Below the pieces are notes generated by a model that was not told where the DNA came from, ran no database searches, and saw only the letters and a list, made by a program, of their open reading frames with translations. 39,163 nucleotides of DNA, taken from IMG/VR virus record IMGVR_UViG_3300008963_000006, positions 1-39,163 of that record; one strand, given 5' to 3'. Positions 1-39,163 of this stretch are shown here, piece after piece. This stretch comes from a virus. The position numbers and the translations under genes were made by a program. Each line of letters begins with the position of its first letter. Within the stretch, counting starts at the first letter, position 1.

Positions 1-533
1 AACCATATAGTGTCACAGGTGATGAAGTGCGATGCACAACCATATAGTGACACAGGGGAATCATATACCGTACCATGTAGTGTCACTGGGGTTGGGTTTC
101 ACACATAACCATATAGTGACACAGGGAAACCATATAGTGTCACAGGGAGACACACAATACCATACCATATAGTGTCACAGGGAAACCATATAGTGTCACA
201 GGTGATGAACGGACAACCATATAGTGACACTGGGGTTGGATTTCACAAACACAAAGCATAACCATGCAGTGACACAGGTGTTGGTGATGAACGGATAACC
301 ATATAGTGCCACAGGGAAGACACACAGAGCACATACTATATAATGTCACTGGGAAACTATACCATGTGGTGTCACAGGTGTTGAGATGGATTGGACAACC
401 ATATAGTGACACAGGGAAATGAGATTCAAGTGTGATTGATATGAACCATGTAATGACACAGGGGAGACATGCATTGGATCCACCATATAGTTACACTGGG
501 GTTGGTGGTGGATAACCATATAATGTCACAGGG
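1..533. repeat. Array of 16 imperfect 20-bp direct repeats
   Basis: Sixteen copies of a motif close to AACCATATAGTGWCACAGGG start near 1, 38, 71, 107, 128, 163, 184, 215, 260, 297, 334, 359, 397, 444, 481 and 514. Start-to-start spacing is 21 to 47 bp, most often 31 to 38. The core GTGWCAC is palindromic, as expected for a protein-binding site, and is flanked by an AT-rich ATATA half. Intervals also share pieces such as GTTGG, GATGAACGGA and GGGAGACACACA, so longer units were duplicated. The array sits directly upstream of the replication module, which fits replication-origin iterons or a multi-operator control region. It may continue left of the window. Function is inferred. Confidence 0.85.
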
Positions 534-726
534 CAAGGCAAAAGAATCTTCAATACATCATATCTTAATACACGCTTAACCGTGTCTTCACATAAGAATT
601 CTTGTTGGGCTTCTATATATGGGTGTACAATATGAGACAAGGCAACAGACAAGCCAACCTCTCAAAAGTTTTCATACGCCACCACAAAGGCAATTTAAAC
701 ACTCATTAAACACTCTTTAGAACAAT
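534..726 (+). promoter_or_regulatory. Non-coding leader upstream of the ssDNA-binding protein gene
   Basis: No convincing ORF lies here. The stretch is AT-rich, includes a CTATATATGG element near 612-621, and ends CTCTTTAGAACAAT directly before the ATG at 727. It probably contains the promoter for the first replication gene, but I cannot fix its -35 and -10 boxes. The start codon has no Shine-Dalgarno sequence. Confidence 0.35.
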
Positions 727-1611
727 ATGTCAGGTTTCAGTATTGATACCTCCAGTCTCAAAAATACACTTAACCGTTTGGACAACAAGCGAAGCAAAGG
801 GGACCACATCTGGAAGCCAAATGAAGGCACTCAAAAAATTCGTCTTGTGCCTTACAAGTACAACAAGAACAATCCGTTCATTGAACTTCTCTTCCATTAC
901 AATATCCCCGGAAAAAATTGGTTGAGTCCTGCAAGTGACCCCATCGGAGATCGTGATCCAATTTACGAGTTCACACAGAAACTCAAGAATCTTGGAGACA
1001 CCAAAAGTTACAACCTTGCACGGGAAATTGAACCCAAATTACGCACATATGCACCTGTTGTCGTGAGAGGTGAAGAAGATCAAGGTGTTCGGTATTGGGG
1101 ATTTGGAAAGACCATTTATAAAAAGCTCGTGACAATGCTTCTTGATGAAGATCAAGGAGATTACATTGACCCCATCAATGGAATGGATCTCAAGGTCAAG
1201 TACATCCCAAGGGAGCAATCGCCAACCCAGTTCCCACAAACCGAGATCAGCCCGGTGTTCAAGCAAGTTCCCTTGACAGAGAATGAAAACCAATTGGAAT
1301 CGTGGCTTGAAAATCAGGTCAAGATCACCGAAGTGTTTGATATTCCAACCGAAGAACAGCTGCTTGAAATTCTTGAAGACTTCAAGAATGCTCAGTTTGA
1401 CGAAGATCGCTACAATGAAATGAAGCGCAATCAAGTCATGGGTTATGGTTTCGTGACCGACGATGAACTTGAAGGTGATGATGATGAAACCGGTTCGGCA
1501 ACTGCTGAATCAAGCGTGGATTCATCGTCCAATGGTTCCGCCCAAGAAACTGAAGTCATGGAAGATGACATGGACAACCTTGACGACGAACTTGATGCAT
1601 TTCTTGGTTGA
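727..1611 (+). CDS. 32: gp32-like single-stranded DNA-binding protein
   Basis: 294 aa, close to T4 gp32 (301 aa). It would coat ssDNA during replication and recombination and recruit partner proteins. The N-terminal half has the phage SSB pattern: a basic KSKGDHIWKP segment near residues 23-32, then KIRLVPYK (about 37-44) and PFIELLFHYNIPGKNW (about 50-65), forming the OB-fold core. The C-terminus is very acidic and ends in DNLDDELDAFLG, preceded by a Ser/Glu/Asp-rich linker. Such a tail is typical of SSBs that bind other replication proteins. The gp32 zinc-binding Cys set is not evident. The gene opens the replication module and is closed by a strong terminator at 1663-1693. The family call is by sequence pattern and position. 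Confidence 0.82.
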   Translation: MSGFSIDTSSLKNTLNRLDNKRSKGDHIWKPNEGTQKIRLVPYKYNKNNPFIELLFHYNIPGKNWLSPASDPIGDRDPIYEFTQKLKNLGDTKSYNLAREIEPKLRTYAPVVVRGEEDQGVRYWGFGKTIYKKLVTMLLDEDQGDYIDPINGMDLKVKYIPREQSPTQFPQTEISPVFKQVPLTENENQLESWLENQVKITEVFDIPTEEQLLEILEDFKNAQFDEDRYNEMKRNQVMGYGFVTDDELEGDDDETGSATAESSVDSSSNGSAQETEVMEDDMDNLDDELDAFLG

Positions 1612-1662
1612 GGCAAAAAAAGGTTGCGTCCAAATCGCATGATTGAGCAAACAACGGTGGAC

Positions 1663-1697
1663 GTGAAGCGGGGGCATCCCCGCTTCACTTTTTATTT
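1663..1697 (+). terminator. Strong intrinsic terminator after gene 32
   Basis: Perfect 11-bp stem GTGAAGCGGGG (1663-1673) / CCCCGCTTCAC (1678-1688) with a GCAT loop, followed at once by TTTTTATTT. This is a textbook rho-independent terminator and good evidence for a bacterial transcription system. It isolates the SSB transcript from uvsX. Confidence 0.92.
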
Positions 1698-1717
1698 CAA
1701 AATACACAAGTTTTCAT

Positions 1718-3319
1718 ATGTCAACAGAAGACAAATTAGCACGTAGTATTGCGAGTACGCTGAACCGTTCAAATTCCGGCGGATCGGGAAAGATTGCGCA
1801 CTTCTTGAACGATAACGACAGTCCAACCAATGTGAGCCGATTTGTTCCCACGGGTTCCACGGTTTTGGATATGTTGATTTCAAACAAGCCCGATGGTGGG
1901 CTTCCTGTCGGCAAAATCGTGGAGTTTTACGGGCTTCCGGCTTGCATCCATCCCAGTACCAAAATTGATGTTCGTGTGGATGGCAATCATAAAACATGCA
2001 GTGCTGCAAAAATTCAAGGTCTCCTTGATCAATCATCTCTTGTTGAAGTTCCCACTAAAAACGACGAATGGACTCAAGTAACAGACTTTGTTCACAAGGG
2101 CATTCAAAAAAGTTACCGTGTGATAACAGATTCCGGAGATTCCATTGTGGTAAGTGAAAACCATCTCTTCTTCACAAACCAAGAATGGGTGTATACCAAA
2201 GACCTTGACCCGCATCAACATCAAATCATGAGTCAAGATGGGCTTGTTGACATTGCAGTGATTGAGTCTGCTGGAATGCAACCCACGGTTGATATCACGG
2301 TGGATCACCCGGATCAATGCTACTTTGCGCAAAACATGTTGCATCACAACACCGGAAAATCGTTGATTGCAAGCCACGTTCTTGCACACACTCAAAAGAT
2401 GGGTGGGCTTGCAGTCTATATTGACACTGAAAGTGCAGCCAAACCGGAGTTTCTGGAAACCATTGGAATTGATCTCAACAACCTTGTATACATTGCACAA
2501 AACCGTGCAGAACACATTTTTGCGGTGATTGAAAAGTGTATTCAGAAGGTCAAAAAAGAAGATAGTGATCGTTTCATCACGGTGGTTGTTGATTCCATTG
2601 CAGGCATGACCACGGAGAATGAAGACAGTGCAGATTACGCAAAAGAGGGGTATGCCACGGACAAAGCGATCATCTTGTCAAAAGCCATGCGCAAAATCAA
2701 CAAGATGATTGGAAGTGAGCAAGTTCTTTTGCTTTTCACAAATCAAGTCCGGCACAGCATGAACATGTATGGACCGGAATATACAACTCCAGGTGGACAA
2801 GCTGTGCCATTTCATTCCAGTGTTCGTGTTCATCTACGCAAGGCCAAAACCATTGCGAAAACCATCTCTGGCAAGAAACAGCAAGTTGGTGCAAAGTTGC
2901 GTCCCAAGGTGGAAAAGAATCGTCTTGCTCCGTCTGGACGATCTTGCGAATTTGATCTGTTCTTCAACACGGGGATTGATGATGTGGGAAGTTGGTGGGA
3001 TGTTCTCAAAGAGCATCAATGGATTAACCACAAGTCTCGTGGGTGGTATCTCATTGTTGGCGAAAAAGATGACGACGGGAATCCAATCTCTTGGTGGGCA
3101 GGACAAGGCCAAGAAACAACAGATGACAAGGATGATGCAAGGAATGTGCAAGAAGGTTCATTCAACGATTACGCAAAAGAAGATCCTGAATTTCGGAAGT
3201 TTTTACGCGACCGGTTAGAAAATAGCATCCTTGTCACATATAACCAAGATTGGACAGGCGACGATGATCTTGAGTATACTGAAGACGATACAACAACGGT
3301 TTCAGACCAAGACAGCTAA
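1718..3319 (+). CDS. uvsX: UvsX/RecA-family recombinase precursor with in-frame intein
   Basis: 533 aa precursor. Removing the 136-aa intein (residues 76-211) leaves 397 aa, close to T4 UvsX (391). The enzyme is an ATP-dependent strand-exchange protein for recombination-dependent replication. Joining the exteins restores the Walker A motif GLPA|TGKS. The Walker B-like strand is FITVVVDSI, followed later by LLLFTNQVR and TTPGGQAVPFHSSVR, a RecA-core signature for the ATP cap and loop region. The C-terminus is acidic (GDDDLEYTEDDTTT). Start ATG 1718 has no Shine-Dalgarno. The product cannot bind ATP properly until the intein is spliced. UvsX versus bacterial RecA is decided mainly by length and by the T4-like neighbours. 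Confidence 0.88.
   Translation: MSTEDKLARSIASTLNRSNSGGSGKIAHFLNDNDSPTNVSRFVPTGSTVLDMLISNKPDGGLPVGKIVEFYGLPACIHPSTKIDVRVDGNHKTCSAAKIQGLLDQSSLVEVPTKNDEWTQVTDFVHKGIQKSYRVITDSGDSIVVSENHLFFTNQEWVYTKDLDPHQHQIMSQDGLVDIAVIESAGMQPTVDITVDHPDQCYFAQNMLHHNTGKSLIASHVLAHTQKMGGLAVYIDTESAAKPEFLETIGIDLNNLVYIAQNRAEHIFAVIEKCIQKVKKEDSDRFITVVVDSIAGMTTENEDSADYAKEGYATDKAIILSKAMRKINKMIGSEQVLLLFTNQVRHSMNMYGPEYTTPGGQAVPFHSSVRVHLRKAKTIAKTISGKKQQVGAKLRPKVEKNRLAPSGRSCEFDLFFNTGIDDVGSWWDVLKEHQWINHKSRGWYLIVGEKDDDGNPISWWAGQGQETTDDKDDARNVQEGSFNDYAKEDPEFRKFLRDRLENSILVTYNQDWTGDDDLEYTEDDTTTVSDQDS
1943..2350 (+). other. Mini-intein in the UvsX P-loop
   Basis: Intein residues 76-211 (136 aa, no endonuclease domain). Block A starts CIHPSTKIDV with Cys1, block B is VVSENHLFF, block F is VDITVDHPDQCYFAQ, and block G ends MLHHN before Thr+1. 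The junctions therefore look canonical: Cys1, His-Asn end and a Thr nucleophile. Excision rejoins GLPA to TGKS. The size matches a splicing-only HINT domain. Confidence 0.92.
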
Positions 3320-3339
3320 AAAAACCACAATCAAAGATG

Positions 3340-3382
3340 AAATGGGAGATCGCTTCTCAAAAAGAGTATCTCCCATTTTCAT
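3340..3382 (+). terminator. Possible terminator after uvsX
   Basis: AAATGGGAGAT (3340-3350) pairs with ATCTCCCATTT (3368-3378) across a 17-nt loop that holds a small inner CTC/GAG pairing. Only a short T-run follows. It is either a weak terminator or an RNA-stabilising hairpin. Confidence 0.5.
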
Positions 3383-3409
3383 TCACCAAACTTAGATCAA
3401 ATGTGAAAC

Positions 3410-4495
3410 ATGAGTGATGATAACCGAAGTGATAATGGTGATGTGTTTGACAAGCTCATTAATGAAATCAAAGACAAAAAGGATCAGCACGACCAGAAAA
3501 ACAAAAATGATCAAATTTTGGTTTGTGATGGCATGAACACGTTTCTTCGTGGATTTCACGTGAATCCAGCATCTAATGAAGACGGTGTTCACATTGGAGG
3601 CATTGTGGCATTCCTTAATAGCTTGGGGTATGCAATTAAACGGTTCAGTCCAACACGGTGCATTGTGGTTTTTGATGGAAAGGGTGGATCATACCGACGC
3701 AAGCAAATTTACAGTGAATACAAGGCAGGCCGATCACGTTCAACCACGTCCAATCGGTTCTATCAGTTTCATAATGACCCAGATGCAATTGAAGAGGACA
3801 AAAACCGAGAAGTGTCTCGTGTCGCAGAGTACCTGCAATGTTTGCCGGTCACGTTTATAATGATTGACAACATTGAAGCAGACGATGTGATTGCACATCT
3901 TGTAACTGATGTTTACAATGGCTCCGAACACAACATCAAGATCATGTCAACCGACAAGGATTTTTTGCAACTTGTCAATGACAACGTGCATGTGTGGCGG
4001 CCCACTGAAAAAAAGTTGTACACGCCCGATGTGGTGATGGACAAATACGGAATCCCACCGAATCAATTTATGCTGTTTCGCACCATTGAAGGAGATAGCA
4101 GTGACAACATTCCTGGTGTTCCATACGTCGGAGAAAAGCGTGTCAAGAAGCATCTTGCAGAGTTGATTGAAAAGCCTGAACGACAAAGTGTTGATGAAAT
4201 CATTGAATACGTGAAAAGCAAGACTGACGAGTCCACTACATATCAGCGCATTTTGGATAACCGAGACATCATTGAACGCAATTGGAAGTTGATGCAACTA
4301 CATGATGTGGACATATCTCTTTCCAAAATGAATGAAATTAGAGACGCCGTGGAGCATGATCAAAGCACCCTTGACCGGATTTGTTTTGAACGACTCTACC
4401 GAGAAGATAAATTATGGAAAGTGATCAATAATGCTCAGACGTGGCTGTCAGAGCGGTTTTCAAAGCTGAATCGGTTTTCAAACAAATCTGAGTGA
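3410..4495 (+). CDS. 5'-3' exonuclease (T4 RNase H / FEN family)
   Basis: 361 aa. A PIN/FEN-fold nuclease expected to remove RNA primers and flaps during lagging-strand synthesis. Visible metal-binding motifs, in order: LVCDGMNTFLRG (first Asp, about residue 39), VVFDGKGGSYRRKQIYSEYK (about 85-104), EADDVIAHL (about 156-164), STDKDFLQLV and GDSSDNIPGVPYVGEKR, the last being the helix-three-turn-helix that binds DNA. The N-terminal 30 residues are Asp/Lys-rich and not part of the fold. Length is slightly above T4 RNase H (305 aa). The gene sits between uvsX and the helicase gene, as expected for a replication cassette. ATG 3410 is used, and a second ATG is not needed. Confidence 0.85.
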   Translation: MSDDNRSDNGDVFDKLINEIKDKKDQHDQKNKNDQILVCDGMNTFLRGFHVNPASNEDGVHIGGIVAFLNSLGYAIKRFSPTRCIVVFDGKGGSYRRKQIYSEYKAGRSRSTTSNRFYQFHNDPDAIEEDKNREVSRVAEYLQCLPVTFIMIDNIEADDVIAHLVTDVYNGSEHNIKIMSTDKDFLQLVNDNVHVWRPTEKKLYTPDVVMDKYGIPPNQFMLFRTIEGDSSDNIPGVPYVGEKRVKKHLAELIEKPERQSVDEIIEYVKSKTDESTTYQRILDNRDIIERNWKLMQLHDVDISLSKMNEIRDAVEHDQSTLDRICFERLYREDKLWKVINNAQTWLSERFSKLNRFSNKSE

Positions 4496-4499
4496 CACG

Positions 4500-5957
4500 G
4501 TGAAAAAACACAAACAAAAAGATTCCGACTACATGGAAAATATGGCAAATGAGAAGACCGCACAAAAAGACAATCTCTCAAAATTCGGAAGCAGTTTCCA
4601 AACCAAGACACTAAGTTGTTTGCTGTCCGACAAAAAGTTCACGGAGCAAATGCTTGACATTTTGGACACGGAGTATTATGACAAACGAGCAAACCAGTGG
4701 ATCTGTAGTCAAATTATTGAATACTGGAACAAGTACAGAGATGCACCCACACTTGATTTCTTCAAGAACCGACTTTCAAAGGTTGAGCAGCCTGATTTTC
4801 AACAAAACATCAAAGAATCGCTCAAAAACGCGTTCCGGAACCGTGAAGCCAAGGATCTTGATTACGTGAAGGACGAATTTCTTGATTTTGCAAAGAATCA
4901 AGCCATGAAGGTTGCAATCATGGAAAGTGTTGACATGATCAAGAGAGGAGATTACGAGTCCATCCGCAACCGCGTGGACAAGGCGCTTAACGCGGGGCTT
5001 TCCAAAGACATTGGACATATTTACCGCCGAGACATGGATCTCCGAATGCAGAAGAGTTCACGGAAAACTATTGGAACCGGGTTTGATGTTCTTGATGATA
5101 TCATGGACGGCGGTCTTGGTGCCGGAGAACTCGGAGTTTTTGTGGGAAGCAGTGGAGCAGGAAAAACGTGGTTTCTTGCAAGTTTGGGTGCAGCAGCAAT
5201 GTTGAATGGTGCAATGGTTGCCCATTATACATTGGAACTTAGTGACACCCAAACGGGGCTTCGTTATGATAGCATCTTGTCTGGATACGGACCGTCCGAT
5301 GTACGTCACCACAAGTCAGAACTCAAGGAACTGATTGAAAAGATCCGGGGTGATATTTCAATCCGCCAATGGCCTGCTCGCACGGTGTCGGTACAAAGTA
5401 TTCGGGCACATGTGCAACGCCTTGAAACCATTCATCGCAAGCCTGATCTTATTCTTGTTGATTATGCCGACCTTCTCAAAACCACAAGTGGAAGGGATTA
5501 CGGCGGCAATAGTTACGACCGACTTGGGGAAATTTACATTGAACTTCGTGCAATGGCAACTGAATTGGGTGTTCCCATTTGGACGGTGTCTCAAGCGAAT
5601 CGGAATGGCGCAAGCGCTGACATCATTGGTGCTGATTTGATTGCTGATAGTTACCAGAAAATCATGCATTCTGATTTTGTTGCAAGCATTGCACGCACAT
5701 CTGACGACAAACAAACGGACACGGCGCGAATTCATGTCATGAAAAATCGGTTTGGACCAGATGGAGTTGTGTTTCCTGCAATTGTGAGTTGTGACACCGG
5801 ACACTTTGAGTTGTTTGAGCAAGACAGTGATCAAGCCGAACAGTTGATTCGTCGCATGGAACAACAGAAAGCCAGCGAGAAAAACAAACATCTATCACGC
5901 CTTGTTGATGATTTCATGAATGGTGATTTGAGACCCCGAGAAAGTGTTGGAGTTTGA
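4500..5957 (+). CDS. 41: Replicative DNA helicase, DnaB/gp41-like
   Basis: 485 aa from a GTG at 4500, 4 nt after the exonuclease stop. In-frame ATG codons at 4533 and 4542 are equally possible starts and would give a cleaner N-terminus. A hexameric 5'-3' helicase at the fork. The N-terminal part (about residues 25-140) matches a DnaB N-terminal helical domain. The RecA-like core has Walker A GSSGAGKT (216-223) and Walker B LILVDYADLL, then WTVSQANR as the sensor strand and an arginine-bearing MKNRFGPDG near the end. The C-terminal 40 residues are charged and probably a partner-binding tail. Length is close to T4 gp41 (475 aa). Confidence 0.87.
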   Translation: MKKHKQKDSDYMENMANEKTAQKDNLSKFGSSFQTKTLSCLLSDKKFTEQMLDILDTEYYDKRANQWICSQIIEYWNKYRDAPTLDFFKNRLSKVEQPDFQQNIKESLKNAFRNREAKDLDYVKDEFLDFAKNQAMKVAIMESVDMIKRGDYESIRNRVDKALNAGLSKDIGHIYRRDMDLRMQKSSRKTIGTGFDVLDDIMDGGLGAGELGVFVGSSGAGKTWFLASLGAAAMLNGAMVAHYTLELSDTQTGLRYDSILSGYGPSDVRHHKSELKELIEKIRGDISIRQWPARTVSVQSIRAHVQRLETIHRKPDLILVDYADLLKTTSGRDYGGNSYDRLGEIYIELRAMATELGVPIWTVSQANRNGASADIIGADLIADSYQKIMHSDFVASIARTSDDKQTDTARIHVMKNRFGPDGVVFPAIVSCDTGHFELFEQDSDQAEQLIRRMEQQKASEKNKHLSRLVDDFMNGDLRPRESVGV

Positions 5958-5975
5958 TGAAGTGAGATAGATATA

Positions 5976-6005
5976 TTGCCCAACGGCATACAAAAGTATT
6001 ATATA
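5976..6005 (+). promoter_or_regulatory. Candidate promoter for nrdJ
   Basis: TTGCCC (5976-5981) lies 18 bp upstream of TATATA (6000-6005), inside the 100-bp gap before nrdJ. The match to a sigma70-type promoter is only fair, and the alternative -10 TATTAT leaves a 15-bp spacer. The downstream leader is A/C-rich with no Shine-Dalgarno. Confidence 0.3.
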
Positions 6006-6057
6006 CCCACAAGCGCACATACAAACAAACAAGAGACGAAAAACGTATATACAAAGA

Positions 6058-9000
6058 ATGAAGAAACTAACACGAGCACAAATTCAAGACCTTGGTGAAT
6101 CCGTATCAAGAGAACAAGCCCTTGCATCCAGTAAAGAGTATTTTGGTGGCGGAAACATGGAAGCCACTAATTTTCTCAACAAATATGCACTCAAAGATTT
6201 TAATGGTCGGTATTATGAAAAAACACCGGATGACATGCATAACCGGCTTGCCGATGCGTTTGCTGAAGTGGAAGACGCATTTCCAAACGGAATGTCACGG
6301 GAAACCATTTATGACCTTCTCAAAGATTTCAATGGTCCGATCCCCCAAGGAAGCGTCATGAGTGCGGTCCGAAATCCGTTTCAATTGATTTCAACTGCAA
6401 ACTGTTTTGTTGTTCTTGAAACAGACGACGACAGTTATGGAAATATCATGAAAACGGATGAAGAACTTGCCCAAATCATGAAACGTCGCGGTGGTGTGGG
6501 AACTGATTTGTCCCATCTTCGCCCCAGAACCAGTGTTGTTCAAAATGCTGCAAGAACATCAACAGGAGCAGTCAGCTTTGCACATAGATATTCAAACACC
6601 ACTCGCGAAGTCGCACAGAATAACCGGCGTGGGGCTTTGATGCTGACTCTGGATTGTAGGCATCCCGATCTTGAAGAGTTCATCAACCTGAAGGCAGAAA
6701 AGGGCGCTGTCACAGGAGCTAATATTTCCGTGAAGTTTCATGATGATTTCATGGAAGCTGTAAAAAACAATGATACATACACGTTGCGGTATCCGGTTGA
6801 TGTGGAACCTGAAGATGCTGATATGACCAAAGAGGTTGACGCCAAACGCCTTTTTGATTTGTTTGTACGCAACAACTATGGACCCGGTGATGTTGAGGGA
6901 GCCGAACCGGGGGCCATATGGATGGATGAAATCCATCGTGAGAGTCCTGCGGGATGTTATCCGGGATTCAAAGAAATTTCAACCAATCCCTGCTTCTCGG
7001 GCGACACCAAAATTGCTGTTGCCGATGGTCGGGGTGCGGTATCAATCAAAGAACTTGCAGAACAAGGAGATGACGTTGATGTGTATGCAGCAAACCCAGA
7101 AACCGGGGATATTGAAATCAAACGAGGTCGGAATCCACGGGTTACGGGTACTGATAAACAGGTCGTTCGCGTGACATTCAGCCGGGGAAGTCATGTTGAC
7201 GTTACTCCAGATCATCCATTTTTGATGAAAGATGGAAGCAAAAAGCAAGCCAAAGACCTTGATCCCGGCGATTCAATTGCCCCGTTTACGAAGTACAAAG
7301 AAGACTCTTTTGGAAACGGAAATGAGTATTGGAGAATCAATACAAACTTCAAGGATACCAATCAACGCACCTTAGAACATCGTTTGATTGCGCGCCATTC
7401 CGATAAAACGAAGTGGGATGAATTGTATGATGAAAACAAGAAGTCCGGTTGGATGAGCGGTGGGCTTGTTGTTCACCATAAAGATTATGATGGTCTGAAT
7501 AATGACCCTGAAAACCTTGAGATTATGACTTTCAAGGAGCATAACAAGTACCATGCCGATCATGATACGAAAGGAACGAAAAATGGACGTTGGTGTGGCA
7601 CAACAAATCAAGAACTTCGTGAAATTGGAATTGGCTTTGCCGAAAACCTCGGACGCCGGTTTTCAAAGAAAGAATGGCACAAATACGCCGACAAACACAA
7701 TCTTCCAAAGGATGTAAGCGGAGAATATCGTTCAACTGACGAATACTCCAACGTGACGGAATTCGGAAAATGGTGTGCAGATCAAGCCGATGTTTCACAA
7801 TTCAACGGTATTGATCCACGGGTTGCCAAGACGTTTTTCCGTATGCTCCGTCAAGGGTATACAACGGAGATTCGTGAGATTGGCGAAAATCGTCATGAAG
7901 TATACGTTGAAAAAACGTGTGAACACTGTGGTTCAACGTTCATGAAGCATCATCAACAGCGAGAAGTTTCATATTGCAGCTTGTCATGTTCTTCACAGCG
8001 TCTTTCACAAAGCCAAAAAATGCAAGACGTTTATCGTGACAGAAGTGAACGATTCCAACAAGAAGCTAACCAAAAAAGGCAGCGTCAACTTGATGTGTTC
8101 ACAAGTCTTGCGTTTGAAATGGACAGAGATCCTTACATTTATGAGTGGAAGGATGAGTGTGAGCGTAGGGGCATTTCAAAACGGCTTCGCACAAAATACG
8201 GGTTTGACAATTACACCGACCTGAAAGAACATGCGGAGGCATACAACCACCGTGTTCAGTCTGTGGAATACTTGGGTGAAAGGGAGACGGTATACAATAT
8301 CACGGTAGATGATCATCACACGGTTGGAATTATAACTGAGGATGAAAACAACAAAACGGGTATTTTTGCATTCCAATGTGGCGAGCTTCCCTTGCCAGAT
8401 GGAGACTCGTGCCGGTTGCTTGCAATCAACTTGTATCCGTATGTTGAAAATCCATTTACCGATCAAGCTTGGTTTAACTTTGAACGGTTCCGCCGAGAAG
8501 TCCGCGCAAGCCAGCGAATCATGGATGACGTGGTTGAAATTGAACTGAACCATATCTCATGGATCATTGAAAAGGTGAAAAACGACCCGGAAGATCCTGT
8601 TGTCAAGCAACGAGAACTTAATCTTTGGAATAGAATCCTTGAGACGTGCCGCAAGGGGCGTCGTACAGGGCTTGGAACAACTGCCCTTGGGGACACCCTT
8701 GCTGCTCTTGGAATCCGATATGGAAGCAATGAGAGCATTCAGAAGGCAGATGAAATCTATCGGGAATTCAAACTTGCTGCATATCGTGAAAGTGTTGAAC
8801 TTGCAAAAGAGCGTGGTCCATTTCCAATGTGGGATCCCGATATTGAAAAGGATAACCCGTTCCTTCTTCGTATTCAAGAACAAGACCCCGAGTTGTATGC
8901 GGACATGCAAAAGCACGGACGCCGAAACATTGCTCTTTTGACCAATGCTCCAACGGGAACCGTGTCTACACTTGCACAAACGAGTAGTGGGATTGAGAAC

Positions 9001-9996
9001 GTGTTTATGCCGTACTATTTTCGCAAGCGCAAATTGAACCACGATGAAATGGATGTTGAGCCGGATTACGTTGATGATGTGGGAGATCGGTGGATTGAGT
9101 TTCCTGTGTTTCACCACAAACTCAAAACATGGTTTCAAGTCCAAGGCATTGAAAACCCCGAAGAGTTGAGCCGGGATGAATTGGACGAGTACATTGCACA
9201 AAGCCCGTATCACGGTGCAACAGTTGCGGATGTGGATTGGCGAAACAAAGTTCGTTTGCAAGCCGCAATTCAATCGCACATTGACCATTCTATTTCCGTG
9301 ACAGTGAATCTACCCGAAGATGTGGACATGGAAACGGTTCGCGACCTTTACATGATCAGTCATGAGTCTGGATGCAAGGGATGTACGATTTACAGAGAAG
9401 GAAGTCGTGATGCTGTTCTTTCCAATGAAAGCGTCAAAGATGAAACTCAAGAAATCCAACACAACGATGCACCCGACCGACCCGAAACATTGGAATGTGA
9501 CATTCACCGAATCCGTTATGGTGGAGACAATTGGAAGATCATCGTTGGGTTTTTGAACGAAAACCCGTATGAAGTGTTTGGATTTAAAACGGGTGGTGGA
9601 ACCGGAAACATCGTGAGGTTCACGGATTCAGACGGCAAATCCATTGATCGGGGCATTGTGCGCAAAAAAGGTGGTGGGGTGTATCACCTTGAAAGCCTTG
9701 ATGGAAAAACCATTGTCAAAGACATTGCAGAATATGCACCTGATGATGAAGCACGCAGCATGACCCGAATGATCAGTCTTGCACTTCGTCACGGTGCTCG
9801 TCTTGAATATGTCATTGAACAACTTGAGAAGGCCGAAGGCAGCGTTGTCAGCTTTTCCAAGGCTGTTTTGAGAGCAATCCGAGAGTATGTTGATGAATCA
9901 AACAAACATTGCATGGAATGTGAAGACGGGGGCCGTGTCGTGTATCAGGAAGGGTGTTTCAAATGTCTTGAATGTGGATCATCTCGCTGCGGCTAA
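6058..9996 (+). CDS. nrdJ: Adenosylcobalamin-dependent (class II) ribonucleotide reductase precursor with intein
   Basis: 1312 aa precursor. Removal of the 462-aa intein leaves 850 aa. It reduces ribonucleotides to deoxyribonucleotides using a B12 cofactor, without a separate radical subunit, and no nrdB-like gene is seen in the window. Recognisable parts are GGVGTDLSHLRP, NNRRGALMLTLD, the NP|CGELPLPDGDS active-site loop split by the intein, and NAPTGTVSTLAQTSSGIENVF. Next come SISVTVNLPEDV and GCKGCTIYREGSR (about 1105), typical of NrdJ. A C-terminal Cys-rich ribbon (CMECEDGG, CFKCLECGSSRCG) probably holds the thiols that re-reduce the active site. The catalytic thiyl cysteine is the +1 residue of the intein. 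It supplies dNTPs for phage synthesis together with ThyA. Confidence 0.9.
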   Translation: MKKLTRAQIQDLGESVSREQALASSKEYFGGGNMEATNFLNKYALKDFNGRYYEKTPDDMHNRLADAFAEVEDAFPNGMSRETIYDLLKDFNGPIPQGSVMSAVRNPFQLISTANCFVVLETDDDSYGNIMKTDEELAQIMKRRGGVGTDLSHLRPRTSVVQNAARTSTGAVSFAHRYSNTTREVAQNNRRGALMLTLDCRHPDLEEFINLKAEKGAVTGANISVKFHDDFMEAVKNNDTYTLRYPVDVEPEDADMTKEVDAKRLFDLFVRNNYGPGDVEGAEPGAIWMDEIHRESPAGCYPGFKEISTNPCFSGDTKIAVADGRGAVSIKELAEQGDDVDVYAANPETGDIEIKRGRNPRVTGTDKQVVRVTFSRGSHVDVTPDHPFLMKDGSKKQAKDLDPGDSIAPFTKYKEDSFGNGNEYWRINTNFKDTNQRTLEHRLIARHSDKTKWDELYDENKKSGWMSGGLVVHHKDYDGLNNDPENLEIMTFKEHNKYHADHDTKGTKNGRWCGTTNQELREIGIGFAENLGRRFSKKEWHKYADKHNLPKDVSGEYRSTDEYSNVTEFGKWCADQADVSQFNGIDPRVAKTFFRMLRQGYTTEIREIGENRHEVYVEKTCEHCGSTFMKHHQQREVSYCSLSCSSQRLSQSQKMQDVYRDRSERFQQEANQKRQRQLDVFTSLAFEMDRDPYIYEWKDECERRGISKRLRTKYGFDNYTDLKEHAEAYNHRVQSVEYLGERETVYNITVDDHHTVGIITEDENNKTGIFAFQCGELPLPDGDSCRLLAINLYPYVENPFTDQAWFNFERFRREVRASQRIMDDVVEIELNHISWIIEKVKNDPEDPVVKQRELNLWNRILETCRKGRRTGLGTTALGDTLAALGIRYGSNESIQKADEIYREFKLAAYRESVELAKERGPFPMWDPDIEKDNPFLLRIQEQDPELYADMQKHGRRNIALLTNAPTGTVSTLAQTSSGIENVFMPYYFRKRKLNHDEMDVEPDYVDDVGDRWIEFPVFHHKLKTWFQVQGIENPEELSRDELDEYIAQSPYHGATVADVDWRNKVRLQAAIQSHIDHSISVTVNLPEDVDMETVRDLYMISHESGCKGCTIYREGSRDAVLSNESVKDETQEIQHNDAPDRPETLECDIHRIRYGGDNWKIIVGFLNENPYEVFGFKTGGGTGNIVRFTDSDGKSIDRGIVRKKGGGVYHLESLDGKTIVKDIAEYAPDDEARSMTRMISLALRHGARLEYVIEQLEKAEGSVVSFSKAVLRAIREYVDESNKHCMECEDGGRVVYQEGCFKCLECGSSRCG
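6991..8376 (+). other. NrdJ intein with HNH endonuclease domain and C-terminal Gln
   Basis: Residues 312-773 (462 aa). Block A is CFSGDTKIAV (Cys1), block B is VDVTPDHPFLMKDG, block F is YNITVDDHHTVGIIT, and block G is GIFAFQ before Cys+1. The last residue is Gln, not Asn, and the penultimate residue is Phe rather than His. The core carries an HNH homing endonuclease (VVHHKDYDGLNNDPENL then a further His, about 471-500). A four-Cys cluster follows (CEHC ... CSLSC, about 621-645). Insertion is between NP and the catalytic Cys of NPCGE. Confidence 0.9.
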
Positions 9997-10018
9997 AAAA
10001 AAAAAGAGAGAGAGAGAG
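9995..10018. repeat. Poly-A / (AG)n simple repeat at nrdJ stop
   Basis: The TAA stop of nrdJ runs into an A-tract of about 11 bases and then about 7 AG units. It is one of several simple-sequence tracts in this genome. No function is assigned. Confidence 0.8.
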
Positions 10019-10053
10019 AAAGTCAACTCTCGTTTCACGCAGTCTTGACATAA

Positions 10054-10106
10054 AAAATGGTGCAATGCACGTACATATGAAAAAGATGCATTGCACCATT
10101 TTGTTA
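10054..10106 (+). terminator. Long hairpin, likely terminator after nrdJ
   Basis: A perfect 16-bp inverted repeat, AAAATGGTGCAATGCA (10054-10069) with its complement at 10087-10102, encloses a 17-nt loop. The right arm ends in TTTT and the left arm is preceded by an A-run, so it could terminate transcription in either direction. Confidence 0.72.
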
Positions 10107-10127
10107 TGCACACATATTCAAAACCAT

Positions 10128-10150
10128 ACACACACACACACACACACACA
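10128..10150. repeat. (AC)n microsatellite, about 11 units, in a 5' leader
   Basis: An uninterrupted AC tract ends five bases before the ATG at 10155, where a Shine-Dalgarno would be expected. Similar CA tracts occupy the leaders of the clamp and sulfotransferase genes. Confidence 0.95.
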
Positions 10151-10154
10151 TACC

Positions 10155-10697
10155 ATGAGTCAAGAATACCCAACAGAACGAGACGACGGCAAAGTATTGA
10201 ACCCATCAACAGATAATTGGGTGACACAAGGATATGCAGATGGACGCGGGTTCCTTGAAGAAGCCAAGGAATACACGCGTGAGCACTTCAAGAACAAGAG
10301 TGACGATCAAGAATTTCAAGAGCATGGATTGGATGATGTAGCTGAAAAGTTTGAAGATGCGGGGGTTCCGGTGAATGATCTCAATGACATGATGGAACGG
10401 GCAGAGGAAAGCATTCAACCTCACGAAGATTCATCGGAGGATTTCAATGCAATGACTGAAGAGGAGTTCATGAAGTCCATTGAAGAGGAACCGCAGCCGC
10501 AGCGCGGTGGTGATGAAAATTTCAAAGGAATTTACAATAGCAAATCTGTGCCCCAAACGTCGGAACGCTCATCATCATCATCATCATCTCAACGCCGATG
10601 GAATGAAGAACGTGACGGTGCCGAATATCGCTACGTGAGAACAGAACGTGGCGGGATGCGAAAAGAACGCATTGATGGCAGCGATGATAATTCATAA
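10155..10697 (+). CDS. Acidic protein of unknown function
   Basis: 180 aa. Not recognised. The open frame extends upstream to 9972 but there it would read through the hairpin and the CA tract (a His-Thr repeat), so the ATG at 10155 just after the tract is the sensible start. The protein is strongly acidic and probably mostly helical in its first 110 residues (LEEAKEYTREHF, DDVAEKFEDAG, MTEEEFMKSIEEE). A seven-Ser run near residue 140 is encoded by a TCA trinucleotide repeat at 10569-10587. The last 35 residues are Arg/Glu-rich (YRYVRTERGGMRKER). No membrane segment or cysteine cluster is seen. Position between nrdJ and the polymerase suggests a replication-linked role, but nothing in the sequence proves it. 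Confidence 0.65.
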   Translation: MSQEYPTERDDGKVLNPSTDNWVTQGYADGRGFLEEAKEYTREHFKNKSDDQEFQEHGLDDVAEKFEDAGVPVNDLNDMMERAEESIQPHEDSSEDFNAMTEEEFMKSIEEEPQPQRGGDENFKGIYNSKSVPQTSERSSSSSSSQRRWNEERDGAEYRYVRTERGGMRKERIDGSDDNS

Positions 10698-10714
10698 AAA
10701 ATTCTCACAAAACC

Positions 10715-10755
10715 CGTGTGTTTGATATTCACGACACACGATAAGTCACTTTTTT
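10715..10755 (+). terminator. Weak hairpin followed by T-run
   Basis: CGTGTGT (10715-10721) pairs with ACACACG (10734-10740), and a T6 run follows ten bases later. The separation from the T-run makes termination uncertain. The T-run is also part of a TTTTTAGAAT element found upstream of other genes. Confidence 0.35.
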
Positions 10756-10772
10756 AGAATAATATCGTTCAC

Positions 10773-11465
10773 ATGAATTTGAAAACCCCTTCTGACCCCA
10801 AAATCAAACGTAGGTTGGGGGAAAAAATTGAAGAGAAGATCAAAGAGTACCACCAATTCTTGAGAACTCCCCCCAAAGGAGAGCATTTTGAAGATTTGGT
10901 TTCACAAGCACTTATTGAAACTGGACATGCTTCACATGGTTGGTTTGACGGGGATCATGCCCAAGGCACCGATATATGGGATAGTCCATTTGGAAGTCTT
11001 TCATTGAAAACCAACAAGTTGTATGGAAAGAATGTGATCCGTGCTGACATGAGCAGCCACCGTCTTACATCGTTTGGAACGGATCTTGATGCCATGCTGG
11101 ACCACATCAAATCCAAGAAATCGGACTTCTATTTGTTGTGTACCCGACGGACAGACCGAGGTAAAGAATACCGAATCCGTGAGAAACAGGGAGGCGGATA
11201 TGAAGAATATGAGATATTCTTGATTCCGGCAAACTTTTTGTGTGTTAGGTCGTATGACTGGCATGAATATGATGGGGGATGGAAAGCGAATGTTTCTCCC
11301 GGATTCACGTTATCCATAGTAAAAAGCATGAGTAATCAATTTTGGATGCGTGGAATTCCGTATCAGCGGATCAAACCTTACTCTTTTAGAAGAATTCAAG
11401 TTAATCATCGGGACATGCCACATAAGATGTTAGAAATCCGTGGTGCAGATCCCGACCGAACATAA
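10773..11465 (+). CDS. Probable PD-(D/E)XK-fold nuclease of unknown role
   Basis: 230 aa. No close family recognised. The N-terminal half has a pattern resembling restriction-endonuclease-like folds: an acidic helix GEHFEDLVSQAL (about residues 36-47), then QGTDIWDSPFGSLSLKTNK (about 64-82), where the Asp and the SLKT lysine could be the D...(S/E)xK catalytic pair. The rest is beta-rich with many aromatic residues and ends in a basic stretch. The gene starts at ATG 10773 and ends 9 nt before the polymerase gene, so the two are probably co-transcribed. It could be a phage nuclease acting in recombination or host DNA breakdown, or a free-standing homing nuclease beside the intein-rich polymerase. 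The function is inference from a motif only. Confidence 0.55.
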   Translation: MNLKTPSDPKIKRRLGEKIEEKIKEYHQFLRTPPKGEHFEDLVSQALIETGHASHGWFDGDHAQGTDIWDSPFGSLSLKTNKLYGKNVIRADMSSHRLTSFGTDLDAMLDHIKSKKSDFYLLCTRRTDRGKEYRIREKQGGGYEEYEIFLIPANFLCVRSYDWHEYDGGWKANVSPGFTLSIVKSMSNQFWMRGIPYQRIKPYSFRRIQVNHRDMPHKMLEIRGADPDRT

Positions 11466-11474
11466 AACCCGTTT

Positions 11475-14400
11475 ATGTATCAGAATATTTACATAGAAAA
11501 CAAGTACACTCCCGATGCAAAAGTTCACATATGGGATGATGAAAGGGGGTATTCAGTTGAAGAATTCAACAACTACGGATATGTTATTGATGAAAACGGA
11601 AGACATGAGAGCATCTTTGGGGACCCACTAAAGAAATGCAAGTATGTAAGAAAAGCAACCAAAAACAAAGTCAAGCAAAAAACGGGGCGTGAAACGGTCA
11701 CGTTTGAAACCGACGTCCGTCCAGAAACACGGTATCTCGTTGACAACTATTTGAATGACGACGAACCAAGCAAAGGCCACACCATACTTTTCTTTGATAT
11801 TGAGGTTTCAATGCATCCTGAAGTGCCGGATGTTAAGCGTGCCCAAAATACCATCACGTCCATTGCGTATTACGATGATGTGAGTCAAGAAAAGGTGGTC
11901 TTTATTTTGGATCAGAATGATGAGATTTCAAACGAGTTTCAAGCGGACGACACCACGGTTGTTCCGTTTGACAACGAAAAAAACCTTCTTGAACATTTTG
12001 TGAATGCATGGCGTGGTATTGATCCGACAATAGTGGTTGGATTCAACAGCGACTTTTTTGACATTCCATATCTTTATCGTCGTCTGAAACGCCTGTTTGA
12101 TGAATCATTTGCAAACCGTCTGTCTCCAATTGGGATTGTGGATTACAACGAGCGCAAAGACAGATTTTACATCGCGGGTATATCCAGTCTGGATTATTAC
12201 CAACTCTATAAAAACTTCACGTTCAGTCAGCTTGATAGTTATAGCCTTGATAGTGTCGCTGAAGAGGAATTGGGTTATGGAAAAGTGACATACAAAGGGC
12301 GTGAATATCAAGTGAATGGAGAAACCCGAGTTGTTCGTGATCTGGACGATCTATTTGAACTTGACATTGACCGGTTTGTTCGGTACAACATGGATGATGT
12401 TATGTTGCTTGTTGAGATGGATGATAAGTTGGACTTCATTGATCTCGCCCGCAAAATTTGTCATCTGGGACACGTTCCGTATGAAGATATTTACAATTCC
12501 AGTCGGTATATTGATGGTGCCATTTTAACGTTCTTGAAACGGCGTGGTTTGGTGGCTCCAGACAAAAAACGGTTTCGCCTCAACATTGGCAAAACCTGTC
12601 CACAAGGGTCCAATGAATTGGTTCTTGAAAACCAAATTCCCAAGTATATTCCAAAGCGGGGAACAATCGGCATTTGGAAGTCTACAGCCACCAAAAAGAA
12701 GTATGAGTACGTTGATCGGGCAGACAACCGCCTTGTCCTCAAAAACCGTCTTGAGTTTGATGTATTTCCGGAGATGGATCTGAGTTTGGAATATCCGGGA
12801 GCCTTCGTCAAAAGCCCCGATCCTGGGTTGTACGAATGGGTTTATGACTTGGATCTCACGTCCATGTATCCGTCTATCATCATGACACTCAACATTTCTC
12901 CCGAAACCAAGGTGGGGCGCGTGTATGATTGGGATGCAGAGCAGGCGCTTCAAACCGACGATCCCGACATGCAATATGACGTGTACCTTTTTGATCGTCA
13001 CAAGGTGCTTACGATCAAGAAATCCAAGTTATTTCAGCTTCTTAAAAAACGGAACCTGAGCATTGCAAGTAACGGTGTCTTTTATCGCAACGACATTGAA
13101 GGCACAATTCCACGCATTCTTGAAAAATGGTTCACGCTTCGTCAAGATTACAAAGGCACTCGGAATGAATGGCGCGAAAAAGCCACCGAAATCACGGATC
13201 AGCGTGGAAATGTTCTTGATGGAGAAAGTCAAGAAGACCTTGATGAATTCAATTCAAAGGCTGAATATTATGACAAGCTGCAGCACGTTCACAAGATTTT
13301 GATTAACTGTTTTTCTGAAGACACGGAAATCATGACTCTTGATGGGGTGAAAAATGTAAAGGATGTCAAGAAAGGAGACCTTGTTTATTCTTTAAACCGT
13401 GAAACAATGGACGTTGAAATCAAGCCCGTTTCTGAAACTTCGGTTAAGGAGTATGATGGTGATATGGTGAATGTTGAGACAAACCATATTGATTTTTCCA
13501 TCACACCCAACCACAGACTTTTCACGCAAAAATACTCTTGCTACAAAAAAGAGTATTCCGATTTTGATTGGGAATATGCAGCGGATTTGTTGGAAACTGA
13601 CGTTTCAAAGCAGCGAAGACTTCCATCAATTTCTTTTGGTGAAATGAATCACACGAGTGCGGCACCATTTTTTAACACCTATCTCTATGTCAAAGAGAAT
13701 AATCTTTTTGATGTGTCTGACATGGAGATAGACGACAAAAAGATTCGTTGTGAACGGAAAAACTCCAAAAAGCAACCGTATATCTTTAAGACGAACGATT
13801 ATTTAGAATTTTTGGGGTGGTACATCTCCGAAGGCAGTTTGTATAGCAGCACACCTAAAAAATATGCAAATGGAACAGCGCGAGGTAAATCATATCGGAT
13901 ATGCATTTCCCAACAAAAAAATGGGGGGCGAAAAGAAATTGAAGGCTTGCTTGATAGAATGAATTTGTCATATACAAAAAACGACAAAGACTATTTCATT
14001 TGCAACAAATTCTTGTACATGCTTCTTGAATTTGACTGTGGATCAAATTCATTTGACAAAAAAATACCGTCATGGGTATGGAGTCTTTGTAATTACCAAA
14101 AGAAGCATATTTACAAAACTCTTATGCTCGGAGATGGCGATAAACGGGGTGATCGGTATTCAACGTCAAGTGAAGCACTTAAAAATGACATGATCCGATT
14201 GGGATGTCATTTGGGTATTAACATATATCCAACCCATCGTGACAAGGGATGCTATAGACTCCAAGTATCCAAAAAACGCGGAATTTCACCAACTTTCAAG
14301 AAAAAGCATGTTTCCGTTTCTGAAAACAAGAGTGGGTATGTATACTGCCTTGAAGTTGAAGATAACCACACTGTTTTAGCTGGGCGGAATGGAAAGTTCA

Positions 14401-14969
14401 ATTGGATCGGTCAGAGCGTCTACGGAGTTCTTGGTCTTTCCAGTTTCCGGTTTTACGACGTGGACAATGCACAGGCCGTCACGGACACCGGGCGCAGTTT
14501 GATTCAATTCACTCAAAAAATGGGTGACAAGTATTACAACCAAATTCTTGGAACAGACGCGTCTCACTGTATTTACATGGACACGGATTCCACGCCCGGA
14601 GATACCGAGATTGAAACCAACCTGGGTCGGATGCCAATCCGTGATCTGTTTGATCATCTTCAACAACAAGATGGTGTTCGTCAATTCAAGGATCCACAGG
14701 GTCGTTTATTTGTGTTCTCTGACGGTTCAATCACAACTCCCACCTACACCACCAATTCGTTGTTTGAGTCCGATATAACGTACATAGAGCGTCATAGCGT
14801 ACCGGAAAAAGATCAGTATAAGATCACAACTGAAAATGGAGAATCTGTTGTGGTTACGGAAGACCATTCCATTATGGTTGAAACAACTGATGGGGAGTTG
14901 GTCAAGAAAAAACCAACGAGTCTGCAACATGATGATGTGATTGTTACCATATCTCGGAACACATCGTGA
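11475..14969 (+). CDS. 43: Family B DNA polymerase, N-terminal part, with a cis intein and a trans-splicing IntN
   Basis: 1164 aa. It holds the polymerase N-domain, the 3'-5' exonuclease and most of the palm. Exo I is ILFFDIEVS (Asp108, Glu110), Exo II is VVGFNSDFFDIPYLYRR, and Exo III is RYNMDDVMLLV. Motif A is DLTSMYPSII (Asp460). Motif B, KILIN|SVYG, is interrupted by the intein at residues 612-980. Motif C, YMDTD, ends at residue 1038. The final 126 residues are the N-half of a second intein, and the frame then closes with TGA. The gene cannot make an active polymerase alone, because the second catalytic half of motif C and the thumb are on the gene at 15260. After splicing, the two products would give about 946 aa (T4 gp43 is 898). 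Confidence 0.92.
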   Translation: MYQNIYIENKYTPDAKVHIWDDERGYSVEEFNNYGYVIDENGRHESIFGDPLKKCKYVRKATKNKVKQKTGRETVTFETDVRPETRYLVDNYLNDDEPSKGHTILFFDIEVSMHPEVPDVKRAQNTITSIAYYDDVSQEKVVFILDQNDEISNEFQADDTTVVPFDNEKNLLEHFVNAWRGIDPTIVVGFNSDFFDIPYLYRRLKRLFDESFANRLSPIGIVDYNERKDRFYIAGISSLDYYQLYKNFTFSQLDSYSLDSVAEEELGYGKVTYKGREYQVNGETRVVRDLDDLFELDIDRFVRYNMDDVMLLVEMDDKLDFIDLARKICHLGHVPYEDIYNSSRYIDGAILTFLKRRGLVAPDKKRFRLNIGKTCPQGSNELVLENQIPKYIPKRGTIGIWKSTATKKKYEYVDRADNRLVLKNRLEFDVFPEMDLSLEYPGAFVKSPDPGLYEWVYDLDLTSMYPSIIMTLNISPETKVGRVYDWDAEQALQTDDPDMQYDVYLFDRHKVLTIKKSKLFQLLKKRNLSIASNGVFYRNDIEGTIPRILEKWFTLRQDYKGTRNEWREKATEITDQRGNVLDGESQEDLDEFNSKAEYYDKLQHVHKILINCFSEDTEIMTLDGVKNVKDVKKGDLVYSLNRETMDVEIKPVSETSVKEYDGDMVNVETNHIDFSITPNHRLFTQKYSCYKKEYSDFDWEYAADLLETDVSKQRRLPSISFGEMNHTSAAPFFNTYLYVKENNLFDVSDMEIDDKKIRCERKNSKKQPYIFKTNDYLEFLGWYISEGSLYSSTPKKYANGTARGKSYRICISQQKNGGRKEIEGLLDRMNLSYTKNDKDYFICNKFLYMLLEFDCGSNSFDKKIPSWVWSLCNYQKKHIYKTLMLGDGDKRGDRYSTSSEALKNDMIRLGCHLGINIYPTHRDKGCYRLQVSKKRGISPTFKKKHVSVSENKSGYVYCLEVEDNHTVLAGRNGKFNWIGQSVYGVLGLSSFRFYDVDNAQAVTDTGRSLIQFTQKMGDKYYNQILGTDASHCIYMDTDSTPGDTEIETNLGRMPIRDLFDHLQQQDGVRQFKDPQGRLFVFSDGSITTPTYTTNSLFESDITYIERHSVPEKDQYKITTENGESVVVTEDHSIMVETTDGELVKKKPTSLQHDDVIVTISRNTS
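13308..14414 (+). other. PolB intein 1 (motif B site) with LAGLIDADG-like endonuclease
   Basis: Residues 612-980 of the polymerase precursor (369 aa). Block A is CFSEDTEIMT (Cys1), block B is DFSITPNHRLFTQ, block F is VYCLEVEDNHTVLAG, and the end is FNWIGQ before Ser+1. The terminal residue is Gln and the penultimate Gly, both departures from His-Asn. Two dodecapeptide-like endonuclease motifs are visible: YLEFLGWYISEGSL and TLMLGDGDKRGDR. Insertion between KILIN and SVYG is the known motif B (pol-b) site. Confidence 0.9.
14589..14969 (+). other. N-terminal half of split PolB intein (motif C site)
   Basis: 126 residues after YMDTD, beginning STPGDTEIET (Ser1) with block B VVVTEDHSIMVE. The reading frame stops at 14967. 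There is no block F or G on this polypeptide, and the matching C-half is at 15260-15406. Confidence 0.88.
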
Positions 14970-15073
14970 ATCATGCTGTTGCAATGGTGTGATATATTAC
15001 ATACCACCACCAAATCAAAGTATTTCAGACAACATACATTCGTTTTTCTGTATAAAATCATCACTACAATACA
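14970..15073 (+). promoter_or_regulatory. Spacer inside the split polymerase locus with possible internal promoter
   Basis: An AT-rich stretch containing GATATATTAC (14991-15000) and TGTATAAAATC (15050-15060). It could supply separate transcription of the IntC half. No -35 partner can be assigned with confidence. Confidence 0.25.
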
Positions 15074-15253
15074 ATGGGAACAACACGAAGCAAGCACATC
15101 CGAATCGTTAGTGGTCCACACAAAAGTCCGGAAAAGGTTCGCAAAGCATACCGGGAAATAAACTTTCACTGGGATGGGAAACGCCGTTATGTGTACGTCG
15201 TTGAAGATCCGGACATTCAATTTGTATCCGACACTCACGTAAAAGAAGTTTAG
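15074..15253 (+). CDS. 59-aa basic protein between the split intein halves
   Basis: 59 aa, not recognised. It begins MGTTRSKHIRIVSGP, continues with a Lys/Arg-rich helix-like stretch (KSPEKVRKAYREI, about 17-29), then a strand-rich part with WDGKRRYVYVVEDP (about 33-46). The stop is 6 bases before the IntC gene start, so it is probably translated with it. It is too short to be an HNH, LAGLIDADG or GIY-YIG endonuclease of normal size and shows no such motif. In known fractured split-intein loci this position is often filled by a homing endonuclease gene, so this may be an unrelated passenger or a small DNA-binding protein. ATG start with no Shine-Dalgarno. Confidence 0.55.
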   Translation: MGTTRSKHIRIVSGPHKSPEKVRKAYREINFHWDGKRRYVYVVEDPDIQFVSDTHVKEV

Positions 15254-15259
15254 ACCCAC

Positions 15260-15406
15260 ATGCAAGAAATTCACGATGAAATATGCGTGAACAAAACTCG
15301 TGTGAGTTCAGTTGAGAAGCTGGATTCACACGAGGATTTTGTTTACGACCTTGGCATCAAAGACACACCACATTGCTTTTTTGGAAACAACGTTCTGATT
15401 TCAAAT
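15260..15406 (+). other. C-terminal half of split PolB intein
   Basis: 49 residues ending VLISN, followed by the Ser+1 nucleophile. Asn is terminal as usual, but the penultimate residue is Ser instead of His. Length and blocks match the C-half of inteins broken at the endonuclease position. It pairs with 14589-14969. Confidence 0.88.
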
Positions 15407-16240
15407 TCGGTGTTTTATTCAGCCGTTCCTTTGGTTGAACACCGAGATCCAGATTTTGATGTCAATGATGAAGAATATATGACACAAGAGATTCTGGATA
15501 TTGCCGACGATGTCCAAAAGTTCATCAACGATTCGTATGATTTTTATTCGGATCGTCTGCTGAATGCGGGAAGAAATGATCATTGGCTTGAGATAAAGCA
15601 AGAAATGATTGCACGTGCGGGGCTTTGGATTCGCAAAAAGCGATATGCACAATGGATCATCAATGATGAAGGCGATCCCGTTCAAAGGCCGGACTGGAAG
15701 GGCATTGAAGTAGTTCGCAGTGATTTTCCAAATGCATTCAAAGAGCATCTTAAAGAAGTTTTGATTGAGATTCTTAATCAGAAGCCCAAGCAAGACATTG
15801 ATCGGCGCATTTTGGATTTCAAAAACAGCTTACATGAATTGGAATTGGACAAGATTTCAAATCCCACGGGGGTCAATGGCATTGAAAAATACGACGATGA
15901 CCAACGCCGTGTTGGAACGTACTACAAGCATACTCCGATTCATGTGAAATCCTCCGTCAACTATAATGATCTCATTGATATTTTGGGGATCGTTGCGGAA
16001 CCCATTCGGAGCGGTACAAAAATTCGTTGGGTTTATCTTCTCAACAATCCATATGGGTTCACGGAAATGGCATATACGGGACAAGATGATCCTGATGAGG
16101 TCATGGATTTTATTGAAGATCATGTAGATTACAACAAAATGTACGAAAAAGTTGAGTCAGCACTTGACACCGTATATACTGCACGCGGATGGTCACTTCC
16201 AACCAAATCCAGTTCTGTAATGAACAATCTCTTTTCTTGA
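15260..16240 (+). CDS. 43: IntC fused to the C-terminal part of the family B DNA polymerase
   Basis: 326 aa. Residues 1-49 are the C-half of a split intein: MQEIHDEICVNKTRVSSVE, then block F VYDLGIKDTPHCFFG and block G NNVLISN before Ser+1. Residues 50-326 are polymerase: SVFYSAVPL completes motif C (YMDTD|SVFY). Palm/thumb sequence follows, with KSVxx-like basic motif equivalents around WIRKKRYAQWI and QRRVGTYYKHTPIH, and a C-terminal tail ending SSSVMNNLFS. In T4-like systems this tail end binds the sliding clamp. Its partner is the product of 11475-14969. Protein trans-splicing would rebuild the polymerase. The clamp gene follows at 16360. Confidence 0.9.
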   Translation: MQEIHDEICVNKTRVSSVEKLDSHEDFVYDLGIKDTPHCFFGNNVLISNSVFYSAVPLVEHRDPDFDVNDEEYMTQEILDIADDVQKFINDSYDFYSDRLLNAGRNDHWLEIKQEMIARAGLWIRKKRYAQWIINDEGDPVQRPDWKGIEVVRSDFPNAFKEHLKEVLIEILNQKPKQDIDRRILDFKNSLHELELDKISNPTGVNGIEKYDDDQRRVGTYYKHTPIHVKSSVNYNDLIDILGIVAEPIRSGTKIRWVYLLNNPYGFTEMAYTGQDDPDEVMDFIEDHVDYNKMYEKVESALDTVYTARGWSLPTKSSSVMNNLFS

Positions 16241-16296
16241 TCAAATCTTCATCAAACATAACATGCAGGTGAGATACATATAGTTGTGCATAACAC

Positions 16297-16339
<43 letters not shown>

Positions 16340-16359
16340 ACCCAAAACAGGTTTTGAAC

Positions 16360-17169
16360 ATGGAAACACTTGAACATGCGCCGCCACAAGAAACACAGCA
16401 GCAAAATCAAAAATCCCCGATTACCAAAGAAAACCTTATGGGGTTTTTGAACAGGTATTACCTGGATGGCGAAATTGAACGCACTCGGGTTTCATATTCC
16501 CATGACACACAAGTTTTGACCACGTCATTTAGATCAACAGACGAATCTATTGTTGGGACGGTTGATCTCAAAGCATTTCCGTTTCATCGTGATTTTGATG
16601 TTGCTATTCATGATACCACGCGATTGAAAAAGCTGATTGGTATTTTGGAGCAAGATATTGACATGGAGCTTGAATGGGTTCATGAACCAGTCAGCATTTA
16701 CTTCACAGATGATTTCAAGAAAGTTCGTTACATCCTTGGAAACAAGGTTGCAATTTCAAAGGTGAGCGGAGAACCCAATGCTGATATTGATTGGAACATT
16801 GAGTTTGACCTTGAACCCACCTTTGTGTCCAACTTCAAATCCGGAGTTAAAGCCCTTGAACATGGTTCATTTGCGATTGACACGTCGGATGATGGCCGCA
16901 TGAAAATTGTTCTTGGGTACATGAATCGTGGATCAAACAACAGTGTCAACCTTTATCCGGACCCGGACACGTTTAACTTTTCACCCAAGCCCAACAAACC
17001 GCTGGTTTTTAACGGAAAGCGGTGTACAAAGATGTTTAGTGCGAACGACGGATCTGTTGAGTCACGTTGCCAAATTAGCAGTGATATGGAGATCATGAAA
17101 ATGACGTTTTCAAACGATCAGTTCAATAGCACGTATTATATGTCTGCAATCAACCCAGGCAACATGTAG
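16360..17169 (+). CDS. 45: Sliding clamp, gp45-like
   Basis: 269 aa from ATG 16360. A TTG six bases upstream is in frame but less likely. The trimeric processivity ring that holds the polymerase on DNA. Length is above T4 gp45 (228 aa), partly through a Gln/Pro-rich N-terminal extension (PPQETQQQNQ). The two-domain clamp pattern shows as alternating strands: VSYSHDTQVLTTSFRS, GTVDLKAFPF, DTTRLKKLIGIL, VSIYFTDDFKKVRYILG, then a second repeat with FVSNFKSGVKAL, MKIVLGYMNRG, VFNGKRCTKMFSAND and MKMTFSNDQFNSTYYM. Identity rests on fold-like pattern, size and position between polymerase and clamp-loader genes. A (CA)19 tract occupies its leader. Confidence 0.83.
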   Translation: METLEHAPPQETQQQNQKSPITKENLMGFLNRYYLDGEIERTRVSYSHDTQVLTTSFRSTDESIVGTVDLKAFPFHRDFDVAIHDTTRLKKLIGILEQDIDMELEWVHEPVSIYFTDDFKKVRYILGNKVAISKVSGEPNADIDWNIEFDLEPTFVSNFKSGVKALEHGSFAIDTSDDGRMKIVLGYMNRGSNNSVNLYPDPDTFNFSPKPNKPLVFNGKRCTKMFSANDGSVESRCQISSDMEIMKMTFSNDQFNSTYYMSAINPGNM

Positions 17170-17214
17170 ATTTGGCAATCTCAGCGCATTTCATTTCAAA
17201 TCAAAAAAACGCAT

Positions 17215-18177
17215 ATGAGCAACCAACAAGTTTTGTTTAACACCAAAGGAAACCCCGATGTTGAAATTTGGGCTGAAAAGTATCGGCCACGTGATCTTGA
17301 TGATTACATCGGAAATGACCATATCACAGAAAAAGTGTCAGCGTATATTGAAGAGGGCGACATCCCCCAACTCATGTTTTATGGCAAGCAAGGATCGGGA
17401 AAAACGTCCCTTGCAAAGATCATCGTTGACAAGATTGATTGTGACTATCTTTATATCAACGCAAGCGATGAAAACAGCGTTGACAACGTGCGAAATGAGA
17501 TCAAGCAGTTTGTGGCAACCGTGTCAATGGACAACAACATCAAAGTTGTGGTTCTTGACGAGTTTGATCACATGACTCGCAATGCCCAAGCAGCGCTCCG
17601 TAACATCATGGAGACATACGTGGAAACCAGTCGGTTCATTTTAACATGCAACTACCCAGAGCGTGTGATTGAACCCATCATGAGCAGGACTCAAAGTTTT
17701 AAGGTGAGTCCACCGAGCAAGAAAACGCTTGCACGCCACTTGATGCGCATTCTTCGTCAAGAAGGTGTTAAGTTTCAAACTAAAGATGTGGCTGTTCTTG
17801 TCAAGAAGTATTATCCGGACATTCGCAAACTGATCAACACAGCGGATTCCATGACCAAGATGCGCGACGGAACAAGAACCCTTGTGGTAAATCACAAAAG
17901 CTTGATTGGGAGCGATTTCAACATGCAACTTGTTCGCATGTTGAAATCCGGAGCATCGTTCAAGAACATCCGTCAGCACGTTGCAAACAACGAACGTCGT
18001 GAGTTTGCGGACACGTACAGGGCGCTATATGACGAGGTGGATCAATACACAAAATCAGATCAATCAGCAGCAGACGCAATTTTAACGGTGTCTGAGGCAC
18101 AGTATAAAGACGGCATGGTGGTTGATAAGGAAATCAACTTCATGGCGTGCATCATCAAACTACTCAACCTACTATAG
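17215..18177 (+). CDS. 44: Clamp-loader ATPase subunit, gp44-like
   Basis: 320 aa, matching T4 gp44 (319). AAA+ ATPase that opens and loads the sliding clamp. It starts with the RFC-type box WAEKYRPRDLDDYIGN (19-34), then Walker A GKQGSGKT (57-64), Walker B VVVLDEFDHM (about 112-121), and the sensor 1 region SRFILTCNYPERV. MSRTQSF stands in place of the arginine-finger SRC motif, with Thr replacing Cys as in some phage loaders. The C-terminal half is helical and would form the collar. Start ATG 17215 follows an A-rich leader without Shine-Dalgarno. Partner genes are the clamp just upstream and gp62 at 18916. Confidence 0.92.
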   Translation: MSNQQVLFNTKGNPDVEIWAEKYRPRDLDDYIGNDHITEKVSAYIEEGDIPQLMFYGKQGSGKTSLAKIIVDKIDCDYLYINASDENSVDNVRNEIKQFVATVSMDNNIKVVVLDEFDHMTRNAQAALRNIMETYVETSRFILTCNYPERVIEPIMSRTQSFKVSPPSKKTLARHLMRILRQEGVKFQTKDVAVLVKKYYPDIRKLINTADSMTKMRDGTRTLVVNHKSLIGSDFNMQLVRMLKSGASFKNIRQHVANNERREFADTYRALYDEVDQYTKSDQSAADAILTVSEAQYKDGMVVDKEINFMACIIKLLNLL

Positions 18178-18191
18178 AAGAAAAAACAACA

Positions 18192-18395
18192 GTGAACATT
18201 TACGTTTTTACATTTGACAACGGAACTTCTGAAGAAGTGCGTGGCAATGAAATCAACTTTGAAAATGGAACCATTTCAGTGTATAATGAAGATGAAAATT
18301 TGTCGTATATAACGTATGAAAACAAGGTTCTCAGTGTTAAAATAACACAAAACAGCGAAGATTCAGAGAGAACTCTATTAACTGAAAACAAATAA
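18192..18395 (+). CDS. Small beta-rich protein of unknown function
   Basis: 67 aa from GTG 18192, 14 bases after the gp44 stop. A GTG at 18147 would overlap gp44 and add 15 residues of unlikely sequence. Not recognised. The sequence alternates hydrophobic and polar residues (IYVFTFDNGTSEEVRG, GTISVYNEDENLSYITYENKVLSVKI), suggesting a single beta-sheet domain. It is acidic, with no Cys. It lies inside the clamp-loader operon and is probably co-transcribed. Confidence 0.5.
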   Translation: MNIYVFTFDNGTSEEVRGNEINFENGTISVYNEDENLSYITYENKVLSVKITQNSEDSERTLLTENK

Positions 18396-18407
18396 CCAGA
18401 TTATATT

Positions 18408-18665
18408 ATGATGAACGATGACAATAACAATAGTTCCGAAAACAAAGGTATGGAAGGTCAGACACAGCAACTTGACATTGATCCTTCAAAACTTGATGAC
18501 TATCATTGCGAGGAGTGTGACAATGACTCGTTTGTGAGTGCATTCTTTGCAAAGCGGATTAGCAAGTTTATGTCTAAGTCCGGAAAGCCTGGAATCGTTC
18601 CTTACATGGAAACCATTGCTTGTAGTAAATGTGGACACGTGAACCAAGAATTGAAACCATCTTAA
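18408..18665 (+). CDS. Zinc-ribbon protein of unknown function
   Basis: 85 aa. Two CxxC knuckles are visible, CEECDNDSF near residue 34 and CSKCGHVN near 73, separated by a basic stretch (FFAKRISKFMSKSGKPG). This is the layout of a treble-clef or zinc-ribbon fold. The N-terminal 30 residues are Asn/Asp/Gln-rich and probably flexible. Small zinc ribbons of this kind are common in T4-like genomes and their function is mostly unknown. It lies between gp44 and gp62 genes with an FmdB-like ribbon just downstream, so it may act with the clamp loader or transcription machinery, but this is inference. Either ATG 18408 or ATG 18411 can start it. Confidence 0.62.
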   Translation: MMNDDNNNSSENKGMEGQTQQLDIDPSKLDDYHCEECDNDSFVSAFFAKRISKFMSKSGKPGIVPYMETIACSKCGHVNQELKPS

Positions 18666-18674
18666 AAAAAAAAA

Positions 18675-18884
18675 ATGCCAACGTATTGCTACAAGTGTAC
18701 TAAATGTGCCAACACGAAAACCGTGAAACAATCATTTAATGATCCAATACCAACTTGCCAAAAATCACACAAGCCTATCAAGATGGTTCGGGATTATATG
18801 TCCGAGGGTGGGGCTGTTGCTCATTTCAAAGGCTCCGGCTTCCACTCAACGGACTACAACGCATCCGAGGGGAACGGTCGTTGA
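18675..18884 (+). CDS. FmdB-family zinc-ribbon protein
   Basis: 69 aa. It starts MPTYCYKCTKC, the FmdB/CxxC regulatory-type signature. A second, incomplete knuckle (CQKSHKP) has one cysteine lost. The C-terminal GSGFHSTDYNASEG matches the GSGFYsTDY ending of the family. FmdB-like proteins are small zinc proteins whose role is not well defined. The ATG follows directly on a run of about 11 A bases with no Shine-Dalgarno. Loss of the final cysteine may weaken metal binding. Confidence 0.75.
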   Translation: MPTYCYKCTKCANTKTVKQSFNDPIPTCQKSHKPIKMVRDYMSEGGAVAHFKGSGFHSTDYNASEGNGR

Positions 18885-18915
18885 AATCTCTTGAATCTCA
18901 AAAAACACAAAAAGC

Positions 18916-19380
18916 ATGGCAACAAAATCGTTGTGGGACCACGTCAATCAAATCAAGGATCACCAAGAACCAAACTACTGGGAGACGCTTTCAGAAGCCG
19001 ACAAACGCACGTTTAGCACATACATGATCAATAGAGTGCTTTCCATGCGCAAAGAACTTTGTGGCGTTATCAACCAGATCCAGCATCTCACTGAAGTCAT
19101 GTCGGATGAAATGGTTCACAAACTTTACACCAGCTTGTTGCCACCGGATTCCTCATACTATCCATACATCAAGAAGCAAAACGCGTCAAACCGAATTTCA
19201 TGGGTTGTTGAAAAGCTGGCTGAACATTTTGAGTGTTCAAAGTTACAAGCCCGTGAATATTACGATGTATGCATGGTTTCACCGGAAAAAAAGCGTCAAC
19301 TGGTAGAATTCATGAAAAGCATGTATCCATTAACAAAAGATCAAATCAAACAGTTAGACAATGAAATCACAGGAACTTGA
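18916..19380 (+). CDS. 62: Clamp-loader small subunit, gp62-like
   Basis: 154 aa, a little shorter than T4 gp62 (187). A non-ATPase partner that joins four gp44 subunits in the loader. The N-terminus LWDHVNQIKDHQEPNYWETLSE and the MINRVLSMRKE helix match the phage gp62 pattern, followed by a helical C-terminal half (KLYTSLLPPDSSYYPYIKK, REYYDVCMVSPEKKRQLVEFM). It is separated from gp44 by three small genes, unlike T4 where 62 and 44 are adjacent. The stop overlaps the next gene by 20 bases, showing operon packing. Confidence 0.78.
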   Translation: MATKSLWDHVNQIKDHQEPNYWETLSEADKRTFSTYMINRVLSMRKELCGVINQIQHLTEVMSDEMVHKLYTSLLPPDSSYYPYIKKQNASNRISWVVEKLAEHFECSKLQAREYYDVCMVSPEKKRQLVEFMKSMYPLTKDQIKQLDNEITGT

Positions 19381-19849
19381 TTTTCAAATTTCGCATCTCA
19401 AATCGCAATTGCAAGATGGTTCATCGGGATCCATTGACGTGTCCGAGTTTGACGATCTTGTAGATACCCTGCACGACATGGGGTATGAGATCGTAGAACA
19501 ATCCACACAACCCCGATCAACGTCTCACCAACAATTTCTACACCGCCGCCAAACGTTGGATGAAATGGCACGGGGCATCCAAGAAGCCAAAAATCCGGCG
19601 TACGCAATGGATGATGAACACGATTTCCACAATAATTTTCGGGTGATTGCAAACATTCTTGATGTGGATGAAATGGTGGTTTGGGCTGTCTATTATCTTA
19701 AACACATCATCGCGGTGTTGAGTTATGCAAAGGACCCATCCACTCCACAGGCAGAGCCACTTGATGAGCGGTTTGCAGATATTCGCAATTACACCGAATT
19801 TGGATTCAGCATGTACAAAGAACGCCATGAAACAGAAAATTCACAATAA
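19361..19849 (+). CDS. Unknown helical protein overlapping gp62 gene
   Basis: 162 aa, not recognised. ATG 19361 lies inside the end of the clamp-loader gene. The first 20 residues form a likely coiled segment (LDFQISHLKSQLQ), then FDDLVDTLHDMGYEIVEQ, and a hydrophobic helix VVWAVYYLKHIIAVLSYAK around residues 107-125. That helix is too polar at its ends to be a sure membrane segment. The overlap suggests translational coupling to the clamp loader. Confidence 0.6.
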   Translation: MKSQELDFQISHLKSQLQDGSSGSIDVSEFDDLVDTLHDMGYEIVEQSTQPRSTSHQQFLHRRQTLDEMARGIQEAKNPAYAMDDEHDFHNNFRVIANILDVDEMVVWAVYYLKHIIAVLSYAKDPSTPQAEPLDERFADIRNYTEFGFSMYKERHETENSQ

Positions 19850-20159
19850 GAACCTTCCCCAAGAACTCAAAGCATTCTATTCCGACAAAAACCGGGAGAT
19901 TGAAAATGCTCACAAAGAGTTTGCTGCAATGCAAGGCAGTGATCATCCATCCGACATGAAAGATCACATGAACATGAACGGGCGGCTTTTCAAAAAAGCG
20001 ATGCAGCAATTTGAAAAACGCCAAAAGAGAATTGAATTTGAATGGATGGAACCCAATCTTGTCCGATCCAGCGCATTTCCCAAGCTGAACATCAAACGAC
20101 AGCGCTCTTATCTTGACTTCCGGTATGATTACTGGTTTGTCAACGATGCTTCACTTTGA
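19827..20159 (+). CDS. Unknown basic helical protein
   Basis: 110 aa from ATG 19827, overlapping the previous gene by 23 bases. The upstream part of the open frame is a shadow of that gene. It is Lys/Arg/Glu-rich and mostly helical (ELKAFYSDKNREIENAHKEF, FKKAMQQFEKRQKRIEFEW), with an aromatic C-terminus (YLDFRYDYWFVND). Its nucleic-acid-binding potential is suggested only by charge. Confidence 0.55.
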   Translation: MKQKIHNKNLPQELKAFYSDKNREIENAHKEFAAMQGSDHPSDMKDHMNMNGRLFKKAMQQFEKRQKRIEFEWMEPNLVRSSAFPKLNIKRQRSYLDFRYDYWFVNDASL

Positions 20160-20179
20160 AAAACAAACAAAATATACAT

Positions 20180-20758
20180 ATGACACTTCAACGTTACATT
20201 GAACAAACAAAGCAAACTGCGGTGTACCCCAAACAACATGCTCATTCGTACCTTTATTTTGGTTTGCTTGACGAGTTGGGGGAACTTCAAAGGAAACTTG
20301 AGAAAGCAAAGGCTGCATTGATTGATGTCCAGCATCAATCGCCCATATCCGAATCTGATTCTCAAATACCAAAACACGAGTTTTCATCTATTTTGGATGA
20401 ACTTGGTGATGTGTGCTGGTATTTGGCTCAATCGGTTGATGTGTGGGGCATTGACATTTCAACGTTGCGCTTTGATTTTGAGGGTGTGCCCATTCCTTCG
20501 CTGGAACATGCCGCCTTTCAGACTGAAAATTGCATTGAAATTCTACGAAATACGGGAACCATCAAGAAGTATCTCCGAGGTGATCCGGGAAAGAAAGCTG
20601 AAGTCAAGGGCATGATCACCGACGTGTATAGACGTGTTGGTTTTGTGGCGGGCCATTTGGGAATCGGTTCTTTGAGTGTTGTGTTTGAACAAAACATCAA
20701 CAAATTAACCGATAGAAAAGATCGTGGCGTGATTCGCGGGGATGGTGACACCCGGTGA
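20180..20758 (+). CDS. MazG-like nucleotide pyrophosphohydrolase
   Basis: 192 aa from ATG 20180. The MazG metal-binding motifs are present: LLDELGELQRK (ExxE, about 30-40) and LDELGDVCWYL (ExxD, about 73-83). Together these bind Mg and hydrolyse nucleoside triphosphates or a related nucleotide. Between them lies a longer than usual linker rich in Ser and Gln. The C-terminal half is helical and extends beyond the minimal domain. Phage MazG-like proteins are thought to alter nucleotide or alarmone pools during infection, though the substrate here is not known. It belongs with the nucleotide-metabolism genes (nrdJ, thyA). Confidence 0.75.
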   Translation: MTLQRYIEQTKQTAVYPKQHAHSYLYFGLLDELGELQRKLEKAKAALIDVQHQSPISESDSQIPKHEFSSILDELGDVCWYLAQSVDVWGIDISTLRFDFEGVPIPSLEHAAFQTENCIEILRNTGTIKKYLRGDPGKKAEVKGMITDVYRRVGFVAGHLGIGSLSVVFEQNINKLTDRKDRGVIRGDGDTR

Positions 20759-20847
20759 TTGTAGACTGTGTTGAGATTTGAACCTGTCTCATATATATCA
20801 GTCACAAAGATGGGTTCAACCAAGAAATCATAAAAAACAAACACGTC

Positions 20848-21798
20848 ATGGATCAAGAAAAGACACATGTGAGTTATAGTCAACTCCGAATGTTCAATAA
20901 GTGCAAAAAGAAATGGCAACTCAAGTATAGAGACGGCTTAAAACCACCAAGCGATTCTGTTCATACTATTGGAGGAACCGCCTTCCATGAAACCATTCAA
21001 GAGTATCTTGAACGGTGTGTGTATGGAGACGAATCGGACATGGATCTTCGCAATGACTTCAAGCACCGCCTAAAATCCGTTAACGAAGATGTCAAGGAGC
21101 AAGAAGAGTGGAAGAATGTGGATCACGATCCTGCAACCAAGAAGCAACTGATTGAGTATTGCAAGGCCACATTCAACATTCTCAAAGAGTTCAAAGAAAG
21201 CGAGCATTTGTATTTTGACCCGGAATATACCGAGTTGGTTGGAATTGAGGTTCCCATTGAACACGATCTGTCACAAGAGATTGTGTGGGTTGGTTATCTT
21301 GATGTGGTTCTCAAAGATCGGGATACCGGAAAATATATCATCATTGACATCAAGACCAGCACATCGGGTTGGAGCAAGTGGGACAAAGATGATGCCGGAA
21401 AAGCCAATCAAGTTGTTGCATACAAAAACTTCTACAGCGACAAACTTGGAATTCCAAAGCAGGACATTGAAGTCAAATACTGGATTGCTGCACGAGAGCC
21501 AGATTGGAATTGGACAAACTCCCACTTTGAAGAGTTTTCACCCGAAGACGACGAATGGACAATCAGTCAGCTTCAATCCAACATTGAACATTTCTTGAAT
21601 ACGGCGTTTTATTTTCCAGATGGAGAATACGTGAAACAAGACTTTGATCCGGAGCCTGACAAGTTCACATGTTGCTTTTGCCCGTATTCACAGCAATTTT
21701 CAAGCGGAGAACATGCAGTGTGTGACCAAGATGGAATGATCTTTGATGGGTATCCAAAGAAGATGAAGAACTATATTGATGAAAAGTGGTGCAAATGA
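20848..21798 (+). CDS. RecB/Cas4-like PD-(D/E)XK nuclease with probable Fe-S cluster
   Basis: 316 aa. It starts with the PDDEXK_1 signature SYSQLRMFNKCKKKWQLKY (Cys19), then a GTAFHETIQEYLE helix. The catalytic core GYLDVVLKDR ... YIIIDIKTS supplies Asp and the D-x-K lysine. Near the C-terminus TCCFCPYSQQF and a later Cys (VCDQ) complete a one-plus-three cysteine set, like the 4Fe-4S staple of Cas4 and AddB nucleases. It would cut or resect DNA in recombination or host genome breakdown. The stop overlaps the next gene (ATGA). Confidence 0.8.
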   Translation: MDQEKTHVSYSQLRMFNKCKKKWQLKYRDGLKPPSDSVHTIGGTAFHETIQEYLERCVYGDESDMDLRNDFKHRLKSVNEDVKEQEEWKNVDHDPATKKQLIEYCKATFNILKEFKESEHLYFDPEYTELVGIEVPIEHDLSQEIVWVGYLDVVLKDRDTGKYIIIDIKTSTSGWSKWDKDDAGKANQVVAYKNFYSDKLGIPKQDIEVKYWIAAREPDWNWTNSHFEEFSPEDDEWTISQLQSNIEHFLNTAFYFPDGEYVKQDFDPEPDKFTCCFCPYSQQFSSGEHAVCDQDGMIFDGYPKKMKNYIDEKWCK

Positions 21799-22082
21799 AT
21801 TGTGAAAATGAAACCAACCAAGTTTTGAAATCTCGTGTGATGGCGATGCATCGCATTTTGTCGGATATTCACGGATTCACGTTTCAATTCCACGACCGGC
21901 CCCATGTTAACGTGAAATGGAAATGCCGGTCCATTGAAATGAATATGAAGCATGGAATCACCGAGTTTCTTGCCCTTCGCAAGATTTGTCTGATGCATGA
22001 ATCACTGCCGACCGAGCAATTTGGATCATGGATGTTTTGGATGTCGGATTCAAAAACGCTTCTTAACACAATCTTGAACTGA
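21795..22082 (+). CDS. Unknown 95-aa protein coupled to the nuclease gene
   Basis: 95 aa, not recognised. The ATG overlaps the stop of the Cas4-like nuclease in an ATGA, so translation is probably coupled. It is rich in His, Met and Phe (MHRILSDIHGFTFQFHDRPH, EFLALRKICLMHESL) with a Trp-containing end (GSWMFWMSDSKTLL). No metal site is clear. It may be a partner of the nuclease, by context only. Confidence 0.55.
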   Translation: MNCENETNQVLKSRVMAMHRILSDIHGFTFQFHDRPHVNVKWKCRSIEMNMKHGITEFLALRKICLMHESLPTEQFGSWMFWMSDSKTLLNTILN

Positions 22083-22169
22083 CAATTCGGAACGGTGTGT
22101 TGATGGATCGGTTTGTGTCTATGCAGAGAATCACGATTCCTCCCATCCTTGATGCCATTGCATACAACA

Positions 22170-22727
22170 ATGTCGTTTGACGTTAAACAAGAACGCAAAT
22201 ACATTCGCCGTGTTGAAAAGGTTGAAAAGTACCTTTTTGAGCGCGGGTTTGAAAAATTGGGAGAAGGTGCAAGCCGGTACGTGATGATTCGTGACGGTGA
22301 TGATTATGTGATCAAAATTCCGGTGTCATATTTGTGTCAGTCCGCGAATATCAACGAGTATAAAGCATGGAAACGTTCTCATGATCCGCGATATGCTGCG
22401 TGCCGTTTGTTTTGGATGTTTGATGTTCCGTTGATTATGATGGAGCGTGTAGATCCTATTTTTACCCCATCGTCAATGACAAATCTGAAGCATTCTGATG
22501 AATACATTCGGAAATGGATCTATTCCATTCCAACGTGGAGTTTTTACATAGATCACATCCAAGTTGGGGTATCACGTGCGGATGGTCGCATCTGTGCGTT
22601 TGATTATCCGAATGACGTATTGAACCAGGATGCCGATCTTAAACAGAAGCGGATGCGCATGAATGACAAGACAAAGATCATGAAACATGCAAGAAAACTT
22701 TCACTCAAAGAACCGCACCATCACTGA
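22170..22727 (+). CDS. Kinase-fold-like protein of unknown activity
   Basis: 185 aa from ATG 22170. The N-terminal half resembles a small kinase N-lobe: a glycine-rich loop LGEGASRYVMIRD (about 29-41), a beta-3 lysine in DDYVIKIP (about 44-51), a helix with NEYKAWK and a hinge-like LIMMERVDP (about 89-97). The C-lobe is very short. FDYPNDV near residue 150 could stand for the metal-binding region, but no HRD-type catalytic Asp is evident. It could be a minimal or inactive kinase, or a lipopolysaccharide-kinase-like relative. Codons and neighbours are typical of the genome. Confidence 0.5.
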   Translation: MSFDVKQERKYIRRVEKVEKYLFERGFEKLGEGASRYVMIRDGDDYVIKIPVSYLCQSANINEYKAWKRSHDPRYAACRLFWMFDVPLIMMERVDPIFTPSSMTNLKHSDEYIRKWIYSIPTWSFYIDHIQVGVSRADGRICAFDYPNDVLNQDADLKQKRMRMNDKTKIMKHARKLSLKEPHHH

Positions 22728-22841
22728 TATGGGATGCGTGAACAGCGACAACAACACGTTTGATCACTGAAACATCCATCTTTTTAGTATCAACGCCGGA
22801 ATGTTAGTGAAGTCAATATCACTGGGAGCAATACTGAACCA

Positions 22842-23039
22842 TTGCTTTTCAGACACCTTCACAAGCTTCGTGAGCGCCTTGAAAATGATATTGATGGGTT
22901 AACCTTTGGAATTCGCTCCAACGGCGTGTTGGCCCCACAGAAGTCCTTAGAATGGAAACTGTTTGACAAAGCAACATCACATTATTTGATCCCACGTTGT
23001 ATCGGAAAACGATGGGACGTGGATTGGTCCCCGACGTGA
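22842..23039 (+). other. Possible gene remnant or small gene without ATG
   Basis: An open frame (from 22788) reads protein-like sequence, for example LRERLENDIDGLTFGIRS and LEWKLFDKATSHYLIPR, but has no ATG and only a TTG at 22842. It may be the 3' part of a decayed gene. The 300-base stretch between the kinase-like gene and 23065 holds nothing else I can support. Confidence 0.3.
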
Positions 23040-23064
23040 AATCTATTTTTGACACTGAAAAGAA

Positions 23065-23260
<196 letters not shown>

Positions 23261-23266
23261 TCTGGA

Positions 23267-23452
23267 ATGCCCCGATATGACTACAAAGGGGTAGATGTGA
23301 CATATTGGGATGTGCATTATGTGCGCGTGGAGAGTGTGATTCTTTATGCCAATGGAAATGTCAGTCTTGATTATATCCTGTATAACACGGGAAGGGCAAA
23401 ATTAAACTGGATTACCTTGAAGAACAGATCAATCAAAACCTGGCTCGCGTGA
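23267..23452 (+). CDS. Possible small protein
   Basis: 61 aa from ATG 23267. It is beta-rich (YKGVDVTYWDVHYVRVESVILYANG) and basic at its end. Not recognised, and the region around it looks decayed, so it may be a remnant. Confidence 0.4.
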   Translation: MPRYDYKGVDVTYWDVHYVRVESVILYANGNVSLDYILYNTGRAKLNWITLKNRSIKTWLA

Positions 23453-23538
23453 TTTCATTTCAAGCATATATCAACACGTGAGTGTATGTTTCTTGCTTTG
23501 AGACACTGCCACATTTTTTCAAAATTCAAAAAAAACAC

Positions 23539-23964
23539 ATGAACGTTGCATTTGTAGGAAGTAGAGAGTGGAGCGACTGGCAGAAAATTCAAAAAACCAT
23601 TGAGTATCTTGACAACAAGTTTGATGATCTAACAATCATTTCAGGGGGAAGTCCGAAAGGGGCCGACAAAATGACGCGTTGGAGTTTGCTCAATCTTGAA
23701 AAATTTCAAGATATAACGTACATTGAGTATGCTCCCAAGTTTCATGACTACAACCAATACTGTGCTCATGACTCGGATTACTACGGCGCAGAATACGACG
23801 TCAAGCATTACTTTGACCGAAACACCGAGATCGCAGAAACATGTGATGTGCTGTTTGCATTCATTCCCGAGTACATGGTTGACGACGACAATCAAGCGAA
23901 GGGAACCAAGGACACGCTTAAAAAAGCAACCGATCTCGGAAAAAAGACAAAAATCATATCATGA
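23539..23964 (+). CDS. DUF2493/YspA-like SLOG-superfamily protein
   Basis: 141 aa from ATG 23539. The N-terminus VAFVGSREWSDWQKI and the following TIISGGSPKGADKMTRW match the DUF2493 nucleotide-binding Rossmann-like family, whose GS and GGxxGAD loops bind a nucleotide or nucleotide sugar. AETCDVLFAFIPEY and a Gly/Thr-rich GTKDTLKKATDLGKK complete the fold. SLOG proteins sense or process nucleotide-derived ligands, but the ligand here is unknown. It overlaps the next gene by ATGA and so is coupled to the glycosyltransferase genes. Confidence 0.78.
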   Translation: MNVAFVGSREWSDWQKIQKTIEYLDNKFDDLTIISGGSPKGADKMTRWSLLNLEKFQDITYIEYAPKFHDYNQYCAHDSDYYGAEYDVKHYFDRNTEIAETCDVLFAFIPEYMVDDDNQAKGTKDTLKKATDLGKKTKIIS

Positions 23965-25115
23965 ACGTTCTATTTTTAGCAGATCATCCCAATTTGCCCA
24001 CCGGAATTGCGTCGGTTGCCAACATGTTGATTGATGGGTTGCCCGATGTTTCATTTGATGTTATTGGTTGTAATGTGAAATCGCAACAAGATCACGGTTT
24101 GCCGCATGATTCCCGTGTCATTGCCGAATTTAAAGATTATGGGAATTATCATCATCTTGTTGACGTTGTTCGTGATTCGTGTTATGATGCATGCATGGTG
24201 ATCGGGGATCCTCATTTGCTTGCTCATGTATACCGAGCATCCACGTTTGTCCGGTCAAAAATGCCGCTGATCTACTATCACGTGTGGGACTCTGCAACAC
24301 CGGTTCCAACATTTAATGCACCCGTCTACCAGTGTTTTGATCACATTGCATGCGCATCCCAAGAAACATTCCGAGCCGTTCAAAAAACAAGTTCATGCAA
24401 TGCATCGTTGATTCCACATGGCGTTGATCTTGGCGTGTTCAATACCGGCCACGACCCCGACACGTCAGAAATCAGACAAGCCTTTCCGGATCAAAACATT
24501 GTTCTGTTTGTTGGAACCAATCAACGCCGCAAGAACATCGCACAGACCATCCAAGCATTCAGCGAAACAACGAATGTTGATGAATCCCAACTTTTCTTGA
24601 AAACCAATCTTGACGGACATTTCAACATCCATGAGTTGGCTGAATACTACGGTGTAGCCGATAGGACAAATGTGATAACCAAAACTCTGGAATCCTGTGA
24701 AATGGCACATCAATTGTATTCTGCTGCTGATGTGGTGATAAACGTGCCCCATCGTGAGGGGTTTGGGCTTACACCATTGGAAGCCGTCGCGTGTGGCACG
24801 CCTTCCATCACGTCATATACGGGTGGACTCAAGGATCAACAAACATCCTTGCACTACAGCATCAACCCATCCCACCACCACGTTGAATCGGATCGGGAAT
24901 CCCGGTTGGTTCAAGAAGTTTATGTTAGAACCCAAGATATTTCTTCATTGATTGATCACATTTTAATCAACCCACCCCAAAAAACCGATGTGCATAATGA
25001 AATTTGCACATTAGATATGGATTCCACGTCAATGTGCAGGGGAATCAAACGGGTCATTTCTGACAAGGTCAAGGCCCACGATTTCAATTCATTTTTCAAT
25101 ATAACCACAATTTGA
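23961..25115 (+). CDS. GT4-family glycosyltransferase
   Basis: 384 aa. GT-B fold: the N-terminal domain starts MNVLFLADHPNLPTGIASV with the glycine loop. The C-terminal domain has LIPHGVDLGVFN, VLFVGTNQRRKNIAQTI (acceptor and donor cleft) and the EX7E motif EGFGLTPLE, followed by ACGTPSITSYTGG. These are hallmarks of retaining GT4 enzymes using nucleotide sugars. No membrane segment. The ATGA overlap with the SLOG gene and one-base spacing to the next GT place all three in one operon. Donor and acceptor cannot be told from sequence. Confidence 0.85.
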   Translation: MNVLFLADHPNLPTGIASVANMLIDGLPDVSFDVIGCNVKSQQDHGLPHDSRVIAEFKDYGNYHHLVDVVRDSCYDACMVIGDPHLLAHVYRASTFVRSKMPLIYYHVWDSATPVPTFNAPVYQCFDHIACASQETFRAVQKTSSCNASLIPHGVDLGVFNTGHDPDTSEIRQAFPDQNIVLFVGTNQRRKNIAQTIQAFSETTNVDESQLFLKTNLDGHFNIHELAEYYGVADRTNVITKTLESCEMAHQLYSAADVVINVPHREGFGLTPLEAVACGTPSITSYTGGLKDQQTSLHYSINPSHHHVESDRESRLVQEVYVRTQDISSLIDHILINPPQKTDVHNEICTLDMDSTSMCRGIKRVISDKVKAHDFNSFFNITTI

Positions 25116-25116
25116 A

Positions 25117-26277
25117 ATGAACATCCATTTCCAAGGACCGCTTTACAGTTGTAGTGGATATGGAGAGCACGCTCGCATGATTGTACATGCTCTTCATGAA
25201 ATATCTGGTGCAACGATCACACTTTCAAACACACACTGGGGAACCACCGACAACGTGATTTTTGATGCATATGAAACCATTGAGAATCCGCCTGCCGATG
25301 TAGATGTGTTCATGCACCACAGCCTTCCAAGTGAGTTTGTTGAACATGAAAGTGCTGTTAATATTGGCATCACAGCCGGAACCGAGGTCAACCGAATTTC
25401 TCCCAAATGGGTGATTGGGTGCAACCGGATGGATGCAATTTTTGTGAGTAGCACATTTGCAAAAGCAAGTTTTGTCAATTCTTCATACTCGTCCCAAGAT
25501 GGTTCGGTCACGATTGATGTGGAACCTGACGTGTTTGTGATTGGAGAGTGTGTTGATCAAGATATTTTTTGTGCATCGGACACGTCTTCATCTGTAATTG
25601 ACGATGTCGTTCAAGATGATTTCGTGTTTTTGAATGTTTCGTCGTGGGACGATGTTCGCCCCGGCGTTGGCAGAAAGGGGGTCACGGAGTTGATTGAAAT
25701 TGCATCCTCAATATTTGCGGACCACGACAATGTTTCGCTGGTTTTGAAAACCGGATCATCCAATCCAGTTGAACAGCATGAAAATCAACGCAAGGTGAAG
25801 CAACTCAAGGCAGACAGCAATCTTGACATTCACCTTGTTCAAGGAATTTTAACTCCTCATGAAATGGCCGGGTTGTATAATCGGGCTGACAGTTATGTTA
25901 CATTCACACGGGGGGAAGCATTTGGTCGGGGAATGTTGGAAAGCCTTTGTTGTGAAACACCCGTGATTGCACCCGGTGTCACCGGACAAACTGATTTTTT
26001 GTCAACGAATCATGCCCTTTTGATTGGGGCTGATGAAAGGCGCGTTCCCGTTCAACATATGCGCCATGATCATTTCCCAACAGGCAGTTCATGGTTTGAA
26101 CCCAAGCGGTCTGACATGCAACTTGCTATGTTGATGATGTTCAATGACAATGAACACCACGTAAAGAAGGTTAAACGATGGAACCAAGAACGCGGTTCCG
26201 AGTTTGACATAGTGAGATTCAAAGAGAGTCTTGAAAGCAGCATTTTAAAAGTCACAAAAAATAAGACTACGATATGA
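25117..26277 (+). CDS. Second GT4-like glycosyltransferase
   Basis: 386 aa, beginning one base after the previous gene's stop. GT-B fold with N-terminal MNIHFQGPLYSCSGYGEHAR and a GT4 C-domain: FLNVSSWDDVRPGVGRKG, SLVLKTGSS, LYNRADSYVTFTRG, and the EX7E motif EAFGRGMLE with CCETPVIAPG. It is similar in layout to its neighbour but clearly diverged, so they are not a fresh duplication. The gene overlaps the next one by ATGA. It probably builds the same glycan as the previous gene. Confidence 0.83.
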   Translation: MNIHFQGPLYSCSGYGEHARMIVHALHEISGATITLSNTHWGTTDNVIFDAYETIENPPADVDVFMHHSLPSEFVEHESAVNIGITAGTEVNRISPKWVIGCNRMDAIFVSSTFAKASFVNSSYSSQDGSVTIDVEPDVFVIGECVDQDIFCASDTSSSVIDDVVQDDFVFLNVSSWDDVRPGVGRKGVTELIEIASSIFADHDNVSLVLKTGSSNPVEQHENQRKVKQLKADSNLDIHLVQGILTPHEMAGLYNRADSYVTFTRGEAFGRGMLESLCCETPVIAPGVTGQTDFLSTNHALLIGADERRVPVQHMRHDHFPTGSSWFEPKRSDMQLAMLMMFNDNEHHVKKVKRWNQERGSEFDIVRFKESLESSILKVTKNKTTI

Positions 26278-26657
26278 AGACATATTACAGCACGCTTGAC
26301 CAAGTAGAAAAAACAGGCAACCGCTTCTCTTCTGTCCAAGACGTATCCAACGGTGACATTATTCAATTTGAATATACAAATGCGGACGGAGAACGCAGTA
26401 ACCGTACTGTGTATGTGATTGAGAATGAGGTTGATGGTGCTTTGCACGGTATTGACATCCAGTACGTGCCATCAAATACCTTTTCCCGGTTTCTGAAAAT
26501 GACACGAGACAACTCGCAGTTTCTTGATGACTCAAAGCAGTTTTATGAGCGGGTTGTCAAAAAATTCAACTTTCCTCAACACCCATACCGAACATTTGCC
26601 ACGGAACGCATTTCCGCAATTCATGAAGCGTCATATGTGGAACCGGTGCTTGCGTAG
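26274..26657 (+). CDS. Unknown protein coupled to the GT4 genes
   Basis: 127 aa, ATGA overlap with the second GT4 gene. Not recognised. The first half is beta-rich (DVSNGDIIQFEYTNADGE, NRTVYVIENEVDGALHG), the second half helical (FSRFLKMTRDNSQFLDDSKQFYERVVKKF). The pattern resembles small T4-like phage proteins of unknown role. A strong terminator follows. Confidence 0.55.
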   Translation: MKTYYSTLDQVEKTGNRFSSVQDVSNGDIIQFEYTNADGERSNRTVYVIENEVDGALHGIDIQYVPSNTFSRFLKMTRDNSQFLDDSKQFYERVVKKFNFPQHPYRTFATERISAIHEASYVEPVLA

Positions 26658-26701
26658 AAGTATGGTAAGAACACATAAGTAAAATAGAAAAGAATGCTTC
26701 T

Positions 26702-26774
26702 AAAAAGGTTTCACTTCCCGCTCTGGTGGCACGTCCAATGTCTTCAGAGCGGGAAGAAGCCTTTTCTTTTTTTG
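26702..26774 (+). terminator. Strong intrinsic terminator before the sialic-acid cluster
   Basis: A 12-bp stem CTTCCCGCTCTG (26714-26725) / CAGAGCGGGAAG (26745-26756), extended outside by AAAAGG/CCTTTT pairing, ends in CTTTTCTTTTTTT. It separates the GT4 operon from the NeuA-like gene. Confidence 0.9.
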
Positions 26775-26802
26775 CATATACCCAAACCTCCAGATCAAAA
26801 AC

Positions 26803-27516
26803 ATGGTACATTTTGTCATTCCTGCACGAAAGGGGTCAAAAGGATTCAAGAATAAATCACGTAAACTTGTTCCTTTGCTCAAAGATCGGTTCCCCAAAAA
26901 AGTAAGAGACCGAATCATCATAACGACAGATGATCCTTGGATTCAAAATAACTTCAAAGACTCGTTGTTTCGTATTCACAAACGAGATCCACAATTAGCA
27001 CAAGACGACGTTTCTATCAAACCTGTTTTGAGTGATGTTGCGGATCATTATAGATTCTATCCGGACGATGATATTTGCTTGATGTACCCTACATATCCAC
27101 AGCGCACATATGAAAACACACGGGATGTTCTTGTAGATTATCAAACAAGTAACGCCACGTCAATGCTTTGTTGTGTTGATTGGAGTCCAGACACGTGGAC
27201 ATACACGTTGATTGATAGAGATCCCGAGACCCGAAAAGCGTCAATGGCGTTTTCAAAAGAACGTGGTGTATATCGCAGACAAGATAGTATTGGGCGTGTT
27301 CGTGATATCAAAGAATTTAGCCCCAAACCAACATACTACGAATATTCCCATTTTGTGTGTATCATGAAAGTTAGGACACTTCCGCATTTGAACAAAAATC
27401 TGTATAGCATGGATCAAACAATGTTTCATAAACTTGATGAAAAACCAATTGATGTTGATACCAAACACGATTGGGACGAATACAAAACGTGGGAACAAAA
27501 ACATGGCATCAATTGA
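26803..27516 (+). CDS. neuA: NeuA-like CMP-sialic acid synthetase (cytidylyltransferase)
   Basis: 237 aa. It activates a nonulosonic acid with CTP to give the CMP-sugar donor. The N-terminal nucleotide loop VIPARKGSKGFKNKSRKL follows the IPAR-x-GSK-x5-K family signature. RIIITTDDPWI and DDICLMYPTYPQRT follow the cytidylyltransferase core. The C-terminal DVDTKHDWDEY is the metal-binding D-x-D...D ending of NeuA/KdsB-type enzymes. Length (237) fits NeuA single-domain forms. The substrate is inferred from neighbouring NeuB-like and sialyltransferase genes. Its stop overlaps the GT29 gene by 14 bases, supporting joint expression. Confidence 0.85.
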   Translation: MVHFVIPARKGSKGFKNKSRKLVPLLKDRFPKKVRDRIIITTDDPWIQNNFKDSLFRIHKRDPQLAQDDVSIKPVLSDVADHYRFYPDDDICLMYPTYPQRTYENTRDVLVDYQTSNATSMLCCVDWSPDTWTYTLIDRDPETRKASMAFSKERGVYRRQDSIGRVRDIKEFSPKPTYYEYSHFVCIMKVRTLPHLNKNLYSMDQTMFHKLDEKPIDVDTKHDWDEYKTWEQKHGIN

Positions 27517-28153
27517 ACTCCGAAAATTGCGTCACGACAAGATATTTCAAGGCAACAAGAATCCCACGTTTGATCGTGTGAGCATCGTTGGAAATTCCGG
27601 GATGTTAAAACACCAAGATCACGGAGATCGGATTGATGATTCCGATTGTGTTGTTCGTTTGAATGCGGCTCCTGTGTTTGGATGGGAGCCGCATGTGGGG
27701 AGCAAAACATCGTTTCGGGTTATCAATGGGCTTCTTCAAAAAGGCAAGACACTTGGGTACACGAGCACTCCAAAGCATTGGCTCAAGCAAGTTCGCGATG
27801 AAAATTTGATATGGGTTCCGGTGTCCGACCGCAGTGAAAAAATTGCAAAGCGGTTGTCTCATGAATCCAACATCATTTATCATCTCACCCCCAAAGTGAA
27901 ATCGTGGATCTGTGTTGATGTAAAGTCTGAGTTAAGGAAGTTTTGTTCAACCGGGCTATTTTCGGTGCTTGTTTTTTCTTGTTTGAGTGATGTGGTTGAT
28001 GTGTATGGGTTTGGATTTCACCAAGAAGACATATCGCAACGGCACTATTGGGAAAAATGGTCAAGCAGTCACGACTCAAGTCACCAATGGCAGCAAGAAC
28101 AAGAGATCATGGTATCTTGGGATCAGGAGTATGATTTCTTCAATTTGATTTGA
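27503..28153 (+). CDS. GT29 sialyltransferase with all four sialylmotifs
   Basis: 216 aa from ATG 27503. Sialylmotif L runs about 25-72: RVSIVGNSGML, then DRIDDSDCVVRLNAAP and HVGSKTSFR. Motif S is CSTGLFSVLVFSCLSDVVDV with YGF (148-170). Motif III is HYW (181-183). Motif VS is H194-x4-E199. These bind CMP-sialic acid and, in motif VS, catalyse transfer. No signal or transmembrane segment, unlike Golgi-bound eukaryotic forms, so it would act in the cytoplasm. GT29 is mainly a eukaryotic family, which makes its presence in a phage notable. Overlap with neuA supports donor-enzyme coupling. Acceptor unknown. Confidence 0.85.
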   Translation: MASIELRKLRHDKIFQGNKNPTFDRVSIVGNSGMLKHQDHGDRIDDSDCVVRLNAAPVFGWEPHVGSKTSFRVINGLLQKGKTLGYTSTPKHWLKQVRDENLIWVPVSDRSEKIAKRLSHESNIIYHLTPKVKSWICVDVKSELRKFCSTGLFSVLVFSCLSDVVDVYGFGFHQEDISQRHYWEKWSSSHDSSHQWQQEQEIMVSWDQEYDFFNLI

Positions 28154-28232
28154 AATAAGTTTGCACACACACAAAGAACGTTGTAGCAATCTTTTAGAAA
28201 TCACTGCATGGGAATTATTATATAAAACATTC

Positions 28233-29051
28233 ATGAAAACCAACATCATTGCAGAAATTGGAATCAACCATTCAGGAAGCGTAGAAACGGCAAAACGACT
28301 CATTGAAGTGGCTCATTCTGCCGGATGCAGTCATGCAAAATTTCAAAAACGAAACCCCGATGTGTGCGTTCCAGAATGGAAAAAGCGTGTATCCAGAAAA
28401 ACTCCGTGGGGGGAAATGGACTACATTGATTACAAATATGCCATTGAGTTTCAAGAACGTGAGTTTGATGAAATCTTTGATTTCTGCACGAATCTTGGCA
28501 TTGAGTGTTTTGCAAGTGTGTGGGACCTTGACAGTGTTGATTTCATGGCAAATTACACATCCATTGGGAAAATTCCAAGTGCGCATCTAACAAACACAAA
28601 GTTGGTTGAATACGCACGGTCTCAGTTTGAAACTTTGATTGTTTCAACAGGCATGTCCACCGAACATGAAATTCTTGAGATGCTGGACACTGTTGATCCA
28701 AATGTTGTGATGCACTCGGTTTCGTCGTACCCCACTGATATTTCCGATTTGAATCTTCGCTATATACCGCATCTTGCACGGATGGGGTCGTTTGATGTTG
28801 GATATTCTGGACATGAAATGGAGTTGGAAACGGTTGCCGCAAGCGTTGCACTCGGCGCAACATGGATTGAACGACATGTGACGTTGGATAAAGAGTCTTG
28901 GGGAAGCGACCAGTCCAGCAGTCTGGAGCCTCAAGAAGTGTTTAGAATGGTTGAAATTGCAAGAAACATTGAAAAGGCACTTGGACAAGACCGGCCACGT
29001 CGTGTGTTGGACTGTGAAAAAGACAAAAAAGCAAGCTTAAGAGGAAAATGA
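28233..29051 (+). CDS. neuB: NeuB-like sialic acid synthase
   Basis: 272 aa from ATG 28233. It condenses phosphoenolpyruvate with a hexosamine such as ManNAc. The TIM-barrel signatures are IIAEIGINHSGS, AKRLIEVAHSAG with AKFQKRNPDV, CFASVWDLDSVDF, LIVSTGMST, HSVSSYPT, FDVGYSGHEMELE and TWIERHVTLDKE with a later SLEPQE. The usual C-terminal SAF (antifreeze-like) domain of about 60 residues is missing: typical NeuB is about 345 aa. The protein therefore has the catalytic barrel but lacks the lid domain that in known NeuB dimers completes the substrate site. The gene order NeuA, GT29, NeuB fits a sialylation pathway. Start follows an A/T-rich leader. Confidence 0.87.
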   Translation: MKTNIIAEIGINHSGSVETAKRLIEVAHSAGCSHAKFQKRNPDVCVPEWKKRVSRKTPWGEMDYIDYKYAIEFQEREFDEIFDFCTNLGIECFASVWDLDSVDFMANYTSIGKIPSAHLTNTKLVEYARSQFETLIVSTGMSTEHEILEMLDTVDPNVVMHSVSSYPTDISDLNLRYIPHLARMGSFDVGYSGHEMELETVAASVALGATWIERHVTLDKESWGSDQSSSLEPQEVFRMVEIARNIEKALGQDRPRRVLDCEKDKKASLRGK

Positions 29052-29434
29052 AATCAATTTATGGCACCGATGTTGCGGATACCCCGCAACGTGATTTTTT
29101 GGCTGATGTCCGATCTGGCATCTATTCTCCGATTTGCCGGTTTTTTGATGAGAATGACAATGCACAAGACATTTCTGACTGGCAGTTCATTGTCAAAATC
29201 CGAAGAAGATCAAATGACGATGTTGTGCTATTGGAATGTACTCCGGAGAATGGTCGCCTTGATGTGGATGATGTCAATGCGCAGGTCAATTTCAACATCA
29301 CATCACAGGACATTGAAACATTTTTGGGTCCTGGTTTAGCGAGGTATGAAATCCGTGCAGACATTCCCAACCGCAAAAACCCGTTGTATGCTGCTAAAGG
29401 TTTGATTGACGTGCAAACGCGAATTGCGTCATGA
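29048..29434 (+). CDS. Beta-rich protein resembling phage baseplate/fibre domains
   Basis: 128 aa, ATGA overlap with neuB. The pattern is reminiscent of Ig-like N-terminal domains of phage tail or baseplate proteins: YSPICRFFDENDNAQDISDW, FIVKIRRRSNDDVVLLECT, VNFNITSQDIETFLGPG, YEIRADIPNRKNPLYAAKG and a closing LIDVQTR strand. It is not recognised as any biosynthetic enzyme. Because it is translationally coupled to neuB and sits between two GT29-like genes, it may be a glycan acceptor or a carrier domain. That is inference from context. It could also be an unrelated passenger. Confidence 0.55.
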   Translation: MKSIYGTDVADTPQRDFLADVRSGIYSPICRFFDENDNAQDISDWQFIVKIRRRSNDDVVLLECTPENGRLDVDDVNAQVNFNITSQDIETFLGPGLARYEIRADIPNRKNPLYAAKGLIDVQTRIAS

Positions 29435-29484
29435 CAATGCAGGAAATGCAACAACAACACTCATTTAAAGTTTGAATAAAGAAA

Positions 29485-30111
29485 ATGAAAACAATTATTG
29501 TGGGATCCGGAATGTCGGTGTTGGACAATGAAAATGGATCGGAGATTGATGAATTTGATACCGTGATCCGATTCAAGGGGTTTGAGAACAACTACCAAGA
29601 TTTCGTTGACTATGCCGGTTCTACAATGGATGTTCTTGTTTTTAACACCAACATCAACACGATTCGGGACATGCAAGAGAAGTGCAAGAACGGGTTTTGG
29701 AAGTCTTGTTTCGGTGATACGAGCGATTATTTCATGACGTACACATCTAAAAGGTCGCTGCGTAGGGGAATGCGTATCATGAAAGGCATCGTACCATATA
29801 AAGTGTTGACATATCCCCCGATCAGAAAAAAGGTTTCCCGATATGTCCATCAAAATGACTTTGGGTTTAAGCGTATTCGTAGGGGGCTTACATCCGGTGT
29901 GATTGTGTTGATGCATGTTCTCATGAATAAAAGAGAATTTGGAGAAATTTATCTTCATGGGTTTGATTCATTGGTGCATGACAGGAACACGCTGCAACAT
30001 TATTACGATCCAAACCCGTTAAAGAAACACTTTGGTTGCCACGACACGAGCAAAGAGGGTCGCGTTTTGCATGATCTTGTTGACAAAGGAACGATAAAAG
30101 TTTTTGAATGA
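29485..30111 (+). CDS. Divergent GT29-like glycosyltransferase
   Basis: 208 aa. The GT29 layout is kept but degenerate. An L-like motif has IIVGSGMSVLD and EIDEFDTVIRFKGF (about 4-33). An S-like motif has GLTSGVIVLMHVL and IYLHGFD (about 134-161). HYY (172-174) matches motif III, and H186-x4-E191 matches motif VS. The catalytic His is thus retained. The first residues carry a Rossmann-like loop instead of the VGNSG form. It may transfer a CMP-linked nonulosonic acid to a different acceptor, or form another linkage. The gene starts with ATG 29485 after an A-rich leader. Confidence 0.7.
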   Translation: MKTIIVGSGMSVLDNENGSEIDEFDTVIRFKGFENNYQDFVDYAGSTMDVLVFNTNINTIRDMQEKCKNGFWKSCFGDTSDYFMTYTSKRSLRRGMRIMKGIVPYKVLTYPPIRKKVSRYVHQNDFGFKRIRRGLTSGVIVLMHVLMNKREFGEIYLHGFDSLVHDRNTLQHYYDPNPLKKHFGCHDTSKEGRVLHDLVDKGTIKVFE

Positions 30112-30136
30112 TCAACCACGAAAACACACACACAGC

Positions 30137-30949
30137 ATGGCTAAATTCGGAGTCACCTATTCTGCATACGATGGATTGGAATTGCTTGAGCCTTCACTGC
30201 GTTCCATCCGGGATCATGTAGATTACATCAACGTGATTTTTCAGGAAAAGAGTTATTTCGGACGGAAAGCTTCCGAACGAGACCGAGAATTTTTGTCGGA
30301 ATGTTCTCATCTATATGATAAGCGCATCACCCACCAGCCAGAACGGTTTTCCGACTCGTATTCCGAACAGGCAATAAATCATGCAAAATCCATAGAAACG
30401 CGGAAACGTGAAATTGGCTTTGAGGATGCAATTGAGAATGGCGTCACACATTGGATGACAATGGATGTAGATGAGTTTTACCGAGGTGATGAGCTTGAAT
30501 GGGCAAAGAACCGCATTCTTGATCAGGACCTTGCAAAAACAGCGTGCAAGATCACATACTATAAACGCTTGCCCATTTTCCGTTCAGATTGGCTTGAGGA
30601 GCGTGGGAGGTTTCACGTTCCGTTTTTTCATAAGGTGACTGAAAAGTCAATAATTGGGAAATCGTCCGACACGTTTAAAGCAGATCCGACACGCGTTTTG
30701 CACACACCCGAATTCAAAGACCATGATGCTGTTGTATTTTCTGAGGACAAGATCACAATGCACCACATGAAAACTGTGAGAATGGATCTTGAATCCAAGT
30801 TCAAAAATACATCCCGGTTCCGACTTGATAGAAGCAAGATTGATGACATCATTGCAGACATCAAGTCATATCATCCAGATACCAATGAAAAACCACCGGG
30901 CCGTGTTGTAGAGAATGAGTTTGGCATCAACATTGACCTTTTCAAATAA
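30137..30949 (+). CDS. GT-A-like glycosyltransferase
   Basis: 270 aa from ATG 30137. A TTG at 30104 would extend it by 11 residues but overlap the previous gene. It begins KFGVTYSAYDGLELLEPSL, then HVDYINVIFQEKSYFG, as in GT-A folds such as GT2 or GT92. The key GVTHWMTMDVDEFY motif holds a DxD (Asp-Val-Asp) followed by EF, the usual metal and nucleotide-sugar site. The remaining part is beta-rich with HMKTVRMDLESKF near the C-terminus, typical of GT2/GT92 relatives. The leader has a short (CA)n run. Donor and acceptor unknown. Confidence 0.75.
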   Translation: MAKFGVTYSAYDGLELLEPSLRSIRDHVDYINVIFQEKSYFGRKASERDREFLSECSHLYDKRITHQPERFSDSYSEQAINHAKSIETRKREIGFEDAIENGVTHWMTMDVDEFYRGDELEWAKNRILDQDLAKTACKITYYKRLPIFRSDWLEERGRFHVPFFHKVTEKSIIGKSSDTFKADPTRVLHTPEFKDHDAVVFSEDKITMHHMKTVRMDLESKFKNTSRFRLDRSKIDDIIADIKSYHPDTNEKPPGRVVENEFGINIDLFK

Positions 30950-30955
30950 CACAAA

Positions 30956-31335
<380 letters not shown>

Positions 31336-31339
<4 letters not shown>

Positions 31340-32010
31340 ACGGTGATGATAAAAAACAGTTGATTTTGGGAATCGGGACGGGCCGATGTGGAACAAGCAG
31401 TTTGGCAATTTTGCTGGATGATCAACCGGGGTTTGATGTGTCCCACGAATTTCGTTATCCAAAGCGCAAAGGAAGATCATACCGACGAATCACATACAAG
31501 GGAAAAGGCGCATTGCTTCCCTGGGATGTGCGACAAGGTGCGCAACAGTTTTCCAAGGTGCGAGATGAACTTGAATCTCGCACGGTGCCTTTTTTTGGAG
31601 ATGTTGCGTTTTACCATCTTCCATACATTCAAACCCATTACGCACAAACATTTGACGACATTAAAGTGATTTCTATTCAAAGAGATCGTGAAGAAACCAT
31701 CAATAGCTATGATAACTGGGTTGGGCGTCACAACCATTGGTTTGAGCATGATGGTTCCAGATGGAATCATGATCCATGTTGGGACCGCTGCTTTCCCAAC
31801 TTCAACGAAGCTAACAACAGAAAACAAGCAATTGGCATGTACTGGGACCATTATTATGAGCAGGTCAATGAGTTAACAACTCATTTTGACGTTTTCAAAA
31901 TGAGAACTCGTGATTTGAATAACGAAAAGCGGATCAACGAACTGTTGGTTGATTTTTTAGGAATTGACGATCCGGTGTGCCGCGTTGGAATCAAAGCCAA
32001 TGCAAGCTAA
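31336..32010 (+). CDS. Sulfotransferase
   Basis: 224 aa. Cytosolic-type PAPS-dependent sulfotransferase, which would add sulfate to a carbohydrate or other acceptor. The 5'-phosphosulfate-binding loop GIGTGRCGTSSL (12-23) and the 3'-phosphate-binding segment VISIQRDREETINSYDNW (about 111-128, Arg and Ser) are both visible. FRYPKRKGRSYRR and the RHNHWFEHDGSRW segment follow as acceptor-side regions. Start ATG 31336 is preceded by a (CA)18 tract rather than Shine-Dalgarno. No PAPS synthesis gene is seen here, so host PAPS would be used. The glycan-gene neighbours suggest a sugar acceptor. Confidence 0.82.
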
Positions 32011-32039
32011 AAAAGAAATCAAGGACAAACCAAAATCAA

Positions 32040-32612
32040 ATGAAAATCAAACACGAGCAAGAGCGAGAACTAATCTCGCATTACGAGAAGCACCCCACGT
32101 ATTATTCATCTGTGAATTCAAAACGGTTGCCGAGAATCTTGAAGCGTTTGGGTATTTTGGGCGGATTTCAAAAGCATGACACGATTTTGGACCTGGGTTG
32201 TGGAGATGGCCGCCTCTGCAAGTATCTTTCTGAACAATATGGTTGCACGTGCATTGGCATTGATTATTCCTCCAAGCGCATTGAACGTGCCAGACAGTCT
32301 TGCAATGAGAACTGCACATTTCATGTCGGTGACATCAACTACTTCCAGGACATAATTCAGGTGAACCAAGTTGAAGCTGTTTTCATGTTTGAAGTGCTGG
32401 AACATCTGGTGTGCCCAATGCAGATTGTGAAACAGGCATCTTCAATGAGTTTTCGGGGTCTTTATGGCAGTGTTCCTGTCAACATGCCGTATAAAGCGCA
32501 TTTGCAGGTATATGAAACCGCAGATCAAGTTGAGTCACAGCTTGACTGCAATGTTGTGTTTCGGGATTTTGACCACTTTTTCATACATACAACACAAAAA
32601 ATTCAATCATGA
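32040..32612 (+). CDS. Class I SAM-dependent methyltransferase
   Basis: 190 aa from ATG 32040. Motif I is TILDLGCGDGRLCKYL (about 48-63), with the acidic residue of motif II in CIGIDYSSKRIERAR. A later FEVLEHL segment matches the conserved motif of many small-molecule and sugar methyltransferases. The C-terminal part is beta-rich. It lies between the sulfotransferase and the HAD-like gene and overlaps the latter by ATGA. The likely role is methylation of a glycan or small molecule, by context. The exact acceptor is unknown. Confidence 0.8.
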   Translation: MKIKHEQERELISHYEKHPTYYSSVNSKRLPRILKRLGILGGFQKHDTILDLGCGDGRLCKYLSEQYGCTCIGIDYSSKRIERARQSCNENCTFHVGDINYFQDIIQVNQVEAVFMFEVLEHLVCPMQIVKQASSMSFRGLYGSVPVNMPYKAHLQVYETADQVESQLDCNVVFRDFDHFFIHTTQKIQS

Positions 32613-32947
32613 AGAATGTATATATTGACATTGACAATGTGATTTGCACGTCTGATTCGGAGTCAGACGGTCCCGAAGATTACTCATACCCCGATGCACA
32701 GCCAATTCAAGAAACCATTGACAGAGTGAATGCGTTGTATGACTCCGGACAACACCATATCACATATTGGACAGCGCGTGGAACTGAAACGGGCCGAGAT
32801 TGGACAAAACTTACAAAGCGTCAATTAGACGAGTGGGGATGCAAATATCACAACCTTGAAATGGGAAAACCCGCATTTGACGTGTTTATTGATGACAAGG
32901 CATTTAATGTAAAACAATTTATTGATGATGAGGTCAATTTTTCGTGA
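32609..32947 (+). CDS. HAD-like phosphatase/hydrolase family protein
   Basis: 112 aa. The HAD core is visible: MKNVYIDIDNVICTS (D-x-D, residues 7 and 9), the second motif HITYWTARGT (Thr), and FDVFIDDKAFN (the third, acidic motif). It resembles small HAD proteins in capsule and LPS clusters that may dephosphorylate sugar phosphates. The cap is minimal. ATGA overlap with the methyltransferase gene, and its end overlaps the next gene by about 20 bases. Confidence 0.75.
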   Translation: MKNVYIDIDNVICTSDSESDGPEDYSYPDAQPIQETIDRVNALYDSGQHHITYWTARGTETGRDWTKLTKRQLDEWGCKYHNLEMGKPAFDVFIDDKAFNVKQFIDDEVNFS

Positions 32948-33488
32948 CATTTGGAAATCTGTGTTTGGGTCTGATGTATTTTCTAATGTACCCTCTCATA
33001 AACGGGCAACCAAAAAGAACGTGGGTGACAAATACAATGTCAACACGTTTGTTGCTGGAAAACAAGCCAATGAGCTTTATATCGTACTTGATCCCCGAGA
33101 CGGGGAATACCTGACCGGGAAAATGGATAAAATCAGCAATCAAGATCGTCAAGAATTCAAAGATCGCCTTTCCGAGTCCCGTCAAAAATCAACCCCGTCG
33201 CGTTCACATCGGAAACCTGCAAATAACGAAATGCAATATTATCTAAATATCATTGACAAGGATTTAATAGAAGCCAGTCAAGACCTGTTTGACACCCAGT
33301 ATCGCCTTTGTAAGCGCAGTTTCGGAACTGTATATCCGCAAGATGGAATGAGAGTTCTTAACACGGTCATCATGAAACATTCTGAATCATACCATGATAG
33401 CATTGAGATTGTAAACCAAGACGGAGATCAAATTTCGTTTGATGAATTTGCAACGATGTTGGATGAAAACACGGTTCTTGACGCATGA
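32925..33488 (+). CDS. Unknown protein
   Basis: 187 aa from ATG 32925 (or 32928, one codon less), overlapping the previous gene by about 23 bases. Not recognised. A basic middle (RLSESRQKSTPSRSHRKP) is followed by a helical part with YYLNIIDKDLIEASQDLF. It is acidic towards the end. No motif gives a function. Confidence 0.5.
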   Translation: MMRSIFRDIWKSVFGSDVFSNVPSHKRATKKNVGDKYNVNTFVAGKQANELYIVLDPRDGEYLTGKMDKISNQDRQEFKDRLSESRQKSTPSRSHRKPANNEMQYYLNIIDKDLIEASQDLFDTQYRLCKRSFGTVYPQDGMRVLNTVIMKHSESYHDSIEIVNQDGDQISFDEFATMLDENTVLDA

Positions 33489-33510
33489 AAATTCAACAAC
33501 ACCATTATTT

Positions 33511-33906
33511 ATGCAAGGTGAATTTCAAAATAAGATCAAATGCAAATGCTGTGGCCAAAAATCGGTTGTTCCAATGAACGTTCTTTCTGTCAATGATGAT
33601 GAAATCAATGAGAATCATCAAGAAGTCTTTTATAGTTGTCTGATTTGCAAAGACAATTGGGTTGCCGACAAACAGCAATTAAGCAATGACCCGGATGATT
33701 CGTCCATACTGATTTCATTTACTCACAACATCAATTTGATGCCACAATTGGAGCGAGTAGCTTCTGTTCCATCGGAAATCCTCGTTGACAGCATTCAAGA
33801 CGATGATTGGGAATACTATATTGGAGATCATTTAGTAGATAAATCAGATTGGTTTCGCGTGCTCAGTGAGCGCCGGGAAGAAATGTTTTCCGCAGCGGTG
33901 AACTGA
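33511..33906 (+). CDS. Zinc-ribbon protein of unknown function
   Basis: 131 aa from ATG 33511. A CKCCGQKSVV knuckle (about 11-20) and YSCLICKDNW (about 46-55) make a two-CxxC zinc ribbon with a ten-residue acidic insertion before the second. The rest is acidic and ends in SERREEMFSAAV. Similar ribbons are common in phage genomes without a defined role. Confidence 0.6.
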   Translation: MQGEFQNKIKCKCCGQKSVVPMNVLSVNDDEINENHQEVFYSCLICKDNWVADKQQLSNDPDDSSILISFTHNINLMPQLERVASVPSEILVDSIQDDDWEYYIGDHLVDKSDWFRVLSERREEMFSAAVN

Positions 33907-33965
33907 AAATCACGTGCTTCTCATCTCTTCATAATGCAATACTAATACAAGTTTTGTGATAACAC

Positions 33966-34337
33966 ATGTCAACCAAAAGAAAAATTATTGAAGACTATGT
34001 CAAACGGGGCAAATCCATTCGTGACAACGTGCCGGTTAACATAGCGTATGATGACGAATCAACGCCCCCCAACCAACGACAACATAAAGATTTGCGCATC
34101 AAAATCAAGAAAGGAGCATTGCAGGTGTACAACATCAAACGAGATCGGCAAAAACGAGTTCTTGCAAGCATCACCCTTTGCATTTTCAAACAGCTTTCTG
34201 AAATTGCCAAGTTGAATCGTTCCATTATCAATCTTCATGAAATTCAAGTCAAGCAGAATGGTGACGATAAATCACATTCCATATACGCTATAATAAGCAC
34301 AAATAAAATCCATGAACTTGAAAATCAAAAAAGGTGA
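33966..34337 (+). CDS. Unknown basic protein
   Basis: 123 aa, not recognised. Basic and Lys/Arg/Gln-rich (KIIEDYVKRGKSIRD, KDLRIKIKKGALQ, KRDRQKRVLASI) with a likely beta/alpha mix. It could bind nucleic acid by charge only. It overlaps the next gene by 26 bases. Confidence 0.55.
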   Translation: MSTKRKIIEDYVKRGKSIRDNVPVNIAYDDESTPPNQRQHKDLRIKIKKGALQVYNIKRDRQKRVLASITLCIFKQLSEIAKLNRSIINLHEIQVKQNGDDKSHSIYAIISTNKIHELENQKR

Positions 34338-34935
34338 AATGTGGGCCAAGCCCCTGTTTAACCGACTCAAATATAACCGATTTACGGGGATCACGATAGA
34401 CCAATCCTTGCATTGGAAGTGTGCTGTGGATATGTCAAAATGTCCAACAGGAACCAGCATCAAATTGGTTGGAGCGTCTGAATTTTGGCCTCTGTCATTC
34501 AACCGTGTTAGAAATAACGGATGGGGTGATATTCTAAATGTTGCACATGAAGAATCAGATCGTATTGTATGCATCAAAAGAGGAGACGGAACTCTTGCAT
34601 TGAATGCATATGCATATCGGAATGGCGTGGGGGCTGTCTCTCCAAAAGAAATTCGGGACAGGCACCCAGAAGACTTGAATCAGAGGATAGCCATTGTAGA
34701 AAACAACCAAAAATTTCATGTGAAAATGATTGTGTGTAATGAGTACACAAAGTATATGATCACAAACTGCAATCCGTGTTTTAATATTCGCCAAGATGAA
34801 ATTTTGGGTATCACACATATTTCTCGTGATTATCCATGCAGTTGGTTCCGTTTTTGGGCATTTGCCCATGCGGCAGGCGCACATGGACCTGTTGCCCCGG
34901 AGCAAATCAACCTCACCATAGAAAATTTATCGTAA
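34312..34935 (+). CDS. Unknown protein
   Basis: 207 aa from ATG 34312. Not recognised. It has several aromatic-rich strands and two Cys pairs (NCNPC; WKCAVDMSKC). The C-terminal third has FRFWAFAHAAGAHGP. No signal peptide or membrane segment. Its stop is 4 bases before thyA. Confidence 0.55.
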   Translation: MNLKIKKGEMWAKPLFNRLKYNRFTGITIDQSLHWKCAVDMSKCPTGTSIKLVGASEFWPLSFNRVRNNGWGDILNVAHEESDRIVCIKRGDGTLALNAYAYRNGVGAVSPKEIRDRHPEDLNQRIAIVENNQKFHVKMIVCNEYTKYMITNCNPCFNIRQDEILGITHISRDYPCSWFRFWAFAHAAGAHGPVAPEQINLTIENLS

Positions 34936-34939
34936 AAAC

Positions 34940-35770
34940 ATGAAAAATAACGTTGATACGCAGTATCTTGATCTTGTTCGGCACATCCTTGAAAACGGGG
35001 TTAGCAAACCAGACCGAACGGGGACCGGAACCAAAAGTGTGTTTGGATATGGCATGAAATTTGATGTCTCCAAACACACTTTTCCCATTGTGACTTGCAA
35101 AAAGACTTTATTCCGCAGCGTGCTTCACGAACTCATTTGGTTTTTGAGTGGAGATACCAACATTGAATATCTTGTTGAGAATGGTGTCGGAATTTGGAAT
35201 GATTGGGCAGATGAAAATGGAGAACTTGGACCCGTGTATGGAAAACAGTGGCGGGATTGGGACGGTGTGGATGGATCTTCTCATGATCAAATTAAAAATG
35301 TAATTGAAAATTTGAAAACCAATCCGGATTCTCGCCGACACATTGTAAGTGCGTGGAATGTTGGGCAGCTTCATAACATGGCACTATACCCCTGCCATTT
35401 CAACTTTCAATTGTACAGCCGCCCTCTTGAAAACGGCAAACGGGAGTTGGACATGCAGCTTGGAATTCGCTCCAATGACGTATTTTTGGGGTGTCCATTC
35501 AACATTTCATCATATGCACTTCTTTTGATCATGCTTGCACAGATCACCAACCATGTTCCGGGAACGTTGCATTACGTGGTTGGAGATGCACACATCTATA
35601 CCAACCATTTTGATGCATGCCAACGGTTGCTGGACGATCCCGTTTCATATCCACTTCCTTCACTGGAAATTGATGAAACCATCCAAGACATTGATGATTT
35701 CACAGCACACGATATTGAGTTGCACAACTATCAATCGGGACCTTGGATCAAAGCACCGATTGCAGTTTAA
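34940..35770 (+). CDS. thyA: Thymidylate synthase
   Basis: 276 aa, near the usual length (264 in E. coli). It converts dUMP to dTMP with methylene-tetrahydrofolate. The N-terminal phosphate loop DRTGTGTKSVFG, SRRHIVSAWN (the arginine pair), the catalytic Cys152 in MALYPCHFNF, QLGIRSNDVFLGCPFNISSY, HYVVGDAHIYTNH and the final KAPIAV are all as expected. The C-terminal AV end that closes the active site is intact. With nrdJ and the MazG-like gene it forms the nucleotide supply of the virus. Confidence 0.95.
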   Translation: MKNNVDTQYLDLVRHILENGVSKPDRTGTGTKSVFGYGMKFDVSKHTFPIVTCKKTLFRSVLHELIWFLSGDTNIEYLVENGVGIWNDWADENGELGPVYGKQWRDWDGVDGSSHDQIKNVIENLKTNPDSRRHIVSAWNVGQLHNMALYPCHFNFQLYSRPLENGKRELDMQLGIRSNDVFLGCPFNISSYALLLIMLAQITNHVPGTLHYVVGDAHIYTNHFDACQRLLDDPVSYPLPSLEIDETIQDIDDFTAHDIELHNYQSGPWIKAPIAV

Positions 35771-35852
35771 TTGAATGTTTTGTGAAGAGGAAACCATGTG
35801 GTGTTGTGCAGGTTGTAGATAATGAATCAAGCCCCAACAAAAAAGCAACGAC

Positions 35853-36191
35853 ATGGAAAACGCGTTGGATCGCTTTGCGAAACGAACTGCCCGCAACCTT
35901 GCTCGTTACATTGAATCGCGAGCGATGTTGCCCACGCAACGTCCTACTGATGGAACATGGACATATACATTTGATAATATCGGAGAATTGGTGGTATCTG
36001 TGAATGCGGATGCAGGGAACGTAGAATTCACAGTTCTTGAAGTCTACGACAATGACATTATTGAAGATGTTCTTTCCACCGAGATCCCAACAGCAACAAA
36101 TCCCCGTTGGAAGAGCCACCGTAAAGAAGTCAGCACCATGAAAAACACAGTTGACGCTTTTCTTGAAATGTTAAAGTTCGTCACCCAGTGA
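35853..36191 (+). CDS. Unknown protein
   Basis: 112 aa from ATG 35853. Not recognised. It starts with a basic helix (LDRFAKRTARNLARYI) and then a beta-rich part (WTYTFDNIGELVVSVNAD, NVEFTVLEVYDNDIIEDVL), ending in a helix. The 82-base gap before it holds an AACCATGTGGTGT stretch that matches the first 13 bases of a repeat copy near 359. Confidence 0.5.
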   Translation: MENALDRFAKRTARNLARYIESRAMLPTQRPTDGTWTYTFDNIGELVVSVNADAGNVEFTVLEVYDNDIIEDVLSTEIPTATNPRWKSHRKEVSTMKNTVDAFLEMLKFVTQ

Positions 36192-36445
36192 ACTTTCAAA
36201 AACTGCGATTTCATTATGACATATCATCCACTCCATATTGTCCGTGTGGAGTCCCACAGTGGATTCAAATGACGACGTGCATCCTACCCCCATTTCTTTT
36301 TTTGGACGCGATGTGGTGGCCACATAGAAGCTTGACGGCGAATCATGCACCAGATGATCACATACATGCACGAAGCACAGACATTGCATATCATCCGAGC
36401 CGAACCTGCGTGTCCAAAATTGCTGCACGGCATCATCTTCCAGAA
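36188..36445 (+). pseudogene. Decayed RNA ligase
   Basis: Fragments of an RNA ligase (nucleotidyltransferase) are spread over two frames in the order of the intact family. The frame of GTG 36188 gives SSTPYCPCGVP. From 36268 another frame gives DDVHPTPISFFGRDVVAT, then a TAG (36325-36327) where Glu is expected, then KLDGES with the catalytic lysine at 36328. From 36353 the first frame resumes with DDHIHARSTDIAYHPSRT and the KIAARHHLPE stretch. So there is a compensated pair of frameshifts plus a nonsense codon in the active-site motif. The later GEN and HSI motifs are gone. It cannot be active. Confidence 0.75.
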
Positions 36446-36474
36446 ACAACGGTCGGGCAGCCGTTGTTTTTTTT
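36444..36474 (+). terminator. Intrinsic terminator within or after the RNA-ligase remnant
   Basis: AAACAACGG (36444-36452), an 8-nt loop, and CCGTTGTTT (36461-36469) running into TTTTT (36470-36474). This has the form of a good terminator. It lies where the decayed coding sequence ends. Confidence 0.7.
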
Positions 36475-36670
36475 GTCTATGACATACCGATCACGGCTGT
36501 TCTTTGGAGGTTTTCTTCAACGAAACGTGTCTTGTAGCTTGTGATCTTCGGACGAATGTGCAAGACCTTGAAGTCAGCAGGACTCCTCTCAATAATGTTT
36601 TTTGGAGCGGGTGAAACACTCACCCCATCCATTGATGTGTATGTGATACACCCAATTCATCCAGCATTAT
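36475..36670. other. Non-coding stretch after the RNA-ligase remnant
   Basis: No supportable gene. Short frames are broken by stops and show no family pattern. It may contain more of the lost ligase gene. It ends just before the ATG at 36671. Confidence 0.5.
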
Positions 36671-37108
36671 ATGAAAATCCTTGTAAATAAATCCTCACAT
36701 CCGTTTAAATTGGCTTCCGAAACGGTTTCTATGATGCTCCGCATTGATAAACAGCACACGCTTACCGAATTATATTCCCAATCTAAAAAAATTAATAATA
36801 AGCCATCTTTGATGAAAAATGGTGACTTTGAACGCATTTCTAATGGTGCATTTTTTTCATTCTCATACCAAGATTTGATTGTTGGATCAACATATTATCA
36901 GCCCGAATTTCACTCGGCTGATGCGAAACAACGCACAGATCCGGTTTTGATTGAAGCGGTGGAGCGCACATGGGAACACAATCCAGACCTCCACGTTTTT
37001 TCCTATGAATCGGGAATGAGAATTGTTCGCATCCATGCCGGTGAGTTTCTTATTTACCCACAAACCAACTTTGTCAATCTCATTGAAGACCGTGAATCTC
37101 ATGAATAA
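36671..37108 (+). CDS. Unknown protein
   Basis: 145 aa from ATG 36671. Not recognised. It is mixed alpha/beta with AFFSFSYQDLIVGSTYYQPEF and DPVLIEAVERTWEHNPDLH. No cysteine. It ends overlapping the next gene by 8 bases. Confidence 0.5.
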   Translation: MKILVNKSSHPFKLASETVSMMLRIDKQHTLTELYSQSKKINNKPSLMKNGDFERISNGAFFSFSYQDLIVGSTYYQPEFHSADAKQRTDPVLIEAVERTWEHNPDLHVFSYESGMRIVRIHAGEFLIYPQTNFVNLIEDRESHE

Positions 37109-37526
37109 TCTCAAGTTAACAAGTGCTCTTTGGAACCGGTTTTACGACAACGTTATTGTTGATCCAGACGGTTGGACCAACGAAGATGCGCCTGATTTCA
37201 AATCGGATCCGATCACACTTGATGATTTTTGCAGTCTCGCAACACGCAGTTCAGTTCGTGTCCGTGAACTTGAACGTGCAGAGAGTGATAAAATCAACGA
37301 AGCGGACCTTACAGTTTCCATTCTTCACATGATCTCCCGCATGTTTGAAGAATCGGAAATGGATCGGTGGGATGATGCTGTCAAAATCGTTGATTCAAAT
37401 CAGTTGGAACTTGAAACTGCTGAATACGGGACCGTTTTTGAATTTGAAGCAGACGATCCCCGCGAACTTGTGAGTGTGATTCTTGCTGCTCTTGGGGTTC
37501 CCTCGTTTATGCCAAACAACCAATAA
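37101..37526 (+). CDS. Unknown acidic protein
   Basis: 141 aa from ATG 37101. Upstream in-frame codons belong to the overlapping gene and are not needed. It is strongly acidic (FEFEADDPRELVSVIL) and mostly helical. Not recognised. Confidence 0.5.
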   Translation: MNNLKLTSALWNRFYDNVIVDPDGWTNEDAPDFKSDPITLDDFCSLATRSSVRVRELERAESDKINEADLTVSILHMISRMFEESEMDRWDDAVKIVDSNQLELETAEYGTVFEFEADDPRELVSVILAALGVPSFMPNNQ

Positions 37527-37542
37527 ACAAGAAAACTTTTTT

Positions 37543-38061
37543 ATGCTTGTAGTAATATCTATTTTCTCCACTTTCTTGGGATTGGTCTCGTGCATGCTGT
37601 TTATTTACAACACACCAAGAAATTCAGATGGGTCCAATGAAAAAAAATTTGAATCCAACTGGAAAAGTCAACGTGCATTTTGGAAACCGGGGGACAAACT
37701 TGAACCTGTAGATGGGGTTTATTTTAAACCCAGTATTGGAGAACACGTGTATTACATTGGAGAAAACGCGTCCGAAAAGTCGGTTTGGTTGTACAGGACA
37801 AATAACCCCATCCAAGACAACGAAAACTTCACGGATCGTTGGATGGGTGAATCAGACCATATCCATTTGCTATCATATAAATCTTTATTCAATCACATAA
37901 AAAACCCGAATGCCAACATCAGAAAGCGGCGCAATGAAAGTGATCGGCGCATCAAAAAAATTGAACGAGATCAAATTGCAAGTAACATTCTTTTTGATAT
38001 GAACAACGAAACCCACGATTTTGATTCCAATGATGTCCATTCACCAGTTTTGCAAAGGTGA
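37543..38061 (+). CDS. Small single-pass membrane protein of unknown function
   Basis: 172 aa from ATG 37543. The N-terminus is one clear hydrophobic helix (MLVVISIFSTFLGLVSCM and LFIY, about residues 1-22), so the protein is probably a signal-anchor inner-membrane protein with its hydrophilic part on one side. That part contains WKPGDKLEPVDGVYFKP and a polar, Lys/Arg/Asn-rich C-terminus (NIRKRRNESDRRIKKIE). It lacks a lipobox. It could be a spanin-like, signalling or superinfection-exclusion protein, but no motif supports a choice. Confidence 0.6.
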   Translation: MLVVISIFSTFLGLVSCMLFIYNTPRNSDGSNEKKFESNWKSQRAFWKPGDKLEPVDGVYFKPSIGEHVYYIGENASEKSVWLYRTNNPIQDNENFTDRWMGESDHIHLLSYKSLFNHIKNPNANIRKRRNESDRRIKKIERDQIASNILFDMNNETHDFDSNDVHSPVLQR

Positions 38062-38340
38062 CGGTATCCGATAAATTTTATGATATGGATATAGGGCGCG
38101 CTTTTCTGTTGGGATGCGGTGTTGTATAGTTATGGAAACCTGTGATGTGAAAAGTTTTTTTGTATGGGTATCGGACTGCACTGAAGGGGTTTTGAAGTGT
38201 CACGATGCACCCTCTCGCCACTGTTGTTATTTGCTGTCATGATCAAGTTCTATGAACCTCAAAAGAAACTTTCAAGAAGAAATCAAATACGCCTTTGCCG
38301 ATGTGAACGGTTGATGCACCAATCAAAAACACACTTTCAA
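38062..38340. other. Low-coding stretch
   Basis: Short frames only. An ATG at 38252 gives 20 codons (MNLKRNFQEEIKYAFADVNG), possibly a remnant. I see no terminator or promoter I would support. Confidence 0.4.
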
Positions 38341-38493
38341 ATGGACGATATTCAAATTTATCTCACACACGAAACGGAAACATTAGATTGGGATCATTTC
38401 ATTGAAGCCGCGACCCAAGCAAGGGAAATTGCCGATCAAACATTCGCAAAAACGTTGAAAACCAATGAAGCTTCTTTATTGTTCCCGCTGTAA
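38341..38493 (+). CDS. Small acidic protein
   Basis: 50 aa from ATG 38341. The upstream part of the frame, from a GTG at 38197, is less likely to be real. Predicted helical (LDWDHFIEAATQAREIADQTF). Overlaps the next gene by 29 bases. Not recognised. Confidence 0.4.
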   Translation: MDDIQIYLTHETETLDWDHFIEAATQAREIADQTFAKTLKTNEASLLFPL

Positions 38494-38731
38494 CGACGTG
38501 TTCAAAATGATTCGCAAAAAGGTTCGGGAATGTGAATGTGGTTACGTTCGGGGAAAGTACAAGAGCAACGGACGGCACGCACTCACAAACGGAAATGGCA
38601 TGAGTATCGCCCTTTCCAATGCCAGTTTGCTTGCTGCAATGCACAAGCCCGGTGAAATTGAGTTGGATGCATGGAAACGACCGAATCAGGGTCCAAAGAA
38701 TCCGCACACAAACACAGAACCCACACTTTGA
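38465..38731 (+). CDS. Conserved-type phage zinc-knuckle protein
   Basis: 88 aa. It begins MKLLYCSRCNDVFKM with a CxxC, then ECECGYVRGKYKSNG with a second Cys-x-Cys pair, the layout of a small zinc ribbon seen in many phages. The middle has ALTNGNGMSIALSNASLLAAM. Function is not known for this type. It is followed 1 base later by the methyltransferase gene. Confidence 0.62.
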   Translation: MKLLYCSRCNDVFKMIRKKVRECECGYVRGKYKSNGRHALTNGNGMSIALSNASLLAAMHKPGEIELDAWKRPNQGPKNPHTNTEPTL

Positions 38732-38732
38732 A

Positions 38733-39163
38733 ATGAAAGAAATTACAATTGAATCGCTACGAAGTATTCCGGGTATTGGAGAAAAAACCATTCAAACCAT
38801 CATCAATGAACACCGAGATAATAAAGCACAGGTGGTTGAAGATGATGAACGTGTTGATCCGGTTTGTTTCAATACTCTTCACAATGATGATTTTTACAAC
38901 GTGCTTCCCCGCATTAGAAACAACTCTGTGGACTTGATATTTGCAGATTTACCGTATGGGACCACACAAAATAATTGGGACACAGAGTTAGATTTGATCA
39001 CGCTATGGGCGGAATACAAAAGAATCATCAAACCGGAAGGAACGATATTGCTTTTTGCACAAGCTCCGTTTGACAAGAAACTGGCAATGTCAAATCCAAA
39101 ATGGTTCCGGTATGAATGGATTTGGAAGAAAAACAAAGCCACCGGTTTTTTGAATGCGCGACG
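38733..39163 (+). CDS. DNA methyltransferase (partial, runs off the window) with N-terminal HhH
   Basis: 143 codons are visible from ATG 38733 and the gene continues past the window edge. The first 25 residues form a helix-hairpin-helix (IESLRSIPGIGEKTIQTIIN), a DNA-binding element. The catalytic domain follows: SVDLIFADLPYGTTQNNWDT contains motif IV as DLPY (variant of DPPY/NPPY). IIKPEGTILLFAQAPF and RYEWIWKKNKATGFLNA continue the amino-methyltransferase pattern. Because motif IV is near the N-terminus and no motif I is seen before it, the order fits a beta-type N4/N6 methyltransferase. It may protect phage DNA or alter it against host restriction. Confidence 0.78.
   Translation, partial: MKEITIESLRSIPGIGEKTIQTIINEHRDNKAQVVEDDERVDPVCFNTLHNDDFYNVLPRIRNNSVDLIFADLPYGTTQNNWDTELDLITLWAEYKRIIKPEGTILLFAQAPFDKKLAMSNPKWFRYEWIWKKNKATGFLNAR

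What the first reader, a model, noticed from the sequence alone, without database searches (positions are those of the whole stretch)
11475..16240. DNA polymerase encoded as two genes that need trans-splicing at the catalytic motif C
The first gene ends in an intein N-half directly after YMDTD, and the second starts with an intein C-half directly before SVFY. The split falls between the two catalytic pieces of PolB motif C, so neither product is a polymerase. Split PolB inteins at this same site are known from Nanoarchaeum equitans, and fractured split-intein genes are known in marine phage metagenomes. A split polymerase in a T4-like phage with a separate cis intein in motif B would give a two-step maturation of one enzyme.
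Basis: partly seen in the sequence, partly recalled or inferred. Interest (0 to 1): 0.82.

Follow-up and report, generated by a model that had tools for sequence, protein, structure and literature searches.

The report
Split-intein DNA polymerase of a phage
A phage makes its DNA polymerase as two separate proteins that should be stitched together by the two halves of a self-splicing element; the reading is right, but the same split at the same spot is already known in many phages and has been studied in the test tube.

Summary
ORF 11475-14969 ends in a 126-residue intein N-half directly after YMDTD of PolB motif C; ORF 15260-16240 begins with a 49-residue intein C-half directly before SVFY. 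Ligation, plus removal of a separate cis intein at motif B, gives a 946-residue family-B polymerase. Stops in all three frames lie between the halves and the frames differ, so one sequencing error cannot explain it. Catalytic residues are in place, and N plus C aligns end to end with the Aes123 PolB1 split intein of T4-like Aeromonas phages (PDB 9hth, E 3e-11), which is published and trans-splices in vitro. The same fracture occurs in 56 other loci (near-copies included) of phages and IMG/VR contigs; 16 of them lack an endonuclease-sized gap, as here. So this is a new, divergent member of a known kind, in a polymerase lineage whose nearest relatives lack this intein. Two corrections: both catalytic aspartates of DTD are on the N-half, and the arrangement is not new for T4-like phages. 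Trans-splicing itself is inferred. By-products of more interest: a viral contig with two inteins two residues apart in motif C, and a near-identical pair showing fractured and contiguous states of one intein.

The parts
11475..14969 (+). Gene 1: PolB N-part (exonuclease, palm up to motif C) + motif-B cis intein + split-intein N-half
   Evidence: ORF; PF03104, PF00136, phrog_262 11-522
13308..14414 (+). Cis intein at motif B (KILIN^SVYG), 369 aa, Cys1, C-terminal Gln (NGKFNWIGQ|S), LAGLIDADG-like motifs FLGWYISEG and LMLGDGDK (by eye)
   Evidence: TIGR01445 at aa 612-684 and TIGR01443 at 955-973; homologue at the same site in LR756508 (L001)
14574..14588 (+). YMDTD of PolB motif C, last residues of the N-extein; both catalytic Asp
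   Evidence: sequence
14589..14966 (+). Split-intein N-half, 126 aa: Ser1, NX motif Arg-His (ERHSV), block B TEDH
   Evidence: TIGR01445 3.7e-7; alignment A1, S1/H69/K74/T90/D92/H93 invariant; AlphaFold pLDDT 91.5, structural neighbours are inteins
14970..15259 (+). 290-bp spacer; no promoter-, terminator- or intron-like element found
15074..15253 (+). 59-aa orphan ORF in the slot where relatives often have an endonuclease gene; codon usage looks coding
   Evidence: codon score 0.206 against an out-of-frame maximum of 0.001; no homologue
15260..16240 (+). Gene 2: split-intein C-half + PolB C-part (rest of palm, thumb, LFS tail)
   Evidence: ORF; phrog_262 581-846 and PF00136 259-349
15260..15406 (+). 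Split-intein C-half, 49 aa: block F VYDLG..PHCFF, block G LISN; penultimate residue Ser instead of the usual His
   Evidence: alignment A3

Best explanation
The locus is a fractured PolB gene carrying a naturally split class-1 intein (Ser1/Ser+1) at the PolB motif-C site. The two precursors are made separately. The 126-aa N-half and 49-aa C-half associate and fold into one HINT domain, Ser1 attacks the Asp-Ser junction, the N-part passes to Ser+1, Asn49 of the C-half cyclises, and a 946-residue polymerase plus two intein pieces result. The motif-B cis intein (Cys1...Gln|Ser) must excise itself as well. Shown here: sequence anatomy, homology to experimentally studied split inteins, intact catalytic residues, no other element found in the spacer. 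Inferred: that both splicing reactions occur and that the spliced enzyme is the active form.
For: Anatomy and frames. N+C aligns end to end with the Aes123 PolB1 split intein, PDB 9hth, E 3.3e-11. S1, H69 (NX motif, typical of Ser1 inteins per PMC10189870), T90, D92, H93 are invariant across 28 sequences. AlphaFold model of the N-half, pLDDT 91.5, with inteins including Neq Pol 5oxx and 9hth among the nearest structures. 56 other loci with the same fracture, 16 of them without an endonuclease-sized gap. Published relatives trans-splice in vitro (PMC11923092, PMC12707363).
Against: No biochemical data for this pair. The penultimate His is Ser (also the case, from own knowledge, in the active Npu DnaE intein). 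The intein sits on a long branch (1.28 changes per column). No clear ribosome-binding site before 15260, but none stands out for the other genes in this window either.
Confidence: 0.92

Rival explanations
1. The intein is dead: a former cis intein broken by mutation, or an assembly error; the phage polymerase is non-functional or a second polymerase is used.
For: Divergent intein, missing penultimate His; the record is a 39-kb fragment, so another polymerase elsewhere cannot be excluded.
Against: Several independent changes would be needed (stops in all frames, frame change, new ATG); the break lies at the canonical split point shared by 56 other loci; catalytic residues and coding-like codon usage kept on both halves.
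Confidence: 0.04
2. The halves work as a non-covalent two-subunit polymerase and splicing is dispensable, like gp43A/43B of Aeromonas phage 25.
For: Split 43A/43B of phage 25 co-purify and have polymerase activity without splicing (PMC2988022).
Against: Here intact intein halves lie exactly at the junction; an unspliced product would carry 126 and 49 extra residues beside the catalytic Asp pair.
Confidence: 0.03
3. The spacer is an intron removed at RNA level, so that the intein is cis in the mRNA (compare the intein plus intron reported in the terminase gene of Campylobacter phage IBB_35).
For: The 290-bp spacer is long enough for a small ribozyme; the IBB_35 precedent (PMC3322345).
Against: No Rfam intron at gathering or relaxed threshold; the spacer folds no better than shuffles (z 1.27); a coding-like ORF fills much of it.
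Confidence: 0.01

Closest known systems
Aes123 PolB1 split intein (T4-like Aeromonas salmonicida phages; PDB 9hth, PMC11923092)
   Same: Same host protein, motif-C region, Ser1/Ser+1 chemistry, typical split point (120 + 39 aa there, 126 + 49 here); end-to-end alignment E 3.3e-11; same YxDTD^S junction in the relatives Aes516 and AS-gz
   Different: About 35% intein identity (Aes516/AS-gz); Aes516/AS-gz gp43 is further broken upstream of motif B and shows no motif-B cis intein; halves overlap (Aes516) or flank another ORF (AS-gz)
PolB split intein of Pseudomonas jumbo phage MIJ3/PA5oct (PMC6892783)
   Same: Same site and junction (YGDTD^S), same split point, 40% intein identity
   Different: A 562-aa HNH endonuclease gene lies between the halves; no motif-B intein
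[quoted passage not shown]
   Same: PolB split inteins with Ser at 1 and +1, NX motif, 115-120 + 39-46 aa; LCGC14 is highly active
   Different: Not compared residue by residue here (sequences not on hand)
Nanoarchaeum equitans Pol split intein (PDB 5oxx)
   Same: Split PolB intein at motif C (site from own knowledge); structural neighbour of the N-half model, Z 7.1 over 67 residues
   Different: Archaeal cellular gene, far diverged; not the nearest relative by sequence
Cis PolB mini-intein of Salicola phage SCTP-2
   Same: Homologous intein in PolB motif C
   Different: Contiguous gene, site two residues earlier (YGD^TDS)

Membership tests
Naturally split inteins at PolB motif C (Aes123 PolB1 type) | Host protein is a family-B DNA polymerase and insertion is in motif C | tested here: met
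   phrog_262, PF00136; YMDTD^SVFY
Naturally split inteins at PolB motif C (Aes123 PolB1 type) | N- and C-halves on separate ORFs, split at the usual endonuclease position (~115-126 + ~39-49 aa) | tested here: met
Naturally split inteins at PolB motif C (Aes123 PolB1 type) | Sequence homology of both halves to the type member | tested here: met
   9hth, residues 3-173, E 3.3e-11
Naturally split inteins at PolB motif C (Aes123 PolB1 type) | Ser1/Ser+1 with NX-motif His preceded by Arg/Lys | tested here: met
   S1, RH at 68-69 of the N-half, +1 Ser (definition from PMC10189870)
Naturally split inteins at PolB motif C (Aes123 PolB1 type) | Block B TxxH, block F Asp, C-terminal Asn | tested here: met
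   TEDH, VYDLG...ISN
Naturally split inteins at PolB motif C (Aes123 PolB1 type) | Penultimate His in block G (common, not defining) | tested here: not met
   Ser instead; not a required residue in known inteins (own knowledge: Npu DnaE)
Naturally split inteins at PolB motif C (Aes123 PolB1 type) | Protein trans-splicing activity | not testable with these tools
   Needs expression of both halves
Fractured genes with a free-standing endonuclease between the halves | Homing endonuclease gene between the halves | tested here: not met
   Only a 290-bp spacer with a 59-aa orphan ORF; 16 other split loci also have a gap under 400 bp

The most novel reading that the evidence does not exclude
Polymerase production in this phage is gated by two ordered splicing events, motif-B cis excision followed by motif-C trans-splicing, so that the two reactions act as a timing switch for replication and are not only tolerated parasites.
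Probability: 0.04. Interest if true: 0.6.

Novelty: new member of a known kind. Interest (0 to 1): 0.27.

Why it matters
It adds a divergent natural PolB split intein in a polymerase lineage whose nearest relatives lack this intein, combined with a motif-B cis intein in the same enzyme, a pair not seen in the other loci examined. Such Ser1/Ser+1 split inteins are sought as protein-ligation tools. The comparison set also shows that the fractured state is widespread in viral contigs, often without an endonuclease gene, and can interconvert with the contiguous state between near-identical phages.

Tried and rejected
Sequencing error or frameshift: rejected on stops and frames. Intron in the spacer: Rfam strict and relaxed scans and RNA folding gave nothing; the miRNA-family matches are chance. 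Remnant of an endonuclease in the spacer: no DNA or protein similarity to any fetched locus, to PHROGs, Pfam or the phage collection. Promoter or terminator between the halves: none. Lateral gain of the intein: intein identity (31-43%) exceeds that of the C-extein (24-32%) among carriers and the nearest polymerases lack it, but the nearest split relative in the extein tree (L060) is also among the nearest in the intein tree, and the C-extein may simply evolve faster, so gain versus loss is left open. Scans with plain protein queries found few close relatives; the N-half alignment found the family. Dassa et al. 2009 is not held, so its content is from own knowledge and from citations in other papers. 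A joint model of the two intein halves was not made (the tool folds single, unaltered proteins).

Full report
What is there. ORF 11475-14969 (1164 aa) and ORF 15260-16240 (326 aa) together encode one family-B DNA polymerase of the T4 gp43 kind (phrog_262 positions 11-522 and 581-846; PF03104, PF00136). The first ORF carries a 369-aa cis intein at motif B (KILIN^SVYG, aa 612-980) and ends with a 126-aa intein N-half that begins directly after YMDTD. The second ORF begins with a 49-aa intein C-half that ends ...LISN directly before SVFY.

It is real. The N-half alone scores above the curated cut-off of the intein N-terminal model TIGR01445 (E 3.7e-7). N plus C matches PDB 9hth from residue 3 to 173 of 175 with E 3.3e-11; 9hth is the fused Aes123 PolB1 split intein (title). 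The N-half model reaches pLDDT 91.5 and its nearest solved structures are inteins, among them 5bkh, 5o9j, the N. equitans Pol split intein 5oxx and 9hth (Z 6-8 is middling, but the top rows are all intein structures). Between the halves there are stops in all three frames, the halves are in different frames, and the C-half has its own ATG just after an in-frame stop at 15251. One base error cannot join them.

Catalytic anatomy. Ser1, the NX motif Arg-His (ERHSV), the block-B TEDH, the block-F Asp (VYDLG) and the terminal Asn are present, with Ser at +1. The NX histidine preceded by Arg or Lys is described as the signature of Ser1/Ser+1(Thr+1) inteins (PMC10189870). The penultimate His is replaced by Ser; from own knowledge the active Npu DnaE split intein also has Ser there, so this does not speak against splicing. 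Correction to the finding: both aspartates of the DTD motif lie on the N-side; the C-side begins with the Ser of motif C.

Mechanism (inferred). Two precursors associate through the intein halves, fold as one HINT domain and trans-splice by the class-1 oxyester route. The motif-B intein excises in cis; its C-terminal residue is Gln and its penultimate residue Gly, shared with the homologue at the same site in the 484-kb phage LR756508 (L001), so the variant is at least conserved. Nothing here shows the order of the two reactions.

How common it is. With a profile of the N-half I collected loci from IMG/VR and phage records. After removal of identical N-halves, 63 loci have both halves: 57 split (window included) and 6 contiguous (some remaining rows are near-copies). 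In 40 split loci a gap of about 0.9-1.9 kb, most often with one ORF of about 290-580 aa, separates the halves; a few of these ORFs have weak nuclease-like Pfam matches (DUF559/MTES_1575, Vsr), one is annotated as HNH endonuclease (MIJ3), and one is a TnpB-like protein (L043). In 17, the window among them, the gap is under 400 bp. The insertion point comes in two versions two residues apart: YxD^TDS (Ser1/Thr+1) and YxDTD^S (Ser1/Ser+1); the window has the second.

Published knowledge. Split PolB inteins at this place are described and partly assayed: Aes123 PolB1 from T4-like Aeromonas phages (PMC11923092), CP21 PolB1, LCGC14 PolB2 and GOM-OPS-1 PolB2 (PMC12707363), MIJ3 (PMC6892783). GenBank already annotates Aes516 gp43B1/B2 as carrying N- and C-inteins. 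The finding is therefore a new member of a known kind.

Evolution. In the C-extein tree the window groups with LR756508 (96/92) and then with polymerases that lack this intein (Microcystis phage Mel-JY01 and three IMG/VR contigs; 88/91); the next branch is a split carrier, L060 (98/96). In the intein tree the window groups with L060 and L052 (93/91) on a long branch. Intein identities to carriers (31-43%) exceed C-extein identities (24-32%). Gain into this lineage and loss from its relatives both remain possible. The fractured and contiguous states interconvert: L071 (contiguous) and L064 (halves about 0.95 kb apart with a 331-aa ORF between) are 97.5% and 93.2% identical on the two sides of the gap.

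The spacer. 290 bp, no promoter, terminator, intron or unusual RNA fold. A 59-aa ORF (15074-15253) has codon usage like the neighbouring genes (0.206; out-of-frame controls never exceed 0.001; in-frame mean 0.30) but no relative. It may be a small gene that sits where others have an endonuclease.

Is the combination special? A cis intein plus a split intein in one polymerase also occurs in L052 and L082, where by eye the cis intein lies in the exonuclease domain after SGWN, and two cis inteins in one PolB are known from Thermococcales (own knowledge). The particular pair, motif-B cis and motif-C split, was seen only in the window among the loci examined.

Verdict. Its novelty is low. The most interesting by-product is L115, where two inteins occupy both motif-C sites of one polymerase with only Thr-Asp between them.

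Noticed in passing
L115 (IMGVR_UViG_3300021431_000095) 7563-10070 +: Two 166-aa mini-inteins, 34% identical to each other, in one PolB ORF, separated by a two-residue extein...IYGD-[SVAGDS...LVHN]-TD-[SVSGDT...LVHN]-SAY. Both neighbouring motif-C sites are occupied at once. No paper on such a case turned up.
   Followed up: partly
L071 5308-5847 and L064 3981-5472: Near-identical PolB inteins (97.5% and 93.2% DNA identity on the two sides), contiguous in L071, fractured by about 0.95 kb with an ORF in L064: recent conversion between cis and split states, apparently at a short A-rich repeat.
   Followed up: partly
L043 8416-9606 +: The ORF between the intein halves is a TnpB-like protein (OrfB_IS605, Cas12f1-like TNB) where relatives have an endonuclease-like ORF.
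   Followed up: no
1718-3319: UvsX-like recombinase with a cis mini-intein in its P-loop (GLPA^TGKS; Cys1...HHN|Thr), about 136 aa.
   Followed up: partly
6058-9996: B12-dependent ribonucleotide reductase (NrdJ type) with an intein carrying an HNH endonuclease. The window thus has four inteins in three replication or nucleotide genes (UvsX, NrdJ, two in PolB).
   Followed up: no
L001 (LR756508.1) 9001-16925: PolB broken upstream of motif C by about 3 kb holding four ORFs, a motif-B cis intein, and a LAGLIDADG-like cis intein at YTD^TDS in the second piece; the clamp loader (18316-19710) also has a P-loop intein by eye. How the broken polymerase is rejoined is unclear.
   Followed up: partly
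L059 5016-8321 and L062: A type-4 uracil-DNA glycosylase-like domain is fused in frame ahead of the PolB N-part that ends in the intein N-half.
   Followed up: no
window, gene starts: No Shine-Dalgarno-like motif stands out before the main genes (by eye).
   Followed up: no
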